Assembly: GCF_964204645.1 (NCBI RefSeq)
Contig: NC_134025.1
Span: forward strand, 8,065,001-8,129,000
Source of the DNA: Tubulanus polymorphus
Taxonomy: Eukaryota; Nemertea; Palaeonemertea; Tubulaniformes; Tubulanidae
Reading direction: 5' to 3'
DNA length: 64,000 bases
The notes beneath the pieces are model-generated. The model searched no databases, was not told the origin of the DNA, and worked only from the letters and a program-made list of their open reading frames with translations. This document shows, piece after piece, positions 1 to 64,000 of the stretch. Numbering within the stretch: the first letter of the stretch is position 1; each line of letters begins with the position of its first letter. Both the position numbers and the translations under genes were made by a program.

Positions 1-35
1 GATATCATCACACATTTCCATCTTTTCTTCCACAG

Positions 36-1720
<1,685 letters not shown>

Positions 1721-2033
1721 AAGGATCATCAGATGTGGCTACAATACCTCATACTAGTTATTCACATAGTTAAAGCTCCCAGTTAAAAGATGAATGTGAT
1801 TTCATTGGTACTATATAAATATTTTATTTTTTTTTGGATAATATAATACACATTCTACATACAGTAAACACAATTGATTTTGTCAAGTTGAATTTATGGA
1901 TTATTTCAATTTCAATTTGAGTATTCGTCGCAATGGCTGATAGTCATCTGCTTGCATCATTTTACGGCATTGAGCCTCGAAGTAGGATTTGTTCTACATA
2001 GAACAGTTTGCCTCTGATCTCACAATACAGCGG
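1721..2033. other. Convergent 3' spacer between DDX11 and COMMD10
   Basis: AT-rich sequence that must hold the 3' UTRs of two converging genes. No ORF, repeat or RNA gene is visible, and no clear AATAAA was found for DDX11. Confidence 0.6.
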
Positions 2034-5000
2034 TTAACTCAGATGATCAATTTCACTCTGAATTTGTTCCAACTGAAACAGAAATATTGTGATAATAATG
2101 CGATCTTTACAATGAGATGTTTGCAGTTAAATGTAGAAAATACTTGTACCTGTGTATAAAATGCGTAGAGTTCTGAATGAGTAAACTCCATACGTATATG
2201 TTCTTTGTCCTGAAATGTGCAAGAACATCTTCAATGATTATAATCCAAATCCACCAACTCCAGATGTATATTCAAGTTCATACCTGTTTTTCTTCATCTT
2301 TAATTAGCAATTCAAATAAAGCGACTGGCAGTTTCGTTTTTCCTCTGCTGGCTTGAGACATTTGAATGTGTGATCGCCATTTCACTCCATCTAACTATAA
2401 CACAAAATTATAAAACCTTAAAATTTTAAAACCAAGTTTACACTATAGTATGAATTTCATTTTGAGTACCATTAATTGATATAAAGTATATACACCTGTT
2501 TCTTAGAAATTGAACGTTGTCGTAGTTGATCAACAACATTTCTGGCACTGTTCATCCAAGCCTCAACTATGACATTCACCTTGAAATATTTACAATCATA
2601 AATCAATTTTCACTTCCAAAAATAAGTGTCAAAAGGCAAGTTGGAATCGGGGAAAAGTCAGGGATACTTCTTTAGAAAAGTCAGGGAATTATCGGGGAAT
2701 TTTATAAAAAGCTATAAGTCAGGGAAATTTGTTGATTGCTGGATCTCGTGCAAAATCAAACAGTTTTGCCAATAGTTACAAATTAAGAGGTGATGAAAGT
2801 GAAAATGTACCTTTGATTCATCCAATTCAATTTGTTGAAGCTGCTGAGTTAAAACTGCTGGCTTTGCCGTATGATAAGCAGCCTAAAAATACATCCACAC
2901 CAATCAAATTTAGAATGAAGAACTGAGATTGAAATGAGGACTACGTTTGATTGTGGCAATCCACCAGGTGTCACTAGTGTGCATTTAGACAACAACCCCT
3001 GGATTTGAACCACAAAGATCATTTTGAGTTTATCAAGTTTAGCGTACCGAGTTTTCGTACCGACATGCATCTAGTGGGTTTAGCAGTTTTCATAAGTCAG
3101 GCCTACCTGTTGAAGAAAGAATTCTAGTGTGGTCAGAACCAGTTCGAGTTCTTGACTTGTTAAACCCAAAGCAGACTCTAATTTCTCTTCCTCTTCTTCA
3201 CTGAAGGAACGTTCTTCCTAAAACAAAATCCAGGTACACATGATGCCATTCATTTATAACAGACAGATAATTAGTGATTTCAACATTTACCCTCTCATGT
3301 AATTTCTGCAATATCCTTGTGAGAAGCAATGGAAATTTCCCATCGTGTAAACCATTTATCAAAGAGACGGCTTTCTTAATGCTGTAAAAGTGATAAATCA
3401 TGATGATTAAAATTGAGCAATAGATCTGATATCTACGAGAACAAAGGGGCCTTGAGTCCAAGTGAAGATCAAGAACTACACCAGCATTCCCCTAGTCCAG
3501 TTAGCCATTTTTTCCAAAAACTAGGGGTCCAGGGACACCATGCCCACTTGGGAAGTGGTTTCAAATGCTCAACAATCTAACAATTTCAATATTCAAAGCC
3601 CCCTGGTGACCATTTACAAAAACCAATGACCTTAAAACTCACCACAATCATAGAACATGTCAGCAGCTACGATTTTGTAATTGATTGTGATAACAAAATA
3701 TGCCTCGTTACCAATTTAATATGGAAATACTAAGTCATTCTACTATTCAACGCCCCCTGGTGACCATATTCAAAACCAATGACCTCGAAACTCACCACAA
3801 TCATAGAACATGTCATGAGCTACAACTTTGCAATTGATCATGGTAACAAAATATGCCTAGGTACCAATATAATAAGGAAATACTAAGTTATTCTACTATT
3901 CAACGCCCCCTGGTGACCATATAGAAAAACTTATGTTCTTAAAACTCGCAACAATCATAGATGATGTCATGAGCTACAACTTTCCAATTGATTGTGGTTA
4001 CAAAATATTCATAGGTACGAATATAATAAAGAAATGCTAAGATATTGTATTATTCAACGCCCCCCATATACGAATTCCAATTACGGTACCTTGAAACTCA
4101 CCACAATCATAGAACACGTTATGAGCTACAACTTTCTAATTGATTGTGGTAGCGAAATATGCTTAGGTATCAATATAATGTGGAAAAACTTTTTCCCACT
4201 TACGAATGAGTACTGGTGACACCAAGATGGCCGCCAATTGCGTCATAATTGGCTGATGAAAAATACCTGTCTCAGGTATAAAATATCCCTTTCCAAAGAA
4301 CACCCATCACAAATTGTAATGAGAAATGGCAAACCAGTAGGAAGCTACAGGACTCAGAATTCGGGCCAAAATTAACATTTTTGGGCACTAAAAAGGTCAT
4401 AGGACGGCCATCTTGAGTCCGACCGACCCAATTTTTGTTATGTTGATGGGCCCTGGGGGGATTCACATATATCCGAAAGATCAAGGTAATTGATCAAAGC
4501 GTCTTCAAAATTTCCCTCAAAAAGTTCAAAAATGTGTAAAAAGTGCTGATTTTGGCGAACAACAATGGCTGCCAGTCGGCCATCTTGATTCTGACAGGGC
4601 CAGTTTTTGGGCTGAAGATGTGTCTAGGGTAGATACATGTGTAACCCAAATAGCAAGACGTTACCTTGAAGCATCTACAAAACTTCCCAAAATAACTGGA
4701 TTCCGTCTACGGACGGACGGACGGACAAACGGACGGACGGACGGACGGACGGACGAAAAGTGAACGCAATAGCCCGCTGGGACTAAAGTCCCAAGTGGGC
4801 TAAAAAAAGAAGGGGAACCCAAACAGAATGGCTGGTATTCATACAATCATCCCACTTCACCCATTGCTGGAAGTGGTCGTATCCACAGTGCTCTACAATC
4901 CTAGTGTGTACTGAAGCTAAGGTTCTTAGTGACCCCTACCCACCAGGCACCAGGCAGTGGTAGGGCCATCAACCGGAGATGTAGTTTGATTTGAAGGCAA

Positions 5001-5437
5001 TATTGGAGCCCTCTCGCTGGGTTCACAGGGGCTTGTAGTTTGGGGTGAACTGTAGCTTAGATCGTCCAGTATCCCAGGTTGAGGTACTATATATCTGGAA
5101 TACTGGAGGATCTGACTACGGTAGTTTACCCCCAAACTTAGCACGTCGTTGTTACGGTTCTCTAACTACGGTTGTTTGTAGAACAAAGGCTAGGAACTAG
5201 ACTACCCCCAACAAGGCCAAACTACGAGCCTCTATCATCTGTGTGACCGTGACTGTCTGACTGGGCGGTGGTATTCACTTAGACTGTCACTGTGTCGTGT
5301 GTGCCGGTCGCTAGGTTCTATCTTCATTGTTGTGATACGTTTGCTTCAAATCTCAAAGTTAAGACTGAAATTGTATGAAATAGATTGGATTGAATTATTG
5401 AAATGTATCACCTCGAGGTTGCAGTGAACAGTGACAT
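2034..5437 (-). CDS. COMMD10: COMM domain-containing protein 10, complete
   Basis: Subunit of the CCC/Commander endosomal recycling complex, where COMMD proteins pair through their C-terminal COMM domains. Minus-strand exons in transcript order: 5412-5437, 3291-3381, 3107-3217, 2811-2882, 2496-2579, 2284-2394, 2150-2209, 2034-2072. They join in frame to 197 residues (the human protein is about 202). The N-terminal block [27 protein letters not shown] and the acidic [11 protein letters not shown] are typical of COMMD10; the COMM domain covers roughly residues 129-197 and includes [11 protein letters not shown] and the terminal [14 protein letters not shown]. The first exon (MSLFTATS) is only 26 bases and is inferred from its ATG, donor site and phase; it lies about 2 kb upstream across a repeat-filled intron and is the least certain part. 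An ETS-like CTTCCGG lies just upstream on the minus strand. Confidence 0.92.
3598..4200. repeat. Four-copy tandem repeat, unit about 154 bp, in COMMD10 intron 1
   Basis: Units begin with GCCCC(C)TGGTGACC-like blocks at 3598, 3752, 3905 and 4059, a spacing of 153-154 bases. Each unit carries ACTCACCACAATCATAGAAC and an ATGAGCTACAACTTT-like segment. The fourth copy is more diverged. The open frames over this stretch are by-products of the repeat. Confidence 0.85.
4710..4755. repeat. (GGAC)n microsatellite
   Basis: About eleven GGAC units with one ACAAAC interruption. It belongs to a larger interspersed repeat that also contains the hairpin at 4771-4801 and several copies of a GGCCATCTTG motif between 4380 and 4600. 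Confidence 0.9.
4771..4801. repeat. Hairpin at the end of the interspersed repeat
   Basis: AGCCCGCTGGGACT pairs with AGTCCCAAGTGGGCT across a two-base loop, with one mismatch and one bulge. A related CCCGAGTGGGCTAAAAAG string occurs at about 9523-9540, showing that the module is dispersed. Confidence 0.7.
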
Positions 5438-5784
5438 TTTATTGATTGATATTTTTTGACAGCACCACTTTTGACAACCGGAAGTATTTACTACGATTGG
5501 TCGACGGCCTTGAGAATATCACTGAATTCAATTCAATTAATACTTTATTGAATAGGGCCTACATTGTTGAAATACTACAGCATATTTTAATATTATAAAG
5601 TGGACAGATTACAAAATAACAAGTGTAAAAGGAAAACACATCAATGTATTATGCTGCAGCCAAGGCCTAAAATGGGCTTATCTAGATAGGTCAATATTAC
5701 ACCTCTCTGTCCAAAGTTCAGCAGTTTAATACTTTTTACTGTGTACCATATTTGATGTATTCTTTACATTACATTCTTATTTCA

Positions 5785-6870
5785 TTTACCTAATCGGTGG
5801 CAGTGGTAAGCTTTTATAATCAGATGGGCTTTATCCAATTGTGAAACTAACCCACAAGTCAGGTTACTGACTATATTCCGGGCCTGTTTCTCTCTTATTC
5901 CTGTAGTATCTTGTATCTGAAAGGGCCAGTGTAATAGCCTAAATAGGCCATTATTAGATAGGCAATGTCTATTTTCAACTTGTTTGAATGGATGTTGGGT
6001 GCCCCTGCCATGCTCAGAGAGGATTAATATTTCAGAGATAGCCTAACTACTAATTACTACTTGTTTCAGGACCGTAACGAGTCTGGTTTGATTAGCCTGC
6101 CGGCATACCACCAATATTTATGGAAATAGGGTACCGACAACTGTCCAAATAGTTGAAATAGACATCAGAATCGGTAATGTCTATTTCAACTTAACTTGAG
6201 AGTATATCATCAAGTGGCCTACAGTCAGTTTTGGTGGTACATACCTGATAGAAGTCTTAATAGGACCAGAAAGGACTGGCAGTCGACCTAAAACATTGAT
6301 ATTTCATCCATTCTTCAATGTATTGAAGGATATCTTAAAAATCTGCACTGAAAGGGGTTCATGAGAGAAAAGAGACTCCATGATTTGAAAGTTTAACAAT
6401 ATGTTTCCATGCCTACCAACTGAAGTTTGGTATGTAGGCATGAAAACATAGTGTTAAACTTTCAAATCAAGGAGTCAATTTTCCCTTTTTAACCCCTTTC
6501 AATGAAGACTTTTTTGATATCTTTCAATACAGTTTAAAATGGATTAAAAAGCAATGTTTTAAGTCAGCTGCCAGTCCTTTCTGGTCATAATAAGACTTTA
6601 ATCAGGTATGTACCATCAAAACTGACTGAGCTAGGCCACTTGATATGCTCTCAAGTCAAGTTGAAATAGACATTAGCCTAAGTTCATGATGATTTGATAT
6701 TAAAAGCAATCCCTTTCTTTTTCTAGAAAATCTAAGCAGTCCACGTTACTCCCACCATAGTGAGTAACCTATCTGTGGTCTAGTTTCACGATCGGATATT
6801 TTCAAAAGCCCATCCGATTATTAAAGGCTTACCACCAACAATTAGGTAACTAACTACTCCCACTACAGCC
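5785..6870. mobile_element. Fold-back element with outer inverted repeats and an inner 0.5 kb palindrome
   Basis: The left end (about 5785-5880: TTACCTAATCGGTGG ... GATGGGCTTT ... GTGAAACTA) recurs inverted at about 6771-6855. Inside, 6171-6677 is a near-continuous palindrome centred near 6423; its outer ends are TGTCTATTTCAACTT and AAGTTGAAATAGACA. No ORF of note is present, so it looks non-autonomous. A partial copy of the same end lies at 48345-48455 in the CCDC175-like gene. It fills the spacer between the divergent COMMD10 and selenoprotein genes. Exact ends and target duplication were not resolved. Confidence 0.75.
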
Positions 6871-6937
6871 ATTTCAAACACCTTTCCCTTCTTTGACATC
6901 GGCTTGCTTCAAGTGGAACTTCCTACGAATTAGCTCA

Positions 6938-8750
6938 ATGATGAGTGTCTCTACTGCTATATTATATGATGCTTTTACAAATCTATGTGAGAAATTTGAA
7001 GAAGTTCTTTCCATTGCTCAAAACCATGCAAAGAGTAAGTAATTGTCAATTGACTTTTAAAACTTCTATGTTTGTTGCATGGTCGATTTAAGCTCTCGAT
7101 TTTGTTTCTTTATTACACTATTTCACTTGCAGCATCTGTTGAAGAATTTGGCTCTAAAAACTTCGTCAGCGTTTTACAATTGATCAATTTGTATGCCAAG
7201 TTCTTTAAGATGTAAGCACAACAAACCGTTACGTTTATTACTACCAGGGTACTGCTGTAATTTCTTAATTTCAAAGTTGCATTCATTTATTACTATTTCA
7301 GAATTGGTGTCACATCAAGGGATGAATTTGATGAACTGATCAAACAAAATTACAGGTAATTTAGAAATCTGAAAATGATTTGCTTTCTCAATTTTCTCCA
7401 GTTGGAAAATCTATAATTTTGATCTGATTTTCAGTTATGTTCAAATCAGAGATGCAGCTGATCATCTGTATGATGTTGAGGTTTGTTCACATAATTTTCA
7501 GATAAAGAATAGGCCTAACATCCAGTTTCTTTAAAGATGTCCTCAAAAATTCTTTTCTTGTGTACCAGTAGTCACTTGGTTTTCAGTGACCACTAAAAAA
7601 TAGCCTAGAATATAACCATTAAGCTAAAAAAATGTGTTTCTTTTACCTGATTGTGGATCAGTTGATGATAAACTGGGTATACTTCTAGGGAAGAATCAAT
7701 TTTGATAGAGTCTCCCATAGATGAAACCAGCCCAGTACTGGCTTCAAATATTTAAGTCTATCACTGAAATTATTTCTAGGCTGAATATGACGAGTTTCTA
7801 AACAGTTTAGATAAAGCTTTACTGCTCTCTTCAAGTCTGAGGAAGCTGAATATTGGAGATATTTTGCCTGAAAAGATCCCCATTACAGATGTGCAATCGA
7901 AAGAGGAGTTAGACTTGAAAGAAGTAATAAGTTCACAGAACTGTCTACTAGTGCTATTACGTCATTTTGCATGACTTCCATGACGTGACCACGTGGAACA
8001 ACTTCATTCTAATAAGGTGCACATTCTATTTTTCAGCCTATCGTTTAGGTATCATCTGTTTTGCATTATAGTAGTTTCATATTTGTATTCTGTTGTTTCA
8101 GGATGAAATTGAGGCCCGGGGTCACCAGGTTGTTATTCTATCATTTGGTGCTATAGAAGGGGCGGAAATGTGGTATAACGAAGTCAAATGTCAATTTAAA
8201 ATGTATACAAATCCTACACGTGAGGTAAAGTGGAATGAGAAAATAGAATTTCTTATCATCTTCTCTTTGTTTCATACGTTATCCATTTTGTCTGTCCAGA
8301 TTTACCAAGTTTTTGGATTACCGAGGACGTTCAAGGTATGGTATGAACATGAAGAAAAAGATTTGTGTACATTCTTTAATTTCATTTTATGCAAAAAGCA
8401 CAATGTTCATTTCTTGTTTCATATTCAGACCCTCAATTTGAAAAGTTTGATTTGGTATGCCGAGCAGGTAGCTGGTGATAGACAACTCCTTAAACCATAT
8501 GAAGGAATCAAAGATGATACTTTCCAGGTACCACATTTGAAAAATCATTTTTTTTCTATTTACATAATTGGCTAATCCCTCTTGATTCATCCGTTTGATG
8601 GCCTTTCTATTACAGCTTGGTGGTGATTTCATAGTAGATCATACTAGTAAGGTTACCTTTGTCTATCGTAGTAAGACACCACCAGATAGACCAATTATTG
8701 ATCAGATTTTGCAAGCTATGGGACCAAAGGTTTGTATTTTTTTTAGATAA
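6938..8750 (+). CDS. SELENOL: Selenoprotein L (peroxiredoxin-like, U-x-x-U redox motif)
   Basis: Thioredoxin-fold, peroxiredoxin-like-2 (AhpC/TSA_2) protein. SelL is a known family, reported in aquatic animals, with two selenocysteines able to form a diselenide. Exons: 6938-7034, 7133-7211, 7302-7355, 7435-7480, 7780-8016, 8102-8224, 8300-8335, 8429-8527, 8616-8750. The joined frame has only two internal stops, both TGA, at 7972-7974 and 7981-7983, giving RHFA-U-LP-U-RDHV (residues 157 and 160), exactly where the family has its redox pair. Residues 1 to about 115 are a helical N-terminal region; the redoxin fold follows, with VVILSFG, YQVFGLPRTFK, GGDFIVD and SKTPPDRP. About 301 residues. The C-terminus is ambiguous: exon 9 may read through to TAA at 8748-8750, or splice at 8729 to 8827 and end KKQ-stop. 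A normal gene finder would break this gene at the TGAs. The precise subfamily is my recognition, not a search result. Confidence 0.85.
7972..7983 (+). other. Two in-frame TGA selenocysteine codons (U-L-P-U)
   Basis: TGA CTT CCA TGA in exon 5 occupies the C-x-x-C position of the thioredoxin fold. The frame is open for 64 codons before and 11 codons after within the exon, and continues in phase across the next four junctions. Confidence 0.85.
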
Positions 8751-8863
8751 AAACGGAAGCCAACAATTACATTTCCATGCAAGGCCATCTTAGACTGACT
8801 TAAGGTAACTGATGCGTCTTTTTTAGAAACAATGAATACTAAATCAACAGGTTATTGGCGATT

Positions 8864-8932
8864 TTATTTTCTGAAGAGTGTATGAAAGCGCTAGGACAAA
8901 GCCTCATGACTTCTAGAGCTGGATGGAAATAA
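8864..8932 (+). promoter_or_regulatory. Candidate SECIS element in the selenoprotein 3' UTR
   Basis: The 5' quartet ATGA at 8882-8885 is followed after 12 bases by AAA (8898-8900) in the apical loop, the spacing expected for a SECIS; the 3' quartet is GGAT (8921-8924), fitting NGAN. The upper helix pairs 8887-8896 with 8911-8920 (one G.A mismatch, one wobble). A lower helix pairs 8864-8871 with 8925-8932 (TTATTTTC/GGAAATAA, one G.T). The internal loop is lopsided (10 bases on the 5' side, none on the 3' side), which lowers confidence. Confidence 0.6.
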
Positions 8933-9029
8933 TCTCACACGAAAGTATTTCCCATTAACCTTCTGATTTTGTCATTTGGTTGTGATATCAATGAAGATGA
9001 ATATATTTGTAAAAGCAACATCTTGTTTT

Positions 9030-9035
9030 AATAAA
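9030..9035 (+). terminator. AATAAA polyadenylation signal of the selenoprotein gene
   Basis: Canonical AATAAA about 280 bases after the stop codon and 100 bases after the SECIS candidate, so a SECIS-containing transcript end is plausible. Confidence 0.6.
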
Positions 9036-10113
9036 TTATAAATTTTGATACTCGATATCTGGATTAGTTTCTTATTTCATGGCTGAATAAAGGCTCATCT
9101 TGTTTCTTTCTACATATTAATTTTGGTTGATAATGAATAATCTAATTGTGTATAATCTGAATTGGAAAAACTATTGTTAGAACTCCATTAAATAATTGAG
9201 TTAAGATCTGACTGGGACAAGAACTAATTTTAACTCGAGAGATGACTTGCACTCACAAATCCTGATAGATTCTGATTGATCCTGGTAAATGGAACACACA
9301 ATTATGAAACCTGGTTCACTTGTAATGCTAAGAAGCAATTCAGTAAACTCCTCTCAACTAGAATACTTTCAAGTCAACAAATATTAAAACCATTGTAACA
9401 AAATGTAAATTAAATTCCATTTTCTAATTCAAATTATTGCCTTAGTTCAAAAATGACTGCTCCCAATTGATTCAGTCTGTTGTACTATATCCAACTTCAA
9501 AGCTTCAAGAACACAAACTTCACCCGAGTGGGCTAAAAAGCTAATTGACGAGTCAATGAGTAAAATAACCTCGACATTTATTCATACAATTGGTAACTAC
9601 ATTCCAGCTCTTGAAAGTTCACTTCTCGAAATATAAGCTAACGCAAAGTCATTCAGATAGTTATCATGGCGCTCAAATATAATTTATATGCATTCAAAGC
9701 AATAAATAGTTTTAACAACAATCATTAAGAATTCCAGGATACTAAGGATTACACACAACTGAATTGGGTTTTTTGAAAAAATACCATTAACATACATGTA
9801 CTTTCATTGTTCAATCGATCAAAATGCATTTAACATATATATTTGAATATTGCACTTAGTCTAAGAGTTACAGTACTTGAAACTTAAAAAGCCACACGAT
9901 ATACTTCATACCATAACAGGAATAAAAGAATACATGTACCTCTTAGAATTCATGACATTAAACTGAATATGGTCTTAAATATCTATGTACAATTTAATTC
10001 TATCCAATAAATATATGTTTTGATATCCAATAGTTTTAGGGCAACAGTATGCGAGTAAATTTTTCTGGCGATGAGACAATCACAGAAGATAGCACACATA
10101 TAAGGCAGATTCT
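9036..10113. other. AT-rich spacer and SEC23 3' UTR
   Basis: No convincing exon or RNA gene on either strand. The right-hand part is probably the SEC23 3' UTR. A short CCCGAGTGGGCTAAAAAG fragment of the repeat module near 4.8 kb lies at about 9523-9540. Confidence 0.5.
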
Positions 10114-15525
<5,412 letters not shown>

Positions 15526-18500
15526 TTGATTGGCCACCATTTGATCTTTGCTTTTCGAAAATACGAATCTGCTGCTTATAAAGCTCACAAATCCAAAGAA
15601 AACGTCATATTTCTTCAAAAATGTCTCCAAGAACAGGTTATTCCTAAATCTCTGAATTGGTTGAATAAATTCAAATCAGATCAACCATTTTCAAATGAAG
15701 CAGCATCTCATCTAAGACATTGCATTTTTGAAGCAAAAGAAACTACCAACTCCAATTTCTATAAAATGCGACAAGCAGAACGTTTTCTCAGACACCATAT
15801 ACCTGATGGTTTCCTTTGGCACTCTCTCCATTCGGGCATCAAGAATCTTTGCGCGGTACATCGTCTAAAGAAAAATTCGCATTTCTCTTCCATTCTGAAT
15901 AAATTAATCGACAACAGCCCTTGGACCAAATTTTGCGCTACTGATAATGTTGTCAATCTATCTTCGGCTAAATTAACCAAAACACAAATTCAAGTTCTCG
16001 GTTTAGGATTAAATTTTTCTCTCCCGCATAGAAAACAACACATTTTGGATTTCGTTGAACGTATGGAAAGATCTCCTCCGGCTAGTTTTCAATACAATTT
16101 TATATTCATGAATTTGGACACCATTTGGAATACCCTTCAAGGTCAATCTAATCAGTTCTTTCCTCGGAGATTTTCGATTGCTCTCCAGGAACTTAAATCC
16201 ATCAAAACCATCCGCATCTCCAAGGCTGATAAAGGCGGCAAAATTGTTATTCTAGATTTGATCAATTACAATTCTAAAATGATTGCTATTCTCGGTGATT
16301 CCAATTTCTACAAATCCATCAAAAACAACCCTTTGAAAAAGATGCAATCAGCTTTTAATTTAGGTTTAAAAAACATCTCTAAGAAATTTCCTGACCATTC
16401 GGACTTCATCTCCAAATTTAACTCTCGGCTTCCAAATCTTCCTTATGCTTATGGTCTTCCAAAAATTCATAAACCCAATTCACCGTTAAGACCGATCATT
16501 TCTAATATCAATTCTCCATCATATCGGCTCTCCAAATATCTGGCTAAAGTACTCTCCCCGGCTTTGGGTACTTTTTCTGATTCTCACATTCGTCACAATA
16601 TGGATCTTTTAGACAAACTCAAAAATCTCAGACCTAATGGACAAAAATTTATATCTTTCGACGCTGTTTCCTTGTTCACTAATATACCATTGGAACCAAC
16701 TCTCAATTTCTTAAGAAGAAAACTCCCGGACTCCAATCTTGATCTCCCTATTCCTGTAGAATGCTTACTTGAACTTTTGGAACTCTGTACTACCAATTTA
16801 TATTTCCAATTCCAAGACAAATTCTATGAACAAATTTTCGGTTTCGCTATGGGTAACCCATTATCCCCGATTTTGGCTAATCTTTTCCTTGAACACTTTG
16901 AATCCGAAATTCTCCCTAAGTACGCTGGCTCTAAACCTAACTTTTGGATTAGATATGTTGATGACATTCTGAGCTTAGTTTCTGATAATTTTGATCTTAC
17001 CTCTTTTATCGACTTCATCAACTCCCAATATCCATCTTTGAAATTCACTTTTGAATGGGAACAAAATGACAAAATTCCTTTTTTAGATGTTCTAATAAAG
17101 AAGTTTCCAGTTTCTAGGCGCCATTTTGTGGCGGTCCCTCGAGGTCCCCATTGTTGCGATGATTTGCGCTCATTTTTAAAACATAAGTTTAGATTGAATA
17201 TCATATAGTTCTGCAGCCCCTTGCTCGACGAAATCAATTTATACACCATTTTAAAGGAAATGAAATGCAGATATTTGCTGGCGATTCTTTGAAAGCAAAA
17301 ATTGAGAACAGTGACGATGTGAAACCAAGGACCGCATATCTTAACCGTGCGTAAAAGAAACCGCAATATCTATTAATTTTGAAATATCTAAGTATCTCTT
17401 GAAGCTTTATTTCCAATTTTCACAGAGGTTAAAGGGGGTAATTTGCAGTTTAAGCCTGCGTTAAAATCTTTTGAATATCTTTTCTGACGACTGATCTGTA
17501 CCCGCTTGAATTTGAGATTACGCGCAAAAGGGGTCTCCCACTGCGCATTGCAATTTCACTGAACATTGAGATTTGCGACAAGAAATCTTTAAATGCAATT
17601 TGATTTCTTCACATTTTCCATGGGGATATTTTGAGATGATAATCCATATCTTGTTTGTACCGTATTTTGGCGGGGGCAATTCGTTTAGCTGGTTTCGGGG
17701 TCCGGTTTGTCCCGCTATTGAAGTTTGAACGGCCCAGTTGAGGAATTGTCGTATACAGCCCATCCAGCCTAGCGCCGATTTTGTGTTCGGTGAAATCAAA
17801 CGTTTTAGAGTCGATGGTGAAATGTGCCAGTCAATTTAAACGCTTAGGACATATTTAACACATATCCCTCTCTGGTAATCCCTCATTCTGGGATCATACG
17901 ATGAATTTACTGAATCTCAACCTACTTGCTGGAAAACATCGACCAGAAAACCTTACTGATATAAAATTCCAATATAATATTTAAAGGGGTTCAGATCTGT
18001 CCCCCATTTGATATTCTGTTTTAAGGGGTCAACGTCCAGTTTGGCAACTTTCAGCTGCGCCACATATTCAAAAATATATAAAAACTTAGAATTTTTTTCT
18101 AGTGTCCAACCATGAGTGGTACATTCGGTTGAAACGCAAATTAGGTTCTCAACTAGGCCACATTTGCAACCAACACGGAAAGTCCCCACTCTTACAAGAA
18201 ATCCTTTAAATTTCCCAACGCTACAAAACTCGAATTCATCAAAACACTCAAAGTCCATTTTCAACCATACGAAAATAAAGGTAATATATAACCATCAGAA
18301 GCAATGTTAGTAATTACAAACCAGTATAAAATCTTATTTCTGCGATTTCTTTTCACAAATCTCAATGTTCAGTGAAATGGCGGCGCGCAGTGGGAGACCC
18401 CTTTTGCGCGTAATCTCAAACTCAAGCGGGTACAGATCAGTCGTCAGTAAAGATATTCAAAAAAATTAAACGCAGGCTTTAACTGCAAATAACCCTCTTT

Positions 18501-19616
18501 AAGCTCTGTGAAAATTGGAAATACAGCTTTAAAAGATACTTAGATATTTGAAAATTAATAAATATTGCGATTTCTTTTACGCGCGGATAAGATATGCGGT
18601 CCTTGGTTTCACATCGTCACTGTTCATCATTGTTGCGTTCAAAAATTCCAAGAATCGCCAGCAAATATCTGCATTTCATTTCCTTTAAAATGGTGTATAA
18701 ATTGATTTCGTCGAGCAAGGGGCTGCAGAACTATATGATATTCAACCTAAATTTATGTTTTAAAAATGAGCGCAAATTATCGCAACAATGGGGACCTCGA
18801 GGGACCGCCACAAAATGGCGCCTAGAAACTGGAAACTTCTTTATTCACAATAAATTTTCTCATTTGATTTTCTCAGTCTACCGTAAACCTATCAACGCCG
18901 AGGCATACCTTCACTTCTTTTCGTTTACTGCCAAATCAATCAAAATCGGTCTCGCTCAAGGCCTCTTTCTCCGTGCACTGCGGATCTGCGATGAAACCTT
19001 CCTTTCGGCTGAATTTGACCATATATCCAAACTCTCTTAGAAATTTGGCTTACCTGATCACATTTTGAAAATCGCTATTTCTAAGGCTAAACGTACTTTC
19101 TTCAATTCTAAACCTCCAGAAAATAAAAAACACATTTCAGAGTTCATTGTAGTTCCGTATGTACCTGTTTTGGAAAAGTTTCGTCACTCTCTCCCTTTAT
19201 TGGATAAACAAATCATTTTCACGTATGAAAACAAAATTAGTAAGACTTTGGTTAAAAACAATCAATCTAAACCTTTGGACTGCGGAGTTTACAAAATTCC
19301 TTGTTTTGGCTGTGATAAAATTTACTTCGGAGAAACTGGTCGTGATTTAAAAACTCGAATTTCGGAACACAAAAAGGATATAATAAATCAAAAACCGGCT
19401 AGTGGCGTAGCCAATCACGTTTGGAACACTGGTCATCGTTTTAATTGTGATAAAGCCGAAATTATTTATACTTCCAGCAATTACACTAAACGCCACATAG
19501 TTGAGTCTGCCCTAATTACTCATCACTCAGATATTAGTACCAATTTAAATAATGGCTTTTCTCCACATAATTCCCTTCTTTCTAAGTATATTACTTCATG
19601 CCTTGTCAAACACTAA
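15526..19616 (+). mobile_element. Penelope-like retroelement, RT plus GIY-YIG endonuclease, inactivated
   Basis: The first frame (15526-17099) has the PLE N-terminal region (AHKSKENVIFLQKCL, ADKGGKIVI) and a reverse transcriptase with YAYGLPKIHKPNSPLRPI, SFDAVSLFTNIP, GFAMGNPLSPILANLF and the catalytic RYVDDILSL. The frame breaks after PFLDVLI, where a long-inverted-repeat element is inserted (17094-18845). It resumes at 18846 with NKFSHLIFSVYRKP, is stopped by TAG at 19038-19040, and continues in the same frame to the TAA at 19614-19616 with the endonuclease: GVYKIPC, KIYFGETGRDLKTRISEHKKD, NHVWNTGH. This RT-then-GIY-YIG order defines Penelope-type elements. Two independent lesions mean no active product. 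The first frame has no obvious ATG start at its head. Confidence 0.93.
17094..18845. mobile_element. Long terminal-inverted-repeat (fold-back type) insertion inside the Penelope ORF
   Basis: The two ends are inverted copies of about 490-500 bases: AATAAAGAAGTTTCCAG at 17094 matches the reverse complement of the end at 18845, and similarity runs inwards to about 17590 and 18340 (for example GGGGTCTCCCACTGCGC in both arms, with small indels). The 0.75 kb interior shows no transposase. It interrupts the Penelope frame between the RT and the endonuclease. The ORFs at 17953-18264 and 18116-18310 have no recognisable content. No clean target duplication was found. Confidence 0.88.
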
Positions 19617-19692
19617 TTATTCACTCACTCACCAATTTACTCAATTAACCTGTCCTCCTCTGTATATATACCCCTGTTTTAAGTCTATTTCT

Positions 19693-19736
19693 CACACCTG
19701 ACGATGATCTCTAGGGTGAGATCGAAACGTCGTGTC
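19693..19736 (+). ncRNA. Hammerhead-ribozyme-like motif in the Penelope tail
   Basis: CACAC, then the core CTGACGA (19698-19704, matching CUGANGA), then a perfect 6-bp stem II GATCTC/GAGATC closed by TAGGGT, then GAAA (19724-19727), then C-GTC and GTGTC. ACAC pairs with GTGT as stem I. Stem III is only the palindromic ACGT, so cleavage would need a dimer. Hammerheads are known in Penelope-like elements; activity here is untested. Confidence 0.55.
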
Positions 19737-19749
19737 TTTTAAATATTTT

Positions 19750-20738
19750 AGATTTTATTAATAAATTCTTGTTTTTAAATTCTTTTAATCTGTAATAGTG
19801 GGATTTGATCTTATTATAGTGTTTGCTATTTCCAAGTTTCAAATTCGAATCCCGTGGTAATTCTTTCTAATCTTTTTATCCAACGTGATGCTCCTCGATG
19901 TCACCTAGCAGAACATTAACTTACCTCAATTTTCTCTCTCAATTCCTTTCTCTCTATCTCTTTCGGATGCCTGCGTTTAATTTTGCAAGGCCACAAGGCA
20001 AGGCGCAATCAATTTGTGAATCGCCGATCGTTTAACTGCTTTTCCGTAAAGAAAATATTGCAATCGAAAATTGAACGCAATCAATTTGATTCCCAAACTT
20101 AATCGATTTTGCATTGGCTTTCCAGTCTGAGTTTTGCGCCAGTTTTTGCGCCGCGGTCAAATTCGTTTCTTCGAAGAAACGAAGTTCGTTTCGGCGGGGC
20201 GCCGAAACGAGAATTGGCACCGCGAAGAAACGGGCGCAGAAATAAAGGTTCGTTTCTGCGCCCGTTTTGGCGCGTTTCAGCGCGGTAAATTACGTTTCTG
20301 CGGCGCGCAGAAACGGAAGCAGAAACGAAGCAATTTTGCGCGGCATATTGCACGGAATTTTTTTTTTAACTTGGCCCGAATCAGCCGCGATATAGGTGGG
20401 CCTCTGATTCCCCGATAGTAACCTTTCGCGTGACGGAAAACATAAGGCACGCATTAATTAATAAATAATTAGCCTCACTGGGTGCAGATATCCCGAAGTC
20501 CAGTCACCGAGTAATTGGATTAATCAGTCAATGGTAGCGCGTGAAATATTCACGAGATTGAGAAACCTGTTGCCAATGAACCGAGTGAAGTGTGTTTACA
20601 TTATTTTCACTGCTCGGGCAATACTTGAATTATTTTCCAGCTAGAGCAAGTATTTTGGGAAATGCCGTTCTTGGAACATAATCTGATTATTTGTTCGGTT
20701 GCCATTTATGGAACCGACTAAGAAATCGAAGGTTGAGA
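19750..20738. other. Spacer with hairpin-rich GC island, upstream of the LRRC74-like gene
   Basis: About 20130-20340 is unusually G+C rich for the window and consists of repeated inverted GTTTC/GAAAC boxes: a perfect 22-base palindrome at 20162-20183 centred on CTTCGAAG, then GTTTCGGCG/CGCCGAAAC, then several GTTTCTGCGC/GCGCAGAAAC pairs. The three overlapping ORFs here are by-products. The remainder shows nothing definite. Confidence 0.6.
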
Positions 20739-23700
20739 ATGGCACTTGGAATGTTCCCACCGATAAAAGTTTGTCAATCGGCAACAATCCCCCAAAAAGC
20801 CAGATGCCGGTCTTGTTTTATCATCAATAAGGATAGTGACGATGATGATTACGATACAGATCTTGAACAAGATAGTCATAAACAAGGTAAGAGCAGTTTT
20901 TGCATTTTTAACGTTTTGATACCGATACTAAATATCATGCCAATTCACTTAATTTGATTAAAAATCTTGAAGAGAAAAAGAAAATGACGTTAACCGGGCA
21001 CCAGAAAACACCGTTCGTATACGCTAAAGCTTGTCAAGAAGTACAGTTGACTCCGGCATCCAAAGTGTTTCACAGTCTCGATAATTCAGAACTGAACATA
21101 AAGTTTCAAAATATTGGACCGGGTGGTGCTAAGGCGTTAGCTACAGCACTTGTCGTGAGTAGGCTAAATTCACAGATTCATGTGAATGAAAATAAAACCT
21201 CTGTTGGCACTCGTCGAAGTATCGTATGGGTAAATGTCTATTATTTGTCTTAGGAAAATACTAGTGTGGAAATACTGGACCTTGAGGAAAGTGGATTGGA
21301 AGATGTAGGTGCAGTTTTCATCATAGAAATGCTACAGGAAAATATTTACATATGCCACGTGGTAAGCTATTAGAAAAGAATGTAGCGCAGTTTTGATAAA
21401 TGAGAGACGATCAATGTTTAGAATATTCGTAGAGTAGCCGTGTTAACCAGGTTTAAAATAAGTAACGAGACGAGTAGTACTGTAAAGGTTAACTGTTTAT
21501 TTGACGCACGAGCTTTCGCTTCTAATGAATAGAAGCTTCACCTGATGAGTCACCTGATGAAGCTTCTATTCATCAGAAGCGAAAGCTCGTGCGTTAAATA
21601 AACAGTTAACCTTAACCTATACAGTACTACTCGTCTCGTTACTAATCTCATAACGTAAAACTCAAAATGTAAGAAAATTAACAGATATTTTTTGAAAATA
21701 TTAACATTACTTGCAGAATCTAGCAAGTAACCAACTGAGTACAGAAGCCGCAAAAGCCCTTAGTGAAATGATGCGGATCAATAAATATATTTCAACTATG
21801 GATATTTCGAGTGGGTTTTTTGCTATTTCAGATCAATACATGCACTTAATGTGATTCATAATTTCGTCTTTCGAACATTCGTCTTTCGTATTTCTTTTTC
21901 ATTTAATTTCACTTCTTCCATCTTTTCTCCAAGGAAACAATTTTCGAGATTTTGATGCAAAATATATCGCCCAAATGATTCAAGTAAGTTAACTCACCTC
22001 GCCACGTGGTGACTATTCGTCGGTTTATCGGTGTCTTTAGAAAATGTAGTAAACAACAAATTTGAAAATGAAAATATCTTTTTCAAGCATAACCCATGGC
22101 TTCTAGAGCTAAATCTAAGTTACAACTGCTTCTCTGAAGATGGTGGCCAACGGATCGGAAAAGCCTTAGGTATAAAATCTCCTGGAAATTGATTATGACA
22201 TGTATACAATGGCAATTGTAATTGAAACTCCTATTGAAATGTATTCCATCGCACTTTTCAGCTAAAAATCACACTCTGCAGCGTCTTGATCTATCTTGGA
22301 ATCAAATAAGACGACGCGGCGCCGTTACTATTTGTAAAGCATTGAAAGTAAGTGCGACAGTCGTTTCTAATTGTTTTGTCTTTTTCATCGTGGACTCTTA
22401 AACTTCGTTTCGAATCTACACCAGGGCTTAAACTATCGATTTTGTTTATTGCTACGTAGGACAACCGTGGTTTGCAACATTTGAATCTCTCGTGGAATGG
22501 ATTTGGTTTCGAGGGATGTTTAGCTTTGTGCGGCTCAATCAAATTGAATACTACACTGAGAGAATTAGATCTAAGTAACAACAGAATTAATTGGGATGCA
22601 GCAAAGTTTCTAGCAGCCGGACTTCGGGTCAACAGAACTCTTAAAATACTTAAGGTTATCTTTAAATCATTTATCTTTAAATCATTTTAGAATGAATGTT
22701 ATTCACTATGATTGATCATGATAATGTATATGGTCGTTATAATCTCATCCTAGATTGGAAACAATCCACTTGCATTTTCCGGATGTGAGAGACTTCTAGA
22801 CGCAGCGTGCCAGAAAAAAAGTGCTATTCTTCATTTAGGCTTCGACGTACGTAATTTTGTATAAGATAGATTACTGTTTTATTTCTATTACATCTGTTTT
22901 AGTTAAGATTTTTTATTCTTATGTCAGGGAATTCCTGTAAACCATCGCATCGCTTACCAGGCAGAGGTGCTGCAGAAATCTCGACCAGAATTTACGTACA
23001 CTCTAGGTCGCGTACATGACACGCAAGAGCTCATAGGACGAGAACTCCCAGGTACGTAATACCCTCTTCTAGAATTCTAGAAAAAAACCGTTTAATTAGA
23101 TTAACTTGCTCTTAGCCTGATAAAACAGTAGACTAAAGCTTCCTCTTATAGAATTCAAGAACTGACAACAAATCGTTTCGACCATTAAAAAGAATACATA
23201 CATTATCTGATTTTCGAGATTTCACTCCCTAATTTTAGAACCGACGGGCGGGCCTCTGAGGCTTTTGTTTCAGTACATGAGCGATAAAGGTATTCGTGTA
23301 ATGGATTTGTTTCGAGTGATCGACCGAGCTGTTGCAAGTGGAGTTTCAACGGAACAGTTTATTCGTGGACTAAAGGTAAATATCTAAAAATCAGGTATAT
23401 ACCGGTATATAAGTTTCGGTGGTGTGGGAAAAAATAAAATGCATCCCCGTCGATATACCAAACCAATAACAGGTGCTTTGATGCGTTGTCGAGGATTTTT
23501 CTTTCCTCCTGAAGATCATCGCGTAGGAGGTTTGGAAAACATGAAAGCATTTGTAAAAGAAACATGTAGTATGAAAGGGATGAATGTGTGTTATTCTTTC
23601 GAAATTAATTACTATTATTCTAGAAAATAAATGCCCCCTTGACCGAACGTGAAATGAGGCGAGCGGCAAACGAAATAAAAGATCCCAGTGGTAAAATTAC

Positions 23701-24252
23701 ATATCAGTAAGTTGCATTAAAGAATTAAATATTTCATGCGAATATTGGTCGATTTATATCTATTCATTGGTATTAATAACGATCTTTTTACTGTGAATTT
23801 TTAGGGAGATTCTGAACGGGGTAAAAACAGTTCGAGCCAACATCCGCACCGAAATGAAAAAACGATGGGCAGAAGAGAAGAAAGCCAAAAAGGAACGGTT
23901 CCAAATTTTGGCGAGTGTCGATGTTCCGGGTAATAGTATATCCATAGAGGATAACGTTTCTCTTCCTCGGGAGCCGTCGGCGACGCTTTTATCACCGCTG
24001 GTTGTGGAAAGATCTCGATCGAATGTAAGTCTAGGGCCGTCCAGGTCTACGACTCAGCTCGGACAGGTAGTTCCATTGCCTTTTTTAACGAGGCGAGGTA
24101 GCTCTTTAACAACTACCATCAGCTCGGCGGAAAAGATGTCGACGAAACAAGGCGTTTCTTCCTTGCCGAGCTTGGGACCTACCTCAAAGGTGCAGTTCAG
24201 TGTTCAAATGAAAAAACCAAAAGGGAATAAGAACCGAAATGAGAAAAGGTAG
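20739..24252 (+). CDS. LRRC74A: LRRC74-like leucine-rich-repeat protein
   Basis: RNase-inhibitor-type LRR protein; the cellular function of the LRRC74 family is not established. Exons: start to 20886, then 20973-21154, 21254-21361, 21717-21810, 21934-21983, 22088-22169, 22262-22347, 22460-22654, 22754-22846, 22928-23051, 23239-23375, 23624-23706 and 23805-24252. An acidic segment (DSDDDDYDTDLEQD) is followed by YAKACQEVQLTP and NIGPGGAKALATALV, about seven LRRs (LRELDLSNNRINWDAAKFLA, LQRLDLSWNQIRRRGAVTI, LQHLNLSWNGFGFEGCLAL), then EF-hand-like helices (LFQYMSDKGIRVMDLFRVID, ITYQEILNGV) as in LRRC74A, and a Ser-rich basic tail. The start is uncertain: the frame from ATG 20739 leads into the acidic segment, but another ATG at 20708 opens a protein-like frame (NGTWNVPTDKSLSIGNNPP) that stops after 40 codons. 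The intron 1 acceptor at 20972 is weak. Confidence 0.8.
21421..21645. mobile_element. Short palindromic element with hammerhead-like core, in the LRRC74-like intron
   Basis: Two inverted arms (about 21459-21545 and 21549-21642) share ACGAGACGAGTAGTACTG, GTTAACTGTTTATTTGACGC and GCACGAGCTTTCGCTTCT. The left flank GTAGAGTAGCCGTGTTAACC also recurs at the other copies. On the + strand 21551-21591 reads CAC, CTGATGA, a stem-loop, GAAA, G-CTC, GTG: a hammerhead-like order with palindromic AGCT as stem III. Related copies lie at 33645-33797 and 46390-46683. Confidence 0.8.
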
Positions 24253-24296
24253 AATGACTAATTACAATGTATATGGTGAAAATCCAAATAATAGTA

Positions 24297-24302
24297 AATA
24301 AA
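24297..24302 (+). terminator. AATAAA polyadenylation signal of the LRRC74-like gene
   Basis: Canonical signal 45 bases after the TAG stop codon. Confidence 0.7.
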
Positions 24303-25385
24303 CATAATACACAATTTGAAGATAAACAATTGACACAAGCTTTATTAAAATGACATGTACTTTGGTTTTATTGTGTGCATTTTCATATTCAGTTACTCAT
24401 GATATTGTAACAAAGCAATTTAAATCAGTTAAAACTCAGAATTCTGACATTCCAGAATACCACTTTAATAAAAGACACAAATGGCATAGTATTCTTTCAG
24501 TAAAATCGAAGTTATAAAGACATCTCAATTTTGTTATCCTGCCGAGAAAACAACAAAGCCACATAATCTGTTATTATAATACTGCGCATAGAATTTGCTA
24601 TACGACATAATATAGCCTAGATTCGATATAGCTGCTCTAGTGTCACTATTCCTAAATAACAAGCCGGTATTAGCAATCGATAGTTAATAGAGGTAGTAAA
24701 CTACATGTACCACATCTTTGAATCAAAGATTGTCTTGAAAATACAACACAAAATAATAATACATTAATTCCATCGAATTCAACCCGAAATGTGATTTTGA
24801 TTAATAACTTAAACTCTGAAACCAAAATGCAGATTTTCCCCAGAAAGCAAACACCAAGTCATTTAGAGGCAGGCAGAGAGTGTAAGATTGTATGAATATT
24901 GATTTCTGTAATACTGAAAAAAGTAACAATGTTCATAGTCTCTCGGAGACCACGGAGGTAAAAATTTGAAACTCCTTAAAAACTGGACGAGTGACAATAA
25001 CTATCAACGCTCAATGAAACAATCCCTACTCATCACTTTGGTAAATACTAGGAACCAGGAAGTACCAAATCACAAACATGGTTCATCTAAATACCTAACG
25101 TAGTCTAATCGTCACACATGATTAGCACAAAGATTAGTTACATTTTCAGCTAAAAGGATTCATCTAAACTCATAATTATTCACGGCACGCATTAAAATTA
25201 CCAATACAGTATATACCTAAAACTACATGTATAAATATTCCGAGACAATAACAATAAATATCCTTTGAAATATATTTTGAATATCTATACGTCCTAGAAC
25301 CATATGTCTACTTCAGTACAAAAAATCTTTAAAAAAATAACTTATCCATAACAGTTCATTCATATAAATTCCTTAAACATCATCA
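24303..25385. other. AT-rich 3' region, probably the ANGEL 3' UTR
   Basis: No ORF, repeat or RNA gene recognised. It lies between the poly(A) signal of the + strand LRR gene and the stop codon of the - strand ANGEL gene, so most of it is likely ANGEL 3' UTR. Confidence 0.5.
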
Positions 25386-27286
25386 CTATTTCAAGTTAAA
25401 CTTAGCAACGAGAGGCAAGTGATCCGAACCGTGGTATTTATTGGGCAGACCACCCATGCGCTTAATTTCAGTTTTAGTCATTAACTTCAGCCTAGCCGTG
25501 AGCTCAAGATTTCCATTTTCAATGTTGACAGCGGAACCATCAGCCGACGCATCAGCAATGTTCTGATCATCTACTGTATAGAATATGAAATCAACTGTCG
25601 CACATGCTCTCATATGCTGCGTAGAAACTTCCGTAAATAATTTCCCCGCACGATCCGTTTTATGCTTATAAACTGATGCTAAATCGAAATTGTGCGAAAG
25701 CACTCCCGATCCAACCGTATGTCTGGACGTTTGCATATTTTGAGATTCCGGAGTCGTCGATTTTGCTTCATTTTTAATCACAGCGCCATCGTTATCATCT
25801 ACAGACGGGGCAGGTTTTTTACTGTCTTTGGACGATTCAAGCGATACCTGATGCGATTTTCTTTGGTTTACCAACGCGATGTACTGACACTGGTCATAAA
25901 TTCCTATTCGAGGAGGAAGCGTGTCGCGCGATAGTTTGACGTATCGACCACCGCGGTCACCCTGTCCCGATACATCTTTAGCGAGAAGATTTTGCACTTT
26001 TAAGCGTTTACCACATATAAAGTTGTACATCGGACTGTACGGCGAAGAGTTAAAGTCACCGCACAGAATCACAGGATGGTAACCAGTTCCACCCGGTTTG
26101 TAAATCAACGAATCAATTTCAGAGAAAAGCAATGAAATCTGCGCTAACTTAATATCACCACGTTTCGGGTTGAATAACAAATGTGTATTCGCGAGGCAAA
26201 GTCTCACGTTGTCATCAACGTCCTCTGAAATCGGTTTTAACAAAGTGAGTAATCCTACGTTATCTCGGTCTAAAATGCTCACACCGGGACGGTAGAATTC
26301 AACTGCAACGCATCGGTCCATTGTAAATTTATCAGCTTTGAAGTAAGTCGCACATCCATCTGGCTTGTCACCTGTTCTCTTTTTGAAATTACCCAGATAT
26401 CCTGCAAGACCAAGAACTTATCTTTCAAAGAACACGCCATTAACATTCACACTTGGACTTTTTGATAAAAACCTACCAAGATTTATTAAAATTGGATTGA
26501 AAAAGTTTTCATAATGTTCTGCATCTACCTCTTGTAAGCAAAGTACCTAAAAAAGTCAAAAGTTGAATCACTTGAAGCCAACATTTTTATATCATTTAAA
26601 TGATTCATCTCATATGAACACTTACATCAGGTGACAGAGCTTTAATTTCACGCATGAGCTCATTTTTTCTGTGGCGCCACGTCAGATATTGCCTATTGAC
26701 GTGTGAATAAAGATAATGATTGTCTTCGAGTAACTTCTGAGCGAGCACGTTGTACGTCATGAATGTAAAATTTATTCCAGCGCGTCTGGCGCTTGAAGGG
26801 ACATATTCCCAGGACCGGTACTTGTGATTATTACCATTAGCTAAAAAATTTGATACAAGATTCCGGAGTGAGAAACATTTCCTAAATTCTAATAATGAGG
26901 AGGCAAACAATAGTGACAAATCTAAGATTAATTCAGAAGTTACCGGTGTCCGAGTTGCGAGTATTTTCTTCATTGAATCTTTGTCTCTTCATTGTATAAG
27001 CGCTTAGTTGAGCAGAAAATGGTCGTTTTTTCAGCACTTTCTTCTTGCCAATACTTGTAGTACACGATTCAGCCATGTTTATTATAGTACTCTTTGAGGC
27101 GTATCCAGTATATTGGCAATCTAACGCATTTAAGAAGACATTACGGATCTTCAAACAAGGTCCCCTCTTCAGCAACCTCTGGTTGGACTTGCTACTGAAT
27201 GTCGATTGATGATATGAGTGTGACGGGATCTGTAACAGCCTTAGCTTGTGACATCGGAATGAACAGACCAGAACACGGTTATTCAT
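25386..27286 (-). CDS. ANGEL2: ANGEL homolog (CCR4/nocturnin-type EEP family), complete
   Basis: Endonuclease/exonuclease/phosphatase-fold protein of the ANGEL branch of CCR4-related proteins; ANGEL2 removes 2',3'-cyclic phosphates from RNA ends. Four exons, transcript order: 26944-27286, 26626-26840, 26477-26546, 25386-26401; they join to 547 residues (human ANGEL2 about 544). Fold motifs: FTFMTYNVLAQKLLEDN, the metal-binding LCLQEVD (Glu192), LANTHLLFNPKRGD, LCGDFNSSPYSP and the terminal GSDHLPLVAKF. The basic, poorly conserved N-terminus (about residues 1-115) could include a targeting region. A low-complexity Ser/Asp/Lys insert (about 60 residues from SLESSKDSKK) lies before the last conserved block, where ANGEL proteins carry a variable loop. 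ANGEL1 is possible; the short N-terminus favours ANGEL2. Confidence 0.92.
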
Positions 27287-28821
27287 ATCTAGAATTGGAA
27301 ACTGTAAACATCTTTAATTAATCTACCACGGCCGCACAGGTGACGCAAAACGTTTTGTCCCGTACTGTACTGGTACTATGTAAATTTGATGGAATTTGAA
27401 TATTTAAAATTTTCTTTTCCCTAGGATACTGGGGTCAAAAATTTTGCGTCAGGCCTGTATTTGTGTAATTAAACGTCAAGTCAAGAAGAAGAACGTCAAC
27501 AAACGAAACATTTCAGAATTGATTTTTTATAGCAAGTAACTTTAAGCACGACTTGTTATCATTTTATTATTATTGTAAAAAAAAAACTCCATAGATATGC
27601 AACACCTACTCTTAATTTTAGAATAACCAACAAGCAACAGCACTCATTATAACAATCAATAGTCAATCATCATCCACGAAGGGTCCACGAAATATCGACT
27701 CGAAACCTCTACACGATAGAGGCGCCACCTTTCGATGGAATCACTTGCTACTGTTTGCATCAGGGCGACTCCGAATTAATGGCAAACTGTCGACAAGTTT
27801 AAATTCAAAATTAGTTTATTACACCTTGATATGTGCGCCAATAACTCAGACAAATCCGTTAGGAATTCGGCTCAAAGAGCAACGATGCATATCAATATAG
27901 AGTGTCGATAGGATCTCAGAGACAAATCGAATGGCGTCGGTCTAGTAGAACCAATGTAGGAAAATCTCCAAACAGAATGATTTGCAAACTAATACTTTTT
28001 AAAATAATATAATCTAATGTTTATTTATTATAATGCGTAAAAGGAGTTCTTGGTATTTAATTTGAATCATATTCAACGTCAATTATCATCGGTAATGAAA
28101 ATGTACTGGTTACTTGCAAAACCGTTGAATGAGGATTTTAGTTTACAAAATAAAAAAGACCAGTAAGAAGCAGATATCAAATACGACAACGTTCGATATC
28201 AAAAAGTGCATGGCAATAGTGCCGAGAAGGGCTACAAATAGAAAAGGCTATGAACCGTCCATAGTCTAAAAAATAGACACATTATTTTTTTCTCATCCCT
28301 AGGTCTGGTCGCAATGGCCTTGTTGAGCAATCCGACTCGACATACAAACGTTGATGTAATTGTTACTAAAATATTGTACGTATTTTGTATCACGTAAAGA
28401 TAGTAAGTACAAGTATAGCAGTAATTGACTAGAGATTTAAATATCGTTGAGCCACTTCACGCATTTCTAATTAATACACAATGCTGTACCGATACAATTA
28501 ATAGGATCATAATAAATAATAACAAATACACAATCACACACACAGCGTCCAAGCATTTTTCTCTTATTTGAATATTCCAATTCAATCACTAGTAAACGAC
28601 AATCATATAATCTAATCAATAAGTTATCAATCATACATCACGATACCCATTCCTTCGGAATAAGAACGATTAAATCTTAGTAAAATTAAAACTGAAAGCC
28701 CCTCGTAATCAATTGTTGGGATAAAGTTTTGTTATTTCATCTCTCAATTTACAAAGCACAGGAGGCCATTCCTTCAAAAACATAGCGCCTACGAAAACGT
28801 AGTTCTACACACTAATATGGA
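27287..28821. other. ANGEL promoter side and thyroid hormone receptor 3' UTR
   Basis: No coding potential or recognisable repeat. The left end holds the ANGEL promoter; the right end is presumably the long 3' UTR of the receptor, read on the minus strand. Confidence 0.5.
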
Positions 28822-31800
28822 TCAAGACATAAACTGAAAACTTCCAGGACTGCTACACGCGGAAGAATTACTTAGGTCATCACCAGTAGAGTCGCTCTTA
28901 ACGCTCGGGCTGCGGCTACTCACGCCCGATGAGCCCAACGAGTCGTCATCAGGACGTTTACCATCGATGAACATTTCTAGGAACATCGGTGGTATTTCGA
29001 CGGTACTGTCAAGTTTCGTGCACAACATCCGTTCAGCGTGTCTCGTGCTGATAGTCCTTAGATCGGTGACTTTCATAAGGATTTTTGCCCAATGAACTGG
29101 CTGCTGGGGACGATGTGTAGCGATGTAACGTTTAAACGCACCGAGTATGGCATCTTGTAATTTTTCCACCGATTCCGAATCCCTCAACCCGCTTCTATCT
29201 AATAGAAAATAGGCAAAATTTAGTTTTATTCGTCTTAAATTTCTTCTTAGATAGATCGAAGTTCGCCATAAATATGAAATTATAATACATGTATCGATTT
29301 ACTTACCTGATTGCATGAGTAAAACAGCAGCTAATAAGGATATTTCTTTATGGTCAAGTTTTAACTTTGAAAGGCCGACGGCAAAATCAAATATGGGCTC
29401 TATTAGATAACCAAGCCCACCAACGGATACTTGGTTTCTGGTCAGCAGAATTCCGTTATGCATAACTAGTGCCTGGTGTTCCGAGTCATACCGGCAAGCC
29501 ACTCGTAGACACATTATTTCCAAACAACAAGATTTCAATAACATAATCTGGTCTTCGACGATCAACTGAAATTAATAGAAAAATTCCTTTTGAATTTTGT
29601 TTCGATATACCGACGGTAAATAATGTTTAACTTCCTTCTAGAGGTTGCGAACTTACGTCTATAAATCCAGGGACTAGCTTAGCAAACTCGACAACTTTCA
29701 CAATGGACGGGGTCATTATTTTTGCAAGCTGAACCCAAGCTTCGTTGTTTATATGGTCATTATGTCCATGTTTTTCAATATATGGAGGCTGGAATTAACC
29801 ACAAAATTATAAGTGAGAACTGATTCAAAAGATGCGAGAGATCAATACATGAAAAACTTCAGAAAAAGATAGTTACCAGTGATGGCGATACATTTGTGCA
29901 TTCGTCAATGCGAGACGTGGAGGCGTAAGCGTTGACAATATCATTTACGATTTGTATATCTTCTAAAGATAAACTGTCGTGCGTGCAGCCCTCGTTGTGA
30001 CTATGCTTCGACATTTTGGCAGTGGTACTTTCAGTTTTGCGTCGTTCCCGGTTATCTTCGATAAGCTTTCGTTTAGCGACTCTCTGTTTCTCGTTCAAAA
30101 CGACTGGAATGGGAAAGACCGTACCGTAACATTTTAAAAAGCGCAGAAAAAATGATTTCCTATGATGCGCGCATATAGCCGGCCGTGTTACGTTAATCAT
30201 CCTATCCTTCCAGTTAAGACTAGACCTCTTCAAGTCAGATCTACTACTTACGATCAGTGGCCATTCCAGCTTTGAGACATTTGATGAAACGACACTGTTG
30301 GCACTGGTTTCTAGAGTTCTTGTCAATATAACAATTTCCATTCCATTTACAATTGTATTGCAGATTTTTCTGTATCGTTCGACGAAAAAATCCCTATGTT
30401 CATCAAAAAAGGAACTTCTCATAACAACTGGTTTATCGCATATGCTTTAATGATAATTGGATATATTTATATACCTTGCAGCCTTCACATGTCATACATC
30501 GATAATGATAGCCAGTGGCTGCATCCGCACAGACCGCACACGGTTCAGGTCCATTTGTCAAATCCATGTAACTCGGTATATAAGGCGCTGAAATATGAAA
30601 ATGAATAAATTTTATTGGGTAAATTTTAACAAAATGAAATGATTACACGAGAACCTTCCTATCCATATTCGGAAATTCACTATCATTGAATATATAAAAC
30701 TGGTTGTTAGTGGTGACCTTTTTGAAAAATCTAGTTTTGATCTAGTCCAAATTCATAATTCAATCGAGCGTCATTTGAGGTATGTGACACAAATAAAATC
30801 TCTTCGAATAAAAGAGGCGAACCGTGAAATTGTACCTAACATATGATGGGCATCTGCAACCCGTTGGGGATAGGAAAATGACATCGAACTTAAAATGCCA
30901 GAAATGTGTATATAATAGGATTTTCCACATGAGAGCCATTTTTATTGCCACAGATTGCGAATGTTTTGATCTGACCTTATCTAAGTCTACCTATTATAGA
31001 TATTTATAAATGATTTTTGTACCAGTTTAGGCAGATTTGTTATTGAACTTTGGATAATAAATAGTTTGTTTTGAATCCCGCATTCTTGTTGACCCAGTGA
31101 ATAATAAATAATCTGGGTCACAAAGATTAACCGCTTTTTGTTTGATCAGACTAGCCACTATAATATTTCACTTAGTGCATAGAAACAACCGATTAAGTCT
31201 TTCTCTATATCCCTATTGTAATGTCAGGCATCGCTATAGATTTTTCTTCATAATTCATTAATCGCAGCAAGCATACATTTCACTATCTTTACGAATTTAT
31301 TTTGATTTTCAATACATCTAATTTTTTCGCTGATCTAACCATTCGTAATTTGGTGAACATCTTTGATAGCGCCGAAAACAATTTTTGAGAGATCCGATGG
31401 AGTCTGATCAACTAACAATCATTAAACGATGATATCTCAACGATGATTGTTCGTCGGTCTGATACGTCTACGACTTGCGTCGGTCGGCTATTTGTAATCA
31501 CATACCGGGTGTATCTGTTTACAGTTTTTACCGGTTCCCGATAATGAATTCCAAGAACTCACAAATACTGTTATTCACGTCCAGAATTATTATGTAACAT
31601 GCTCACACTGACCTTGACCGATTTGTCATGGTACTGTAAGAGCGATCTATATGGCCCAACGCAAATACTATCTCATCTAATCCGAGAGTATAATATTCCA
31701 TCGATCTACAACCAAATTTTCATCAAGAATTGTGAATGCATTCACAAACACATAGATTTTCAGTTATGAACTGTTAAATGGGTATTTAGACAGAAACAAT

Positions 31801-34236
31801 GCACTTATACATTCAAAACCAAAAATAACCAAATCTATTGCCACAATACCACAACTCATCATCAAAGGAGCACTTTTCCAAATTGAATTGAGTGATTGTG
31901 GTAGGATGCATACAGATGGGGCTCTACGGGACACGTGTGCGGCTTTGGTTGGTTTGTCTTTTGTTTCGATAAATGATAAATATGGAAACAGTTGAATGGC
32001 AACCCAGCAGAATGAATCGGTAATGCACATTGGACGTTTCACCACGAAATATAATTAGAGCGTATTACATAACCTTTAGACCAAGTTTCCCCATCGGGGA
32101 ACTGTGGAATGGGTGTCCAGTGAGGCAGGTGTGGCTATCCCAACAATGGCGCTATATAGGTGAACATTAAATGTTTAGTTTTGAATGCATGAATAAATTC
32201 GATGTATGCTGAATGTTTTATTTATGAATTTATTATTTACTTAGAAGACTTAAATGTGAAAAAAAATTTTCATAGAGAGTATATGAGAACATATTTCAAA
32301 ATGGAGCGTTCATTTGCCCTCCTTCATCCACAGCAGTCATCGAGTTCTGAAATAACCCACCAGCCGTGTTGTTACGTAATAGCTTGGTCTAGTCAGTAGT
32401 GGACTTTATACGTTCGGTGCAATTACGTAATCGTGATTAGCAGTAGCATACGTAAATTTTCCAACCTTAGAATAATCAGTACACTTCCCTGGAATAATCA
32501 TCCAGTCAGAATGATTACTCCAAGTTCCAATGACTCGCATTTCGTAAGCACGGATTGAATTATCTGACACACATTTGCGATTCTGAAAAAAAATTCTGCA
32601 TGGATTTCAGTTGGTTCCGATCCGGACACTCTAACTGAAAATAATTCGGATCGTTTACTATCGGGACGCAGATATATACGTCGCCCAACCGGTCGTCCAT
32701 AGCCCCGGGCATTTAAAAGGTCGCAGTTAGGTCTCCCGGAGTACTACTCGCGTCGACGGCTAACATTCGCAATATGTTACGTAATTCAAAAGAGAAGACG
32801 ACAGGTGTGAGGGAACAACGCTGTCCCGAGCACGAGGCCTACTTGGTAATGACGCGCGGTCGGATCTCATGGGTTAAAAATAATTCAATGGGCGCTTATT
32901 TTCACCGGCTTTTCATCATTAATGCACGTGGATTTTAATTCGTAGTGGTTTGATTGTGCATGGAGCCGTGCAACAAATTGCATCACATAATTTTCAAGAA
33001 TAACCGCCCCAGATATTGAGGTCGTCCACAGAAAGCCATTTATGAGTTATCCGCCGAAGGCAAAGACGAAAGATGTATTCATATTTTCCAGAAAACCTGC
33101 ATTACTCTTACAGATTTTTAATTCGATGAAAAAAGCAATTTTTAAGAAGACCGTTTATGTGTCAGACCGTTATATTGTGTCATATTAAACAGTTGACCCA
33201 CCATGGCGTGAATGATGATTAAGTGATTGGGTGGGGAGAAAGGACAACAGTCGATCGAGCGTACTCATTTTTTGCTTAGGTACCACCGCCACAAGACCCA
33301 GTTTGAAAATATACTAAGAAGCCATGAACAGATGTGCTAGCCAAAAATACTAACTTCATTTCTATTACATCACGTTACGTGTTCTTAGATGCGTGTCCTC
33401 GTTAATCTCAGACCGCTTTATAAAAACCTGCACAATTGAGACCGCCTTATCCCGAAGCGGATTTAACGCGAACAATAGAAAATTAGTTGATTAAAAGGGA
33501 CGAATTTATTGTACACGCGTAACACGTACGAGCCCCACGAATACTTGCAAAAAAATTGCATGAGTTCATCAAATATTTGTTGATACGTATGAACATCGCA
33601 AAATGGCATCTATACATATAGAATTTGATTTGTTAAAATCTCTTTAAGCTTCATCAAGTGAATGAGACTCATTCACCTGAAGAAGCTTACATTAGTAGCG
33701 AAAGCTCGTGCGTCAAATAAATAGTTAACCTATATAGTACTACTCGTCTCGTTACTTATTTTAAACCAGGTTAACACGGCTATTCTACGAATATTAAAAC
33801 CTCTTGTGCACGTAGATATAGTGCACGTATATAGTCGCCGATTATTCAAACGTTTTAGATATTCTGCGCGTATGCAGATATAGTACAGACTCCCTTAACC
33901 GTAGAAAGTTTGTTAGATATCTAACACACAGATATGTCTCATTCAATTTTTTTGATTTGAATATTCTTCGGTACTAAAATGAACGCCTATAAATCTATAG
34001 CACCCGGACAAAATCGAATCAAATCTAAGAAAATCAAAGTAAAAAACCCTTGAATCAGTTAAATGGAAACCGATTTGTTTGTATCTGGTTCGACGAGGAA
34101 GCTCGAAGTAACAGATCTGAAATGACTGATAGAATTATTATATATCTTTTAAATGTTTAGAATTACTCTACGTACCTTTTAAGCTTTTTTTCGGTGTGTT
34201 TGCATTTTTACCAGTTTCGTCGTTGTTTTTCGACAT
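28822..34236 (-). CDS. THR: Thyroid hormone receptor (nuclear receptor NR1A), complete
   Basis: Ligand-dependent nuclear transcription factor that binds DNA usually with RXR. Seven coding exons, transcript order: 34176-34236, 30475-30587, 30252-30393, 29877-30103, 29657-29788, 29307-29565, 28822-29198; they join to 436 residues. The A/B region is short (36 residues) and ends YIPSYMDL as in vertebrate TRs. The DNA-binding domain starts at Cys37 ([19 protein letters not shown]), has the TR P-box [22 protein letters not shown] and [17 protein letters not shown], followed by the hinge [17 protein letters not shown]. The LBD has [31 protein letters not shown] and the AF-2 helix PPMFLEMF. Unlike vertebrate TRs, which end just after AF-2, it carries about 50 more residues rich in Ser/Asp (an F domain). 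The 3.6 kb first intron contains a hammerhead-like short element. Confidence 0.96.
30588..34175. other. Thyroid hormone receptor intron 1 contents
   Basis: Mostly unremarkable AT-rich sequence. It contains a perfect short palindrome TTGTGAATGCATTCACAA near 31727, a roughly 270-base stretch open on both strands (31764-32045) and the short element at 33645-33797. No separate gene could be supported. Confidence 0.5.
33645..33797. mobile_element. Partial copy of the hammerhead-like short element
   Basis: One full arm (GCGAAAGCTCGTGCGTCAAA, TAGTTAACC, AGTACTACTCGTCTCGTTAC, GGTTAACACGGCTATTCTAC) matches the right arms of the 21.4 and 46.4 kb copies, preceded by only a stub of the opposite arm (GCTTCATCAAGTGAATGA against TCATTCACCTGAAGAAGC). 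The core is CTGAAGA (33677-33683) ... GAAA (33700-33703) G-CTC GTG, again fitting CUGANGA with a short stem II. Confidence 0.75.
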
Positions 34237-35492
34237 CGTCGTTTTAATGCAAACAACAACTCCCTAAATAGTTCACAAGAGTTCACCAGCAAATGTCTTT
34301 TCTAAATATTCTATTGCAAAATGATTCTGGATGTGATTTCGCGTTTCAAACGTTTATGGTAAATTTTGAACATTAGGTCGCAGCCGGCTCACGTCACCCT
34401 CGCCCAACCGATAATACGATAGGGACATTAGCGAGTATGTAAATTGACCTGGCTGTGAGTTAAACAAGAGCAAGATCTTACGTAACCCTGACCCAGTGCG
34501 TATAAAGCCGATAAATGGACACTGGTCAGCAGGGGTGGTAGGTGGGGATTCACAAATCCGACGCGTACAAAGGTTAAATTTGACCTCTGGTCACCATATC
34601 GATTTGCATGTTCGGGCAAAAGATGAAATATAACAGTTTATCCTTAATGTTCATATTTGATGCACTGGTCACATCGACTTCTTAGAGGTCAATGGACAAA
34701 CCACAGCTTGACCAAGTTGACCACGGCAGCAGCTTGGATTGTTAAACTTGTCCGAAATAACCTGTGCGCGGCCGAAGATCAATGGCAACATATTATACAT
34801 GTATATTTAGTTCAGGGAAAATGTCGGTCATATCGAAAAATCTTTATACTTAGGAAATACCTTTATTTCATACGCATATATTTCAATTTCATGAATCCAA
34901 AAAATATTGTGAAAATAATCACGGCGATGATACAGTGTATGTAATGTATTTCATCATTATTGATGGTCAAGGATCATTTTATATACGTATCTATATCAAT
35001 TTATTTCTATCCTCGTAACATTCTTTCATTTCGCAAATTGACTAATTGCGTAAAATACAGCGAATCGAGAAAAATATAAAAACTGTCACTTGGCGATAAC
35101 CCGACATACAGCGAATATCATCCAAGGGATGATATTATCATGGACTCTAGACTAGAGCTCATTATATTACCCATATTAACATTTGACGACGCGGTAAAAA
35201 GTAAGCAGAGTGATTCAGATCAGTAATACGAAGAAAACGTTGTCATAATATACAAGTACTGACATATACAATTAGCCAACGCCCTTTATGGACACCCTCG
35301 CACATCACATTCATGACATAATACGCATAGAACATAAAACATGTATTTACCAAACCATTTATTGCATACATTATTGAAATGTTTAGCACGCAAGCTATTT
35401 CGAGAAACAGGGATTTCCCGTGACCTTTAGAAATAGGGAAAACCTTTCATGAATTCAAAATCTGCCATTTTGTTGGAATAGTTCCATTGGAA
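34237..35492. other. Divergent promoter region between the THR and IkB genes
   Basis: The two start codons are 1.26 kb apart and point away from each other. The IkB-proximal part contains a perfect kappaB site (35410-35419) and a weaker GGGGATTCAC at about 34544. No ORF worth calling. Confidence 0.6.
35410..35419 (+). promoter_or_regulatory. NF-kappaB binding site upstream of IkB
   Basis: GGGATTTCCC matches the consensus GGGRNYYYCC at all ten positions and lies 73 bases before the IkB start codon. IkB genes are classically induced by NF-kappaB as negative feedback, so the position is meaningful. A looser GGGAAAACC lies about 25 bases further downstream. Confidence 0.7.
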
Positions 35493-36832
35493 ATGACGAT
35501 ACAACACATAATGCACGGTCGCCGAGTTCGTGGTAAACTGACGAAGAATCAACTGGAAGAAGCGGCCTGCTCTGATGCCTGTCGCTCAGCACAAGACCGC
35601 GGCAGTAATAGCGCGATTCTGAATAGGTCACGCAGAAATGACATCAGGTATATGCTCAGTACTTCGTACGATTATCGAAAGAAAGGCCAGTGACTTAGCA
35701 AAATAGAGTTTAATGATATTCATAATTAATCAATTTATTCACTCATTTTAATATATCGGATCAATCCCAACGAAATATACATACATGAATACATATAATA
35801 TACTTTCATTTCAACAGTTTGAATGTCGAAGAAATTACGGAATCGTTTCTACAGAATGTGAACATACGTTCGGACCCTCGAAAAGAATCTTGGCCGTTGA
35901 GTCGCGAGTTTAAGGAAAGTTTCGAGAGCGGGAAATGGCCTGAAGGAATTGATGACATGGGTTATGATACATGTTCGGGTAGCTATTCCAGCGACCCTAG
36001 TTGCGACAGTGGTGTAGATATTCGAAAAGTAAACTCCTGGCTCCTTACGCCGGCGAAGCCAATGAAGAGGATAGGAAATCTCAACATATGCCCTGCACTT
36101 TTAGAGAAACTACAAAGTGATAGATTGACAATCGATTTTCAAACGCTTGAACTATTCTTAGGCGATGCGGATCTTGAAAATAAGTTACATGAAGCAGTGA
36201 TGAATTCGAACATCGTTGAGTTCAGGGCAATAGTCAACAGAGCGCCGAAACCATACTTTTTGGATGCTATGACCAGTGCGGCGCATACTGCTTTGCACTT
36301 GTGCGCGTTTGCTGGTCAATTAGAAATGGCGCGGATTCTCCGCGAGGCAGGAGCTGATGTAAACTTGGCCGATCGCATAGGCAATACACCACTTCACTAT
36401 TCCGTGAAGAACGGTGATGTTTGTATGGTGGCAGAACTTCTTCGTGGTTTCGAGAAAGATGCCAAAGATACGGCAAAACTATTGAACTGTTTTAACGACG
36501 AGGGTTACACAGTTGGTCATCTCGCGTGTTTGACCGGAAATGTTGAAATCGTCCGCATCCTCGTGTCATATTCTATGAAAACTTTCAACTCACGGGCCAA
36601 AAAGTCTGGTCAAACAGCTTTGCACATGGCCATCGTACGAAACGACCACGAGATGGTGCACATCCTGACAAATAATGGAGCAAATAGTGAGATTCCCGAT
36701 TACTGCGGCAACACGCCACTTTTAGTTGCGGCGCAGAATCGAAACAATGAAATGACGATGGCTCTTGTTAGGGCTGGGGCAGATCGTTCCGAATTGGAAC
36801 AAGGGTTATATGACATGGATATTGATTCATAA
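35493..36832 (+). CDS. IkB/cactus-like inhibitor of NF-kappaB, complete
   Basis: Cytoplasmic ankyrin-repeat protein expected to hold Rel/NF-kappaB dimers inactive until its N-terminus is phosphorylated and degraded. Two exons: 35493-35647 and 35818-36832, joining in phase (AG|T) to 389 residues. Six ankyrin-type repeats cover about residues 174-375 (TALHLCAFAGQLEMARIL, GNTPLHYSVKNGDVCMVAEL, GYTVGHLACLTGNVEIVRIL, GQTALHMAIVRNDHEMVHIL, GNTPLLVAAQNRNNEMTMAL). The N-terminal region is Ser/Asp rich and has CDSGVDI (Asp115-Ser116-Gly117), half of the DSGxxS degron; the second phospho-serine position is Ile. The acidic C-terminus (YDMDID) is a remnant of a PEST-like tail. The first exon is basic and has no known domain. 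Paralogue identity (alpha, epsilon or cactus) cannot be assigned. Confidence 0.92.
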
Positions 36833-36961
36833 ATATAGTTTTGACACAACGTTCTATTCGTTTTACCTGATGCTTGGAATAAACGTCTGGGTGACTGATT
36901 TCAGGTTACGTGTAATATGTACCGTATATACATTTTATTATACGTTCCCAAATTTTATGAA

Positions 36962-36967
36962 AATAAA
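36962..36967 (+). terminator. AATAAA polyadenylation signal of the IkB gene
   Basis: Canonical signal 130 bases after the stop codon. Confidence 0.6.
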
Positions 36968-38915
36968 ACGTTTCATGCTTCTGTCCTTAATACACACAAT
37001 AGCAGTGGAACCCCCTTGATTGACTCTTTTTTCGTTTACAACTAGAGACTTTAGAGATAGTGTCTATTCATAAATTTTGATATGAATGGATTGCTCGATT
37101 CCCGGGGACCGACGAAAACGAAATAATCATAGTACGAACCCTGGGAATCCAAGAGAACTCGCGACTAGTTCCTTGTTGTGACAAACAATACATCCTGGTT
37201 GGCGAATTGATAAAATACACGGTATCTACGGGTTTCCCAAGATATCATAAAACATTTTCCAATCTGTACCTTGTTACATGTTGTCAAGTGTACGTCAAAA
37301 ATGATTTAGCTAACTATAATCATTGATCGTAAATGGGAATATACACGTACGTATATAAATCAGATCTCTATCATACTGGACGAATGAATTCACGAGCAAG
37401 AAAACATCCTTTCCTCTTGAAGCAGTGGAATATTCTTTGAAGAAACATTAGTAGCCGATCTCGCATTGACAAAATGGCAATCCACGCAATCCAAGACAAC
37501 AATCAAATTAGAAATATCAACCGATGACACTAGTATAATGTACATATACACATACTTTATTAACATGAACTTGCTGTAAAACAAATTTATAATAATCTTT
37601 GACAAACAAAACAAATCTTAGAACTCTCAACCGCAAAATCGTGGATGAAGGTAATCAGGTTTGAACCAAAGACTCCGCCTAGTTGTCATGGACATCCAAA
37701 CTACTCCAACACGTCTATATGGAGGCTCACAGCGGGATATACCAGTCGTAAAGCAACAAGTACGTGAAGTCACAGTTGCGACTCGACCCCATTTAAAACG
37801 ACCAGCATCACGCACATGAACTCAGCACGTGACAAGGGTGCAAAAATCTCGAAGGGTCCCTGAATCATTCACATCATCAAACTTGGTTTTGATTCTGACA
37901 AAATACCTCTCTAGTAACCGCCAATTATACAGGGCGACACATTTTCCGATGCTCGTGACATCAATTAACTTTACTCAACAATAGAATAAAAAGTTCACCC
38001 TAAAACTATAGGCCTGTCTGTAGAATATTTTAACAATACAAAGCAGAGAAATGAATTCAAAGTGCATGTTCCACAAAACATACGCAGTATAACCATAAAT
38101 ATATAGGGCATTACATTGTGCCGTCTTCGCGATTTTTTATGTGAAAAATCTGCTCATCAATATATGTCGCAACAGCTGGCTCTACGGATCTTACAGAGAC
38201 AGGGAAATCCGCAAAGATATTTTCAAACAGATGTACACACATATAAATAGATAGTATATTCATCTTTAGTTTGCATAGAATGTATCGCACTCCAAGGTGA
38301 ACCTCGGTTAAGTTCAAAACAACCCAAGGCTGGTTGGAAAATCTGATCATAAAACTGTACAGACCCATTTTCAGGCGGCAGTATACAACTATATATCAAT
38401 AAATAAACTAATGGGAATTATCTTTAAAACGTTTGCAGAATAACATCTTTTTCCATATAACAAGACATACTGGAAGTAATACAGTGGAACCAGCTTAATC
38501 ATTTGGGACCAACAAAATTCATCCGGTTTTCAAGAAATCCGGAATAAAAGTCATGTTCTGTATATGAATGAACAAATCGACCGCAAATAATGTCTGGATT
38601 AGACCAAAATCCGCATTAAGCGGTTTAGCTGTATTATCACAATAACTAATCTGTACATAAATTCTTAATGCACTGACTAGAAGGTACAAATTTCTTTCAA
38701 ATTTTACATTCGGTAATGGTAGAAACTACAACCGAATCTTTAAGTGAGACAGATACAGGTATTTTCAAAGGTGTGATTTTACAAGAACAGATTGCGCTTA
38801 AGTCAAATAATATTGGGACGGAAAAACCCGTACATTTTCATGAAGACGAATGTTCATTATAGCAATTCTTGCATAGAGGATATGTTATCACAGATTAAAA
38901 TAGATACCATCAATT
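36968..38915. other. Spacer and probable NUB1 3' UTR
   Basis: No gene recognised on either strand; all open frames are short and without domain character. The right-hand part is presumably NUB1 3' UTR. Confidence 0.5.
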
Positions 38916-41900
38916 CTAACTGGTAATGTTCAATAAAATTTGGTATTCATTCAAAAACGTAGCCTCGTCTTCTAACGTCAGATCTAAATACGAGTCTTCA
39001 TCCTCTGGGATATCTGGCACTATAGCATCCATGGCATCCTTCTCCTTTTGAATTTGCTCGGCAGTAAGTTCGGGTTCACTAGTACCTGGCTGTGAATCTA
39101 TTGGTATAACGAGAAAAAAATTAAAAATTATCATAGCCAATGCAAATGCACCGCATTGTTGGCAAAAACAATAATGAAAACTTATTCAATTTACCTGAAG
39201 AATGCAGTTGTAGGGGCAGAAATCCACCATTTCTGATTAACATGTCAATTGCTCTTTGGAGATTAGCATTTTCCAGTGACAGAGCTTCCCTAGCGAAAGC
39301 TGGGTTAAAACCCATACTGACAATCTAAAAGAGATATACAATATGAAACATTGAGTAAAATCAATCAAGTTAAAAAACAAACGAAATGTCACGTGTCTGT
39401 TGAACTGACCTGTTGTATCAAATTCTCAGAAATATGAGCTGGTCTTGGACTGGGATCTGGTAAGCTCAAAAGTTCAGGATGTTCTTGTAAAATCTGAAAT
39501 AGGGTCATAATGTGTTCAGTTTTATTTAACAACGATGAAAACAAAGTAGAGAGGCCTTAAAATGTATTAATCTAGACCAGATCATTGAATTTTCATGATT
39601 TTATAATCTCAGATATTCGAAATGAAATATACCCACCTCAATAGCGGTTGCCAGGTTATTGTTTCCCTGACGAAGTGCTTCTCGAGCGGATCCTTTCGGA
39701 AATCCCATCGATATAATCTGCTTGTAATGGCTTGAATTTACCCTAATCAAGGAGACAGAATTCAATCTTAAAGCAAGTGCTCTTATCAACTAGGCATATA
39801 TTCAAGACAACCAAAGATATACAAAAGGATCCTCTAACTGACCATTGTCCATTTGCAGTTTTACCGAGCATATGTGACAATTTTTTCTCTTCTTTTTCGA
39901 CTCTCTCTTTTTCGCGAAGCAGTTTCTTTTCCTAAAAAGTTACGATCTAACATTTATATCTCAACTCAACAACACCTCTACCACCTGTATCTGAGAAGTG
40001 AATTCACTTGCATGTTTTACCTACTTCTCGTCTCTTTATTATATGTTGAATCGCCGCATCAATGTTTCCTTGACATGCGCGTAAACCTAGTCGAGCGTTT
40101 TTCTCAGAAAATCCCATCATCATCACTGAAGACATAATTATCGAATATAATTTTTGAGCTTCCCCAAAATTCACTCAACTGAGACCAAAATATTATAAAG
40201 TTTATCTTAATCTGGACGAGTTCCATCCAGAATTAAATCCTTCAACATATCAATCAATACAAATCCATCGAAATTAGCGAACTAGGGCATTTTTAAAATT
40301 TACCGAGGCAATTTTCAGGATCCGAGGGGATTATGGGGATTTCAGGGCGAAGCTCAGAATTTTAGGGTATATTTCCCCTAAAATTTTGATTATCGGAATT
40401 TTAGGGTATTACGGACCCGTAGGAACCCTGTCATTTAATGGTATTCACCTTGATTCAATGAGTTTTCATCAATGAGTAACAATTGCAATTCCTGTTGCGC
40501 TTGAGCAAGAAGGCATCTTGCCTTCAGGAGACTTCCTTGGTAATACGCTAGGATTCCTTGAAGCAGATGCAATCGCATATATAAAGCCTGCTCATTGCCA
40601 GTAGTTCCCTGAAATAAATATTTCAGCAATCAAAAATAACATGTGCTCTCTCCAGATTTTTTCCATTTAAGAAATTCAACGTACCTTAACAACAGTCAAT
40701 CTTTCTAGATTAACTCCATAACTTTTGTGAAAGCAGTCCTCGCATGATTTCAACCGCGACTCAGCATCGGGAAGATCACTGATGTTTTTCAGGCAGAGGT
40801 AGCACCACACAATATCCAGACACAGAATGGCAAAATTATCAACAGCATTCAAGATATCAGATCTGCATTTTCTGAAAAAGATTGCAACAATAACACTAAA
40901 TTTCATATCAATTAACAGCAGATTTAAATCTTAGTGGTACCTACCGAAATTCTTTATCAGCTTCCAGTAGTAATAACAGAGCGAGACCATACTCCTTTCT
41001 CCTCAAGCTCGCTTTTCCTTTCTCATGCAATGTCATAGCTACGGCTAATGCCTGGAATAATAGCAGGATTCATCAGTTCTTTATCCATTGAATGTAAAAT
41101 GAAAATCTACAAGATTACTGGTAGTTTCCACACCTTACGTTCATCAGGAGGTAAATTGATTGGCTTTCCCGTTTGGTCAGCGATTTGCATGAAGTACTCC
41201 TCCTCTGGATCACCCTCATCTACAAGAAAGAAATCAAAACACATAACATGCCTAAATTAATTCATTTTTGTCAAAACATATCTTTATTTTCCCACAGTAT
41301 ATCAGTTTTTAAATAGGTCTAATAGAAATCCTACTTCTCTTTTTATTGGACAACAACTCTGCTGCAGCTTTAGTTTTTTGTACAGTGAACATGTCTTCTT
41401 CCTCTTGCCGCATTTCAACTTCTGATTCCGAAAGACAAATAGCCATCACTTGGGAATTATTCTGAAAGGTTAGAGAATTCAGTTTTAGTCAATAGGTGTG
41501 CTGTAGGCTAATAAAGATCAGATTCATGAATTACCAGTTACTTACCTTGATATGCTGTTCAGTCAAAGTAGAAGTCTCATCAATAACTTTACCACAACTT
41601 ATCAACTTCATTTTCAGGATGGCAATTCCTGACATATGTGATACACTATTTTTGAATTCATTTCCCCGAATGTTCAGGTTTGTTTCTATAATAATCCCAG
41701 TTTTCAGACCACTCTTCAACTAAAATATACAAGTACCAGTACACTAGGCGAATTTATCACGTCAAATTAAATTTGATCTTAAGTAAAATCGAATTCATCC
41801 TATTGTGCAAATCTTATTTGATTAGATTACACTTGACTAGCAAATTATGATTAGGAAAATCAAATCTGATTTGACAAGATAAATATGCCTAAATTGTTAT

Positions 41901-42329
41901 TCATAAAGCAGTTATCATTCGCTACGGTACCCATACATTATCTAGAAAAGCCTTTGATTTTTTACCTGTTCAGGTATGCATCCAACAAATTTTACACGTA
42001 ATGTTGCAACACCACTTTCTTGAAAACGATTCTTAGCAGCCAACTTTTCCAGAGCATGCTTCCTTAATTCTTCCAAGGCTAATAAAACTGTTCCTTCTGA
42101 GAGATTTAGTTCCTTTGCATAATTTTCAATCAAATCCTTATGGAATTAAAATGAATTTGTAGACAACAATCCAATTCATTAAAAAGCAGTACTACTGAAT
42201 ATCTTCTCTAGATAGACTTACCTTAGGTTCCTCTCCTTTGCTTCCATCAGTATTTGAGTAGGGCATTAACCAGAGCTTGATCTTATCCCGATTAAGTAAA
42301 GCCCTTAGGGCTTGATGTGCACCATCCAT
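38916..42329 (-). CDS. NUB1: NEDD8 ultimate buster 1, complete
   Basis: Adaptor that delivers NEDD8 or FAT10 and their conjugates to the proteasome, through a ubiquitin-like domain and UBA domains. Fourteen exons, transcript order: 42222-42329, 41966-42136, 41546-41719, 41335-41461, 41134-41219, 40945-41051, 40685-40871, 40449-40608, 40025-40125, 39843-39931, 39637-39742, 39410-39493, 39195-39324, 38916-39097; they join to 603 residues (human about 615). The UBL segment is in exon 3 (about 94-151). The central helical block has LPPDERKALAVAMTLHEKGK and LDIVWCYL. Three UBA motifs follow: MMMGFSEKNARLGLRACQGN (about 374-407), ISMGFPKGSAREALRQGNN (437-472) and VSMGFNPAFAREALSLENAN (501-543). The tail is acidic (IPEDEDSYLDLTLEDE), as in vertebrate NUB1. 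The start MDGAHQALRALL aligns with the family start; an in-frame ATG 43 codons upstream is thought to lie in the 5' UTR. The short exon at 41134-41219 uses a GTGTGG donor. Confidence 0.95.
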
Positions 42330-43049
42330 GATACTACAGCTTGATTCAGATAGCTCGACGGAATAAACCCAGACTATCCGACAGAGAGATCGGGAACAGC
42401 GAACTGGTGAATAGCTTTTTAAAATTGATCTACGAATGATTAATATCGCATGAAACAATCAAATTACAGTGTGGAGGACGTTTTATCAAAAATATATATA
42501 TTTCTATACCTGATTTGCACTTATCAATTGAGACCAGACCGAATTACAACTACAATAGCATTTAGTTGCAGATTAATACAGATACAGATTAATTGCGCAA
42601 TCCAGGAAGTAAACTGAAACCATACTAAGTAGCTCCAATAACCGTCAGTGAACACACTTGCCAGAGTCTCCTTTCGGGAATTCTCCATAAAACAGCTATT
42701 TCCGGGTAAAAATCTAGAACGATCAGATTGAAATAGGACTTTGCCTTTCCTACCCAATTTTGTTGAATCCTCAATTGTGATGATTTAAGTACCAGTCCGC
42801 ATTAGAATGAAACTTCACATGTCTAAGTGGAAAATAAAATAAAGGCAACAAAACGTTGTATTTCTTAATTTGACTACAAAATTTATTTTATTTAACAAAT
42901 AGATTCTTAATAAACAACAAAATGAAATGAAATCCTTGGACGGATTGGATTGATCAGCAGTAAATATTTTGGTACAAAACTAAAAACCCCTTCAAGCATA
43001 AACATAGATAGCTTACATCCACCCATAACTATTTAAATCGAAATTATAA

Positions 43050-46000
43050 CTATTTCTTTCTAGGACTATGACTGACAGTAGTAGACTGTGACTGTTTGGT
43101 GTGGGTCCTCAGTTCACTGAGTTTTGTAGTTTCTACAGAAAGCCCCCCACCTCCAGTATGTGAGGTACTATGAACAGTACGCTGAGTTAATGAAGTACTT
43201 TCTGGCTGTAAAGTAGCTTTTGTGCTTGTCCTAGCAGTTCGTGGAGTAGACTGAACATTAGCATCGGCAACAACTTCAATCGCATCAGCTACCTTCAAAT
43301 CATCTTGGAGTTCTGGAGTATAATGATATCAAGATAAAGACTTCTTTTCAAACACCTTTCATAAATTACAGGAAAATATGAAATAATTTACCTTTTGGTC
43401 GTTTCTGAGTGACATTGTTCAGGAAAGATGCTAACATATCTAACTCACTCTTCAATTTGTCTGATATTTCACCGATCTGTTGTTCGCGGTGACCTGTTTT
43501 TTTTAGTAAGTTAGCCATATCTTCCAACAGTTTACTATCACGTTCTGCAAACTTCTCTTCCATTGAAATATCTTCCAACCAGTTACACATCAAACCATCT
43601 ATATTCAATACCCAGTAAATAAATCTTATTTAAACATATTTACATAGAAGTCAATGATTTGATATTGATTATTTCTTCAACACTGAGTACCGGCTTTTAT
43701 TCATATCTTATAATGAAAGCTACCTCTGTGATCTAACAATTCCTTTCTGAGACGTTCCTTGGCAGTGATATTGTCATCTATTTGTTGGTTGATATCTAAT
43801 ATCTTATTGTCCAAATTTGTACACGCCTAAAGGTTTAGAACAATTATCTATCATCAATTGAGCTGGAGCTCTGAACTCAACCACAACTAAGATATAGATG
43901 TACTTACAACAGAAAAACGATCATTTTCCTCCATCACAGTTTTCAGTTTACATCCTTGAGAGTAGATTTTCTTCTCAATTTCAGTACACTCTATGGCATG
44001 CTGCTTTATTTGTTCTCTGGCCTCCAATTGTTTTTTCTTTAGTTCAGCAGTAAACTCGGCCTTTAGAGAAATAATTACTTCAATGAATTTGGGGCATACG
44101 TCTTTTATAAAGAAGGGTATGAGATAAATTTGGGTAACTTACATATGGACGAGCCTGTTTTTCAATGTCTCGTTGAACTTTTTTTGTGGCATCATCAAGT
44201 GAATTCTTCTTATTTTTCAAAGCTTAAAAAATTACAATATGCCTATTACATGAATATTCAAGTAATGAACTAATTCATCAAAACAACATAATAATTTCAT
44301 GTACCTGCAACTTCCTTTTTCATATTGTCATAAAATACCACTTTTTCATCATGATCTTTCTGTAGCTGTTCAAACTCAGGCTGAAGTATTGCATATTTGT
44401 CTTGTTTTTCTCGAAGAGACTTTTCCATACTGGCGATATCGTTCTGTAAGTTAAGCAGGTCAATGTTAATGTAAAGAAAATGTCAAATAACTATTTCTTT
44501 TTTTCTAATTGAATACCTCCAAGTGAGCAATCTTTTCATCTAATGTATGCTGCATCGTGGTGAAATCTTCGTTAGCCTTAGCAAGTTCTTTAGTCAAAGT
44601 TTTTGTTCGTTTTTCACCACTTTTGATGTCTTTCTGCAACTGCTGAGACTGGAAATTGATTTACACACTTCAAATTGATATGTTATATTGTGTGGTAAGC
44701 CTATGATTCAGAAAAGTCACAATAACCAAGCAATATCAGCAAAAGCCAATACATTTCGTGAAGGCAACAGTACTGAAAATGCGATACACATGCAAGCATG
44801 TTAAGATTTAATATTTCACCAAATACCGTTTCTTACACCAGATACCAGAAGCATATTGAAATGTTTGAAAAAATACTTAGTTAGATATTGCATGTATTGC
44901 CCCTGACCCAATGAAATAGATATGTACAATACATGGACATGCAGAATAATCACATTGGACTTATACCTCTACACTACTTTCTGTGGCAATTTTTAACTGA
45001 AATTCATTGCCAAAAGAAAAAGACTAATGACATACACGCAAACATGGTATTTTAACTCCAAACATGGTATTTTAACTCTCCACATTTAGTAATACTCCAT
45101 TATCAGACAGTCTGCCAAAGAACTATAACCTAACGAATTCAGTAAATAAATTACTACTGACCTCTTTTGATAAGTTTTCATGCTCAGTTTTCGCTTCATT
45201 GATTTTCTTGTTCATCCTTCTCATATATTTTTGATACTCTTGTCTAAATGCATCGACTTCTTTTTGTACGCCTTCTCGATCTCCTTGCAGATCCATTCTG
45301 TACAGTAGAAACAGTGATTTCATATGAATTGTACCATCTTGATAACTGCAAACATGCTTTCCTTGAATTTCAAATTATCTTACCGATCTTTACGTTCTTT
45401 TGCAAGTTGTTCCCTCGATTCGTCTATTTGCTTATTCAATGATGCAACAACTGCCCTAAAAACATAAAATGCATGCACACAATGTATTACAGCGAATTTC
45501 ACAAAAACCAATAAAAAACTGAAATTTGCTTTGATTCTCATTACTTATGTGTCTCTGCCATTTCAGAAATACGCTCATCCATGTCGAAACTTTCTTTTTG
45601 CAACTCGCCACAGTCTTCTGCTTTTTTGGCAAGATCATCCTTTGCCCTCTGCAGACTGTCACGAAAAAATAAAAACATCATTCAAGTATGATTGAAAAGG
45701 AAATACCATCTTAATGTTTATCTTTAATTACTGACTCAAAGGGCGTCTTACTTTTCATTCAGTTCATTCACCAAAGCTTGATCTTTTTTTCTGATTTCAA
45801 GAACACCTTCATACTCTTTAAAGACGAGATATTCATCATTCAAGAAATTATTTAAGAAATTGTCAGAGTTTCCGATTACAACAATCATTCAAATACATGT
45901 AACTCATGATCACCTTTTTGAAACCTATCTTTTTCTTCTTCTAGATTTTCACCCTTTTCCCTTTCGTCTTCAGTATCACCGACAAGCTGTAAGGAAACAA

Positions 46001-49000
46001 ATATGAACTTTTTGCAACAAAGCTAAACCATTTTGCTGACGAATTCTTTAAAAAGATGAATAACACTGAACCTTGTTTAAATGTTGAAACATACGCTTCA
46101 CACGTTCTTCATGTTCCTTCTGTTCATTTTCAGTTTTCTTCACAATGTCCAGGCTAACATAAAACATTTGCTTTAGTATACATCAATTTGCAATCAAGAA
46201 TAGGAAATCATTGATGAACACATACCCTTTTTGACGTAGTGCATTATTCATAGTAATTTTTCGATTCAATTCATCAGTTAGTGCTATCTCTTGTGCTTCC
46301 ATATTAGCTTTTGACATTTCATGTCTCTGAATATTCTAATATATACAAAGAAAAAGATTGAGGTATCATGAAATAATGAAAAGATATTTTATCCATAAGA
46401 TATCTTGAGAAGATTCGTAGAGTAGCTGTTTTAACCCGGTTTAGAATAAATAACAAGACGAGTGGTACTATATAGGTTAACTATTTATTTTACACACGAG
46501 CTTTCGCTACTTATGTAAAGAAGCTTCACCAAGCTTTCACCTGATGAAGCTTCTATACATTAGTAGCGAAAGCTCGTGCGTCAAATAAATAGTTAACCTA
46601 TATAGTACCACTCGTCTCGTCATTTATTCTAAACCCGGTTAACACAGCTACTCTACGAATCTTCTCAAGATATCTTATGGATATAAACATATTTTCTGGA
46701 GTACTTTTTACACAAACCTGATTTAATATAGTAATACAATCTTCAGTATCTTTTTTCTTCTTCATTAATCCACTTAATTCACTACAATTCAATGAAATTA
46801 CACCAATGACAATTGAATGACACACAGCGAATGACAGCTGCCCTTATTTCAAAATACATACAGGTCTTTTTTCCGATTTTCTTGTTTCTGCTCTTTAGAT
46901 TTCTTATCAGTTTCAGCCTGGAAATGACATGTTACAAATGTTTTGATACCAAATCATTAGAAAAAACTTCTTCATGGCTTAAATCACCTCCTTTCATAGA
47001 TCTCACACAATGTATGATAAATATCCTCTTCCATAAGCTTACTATCTACACCATATATACTCATATTAAGAACTAAAGCAATAGCCATAATATTGTTATC
47101 ATTACTCGCTATCATTATAAGCATATCTAAATCTATGTATAATTCGATGATCATTCACCACTCTATAACAGCTGAAAAAGCCAACACAATCTCTTCTTTT
47201 TAACTATTGCTATATTAACCCTAAACCCTTTTAGAAGGCAAAATACATCAGTTCGGCCAATCTAAACCCATGCCTTCCATAGTATACATGTATAATATAT
47301 TCATGGGTTTACCAAAGAAACATGTCAATGTTCGATGTACCTCTATGTCCTAAGAATATAATTTTAAATTCATTACAGATTGAAATTTTTTTGACACAAA
47401 CAAAATGATGAAAACAATACGTAGTAAACATACAATTAGGTCTTTCAATCGTTTTTTCTCATGCCGATGCTCCAAACGTTCTTGAATCAGGTCCTCTTTC
47501 AAAGTGACAATCCCTTCTTCAAGTTCGATGATCTGAAATCATAGTTTTATACGGCAAATATCATACGTAGGTCCAGTCAATAAGACATTACGAGGAGGCA
47601 AATTTTAGTTAAGCTTACCTTTTCATTTGTTTCTCGTAGTTTGTCCCTAGTTTCATTAAGCATTATCTGTTTGGATGCTTTGTCTGCCAGCCGATGGTTC
47701 AATTCAGCTATAATTTCTTCATGTTCAGAGCGAACTCGATCTCTTTCCGGGCTATGATAAAAAATTGATACGTCATACAACTATATCCATAATTATTTGA
47801 AAATGGATGATGACTTTAAGTTTAAGAAGTAGCAGAAAGGAATCTATTTTCTAAGATGAAACATACTGCAATATAGCATTTTCTTTTTCAAGTTCTTCAA
47901 GTTTATTCTCAAGTGTTGAAGTGGACTTATTTATCTCATCAAGTTGCTCTTGTAACCTCTTCAGCTGAGCCTCATTCGAAGCACGGGCAACATTAACAGC
48001 AACTAAAATAAATGAAAAACAGGCACATTTCAAGAGTGAGACTAATGAATTGAAAACGACTTGGTTTATTGGACAAGACAAGATATTTGAGCCTTACATG
48101 GCCCAAGTCCAATATAAGTTGAAATATAGAGGACACTATTGGCACTATTTTCTACTTCTATCAGACTTATTGGCCAGTCATATTAGTTAACACCTCGAAC
48201 TATAGACTGTTAATAATATAATAATATAACTTTATTTTCCCTCGAATAACAACACGATTATATACATACAAAGTTATATGAAAGAATACAAGGGTACTAT
48301 TATATATAAGTGTCATCATGGGCACATAAGTGTTAAGCTCTAGTCTATACATCCATGTTAGTTACCTAATCATCGGTGGCAAGTGTTTTTTATCGGATGG
48401 GCTTATAAATGCTTTGTGAAAATATCCAATCATGAAACTAAACCACAGACGGCTTAATATGAGACAATAACATGATTACTTACTCGCTATTTCCCTTTCT
48501 ATTTCTTCAGGAAAGAATTTTAATTTATGTCGGTGTATGCTGGCCTTGATAGTTTCAGTTTCCAGTTTATGGTGAGACTGACTTCTCTCAATTTCCTACA
48601 AATTAATGAAAAAAATTTAAATTAATCAAGCGATAATTTTCTGTTGTACGTTGTTGTTAAAAAATACTATGTTAATCACAAGATTTCAAAATACGAAAAA
48701 TGTACATACAAGCTCTTGAATAGCTTCAATGACAATGTCGATATTGGACACATCACGACTGTTAAACCCTATCAAATCTAATTTCATTCGTTCCCCTGAA
48801 AAATATTGACATAACAATAACATTTGACAGTATTATATATGCAATGCATCGAATGATTAACGAACGAGTGAGAAGACATTTTCTTCGGCTGACATGCCCT
48901 TTATTTCAACAAAAAAAAGTAATACACACTTGTCTTAATACGTACCAAGTTCGAGTAAATGCTGAACAGCATTGTTTATCCCTGGAACCTCTGAAATAGT

Positions 49001-49015
49001 TGAAATAGAGCTCAT
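43050..49015 (-). CDS. CCDC175: Long coiled-coil protein resembling CCDC175, complete
   Basis: Twenty-two exons join in frame to 826 residues (human CCDC175 about 793): 48946-49015, 48710-48795, 48484-48595, 47867-48002, 47619-47751, 47434-47532, 46862-46917, 46718-46781, 46226-46335, 46072-46153, 45914-45986, 45752-45815, 45545-45655, 45384-45455, 45162-45297, 44517-44648, 44305-44443, 44143-44222, 43908-44060, 43724-43826, 43392-43598, 43050-43312. After a short N-terminal region nearly everything is heptad-type coiled coil rich in Glu, Lys and Leu. The N-terminal pattern EIERSQSHHKLETETIKASI followed by KFFPEEIEREIA resembles the region of CCDC175 with LPNSIKRELEE. The C-terminal 80 residues are non-coiled, Ser/Thr rich and end in SPRKK. 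Function is unknown. Coiled-coil similarity is easily misleading, so another CCDC family remains possible. The exon structure is better supported than the name. Confidence 0.62.
46390..46683. mobile_element. 294-bp palindrome, third copy of the hammerhead-like short element
   Basis: Near-perfect inverted arms run from TATCCATAAGATATC to its complement, with centre near 46530. They share CGTAGAGTAGC, AGACGAGTGGTACTATATAG, GTTAACTATTTATTT and ACGAGCTTTCGCTAC with the 21.4 and 33.7 kb copies. The right arm reads CAC CTGATGA (46541-46547), stem-loop, GAAA (46568-46571), G-CTC GTG. It lies in an intron of the CCDC175-like gene. The outermost 20-25 bases (TATCCATAAGATATCTTGAG) are not shared with the other copies but are still mirrored. 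Confidence 0.85.
48345..48455. repeat. Partial copy of the 5.8 kb fold-back element end
   Basis: GTTAGTTACCTAATCATCGG, GATGGGCTTA, AAAATATCCAATCATGAAAC and TAAACCACAGA match the outer repeats at 5785-5880 and 6771-6855. It is preceded at about 48225 by an ACTTTATT... stretch comparable to that at about 5537, so the copy may start there. Confidence 0.7.
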
Positions 49016-49908
49016 GATAGTGCACAGAGTTTGACACTGACAGACAGAATATTTTACATCGAAAAGTTGTTGTCAAGGTCTTGATCTACAACTTGCGTGA
49101 GAGCCTTATTGGGTTCGAATCCTGGATTTTCACCAGGCGTGATCCTACTCGGACTGAGGTACGGACGTAACACGATGTGGGCAAATGGGACAAGTGAACA
49201 TAACAAAAAGCATTAAAAAGAGCCTACACATGTGCACAGTTCTATGAAAAGACTGTGTCTCACTTATTTATGGGGTTGCGTGACCCCACGCTTATCTGGA
49301 TTAGGCTTTTCTAGCCAGCGCATATCAGTTTGCGGCTCTGGCAAAATGCGCAAAATGCGCACACTAAGCCCATTATGAGTTTTCCGGTTTGCTCGGCTAC
49401 CCGTACTGGCGGGGTAGTCTAGAGAGGCCAATGAAAACCCCGGTTTGCCGAACTACCCCTCTTTGCGGGGATGCGGTATGATGTTTGATCTGACAGTTTC
49501 AAGTGGTTAATGGCTGTTTCAAGTGCTTACAACGATGCTTATTACTTTGTGGTACATGGTGGTTTAAAAAAAGATTTCATAATAATATGCTCACCGCGTG
49601 GGCTTCGTAGAAAGACCACTGCCTGTGGCCTTCCCAAATTTTAATTGTCCTATCCGATTTGGTTTCGTCCAATTGAGAGACTGCCTTTTCCAGTTAGGGC
49701 ATTTTTGGATCACATAACTCAGGAATTGACTTACGCTTTTGGGCCCATTCGTCGGTTCCACATGTTTCATTTGAGCTATTGACCACAATGGTGACACCAT
49801 GATGGCCAGAAACTGACCAATTGAGATATCCCCGAGTCTGACCACTTGACTTCGAATTTCGGAAATTTTTCAAGTCATGTTTGTTTTCAAACTACTGAAG
49901 AATCATTG
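49016..49908. other. Gene-poor region with repeat fragments
   Basis: Contains GGGTTCGAATCCTGG at about 49111, a T-arm-like string with no complete tRNA cloverleaf around it, and GC-rich self-similar sequence at 49270-49480 (GGGGTTGCGTGACCCC; ATGCGCAAAATGCGCA). The ORF at 49591-49845 has no recognisable content. Confidence 0.5.
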
Positions 49909-50132
49909 CAAATTCATAAACTGACCATCACTGACCACCACTGACAAATTCAAACCCCTTGAATTTGAAAACTATATACCGCGTTGTGGTGTCAAACTAG
50001 AAAGGATTCGCCATAAATATTGAGAATTCATAAATTGACCATCACTGACCACCACTGACCAATTCATGCTTCTCGAATATGAGAACGATATACATGTACC
50101 ACGTTACGGTGTCAAACTAGAAAGGATTCGCC
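49909..50132. repeat. Two-copy tandem duplication, unit about 115 bp
   Basis: Both copies contain CTGACCATCACTGACCACCA (or TTGACC...) and end CTAGAAAGGATTCGCCAT. The two units adjoin the minisatellite on their right. Confidence 0.8.
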
Positions 50133-50133
50133 A

Positions 50134-51300
50134 TCACGACACCCCTGTACATCCTCTATATATTCAGCATCAGGACCTCTCTGATCAGCATCAGTAATTA
50201 CTGGGTCCGAACCCGGGACACCCCGGTACATCCTCCATTAAGCATCAGGGCCACTCGTTCAAACCCAGTTATTGCTGATACTGATTCAGAGTGGTCCTGA
50301 TGCTGAATGGAGGATGTACAGGGGTGTCCCGGGTTCGAACCCAGTAATTACTGATGCTGATTCAGAGTGGTCCTGATGCTGAATATATAGAGGATGTACA
50401 GGGGTGTCCTGAATCAGTTATCAGTAATAACTTTTGTTAAGATATCAACATTTTACCGTACGGTGCTGTCTCCACGCTCATCGTTAGCGGGATTTTTATA
50501 CACTAACGTTAGTCAACTCTGGCAAGCTAAGGTCACGGAGTCTGGACAGCACGTCGATTGCCAGAGTTGACTTTAGTTAGTGTATGAAAATCCCGCTAAC
50601 GATGAGCACAGCGGCAGCACTGTACGGTCTGGACACCCCTGTACATCCTTTATTCAGCATCAGGACAACTCTGAATCAGTATCAGTAATTACTGGGTTTG
50701 AACCCAGGACACCCCTGTACATCCTCTATTCAGCATCAGTACCACTCTGAACCAGTATCAGTAATTACTGTGTTCGAACCTGGGACACCCCTGTTCATCC
50801 TTAAACCATCACGACCACTCTGAATCACAGTAATTGATGGGTTTGAACCCGGGACACCCCTGTACATCCTCCATTCAGCATCAGGACCACTCTGAATCAG
50901 TATCAGTAATTACTGGGTTTGAACCTGGGACACCCCTGTACGTTCTCTATTCAGCATCAGGACCACTCTGAATCAGTATCAGCAATTATTGGGTTTGAAC
51001 GCGGGACAGCCCTGTTCATCCTTTATCCATCAGGACCACTCTGAATCACAGCAATTGGTAGGTTTGAACCCGGGATACCCCTGTACATCCTCTATTCAGC
51101 ATCAGAACCACTCTGAATCAGTATCAGTAATTACTGGGTTTGAACCCGGGACACCCCCGTACATCCTCTATTCAGCATCAGAACCACTCTGAATCAGCAT
51201 CAGTAATGACTGGATTCGAACCCGGGACACCCCTGTGCATCCTCTATTCAGCATCAGGACCACTCTGAACTAGTATCAGTAATTACTGGGTTCGAACCTT
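50134..51300. repeat. 76-bp minisatellite with T-arm-like core, partly inverted
   Basis: Direct units begin GGACACCCCTGTACATCC at 50631, 50707, 50783, 50852, 50928, 51003, 51073, 51149 and 51225 (spacing 69-76). Each runs TATTCAGCATCAGGACCACT, CTGAATCAGTATCAG, TAATTACTGGGTT(C/T)GAACCC. The left part (50138-50430) has two direct units and then inverted units (for example 50300-50420). GGGTTCGAACCCGGGACACC looks like a tRNA T-arm, suggesting amplification of a tRNA-derived piece. Frames over this array are artefacts. Confidence 0.9.
50455..50630. repeat. Inverted repeat embedded in the minisatellite
   Basis: CCGTACGGTGCTG ... CTCATCGTTAGCGGGATTTT ... ACACTAACGTTAGTCAACTC is mirrored by GAGTTGACTTTAGTTAGTGT, AAAATCCCGCTAACGATGAG and CAGCACTGTACGG. 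Arms are about 75 bases with a short spacer. It splits the minisatellite where its orientation changes. Confidence 0.85.
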
Positions 51301-53423
51301 AGAGACGATCAGGAGGTCATCGGCTACATTTACCGAAAGCATGAAGAAAATAAAAACAATGATTTTTACAAGAGAAACACAAATCTCGTGTAATTAATCA
51401 TGTAATGTTAACACCAAAAGAAGGATACTGGGTGCCACTTTTAAAGGCAAAGTTAACTATTCAGGACTCTGCTTCTGTATATAAAAATCAAACCGATCAT
51501 CAGTGGAAATATCAAATTAGCGGGTGGTGAAATATACATGCCGTCACAAAATATTGCCGAAGGGCACTTAAATTTTAGACTGTACGAACAATGTATTGGG
51601 TAATACGGTCTGGATCCGCCCCTGATGGCTTTAGTGACAATCAAAAAGATTGCTAATTTTGTAATTACTCTTCGGCAGCTCAACACTCGCTTCTAACCGG
51701 TCAACAAGTGTTAGTGTGTCCGGGTTGAAGTGGTAAGCTGTATTGCCAATATTCGATTATCATGTTTTCCGGACATCCTCGTCTCCGCACAATGTTGGTG
51801 GGAATATTGGTTTGAAAATAGTGGATTGCAAGATTCCAAAAAACCACTGACTGGTGAACTAACAAAGTTCAGACAGAGTAGCTAAACAGATAAAGAATTT
51901 CAATCATATTTATTCTCATACAGTGTACAACAATCATACAAAATGCCAGGTTTGTGCTCGAGGAATTATAACGTAAGCTCCTCAACGTGGACTGTATTTC
52001 AAAAACAGTCCAACCATGGATGTATAAACTATAAACTAGAGTTTATACATCCATGGTCCAACCATAGACTCTAAAACAGAAACGTCTATGGCCTACAACC
52101 ATGGACTTTCGAGTCCATGGCTCCCCGCACTAAAACCAGAGATAAACCTGGCCAAATACTCTGGAAAGCGTAGGATTAAGTAATCAATCTGATTTACATT
52201 TTTACATCATTTTATTTTCACATATCATATTATTAACTTTTAGCTTATTTTCTCAAATTTTAATAGTAATTTTATTTCTATTACTATAAATGAAATTGTA
52301 ATAACTCTATACCACAAAAGTAACATGTAAAGTATTTCGAAGTTTTAATATACAATACATCTCCACTACTACTGATTTTTATACAATTTGCATCAATAGG
52401 AAAATAACAAAAATACACAAAGAATTATAAACTTTTATCCATAAAACACAGCAAATATGACTAGTCTGAAAGTCTAAGATAATGAATTTGACAATTCATG
52501 AGGTCAATATAACCGACACTTTGTTATATTTCATGAAATATGAATCTACCGTGTCAACTTTTCAAATGACATTTAATTATCAAGAAAAAGCTCAACTAGA
52601 ATCGATACGACCTTAATTCAGCGTTTTAAGAACAATTGACATGAACATTTCGTTTTTTATTTTAAACAGTCTTTGATTTAATTTTCAATAACATTATTTT
52701 AAAAGATAACTAGAGTTTTGCAACCTTTGCCTTGTCTTTAAGAGATTTTCAGACATGATCAAATTGGTTATTTTCTCAAATGTTACATTTAATGCAAAGT
52801 ATGTTGGAGGCATTCTCTTCTATGCATTCAGCAAGATAAATCCAGTATATAAATATTGTTCAACTGTCAATTTTAACACAGCTCGGTCAATTACAACATG
52901 TAATAACTTATTGCTTAGATATCTACAATTAAGTTAGATTCAATAATTTTTTGAGGTGCTTCTCGTGCAGATATTTCAGGACCCATATAGACATATTTAA
53001 GCCATGGTTTTAGAGTCCATATATAGCTAGCAAAATTTACTGATTAATACTGTTCATATATCCTCATTAATCAAGAGAATGCTCCTCTATTTTGCTCCTC
53101 CATTTTCCATAAGGACCTTAATAAAAAATAGTATTTTATGAACCACTGAAAAGCACCACAGTGAAAAAGTTGCAATACACGTAGCTGAACAATTGAAAAG
53201 TTTTAACATGAATGACGAACATGTATGTCGTTTTTTTAATGAGTTATTTAAAAACAGTTCAGAATAAAAACATGAATACATTACACCTACAAATTCACTC
53301 ACACTGGAGAGTGTAAGGTTAACTAATTAATCTTACTTATTACAAGAAAACTAAAAACATTGCCAAATTTTCCTTGTCTATTATCAACTAGCTTATTTCA
53401 CAAATGTTACATTTGAAATAAAG
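51301..53423. other. AT-rich gene-poor stretch
   Basis: Contains inverted repeats at 52016-52126 (ATGGATGTATAAACT/AGTTTATACATCCAT and ACCATGGACT..AGTCCATGG). No exon or RNA gene could be supported. Confidence 0.5.
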
Positions 53424-53673
53424 CAGGGTCTGATCTAAGCGCTAGTTCAATTGCCCGGGACGAGTATATTTTCATTAGGGCAAGTAGGTTATCATTATCG
53501 CTCATCCACCGGGCTTGTGTAATTCTATATCTCAAAGCTTTTATCCCACTCGATGCAAGGGATGATTGTGTCACAATCGGACTGCTCATGTAGGGCACGT
53601 TGAGGGGCAAGCGATATTACATATTATGCTTGCCCTGCGGTCGAATGGCATTTATTCCTTAGATCAAACCCTG
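53424..53673. mobile_element. Small terminal-inverted-repeat element (MITE)
   Basis: Starts CAGGGTCTGATCTAAG and ends CTTAGATCAAACCCTG, a 16-base inverted repeat with one mismatch. The CAGGG start is typical of hAT-type ends, but no 8-base target duplication is seen. Length 250 bases; no transposase. Confidence 0.65.
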
Positions 53674-55251
53674 CAAACTATTATAAAGGAAATTCTTCTT
53701 GTCCAGACATTACAGGCCCCACACAGACGCGGTTAAACCGATAATCAAAACAAAGCTTGGACGATTGACCAATTAGCACTGCATCCACAAATTATCCTCT
53801 ATTTTCAACAGGGCCTTAATTAAATCAGTATTTTATGGACGACTGATAAGCACTAAAGTGAAATTGTTGCTATAAAACTTAACAACTGAAAAGGTTCCAC
53901 ATGAATGATGAAAATGTACATTGTTTTATTCACACAACAATAATATCTTAATCGAGGAATCATCGTGTAAGTTCCTAATTTACAAACACGTGAACTGTAT
54001 TACAATAACAGTCTCTAACATAAAGCGTTAAAACTAGAGATGAAACATACTGATTCACTCCAGAAATCTTGGAGTATCAATTTATCATTCTTAATTTCTT
54101 TTTCGTAAACATTACTTTCACTTTAAAACTAGAATTTTGCCAACTTTGCCCGACTTAAAGATTTTCGAGCACCTTGGCATTAAATACTAACTAAAAAAAA
54201 GAAAATGCTAAAAACAACAACAGAAAAGATCTCGGGTTTTCGCTATACTTAGGGAAGGTTGTTCGATAAACCATTAAAATAAAAGAAGTTCAAACAGCTA
54301 TAAACAATGTTAAAACGTTCAAAATTAGTCCTAGCTATAACTTTAGCTTTACCTCTCAAATGTAAATAATGGTCTCCTTTTAGATAAAGCTTTTGCTTTC
54401 AAATACGTAACATCGATGCAGATTGATGGAGGCTCAAAGTTAAAACTCCATGTGAAAATCGACATATATGATTCATTTCTCAAATTGGTTACACGGGCCT
54501 TCGAAAATATCAATGCCGTCAAATTAGTACATCTACAATTCTGAAAATACTTATTTTTTGTACATAGAACGTTATGTTCTATGTTTCCTAACCATGTGAT
54601 ATCTACAGGGCAAAGCCACTGTGTTGACTCTGTTTAACTATGTTAAGCACAATAAAACTTACAATATCATGTTGAAACTATATCTCAGTTTAGGCGTTAA
54701 CTCAACAGACCTACGACTCAAAACTAGGCGCTCGACGCGACCATTTACTCCTAGTGACTAAGCAACTCGACTTATCTATCAACCTAAGATCGAAGACCAA
54801 TATCGTGAATTAATGGAGCTTAGCTTTTATTAGACTCTAAGAAGGATATTTCTGTCACATTGCAAAACACATGACACATCTTTTTACAAACTCATTATAA
54901 AATAGTTTTCTCTATATTGAAATATTCAAACGAGTTCCTTTCTCAGGCCAAAGGAACCTAATTATCTAACTAATTATCTAACTATTTTCAATATTCGACT
55001 CAACAACTATTTTCATACTCCATTCCACGCAATCAGGTAAATTTTTTAAACTATGTTACCTATCAGACTGGTCTGAAAAAGGGTGATATTAGTAAAAAAT
55101 TCAATACTTTACTACAGAGGTCTTTGCCACTGCTAGATCTCAGTATTCATGAGATAAACCATTGTCTTTGCTGCTTCGGTGTTTATCCTGAATCAGATTT
55201 TATAAGATAATCCATTGTCTTTGCTGTGCGAATCAGTGTTTATAAGATACA
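53674..55251. other. AT-rich stretch without recognised genes
   Basis: No exon, RNA gene or clear repeat family recognised; may be 3' UTR of the exon at 55252. Confidence 0.4.
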
Positions 55252-55452
55252 CTATAATCTCTGCTGCTCCTGATAAAATATTTTATAGAAATCGACCACT
55301 GATTGTAGAAGATTCCATCGTTGAGTGATTAATCCGTCGCTGGCTCCTAAACTTCTCATCTGGGCTTCTGCAGTTTTCATCAGCAAATGGGTCAATGGGT
55401 ATTTGTCTACTTGTGTCTTCTTCAGGCCATTATTTCCGGGATGTAGTTTGAC
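55252..55452 (-). CDS. Unrecognised C-terminal exon
   Basis: Minus-strand open frame of about 66 codons to a stop, beginning after a good acceptor (TTAGTTTCAG). The sequence is protein-like and helical: KLHPGNNGLKK, TQVDKYPLTHLLMKTAEAQM, DGLITQRWNLLQSVVDFYK, IFYQEQQRL-stop. Composition and splice signal make a real last exon likely. I do not recognise the family, and no upstream exon was identified to the right. Confidence 0.5.
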   Translation of the reverse strand, partial: VKLHPGNNGLKKTQVDKYPLTHLLMKTAEAQMRSLGASDGLITQRWNLLQSVVDFYKIFYQEQQRL

Positions 55453-56246
55453 TGAAACTAAGTGAAGAAAGCAAAACATTTTAGACAGATTTATCATAAC
55501 TTACATGTCATTTCAAATTACAAGCCACCGTGTTTTTCACTTAGTTAATATAGTTATTTCCAAAATCAGAATTAGGTTCATTGACGTCAATTGCCGATTT
55601 AAACCCCAATAAATAATTGCAGTAGTAGGACTAGTTCATTAATGTTTAAGCTTGGAGTAATCATTTGAAAAATTTATTACTCCAAGGTGCTAGTCTAGTA
55701 AAGATAAAAGTTCTAAGATCAGCCATGTGGACAGGTAAATAGATTTCGATGATAATCACTTATCAAATGATATTCATATGAGGCCTGAAATTTCTATATA
55801 CCGGTAATTTCCATCTAATGAGTTTGATTCTTCTGTGGGTTGTTCAAATCCGTAGATTTCAGATGAGTAGTTGATTTTAAGCTGGTCTCTTTCTTATAGT
55901 TGAAACTTAGCTGCAATGAGTAAATAAATATATCCTGTAATCACGACATTTAGAAATCATCGTAAAAACTCCATGTATATCAAGTTACCTTTTATGGTTG
56001 TTTCTGTTTTCTCTAATTGGCAGATTTTTGATGAGTTGTTGACCTCAAGCTCTCGTTTGACTTTTCGAGTTGGTGTCCCTTACAAACCTACCACACCTGG
56101 CGGGAGCGATACGGCGGTTTTTTCAAAATCGGAAATCGAAGTACAGATATAGTTGCGTGATCGGCGGTCGTTTTTACAGATCTTTTTTTTAAAGTCCAAG
56201 AACATAATTGGTAATTCGGTTCCGGTTCATTCAAACAATCTTTTAT
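55453..56246. other. AT-rich stretch, possible intron of the 55.3 kb exon
   Basis: Nothing supportable as an exon. Confidence 0.4.
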
Positions 56247-56905
56247 TCTGCCTAATTCTGATTTTGGAAATAACTATATCGTTGAAGATAATTATACAAT
56301 ATTTGGTCTTTTTTTAATGTAACTAGTCCGAAAGTTTACAATGTTTAATAATTTTGTCCAACTTCAATTTTTTTGGTCGTTTTCACCGTTTAAATAGTCG
56401 AAGCACATATTAAGTGACTGATTGGGGTTAACTTTTTTTCTGCCTAATTTAATACATCGAGATTTTGGAAATAACTGTATATTACAATATTTGGTCTTGA
56501 TTTCATGAAACTAGTCCGAAAGTTTACAAGGTTGAATAATTTTATCTATTTTTTTCTGCCTTATTTAATATATCGAGATTTTGGAAATAACTATATTTTA
56601 CAATATTTGGTCTTTTTTTCATGTAACTAGTCCGAAAGTTTACAAGGTTGAATAATTTTATCTATTTTTTTCTGCCTAATTTAATACATCGAGATTTAGA
56701 AAATAACTATATTTTACAATATTTGGTCTTTTTTTCATGTAACTAGTCCGAAAGTTTACAAGGTTGAATAATTTTATCTATTTTTTTTCTGCCTAATTTA
56801 ATACATTGAGACTTTGGAAATAACTATATTTTACAATATTTGGTCTTTTTTTCATGTAACTAGTCCGAAAGTTTACAAGGTGGGAGAATTTTGTCTAACT
56901 TTAAT
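56247..56905. repeat. 116-bp tandem repeat
   Basis: Four close units start at CTGCC(T) 56440, 56556, 56672 and 56789 (spacing 116-117), each with TTTGGAAATAACTATATTTT, ACAATATTTGGTCTTTTTTT and AACTAGTCCGAAAGTTTACA. A diverged unit begins at 56247, and its downstream TCATTTTCACCGTTTAAAT-like segment recurs after the last unit. Confidence 0.9.
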
Positions 56906-59900
56906 TTTTTTGTCATTTTCACCGTTTAAATTTGTCTAATTTTTTTAAGTTTATTGTAGTTTTTCTCGAGTATGTCTGAAATCGAATTACATAATTGGGA
57001 AATTCGATTCAAACTATCTTCCCATCAGTCTGAAAAGAGCTGAAGAAAAGAGCAGAACCTTTTGAGCAGAAAATCCTTTGGAATATCACTGATCATAATT
57101 ATCATGTCAATTCATATATAAGATTAGCAACGTGGATCGATACATAGATTTTAATAATAGTCTTAAATGATATTTATGAAATTCAACTCATATAGTAATT
57201 CATCTATATTCTAAATATCTAAGCAATGGTTGATTATTATAGTTTAACAACAATTCAACTAAAGAAAATTCATCTATAGTCATCTTTAGGAATACCAGAG
57301 TTACAACAAATTTAGTAATGCATAATCAATCTTATCAAATCGTTTTTGAACTGTTTTCTCTTCTATCTTCTTGAAATTCTTGATGTGTCTTTTATTGAAA
57401 CCCAGGCCCATCATACAGTGCAAACCTGCTAGTAATATTGGCCTATATATATTTCGATTGTCAGCTAAACAATGTTCGTATTATCAAATTTACTTCATTG
57501 CAGTTAATAAACTTAAGAGATGTTTTCTACCCACAGATGGCGACATCTGTACCCAGTGAATGGTATTCTAATCCATTTCATTAATTCTAAATATTGCTCC
57601 TAATATATACAATGATTTTGTAATTATGATAATATAACTAACTGAAGAGTGAGTGCGCTGCCAGCATTGAGCACACTGATCCTATAAGTAACATGGTTCT
57701 ACAGATTTAAGAAACCTCGAATCATTCCCACAACTCGACAAATCCAGAATTCTGCAAAGCCTTAAAGATTCAATAAATCCCACGCACTAGAGACCCAGTA
57801 TTCTTTATATATCAACCAATATTGAATTATACTTATCAACCCCTATGGTTTAGATTTGAGCACTTTTACCTTATATGAAGATGCTGAATTAGATACCTAA
57901 TCTATAAGTTAATTGATAATGTCCTAGCTATAATTGAAATTGTCTCGGACAATATTTTATATGGGGCTTGAAATTTCTACACGAGAAGAATTTCAGATCC
58001 GGTACGAATTTGAATTAATCACTATTTGAACTGCTAATTTTGCAACAGAGCTTTTGATACCTAGCTTAACTAACCCAGAATCCCCAAAAACCTAACTGAT
58101 TCAACAGATCCCACACACACATGTGGCCCAGTTAGACGCAGATGACATTGCGCGATACAGTCGTCTCATCCACTGTGCAATTTTGAATAAGTTTCACTTA
58201 TATTCATTACATTGAATTAATTTTAATTAAATTCTAGGTATCTAAGCGAACCATTAATTAGTAATCATACTAGCTATATTTTAATTGTCAGTTGAACAAT
58301 ATTTATATGGAGCCTGAAAATCTACATGAGTAGAATTTCAGATGTGGTGAATTCGTCACTATTTGAATTCATCAGAAATTAAAGATAAAAAAGCATATTT
58401 TTAGTGGTAAATTAGAAATTCCCTTAGCCGAATGGCTATATAATCTTTATTTCCCTTATATAGTACACCGTGTATAAGGACCAAAAGACCTTGTTATGAC
58501 CGGACCTCCCTGGTGCGGTGCGAGTCATGATGCTAGAAAATAGTTTGAAGGAGAGGGGTTAGTGAAAGAGAGCTATTAGCAAGAGGAATAAGACCTAAGT
58601 TTAGGATATCCTGTCAGAATAAGGCTTTCAATCTGACATACACAGTGAAATTGAAATATTCCCCCTTCCAAATCCAGGAATGTATTTGTGCACAGATTCG
58701 ATCGGAAGTAAATCTGCGTTAAATGATTTTGGCAATATGTATCAAAACAAATACAGCTGTGTGAAGACACCATAGGTTCACTTAGATACAGATAAATAAA
58801 TGTGCTCAGATACACATGTATCGGCTACATTTTAAATGTCCATGGAATTAGAAATAATTTCACATAACAATTGAATTAACCTTAATCAATCTAAGTAATA
58901 CATTAATGAGTAATTCATCTTAGATTCTAATTTTCAGTTAAACTATATCTAATATGCGTCACTTGACACACAGTATGGCTTTTAGATATTAATTGAATCA
59001 GTTAGGTTTGAGTAAATTTTGCCAATAATGAAAAGCATGGCTAGTCGTCGTAAGCGCGGCAGTTGGCGATACAGAACTGATCAGTCAATGAGACTGATTC
59101 ACTTATAGATGTGCTCAAATATATTATATATTTCAGCTATATTTCAATAAATATTTATGATATAAAAAGTTTTTGATCTAACATCAAATATTGAATTCAT
59201 CTTAATTGTGAATATCTAAGCCATTTTTCCTGGCTGTATGCTAATTGTCAGTCAAACAACAATTATCATGCGTCGCCCAAAACAAGACGCAGTGTTTCAG
59301 GAATGAATTAAATCAATTAAAGCTTTGGTTTATTCTGGATTTATCAAAGTGTTGAGACCAAATCACTGTTTCATAAAGACCAGTAGCCCATAGTTTTCCC
59401 CATATAACGCCAGACCTCGATAGAGCCCTAGACACTATCTTGTGAAATTCATAACTGTGAGGCAGCACACAGTATATATTGTAAAGTATGGCCTCAATCT
59501 TAATAAATTTATCAATATATTATTTGTAAAGAAAAATCTATCAACCAACGATAAAGTTTAATTGATATATCTTTTAGTAAAAATTGTCCTATCTACATCT
59601 TGATTGTCAGTTAAACAATAGTCATATGATGCCTGAAATATCTACGGTACATTCGAATAATTTCAAATGTCACATAAGATATTGAATTTACCTTAATTGT
59701 ACGTACTTACAAAATCTTTTAATCAATAACTGACCAATCTACATTTTAATTATCAGACCAAAGAATATCTAAGGGACCTAACTCAATCATTTCGTCTAAT
59801 ATTGTAAATATTCAAGCAATCATTGCCTAGCTATATTTCAATTTACTACCGGCCACAGAGCTTCAATAAAGTAGTGCGGAGATGGTGAGCTTGACCAGCA

Positions 59901-60218
59901 TCTCTATCCTCTCCAGCGCCTATGCATTCTACCCCAGATATGAAAAATCAACTTAGCTTTATGTATGTATGTATTCCTGTTGCCATGCAGGATGAGCCAT
60001 GCAAGACTGCCAGGTTCGGTTGCGACAGGTCTTTCGGTGTTTGGTGGTACTTCAAGGTGGAGTCTTTTGTGGGCACTTCTGGTGGGCAGATTTTAGATGG
60101 GCCTTTCCGGATTAACCTGAAATGAGTAAAAGAACGATATTGTGTAGTTACACAATCCTTTCCGTATCACGCATCGTAATTTACATGTGTATCAACTTAA
60201 CTTTCAATATTGCTGAGT
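56906..60218. other. Long AT-rich gene-poor region
   Basis: Repeated short motifs (CAGTTAAACAATA, GGGCCTGAAATTTCTAC-like, GAATTCATCTTAATTG-like) recur irregularly from 57.2 to 59.8 kb, suggesting a decayed repeat. A minus-strand open stretch at about 59950-60111 follows an acceptor and reads protein-like (GPSKICPPEVPTKDSTLKYH), but the plus strand is open there too, so it is not called. Confidence 0.4.
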
Positions 60219-60287
60219 TCAGTGTTCTTTTTTGGCATCGTCTTCGTTGTAGTCACCTTCAGCATCTTCTTCTTCATCTTGGGAGTC
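60219..60287 (-). CDS. Probable last coding exon with acidic C-terminus
   Basis: After the acceptor CATTTCAG the minus strand reads DSQDEEEDAEGDYNEDDAKKEH and stops. A short, highly acidic tail is typical of a real C-terminus. It may belong with the membrane-type N-terminal frame at 61024-61299, with the fold-back element at 60330-61036 in the intervening intron; this link is inference. Confidence 0.45.
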   Translation of the reverse strand, partial: DSQDEEEDAEGDYNEDDAKKEH

Positions 60288-60329
60288 CTGAAATGAAAAA
60301 AAAAGAGAAGAGCGATGAAAACCTGGTAC

Positions 60330-61036
60330 GGAACAAAACTAATGTCTGAAAGCTTTTCGGCTCTCCGTTGTCGGTCACATGCCGAGAACACCAGATAATG
60401 AGCCAGCCAGGAATATACTGCCCTCTACACGCCCTCACACAGAACGCGAAAACCAGAATGACAACGCCTCACATTCCCCATCTAACTACAGGATGTACTG
60501 GGCGACGTCAGTAATGACACACCTGTAAAATTGCACGAAACACAAATAGCGCAGTACAACCAGCTTGACCGGGCGAGATTCAGGATCTCAACTAGCACTC
60601 AAAGGCGTGACAAGAGACTTCATCCACTGACCGAGGTTGTCACAAGGACACAATGAAAACTAGCACTCAAACTAGAAATCAAAGGGCGTGACAGTAGAAT
60701 CATCCCTCAGCCGACTCAGAATACCAGAAACAAAGGGCGTGACAGTAGAATCATCCCTCATCCGGGCGGTCACAAGGACCAATGAATGCTAGTGGCGTGA
60801 CAATCCAGTATAACCGTTCCATTTGTATCCCGCGCAATCCCGCAGATATGCCCGTCATTGACATCACTCAGCACACTTTGTAGATAGGTGGGGGCAGTGA
60901 GGCCTCGTCATCCTGGTTTTCGTGTTCCGTATGAGGGCATGTAGAGGGCAGAATTTCCTGACCGACTCTTTGTCTGACATCCTCGACACATGACCGGCGA
61001 AGGAGAGCTGACGCTTTCGGACATTAGTTTTGTTCC
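60330..61036. mobile_element. 0.7 kb fold-back element with about 135-bp inverted ends
   Basis: GGAACAAAACTAATGTC at the left is mirrored by GACATTAGTTTTGTTCC at the right (one base differs inside the arm), and similarity continues inwards for about 135 bases (for example GTGTAGAGGGCAG). The interior has a repeated block AAAGGGCGTGACAGTAGAAT at about 60681 and 60733 plus looser copies. No coding capacity. Confidence 0.85.
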
Positions 61037-61299
61037 AGCAAACGTTGAAATTCGACAGAAATTGGCCCTGAAAAACAAAACGGGTTAATTGCTGAAAAAT
61101 AGAACGGATTAATTAACACGGAACAGTACAGGACAGCACAGAGACAAACAGTAACACATAAAACATAAAGACGTCGTTCCTCAGGAAGCAGGAACAGGAG
61201 CAGGAGCGGGAGCGCAGCGAAAATCGCCGGGAGGAGAATCCACGGTAGCATGTTCACTGTGTGAGTAAGCTGAGGTGAATGGTCTATGCTTGTGTACAC
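61024..61299 (-). CDS. Possible first exon(s) of a small membrane protein
   Basis: Minus-strand frame of 91 codons. From the internal ATG at 61249-61251 it reads MLPWILLPAIFAALPLLLLF, LLPEERRLYVLCVTVCLCAV: a signal-anchor-like hydrophobic segment and a second hydrophobic stretch. The final part (GPISVEFQRLLEQN) follows a good acceptor (TTTTTCAG) and may be a second exon, in which case the frame crosses an intron by chance. The end overlaps the fold-back element. The family is not recognised. Confidence 0.35.
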   Translation of the reverse strand: MYTSIDHSPQLTHTVNMLPWILLPAIFAALPLLLLFLLPEERRLYVLCVTVCLCAVLYCSVLINPFYFSAINPFCFSGPISVEFQRLLEQN

Positions 61300-61617
61300 C
61301 GTGGTCAGCCGGTGACGTATTCAATAGCGCGTGTCAGAATGATAGCAACAACTCTGAAAACCCGCAATTGTGTCTCTATTGTTGAATGGATTTACATTAT
61401 GAGGTTCCACCGCCGGGTTGAATACGCGCCAGTAGTCTGCTGAACAATATAGTGGAGGAACTTTAATAAGGCCATGAAATAACTTACTTGATTCCCAACA
61501 GCTACTTCCGAATTTATAAGCATCCGCCTGTTTTTTTTCTTAAATTCTAGAATAATTTATAAATTATACCGACCGATAGCACTTCCAGTTAAAGATTCAC
61601 ACCAACACAGGTCTTCC
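61300..61617. other. Upstream region of the membrane-protein frame and 5' flank of the LINE
   Basis: No gene recognised. The LINE frame opens after a TAA at about 61618; no start codon or 5' UTR typical of a full element is seen. Confidence 0.4.
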
Positions 61618-61704
61618 TAACTTCCTAAAACTATCGACGAGCTCGCTGACTCGGTTCAATACACCAGCAAATCCTACGACGACCTTCAAAATGAAAATCA
61701 AAAG

Positions 61705-62721
61705 TTGATCTCAGACTTGAACTTCACATCAGGGAAAGTAAACAGCCTCACCACAAGCCTTAAAGCCGCAAGGGCAGATATAAAAAAATTAGAAAGCCTC
61801 TGCATAGAGCTGCAGTGCCAAGTGAACTCAGGCCTCACTGCAAACTGCCCCGACCCACTAGACTGTGCAGAACTCTGCATTATCGTGAGCGACTTGAAGA
61901 AAGAATTCCAATCTGATCTCCAAAAAACATGCGAAGAAATGTTTGACTATCTTGGCCATAAACAAGCAATCACAGCTCACAAGCAATTGCCGATTAGAAA
62001 TGGTCAGAGAAATCCGCTTGTAAAGGTCGCGTTGAAAACAAAAGCCATTAAAATCGATGTCTTGCGAAAGAAACATAATCTTAGAAAAAATCCTAAGTTC
62101 ACTGATGTCTGGTTGAGATCAAGCCAATCACATGCGGAACGTCTCAATGACATAAACTTCCGAAGAGTTCTAGATTTTATACCAGAAGCCAAGAAAGAAC
62201 TTAAAATAGCGAGTAATGGGCGATTGATAAGTCGCTCCGTGCCACATAGGCAACCGATAAACCGCAACGCGCCGGCTCAAAGAAACCGAACCCCAGCGAC
62301 AGAGCCCGATGTAACCCCTGCCCGCGATGAAAGTAATGATGAAAAAAACCGAACCCCAGCGACAGAGCCCGATGTAACCCCTTCCCGTGATGAAAGTACT
62401 TTTTCTGGTTTTACGTTTCGAGCTTCACCTACCCTGCCACCTCAAGTTGCTGTTAATAATGATGCAACATCTGGTGCGAACGAAACAACCAGCCGCAAGG
62501 AATACGCCACACTGACCAACTCTACGAAATCGCGCACCCGTAAAACCGCGCCTGCTGGAAATCGTAAACGGGATACCGTTAGACCTCCGGAAAAAAGAGC
62601 CAGAGTAGCGTCTGAACCTGAACAATCATCAGTAAACGAAGCGCTCCGAGACGCCAGGTTCGTCTTGGATATGGACAGTGGATTACATCTATCCCAACCG
62701 CTAGCAGCAGCTCCAGAATAG
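61705..62721 (+). CDS. LINE ORF1 protein
   Basis: About 339 residues plus a short upstream open stretch. The N-terminal part is coiled coil (LISDLNFTSGKVNSLTTSL, DIKKLESLCIELQ), followed by an RRM/CTD-like segment typical of LINE ORF1 chaperones (KAIKIDVLRKKHNLRKN, LNDINFRRVLDFIP, IASNGRLISR) and a basic, Ser/Thr-rich tail. NRTPATEPDVTP-RDES is tandemly duplicated (about 62284-62400). Proposed role: RNA binding and nucleic-acid chaperone activity in the retrotransposon RNP. Confidence 0.85.
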   Translation: MISDLNFTSGKVNSLTTSLKAARADIKKLESLCIELQCQVNSGLTANCPDPLDCAELCIIVSDLKKEFQSDLQKTCEEMFDYLGHKQAITAHKQLPIRNGQRNPLVKVALKTKAIKIDVLRKKHNLRKNPKFTDVWLRSSQSHAERLNDINFRRVLDFIPEAKKELKIASNGRLISRSVPHRQPINRNAPAQRNRTPATEPDVTPARDESNDEKNRTPATEPDVTPSRDESTFSGFTFRASPTLPPQVAVNNDATSGANETTSRKEYATLTNSTKSRTRKTAPAGNRKRDTVRPPEKRARVASEPEQSSVNEALRDARFVLDMDSGLHLSQPLAAAPE

Positions 62722-64000
62722 GATTGCGCCGAGCCAGGAGAAATTAGTATCCTGTGTCTGAATATTTGTGGTTTGAAATCTAGATCATATACTCTAGAGT
62801 TTGATAGTTTATGCAAGTCAGCTGATATTTTAGTTTTTTCTGAAACCAAACTTGATGATTCCGATGAATTGTGGGTAAAAGAGTATTTTAAAAGTGTCGG
62901 TTACGAAGTAGTCATGAATAACAGATCAAATCTAGCTATAAGGAAATCTGGGGGAATCCTGGTTGCTTTTAAGCAAAGTCTAAACAGATATATTAAAACT
63001 ATTCATAAATCAACCAATATCATTCAATGGATTGAAATTGATAAGAGATTCCTAGGGTGGAAAAAACATTTGTTAATTGGAGGAGTATATATTCCCCCAG
63101 AAACTAGTAGATATGGAAATATTAACTTATTCGATGAACTCGACACTGACGTTATAAACCGAATGAGTTCTACCGATGCTTATTTTTGTCTATGTGGCGA
63201 TTTCAATGCCTACACAAAGCAGTTATTAGACTATTTACCCCATGACGAAATACTCATGGAATTCCTAGGCCTAGACGAAGTTTTTGTGGAAGATCGTCAT
63301 AACCTTGATGCACTAAAAATACAAGGTCTACTCAATAGGAAAAACAAAGACTCCTCTATCAATAATTGGGGTTATCGTTTGTTAGACTTTTGTAAAAATC
63401 ACAACATGTTCATTGCAAATGGCAGATTAGGTAGGGATAAAGGAATCGGTGAGTACACGTGCATCAAAGGGGAAAATAACCATGTTATTGATTACTTTAT
63501 TATGTCTCCCTATTTGTTGTCAAAATGCGTGAACTTCAATGTAAACGACTATGACCAAATGATTTCAGACGTACACTGTGCTGTTACGTGTTCCTTCTCT
63601 ATTTCACACACGAGAAGTCCATATACAAATGTACAAAACATGCCTAACATAGCAGGTAAAATTAAATGGAACAGTGGTCGAAGCGATGTTTTTAGAGAGG
63701 CAATCAACCAAACCGAATTGAATAAAATAAATATCGAACTTCAAAATGATATAATAGACAGCGCCTGTGCGAATAAGCGTATATGCGACATTTTAAATAA
63801 GGCGGCAGGGGCCACAATGGGCCGAAGCCGGGTTAACTTTGACAAACCAAAAACTTTGTTACATGACTATAAAGTGAAACGAGACCGTAGAATTTATAGG
63901 AAAGCGAAAAGAAATTATAAAAGATATCGATCCGTCCAAAATAGAACTAATCTGAATTCGGCGTATAAGAGGTATAAAACATCGATAAAGATATCAAAAC
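62722..64000 (+). CDS. LINE ORF2, endonuclease domain (partial, open to the window end)
   Basis: Read in the same frame as ORF1 immediately after its TAG. APE-type endonuclease motifs in order: ISILCLNICGLKSRS, the metal-ligand SETKLDD, GGVYIPPE, CGDFNAYT, NHVIDYFIMS and SDVHCAVTCSF, followed by a basic linker (KRNYKRYR) leading towards the RT. It nicks target DNA to prime reverse transcription. No ATG near the start, so translation must come from readthrough, reinitiation or a repaired parent element. A CR1/L2/Rex-like clade is likely but not assignable without the RT. Confidence 0.92.

Follow-up and report, generated by a model that had tools for sequence, protein, structure and literature searches.

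A SelL-type gene with two in-frame TGA codons in the nemertean Tubulanus polymorphus

Two TGA codons stand inside an otherwise open, spliced reading frame in a stretch of 64,000 nucleotides of the Tubulanus polymorphus genome (the window in what follows), which raises the question whether they are read as selenocysteine (Sec, U) or mark a gene whose active site has been lost. SelL is among the few proteins that have been reported to form a diselenide, and papers citing the original study (PMC2397514, PMC3316567, PMC3473315) refer it to Shchedrina et al. in 2007, who reportedly described the family. An ordinary gene predictor would probably split or truncate a SelL gene at its UGA codons. Here we describe the structure of the gene, its relatives and the Sec machinery of the same genome. 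We are almost certain that it is an intact animal SelL, which adds one more member to a family already known.

Gene structure and the two TGA codons

Joining of the exons yielded a gene on the + strand that spans window positions 6938-8835 and comprises ten coding exons with 297 codons (Table 1). The joined frame runs from the ATG at 6938 to a TGA at 8833-8835, all exon borders are canonical AG/GT, and the only internal in-frame stops are the two TGA codons of exon 5, which lie in the context RHFA-U-LP-U-RDHVEQL. The initial annotation had placed two TGAs as U-x-x-U in an exon at 7780-8016, and both the coordinates and the number of in-frame stops proved exact. The clean frame that it described was likewise recovered, but its count of nine exons was not, as we arrived at ten with an inferred last coding exon of 9 nt. 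If the ninth intron were retained, the frame would end a few codons later, near 8750. Both TGAs are therefore internal whether this intron is spliced or retained. The contig that holds the window is chromosome-sized and belongs to a genome of 268 Mb; introns and neighbouring genes point to an animal, and a search for COX1 gave no match. The known distribution of the family thus gains a correctly modelled gene from an animal genome of chromosome scale.

Table 1. Positions of the SelL gene features in the window and of related loci elsewhere in the genome (prefixed C1, C3 or C7).
Feature	Position	Strand	Remarks
Coding exon 1	6938-7034	+	start ATG, tandem ATGATG; open frame, GT donor
Coding exon 2	7133-7211	+	AG/GT borders, frame kept
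Coding exon 3	7302-7355	+	AG/GT borders
Coding exon 4	7435-7480	+	AG/GT borders
Coding exon 5	7780-8016	+	U-x-x-U; 237 nt, 79 codons, symmetric phase 0-0, AG...GT borders; aligned to bacterial UxxU homologues
First TGA, predicted Sec, residue 157	7972-7974	+	TGA at same place in L044, L046, L052, L057
Second TGA, predicted Sec, residue 160	7981-7983	+	TGA at same place in L044, L046, L052, L057
Coding exon 6	8102-8224	+	AG/GT borders; in bacterial alignment
Coding exon 7	8300-8335	+	AG/GT borders
Coding exon 8	8429-8527	+	AG/GT borders; start of QLGGDF at its end
Coding exon 9	8616-8729	+	conserved QLGGDF (begun in exon 8) and P.DRP.IDQ motifs
Last coding exon (inferred)	8827-8835	+	9 nt, K-Q-stop TGA; acceptor AG at 8825-8826
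Candidate SECIS core	8882-8923	+	AUGA, 12 nt, AAA, 10-layer helix with one G-A mismatch, NGA
tRNA-Sec gene, copy 1	C3:4932292-4932377		81 bits, anticodon TCA
tRNA-Sec gene, copy 2	C1:10220108-10220193		81 bits, anticodon TCA
GPx gene (L014, L026)	C3:1374350-1376111	-	in-frame TGA, VNVASK-U-GLTEKNY; positive control for SECIS
PRXL2B-like gene (L024)	C7:2809340-2810820		in-frame TGA at first active-site position, RRFG-U-QLC-RNYS

Family assignment and bacterial homologues

For the family searches Cys was substituted for U. The protein scored 133.6 bits against the NCBIfam model NF040769 (SelL_rel_redox, 'SelL-related redox protein'), for which the curated cut-off is 120 (E 5.5e-39). The Pfam domain AhpC-TSA_2 (PF13911) matched with an E-value of 4.8e-14 and a score of 53.1 compared to a cut-off of 27, and AhpC-TSA matched too. 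The SelL family proposed in the initial annotation is confirmed by the NF040769 match, by the peroxiredoxin-like domain, by bacterial UxxU homologues and by the Sec machinery present in the same genome. The nearest solved structure by sequence was PRXL2B (prostamide/PGF synthase, PDB 9us9), whose CxxC aligns on the UxxU of the window gene. The N-terminal stretch of about 112 residues (window 6938-7840) lies outside every Pfam match and upstream of the domain shared with bacteria. That this extension gives the animal protein a partner or a localisation not described for the family seems unlikely.

We scanned 84,980 prokaryote genomes for the pattern HF[A/G]-TGA-x-x-TGA-R-[E/D] and obtained 81 stretches, four of which are SelL homologues with U-x-x-U in register. 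Two of them belong to Chloroflexi (L044, L057), one to Dehalococcoidia from an ALOHA sample (L046) and one to Acidobacteria from groundwater (L052). They share 28-35% identity with the window protein over 154-183 amino acids (E 4e-23 to 1e-27), and SelB scored above its cut-off in all four genomes. Unrelated genomes thus carry a SelL homologue whose frame is open apart from the two TGAs; since the TGAs were required by the scan pattern, this is shown for the homologues found and not for relatives in general. The initial annotation had named other residues at these sites in the closest homologue as evidence against its reading, and what we found were homologues with U at both sites. HFA-U-LP-U is kept in three of the four, as in the window, and the occurrence of ULPU both here and in Chloroflexi suggests that the site is strongly conserved. 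Moreover, the alignment extends from exon 5 to exon 9 and includes QLGGDF and DRP.IDQ, and the exon model is supported by this extent and by the conserved motifs. A short stem-loop lies 3' of the second TGA in the bacterial homologues.

A search with the single protein returned no relatives from prokaryote genomes, and an alignment search returned none from viral contigs or phages. The plasmid search gave one haloarchaeal CxxC relative with 26% identity.

Selenocysteine machinery, candidate SECIS and alternative readings

The genome of the window encodes the components of Sec insertion. Besides two tRNA-Sec genes, we detected exons of SepSecS, a match to domain III of eEFSec (E 2.4e-37) and exons of SelD/SPS. 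As positive control we used a GPx gene that contains an in-frame TGA; its SECIS is clear, with AUGA, 12 nt, AAA, a ten-pair helix and GA. The PRXL2B-like gene on C7 carries a UxxC and represents a SelU-type selenoprotein; a pattern scan revealed no convincing SECIS within about 5.7 kb downstream of it.

A SECIS search of the 3' UTR, which had been suggested as a check, gave a divided answer. The best candidate between 8700 and 10400 starts 46 nt past the stop codon and reads AUGA-AAGCGCUAGGAC-AAA-GCCUCAUGAC-UUCUAGAGCU-G-GA. Its spacing is that of the GPx SECIS: AUGA and AAA stand 12 nt apart, the helix has ten layers and a single base precedes GA. Sites of such quality are expected about 0.005-0.007 times per 270 nt and 0.015-0.02 times per 865 nt of similar sequence, a looser geometry having been counted because the strict one was fixed after the candidate had been seen. 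The canonical spacing thus stands on one side; on the other, the folding energy was no better than that of shuffled sequences (z +0.82, compared to -2.75 for the GPx SECIS) and Rfam gave no SECIS match in 6900-10400 even at an E-value of 10. Rfam SECIS_1 had no match over the whole genome and missed even the clear GPx SECIS, so the Rfam search is insensitive here. The candidate is probably the SECIS of the SelL gene. Another AUGA, at 8991, has a good lower helix but was discarded for a helix II that is weak and too long.

How might the two TGAs arise in a gene that is not a selenoprotein gene? The gene could be a decaying Cys-type member of the PRXL2/SelL-related proteins in which both active-site Cys codons (TGT or TGC) have mutated to TGA. 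Each such change takes one base only, and the weakness of the SECIS candidate would fit as well. However, the frame is otherwise intact, its splice sites are canonical and conserved motifs lie 3' of the TGAs, and the same two codons are TGA in the homologues from Sec-using bacteria. Because unrelated bacterial genomes carry both TGAs in homologous genes that are otherwise open, chance is excluded as their source. The initial annotation had considered two decay mutations at exactly these codons unlikely; here chance is excluded by homology and not by counting. Decay is accordingly an extremely improbable reading.

Alternatively, exon 5 may normally be skipped, in which case the main product would be in frame but without its active site and the TGAs would never be translated. 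Owing to the symmetry of this exon the frame does survive its loss. Yet the family's most conserved motif lies in exon 5, the exon aligns throughout with the bacterial proteins, and a product without it would lose the core of the fold, which makes regular skipping very unlikely.

We therefore return to an intact selenoprotein gene, for which the following mechanism can be proposed. UGA 7972 and UGA 7981 would both be decoded as Sec by tRNA-Sec and eEFSec, guided by a single SECIS in the 3' UTR, for which 8882-8923 is the best candidate. The predicted product is a peroxiredoxin-like protein of the thioredoxin fold with about 297 residues. By analogy with the family, its active site U157-x-x-U160 could form the diselenide that has been reported for SelL, and may cycle between selenols and diselenide in thiol/selenol redox chemistry.

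Comparison with known families and genomic neighbourhood

SelL is described as a two-Sec family with a diselenide that occurs in fish, invertebrates and marine bacteria (PMC2397514), and one SECIS is reported to serve both Sec residues (PMC3316567). A survey found SelL in five of six invertebrates, namely a sponge, Trichoplax, Nematostella, Capitella and amphioxus but not Lottia (PMC3473315). It was also identified in Ciona from ESTs (PMC2874816), and UxxU Prx-like proteins occur in marine metagenomes (PMC2398784). The window gene resembles known SelL, a family of aquatic animals and marine bacteria, in its peroxiredoxin-like domain and in two predicted Sec residues arranged as UxxU; where known SelL has one SECIS in the 3' UTR, the window gene has the candidate described above. 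No tested feature differs between them.

The bacterial SelL-related proteins of NF040769 (L044, L046, L052, L057) share the domain over its whole length with U-x-x-U in register. In contrast to the window gene, their frames are mostly shorter (192-211 codons in three of the four) and have no introns, and decoding proceeds by SelB, presumably with a bSECIS just after the UGA. The PRXL2/SelU proteins, among them PRXL2B, are related in sequence and have their active site at the same position. However, they are characterised by Sec or Cys followed by a resolving Cys (CxxC or UxxC), whereas the window gene has UxxU with TGA instead of Cys at the second position, and the UxxC gene on C7 is a separate locus.

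Several neighbours of the gene were recognised. A helicase with a Helicase_C_2 domain, DDX11-like, lies at window 1-1730 (+), a COMM-domain protein similar to COMMD10 at 1900-3400 (-) and a Sec23-type protein at 10130-12600 (-). Window positions 3470-4810 contain repeated blocks of 'cgccccctggtgacc' as well as a simple repeat of the GGAC type, after which comes 'gctgggactaaagtcccaagtgggct'; together they are probably a dispersed repeat.
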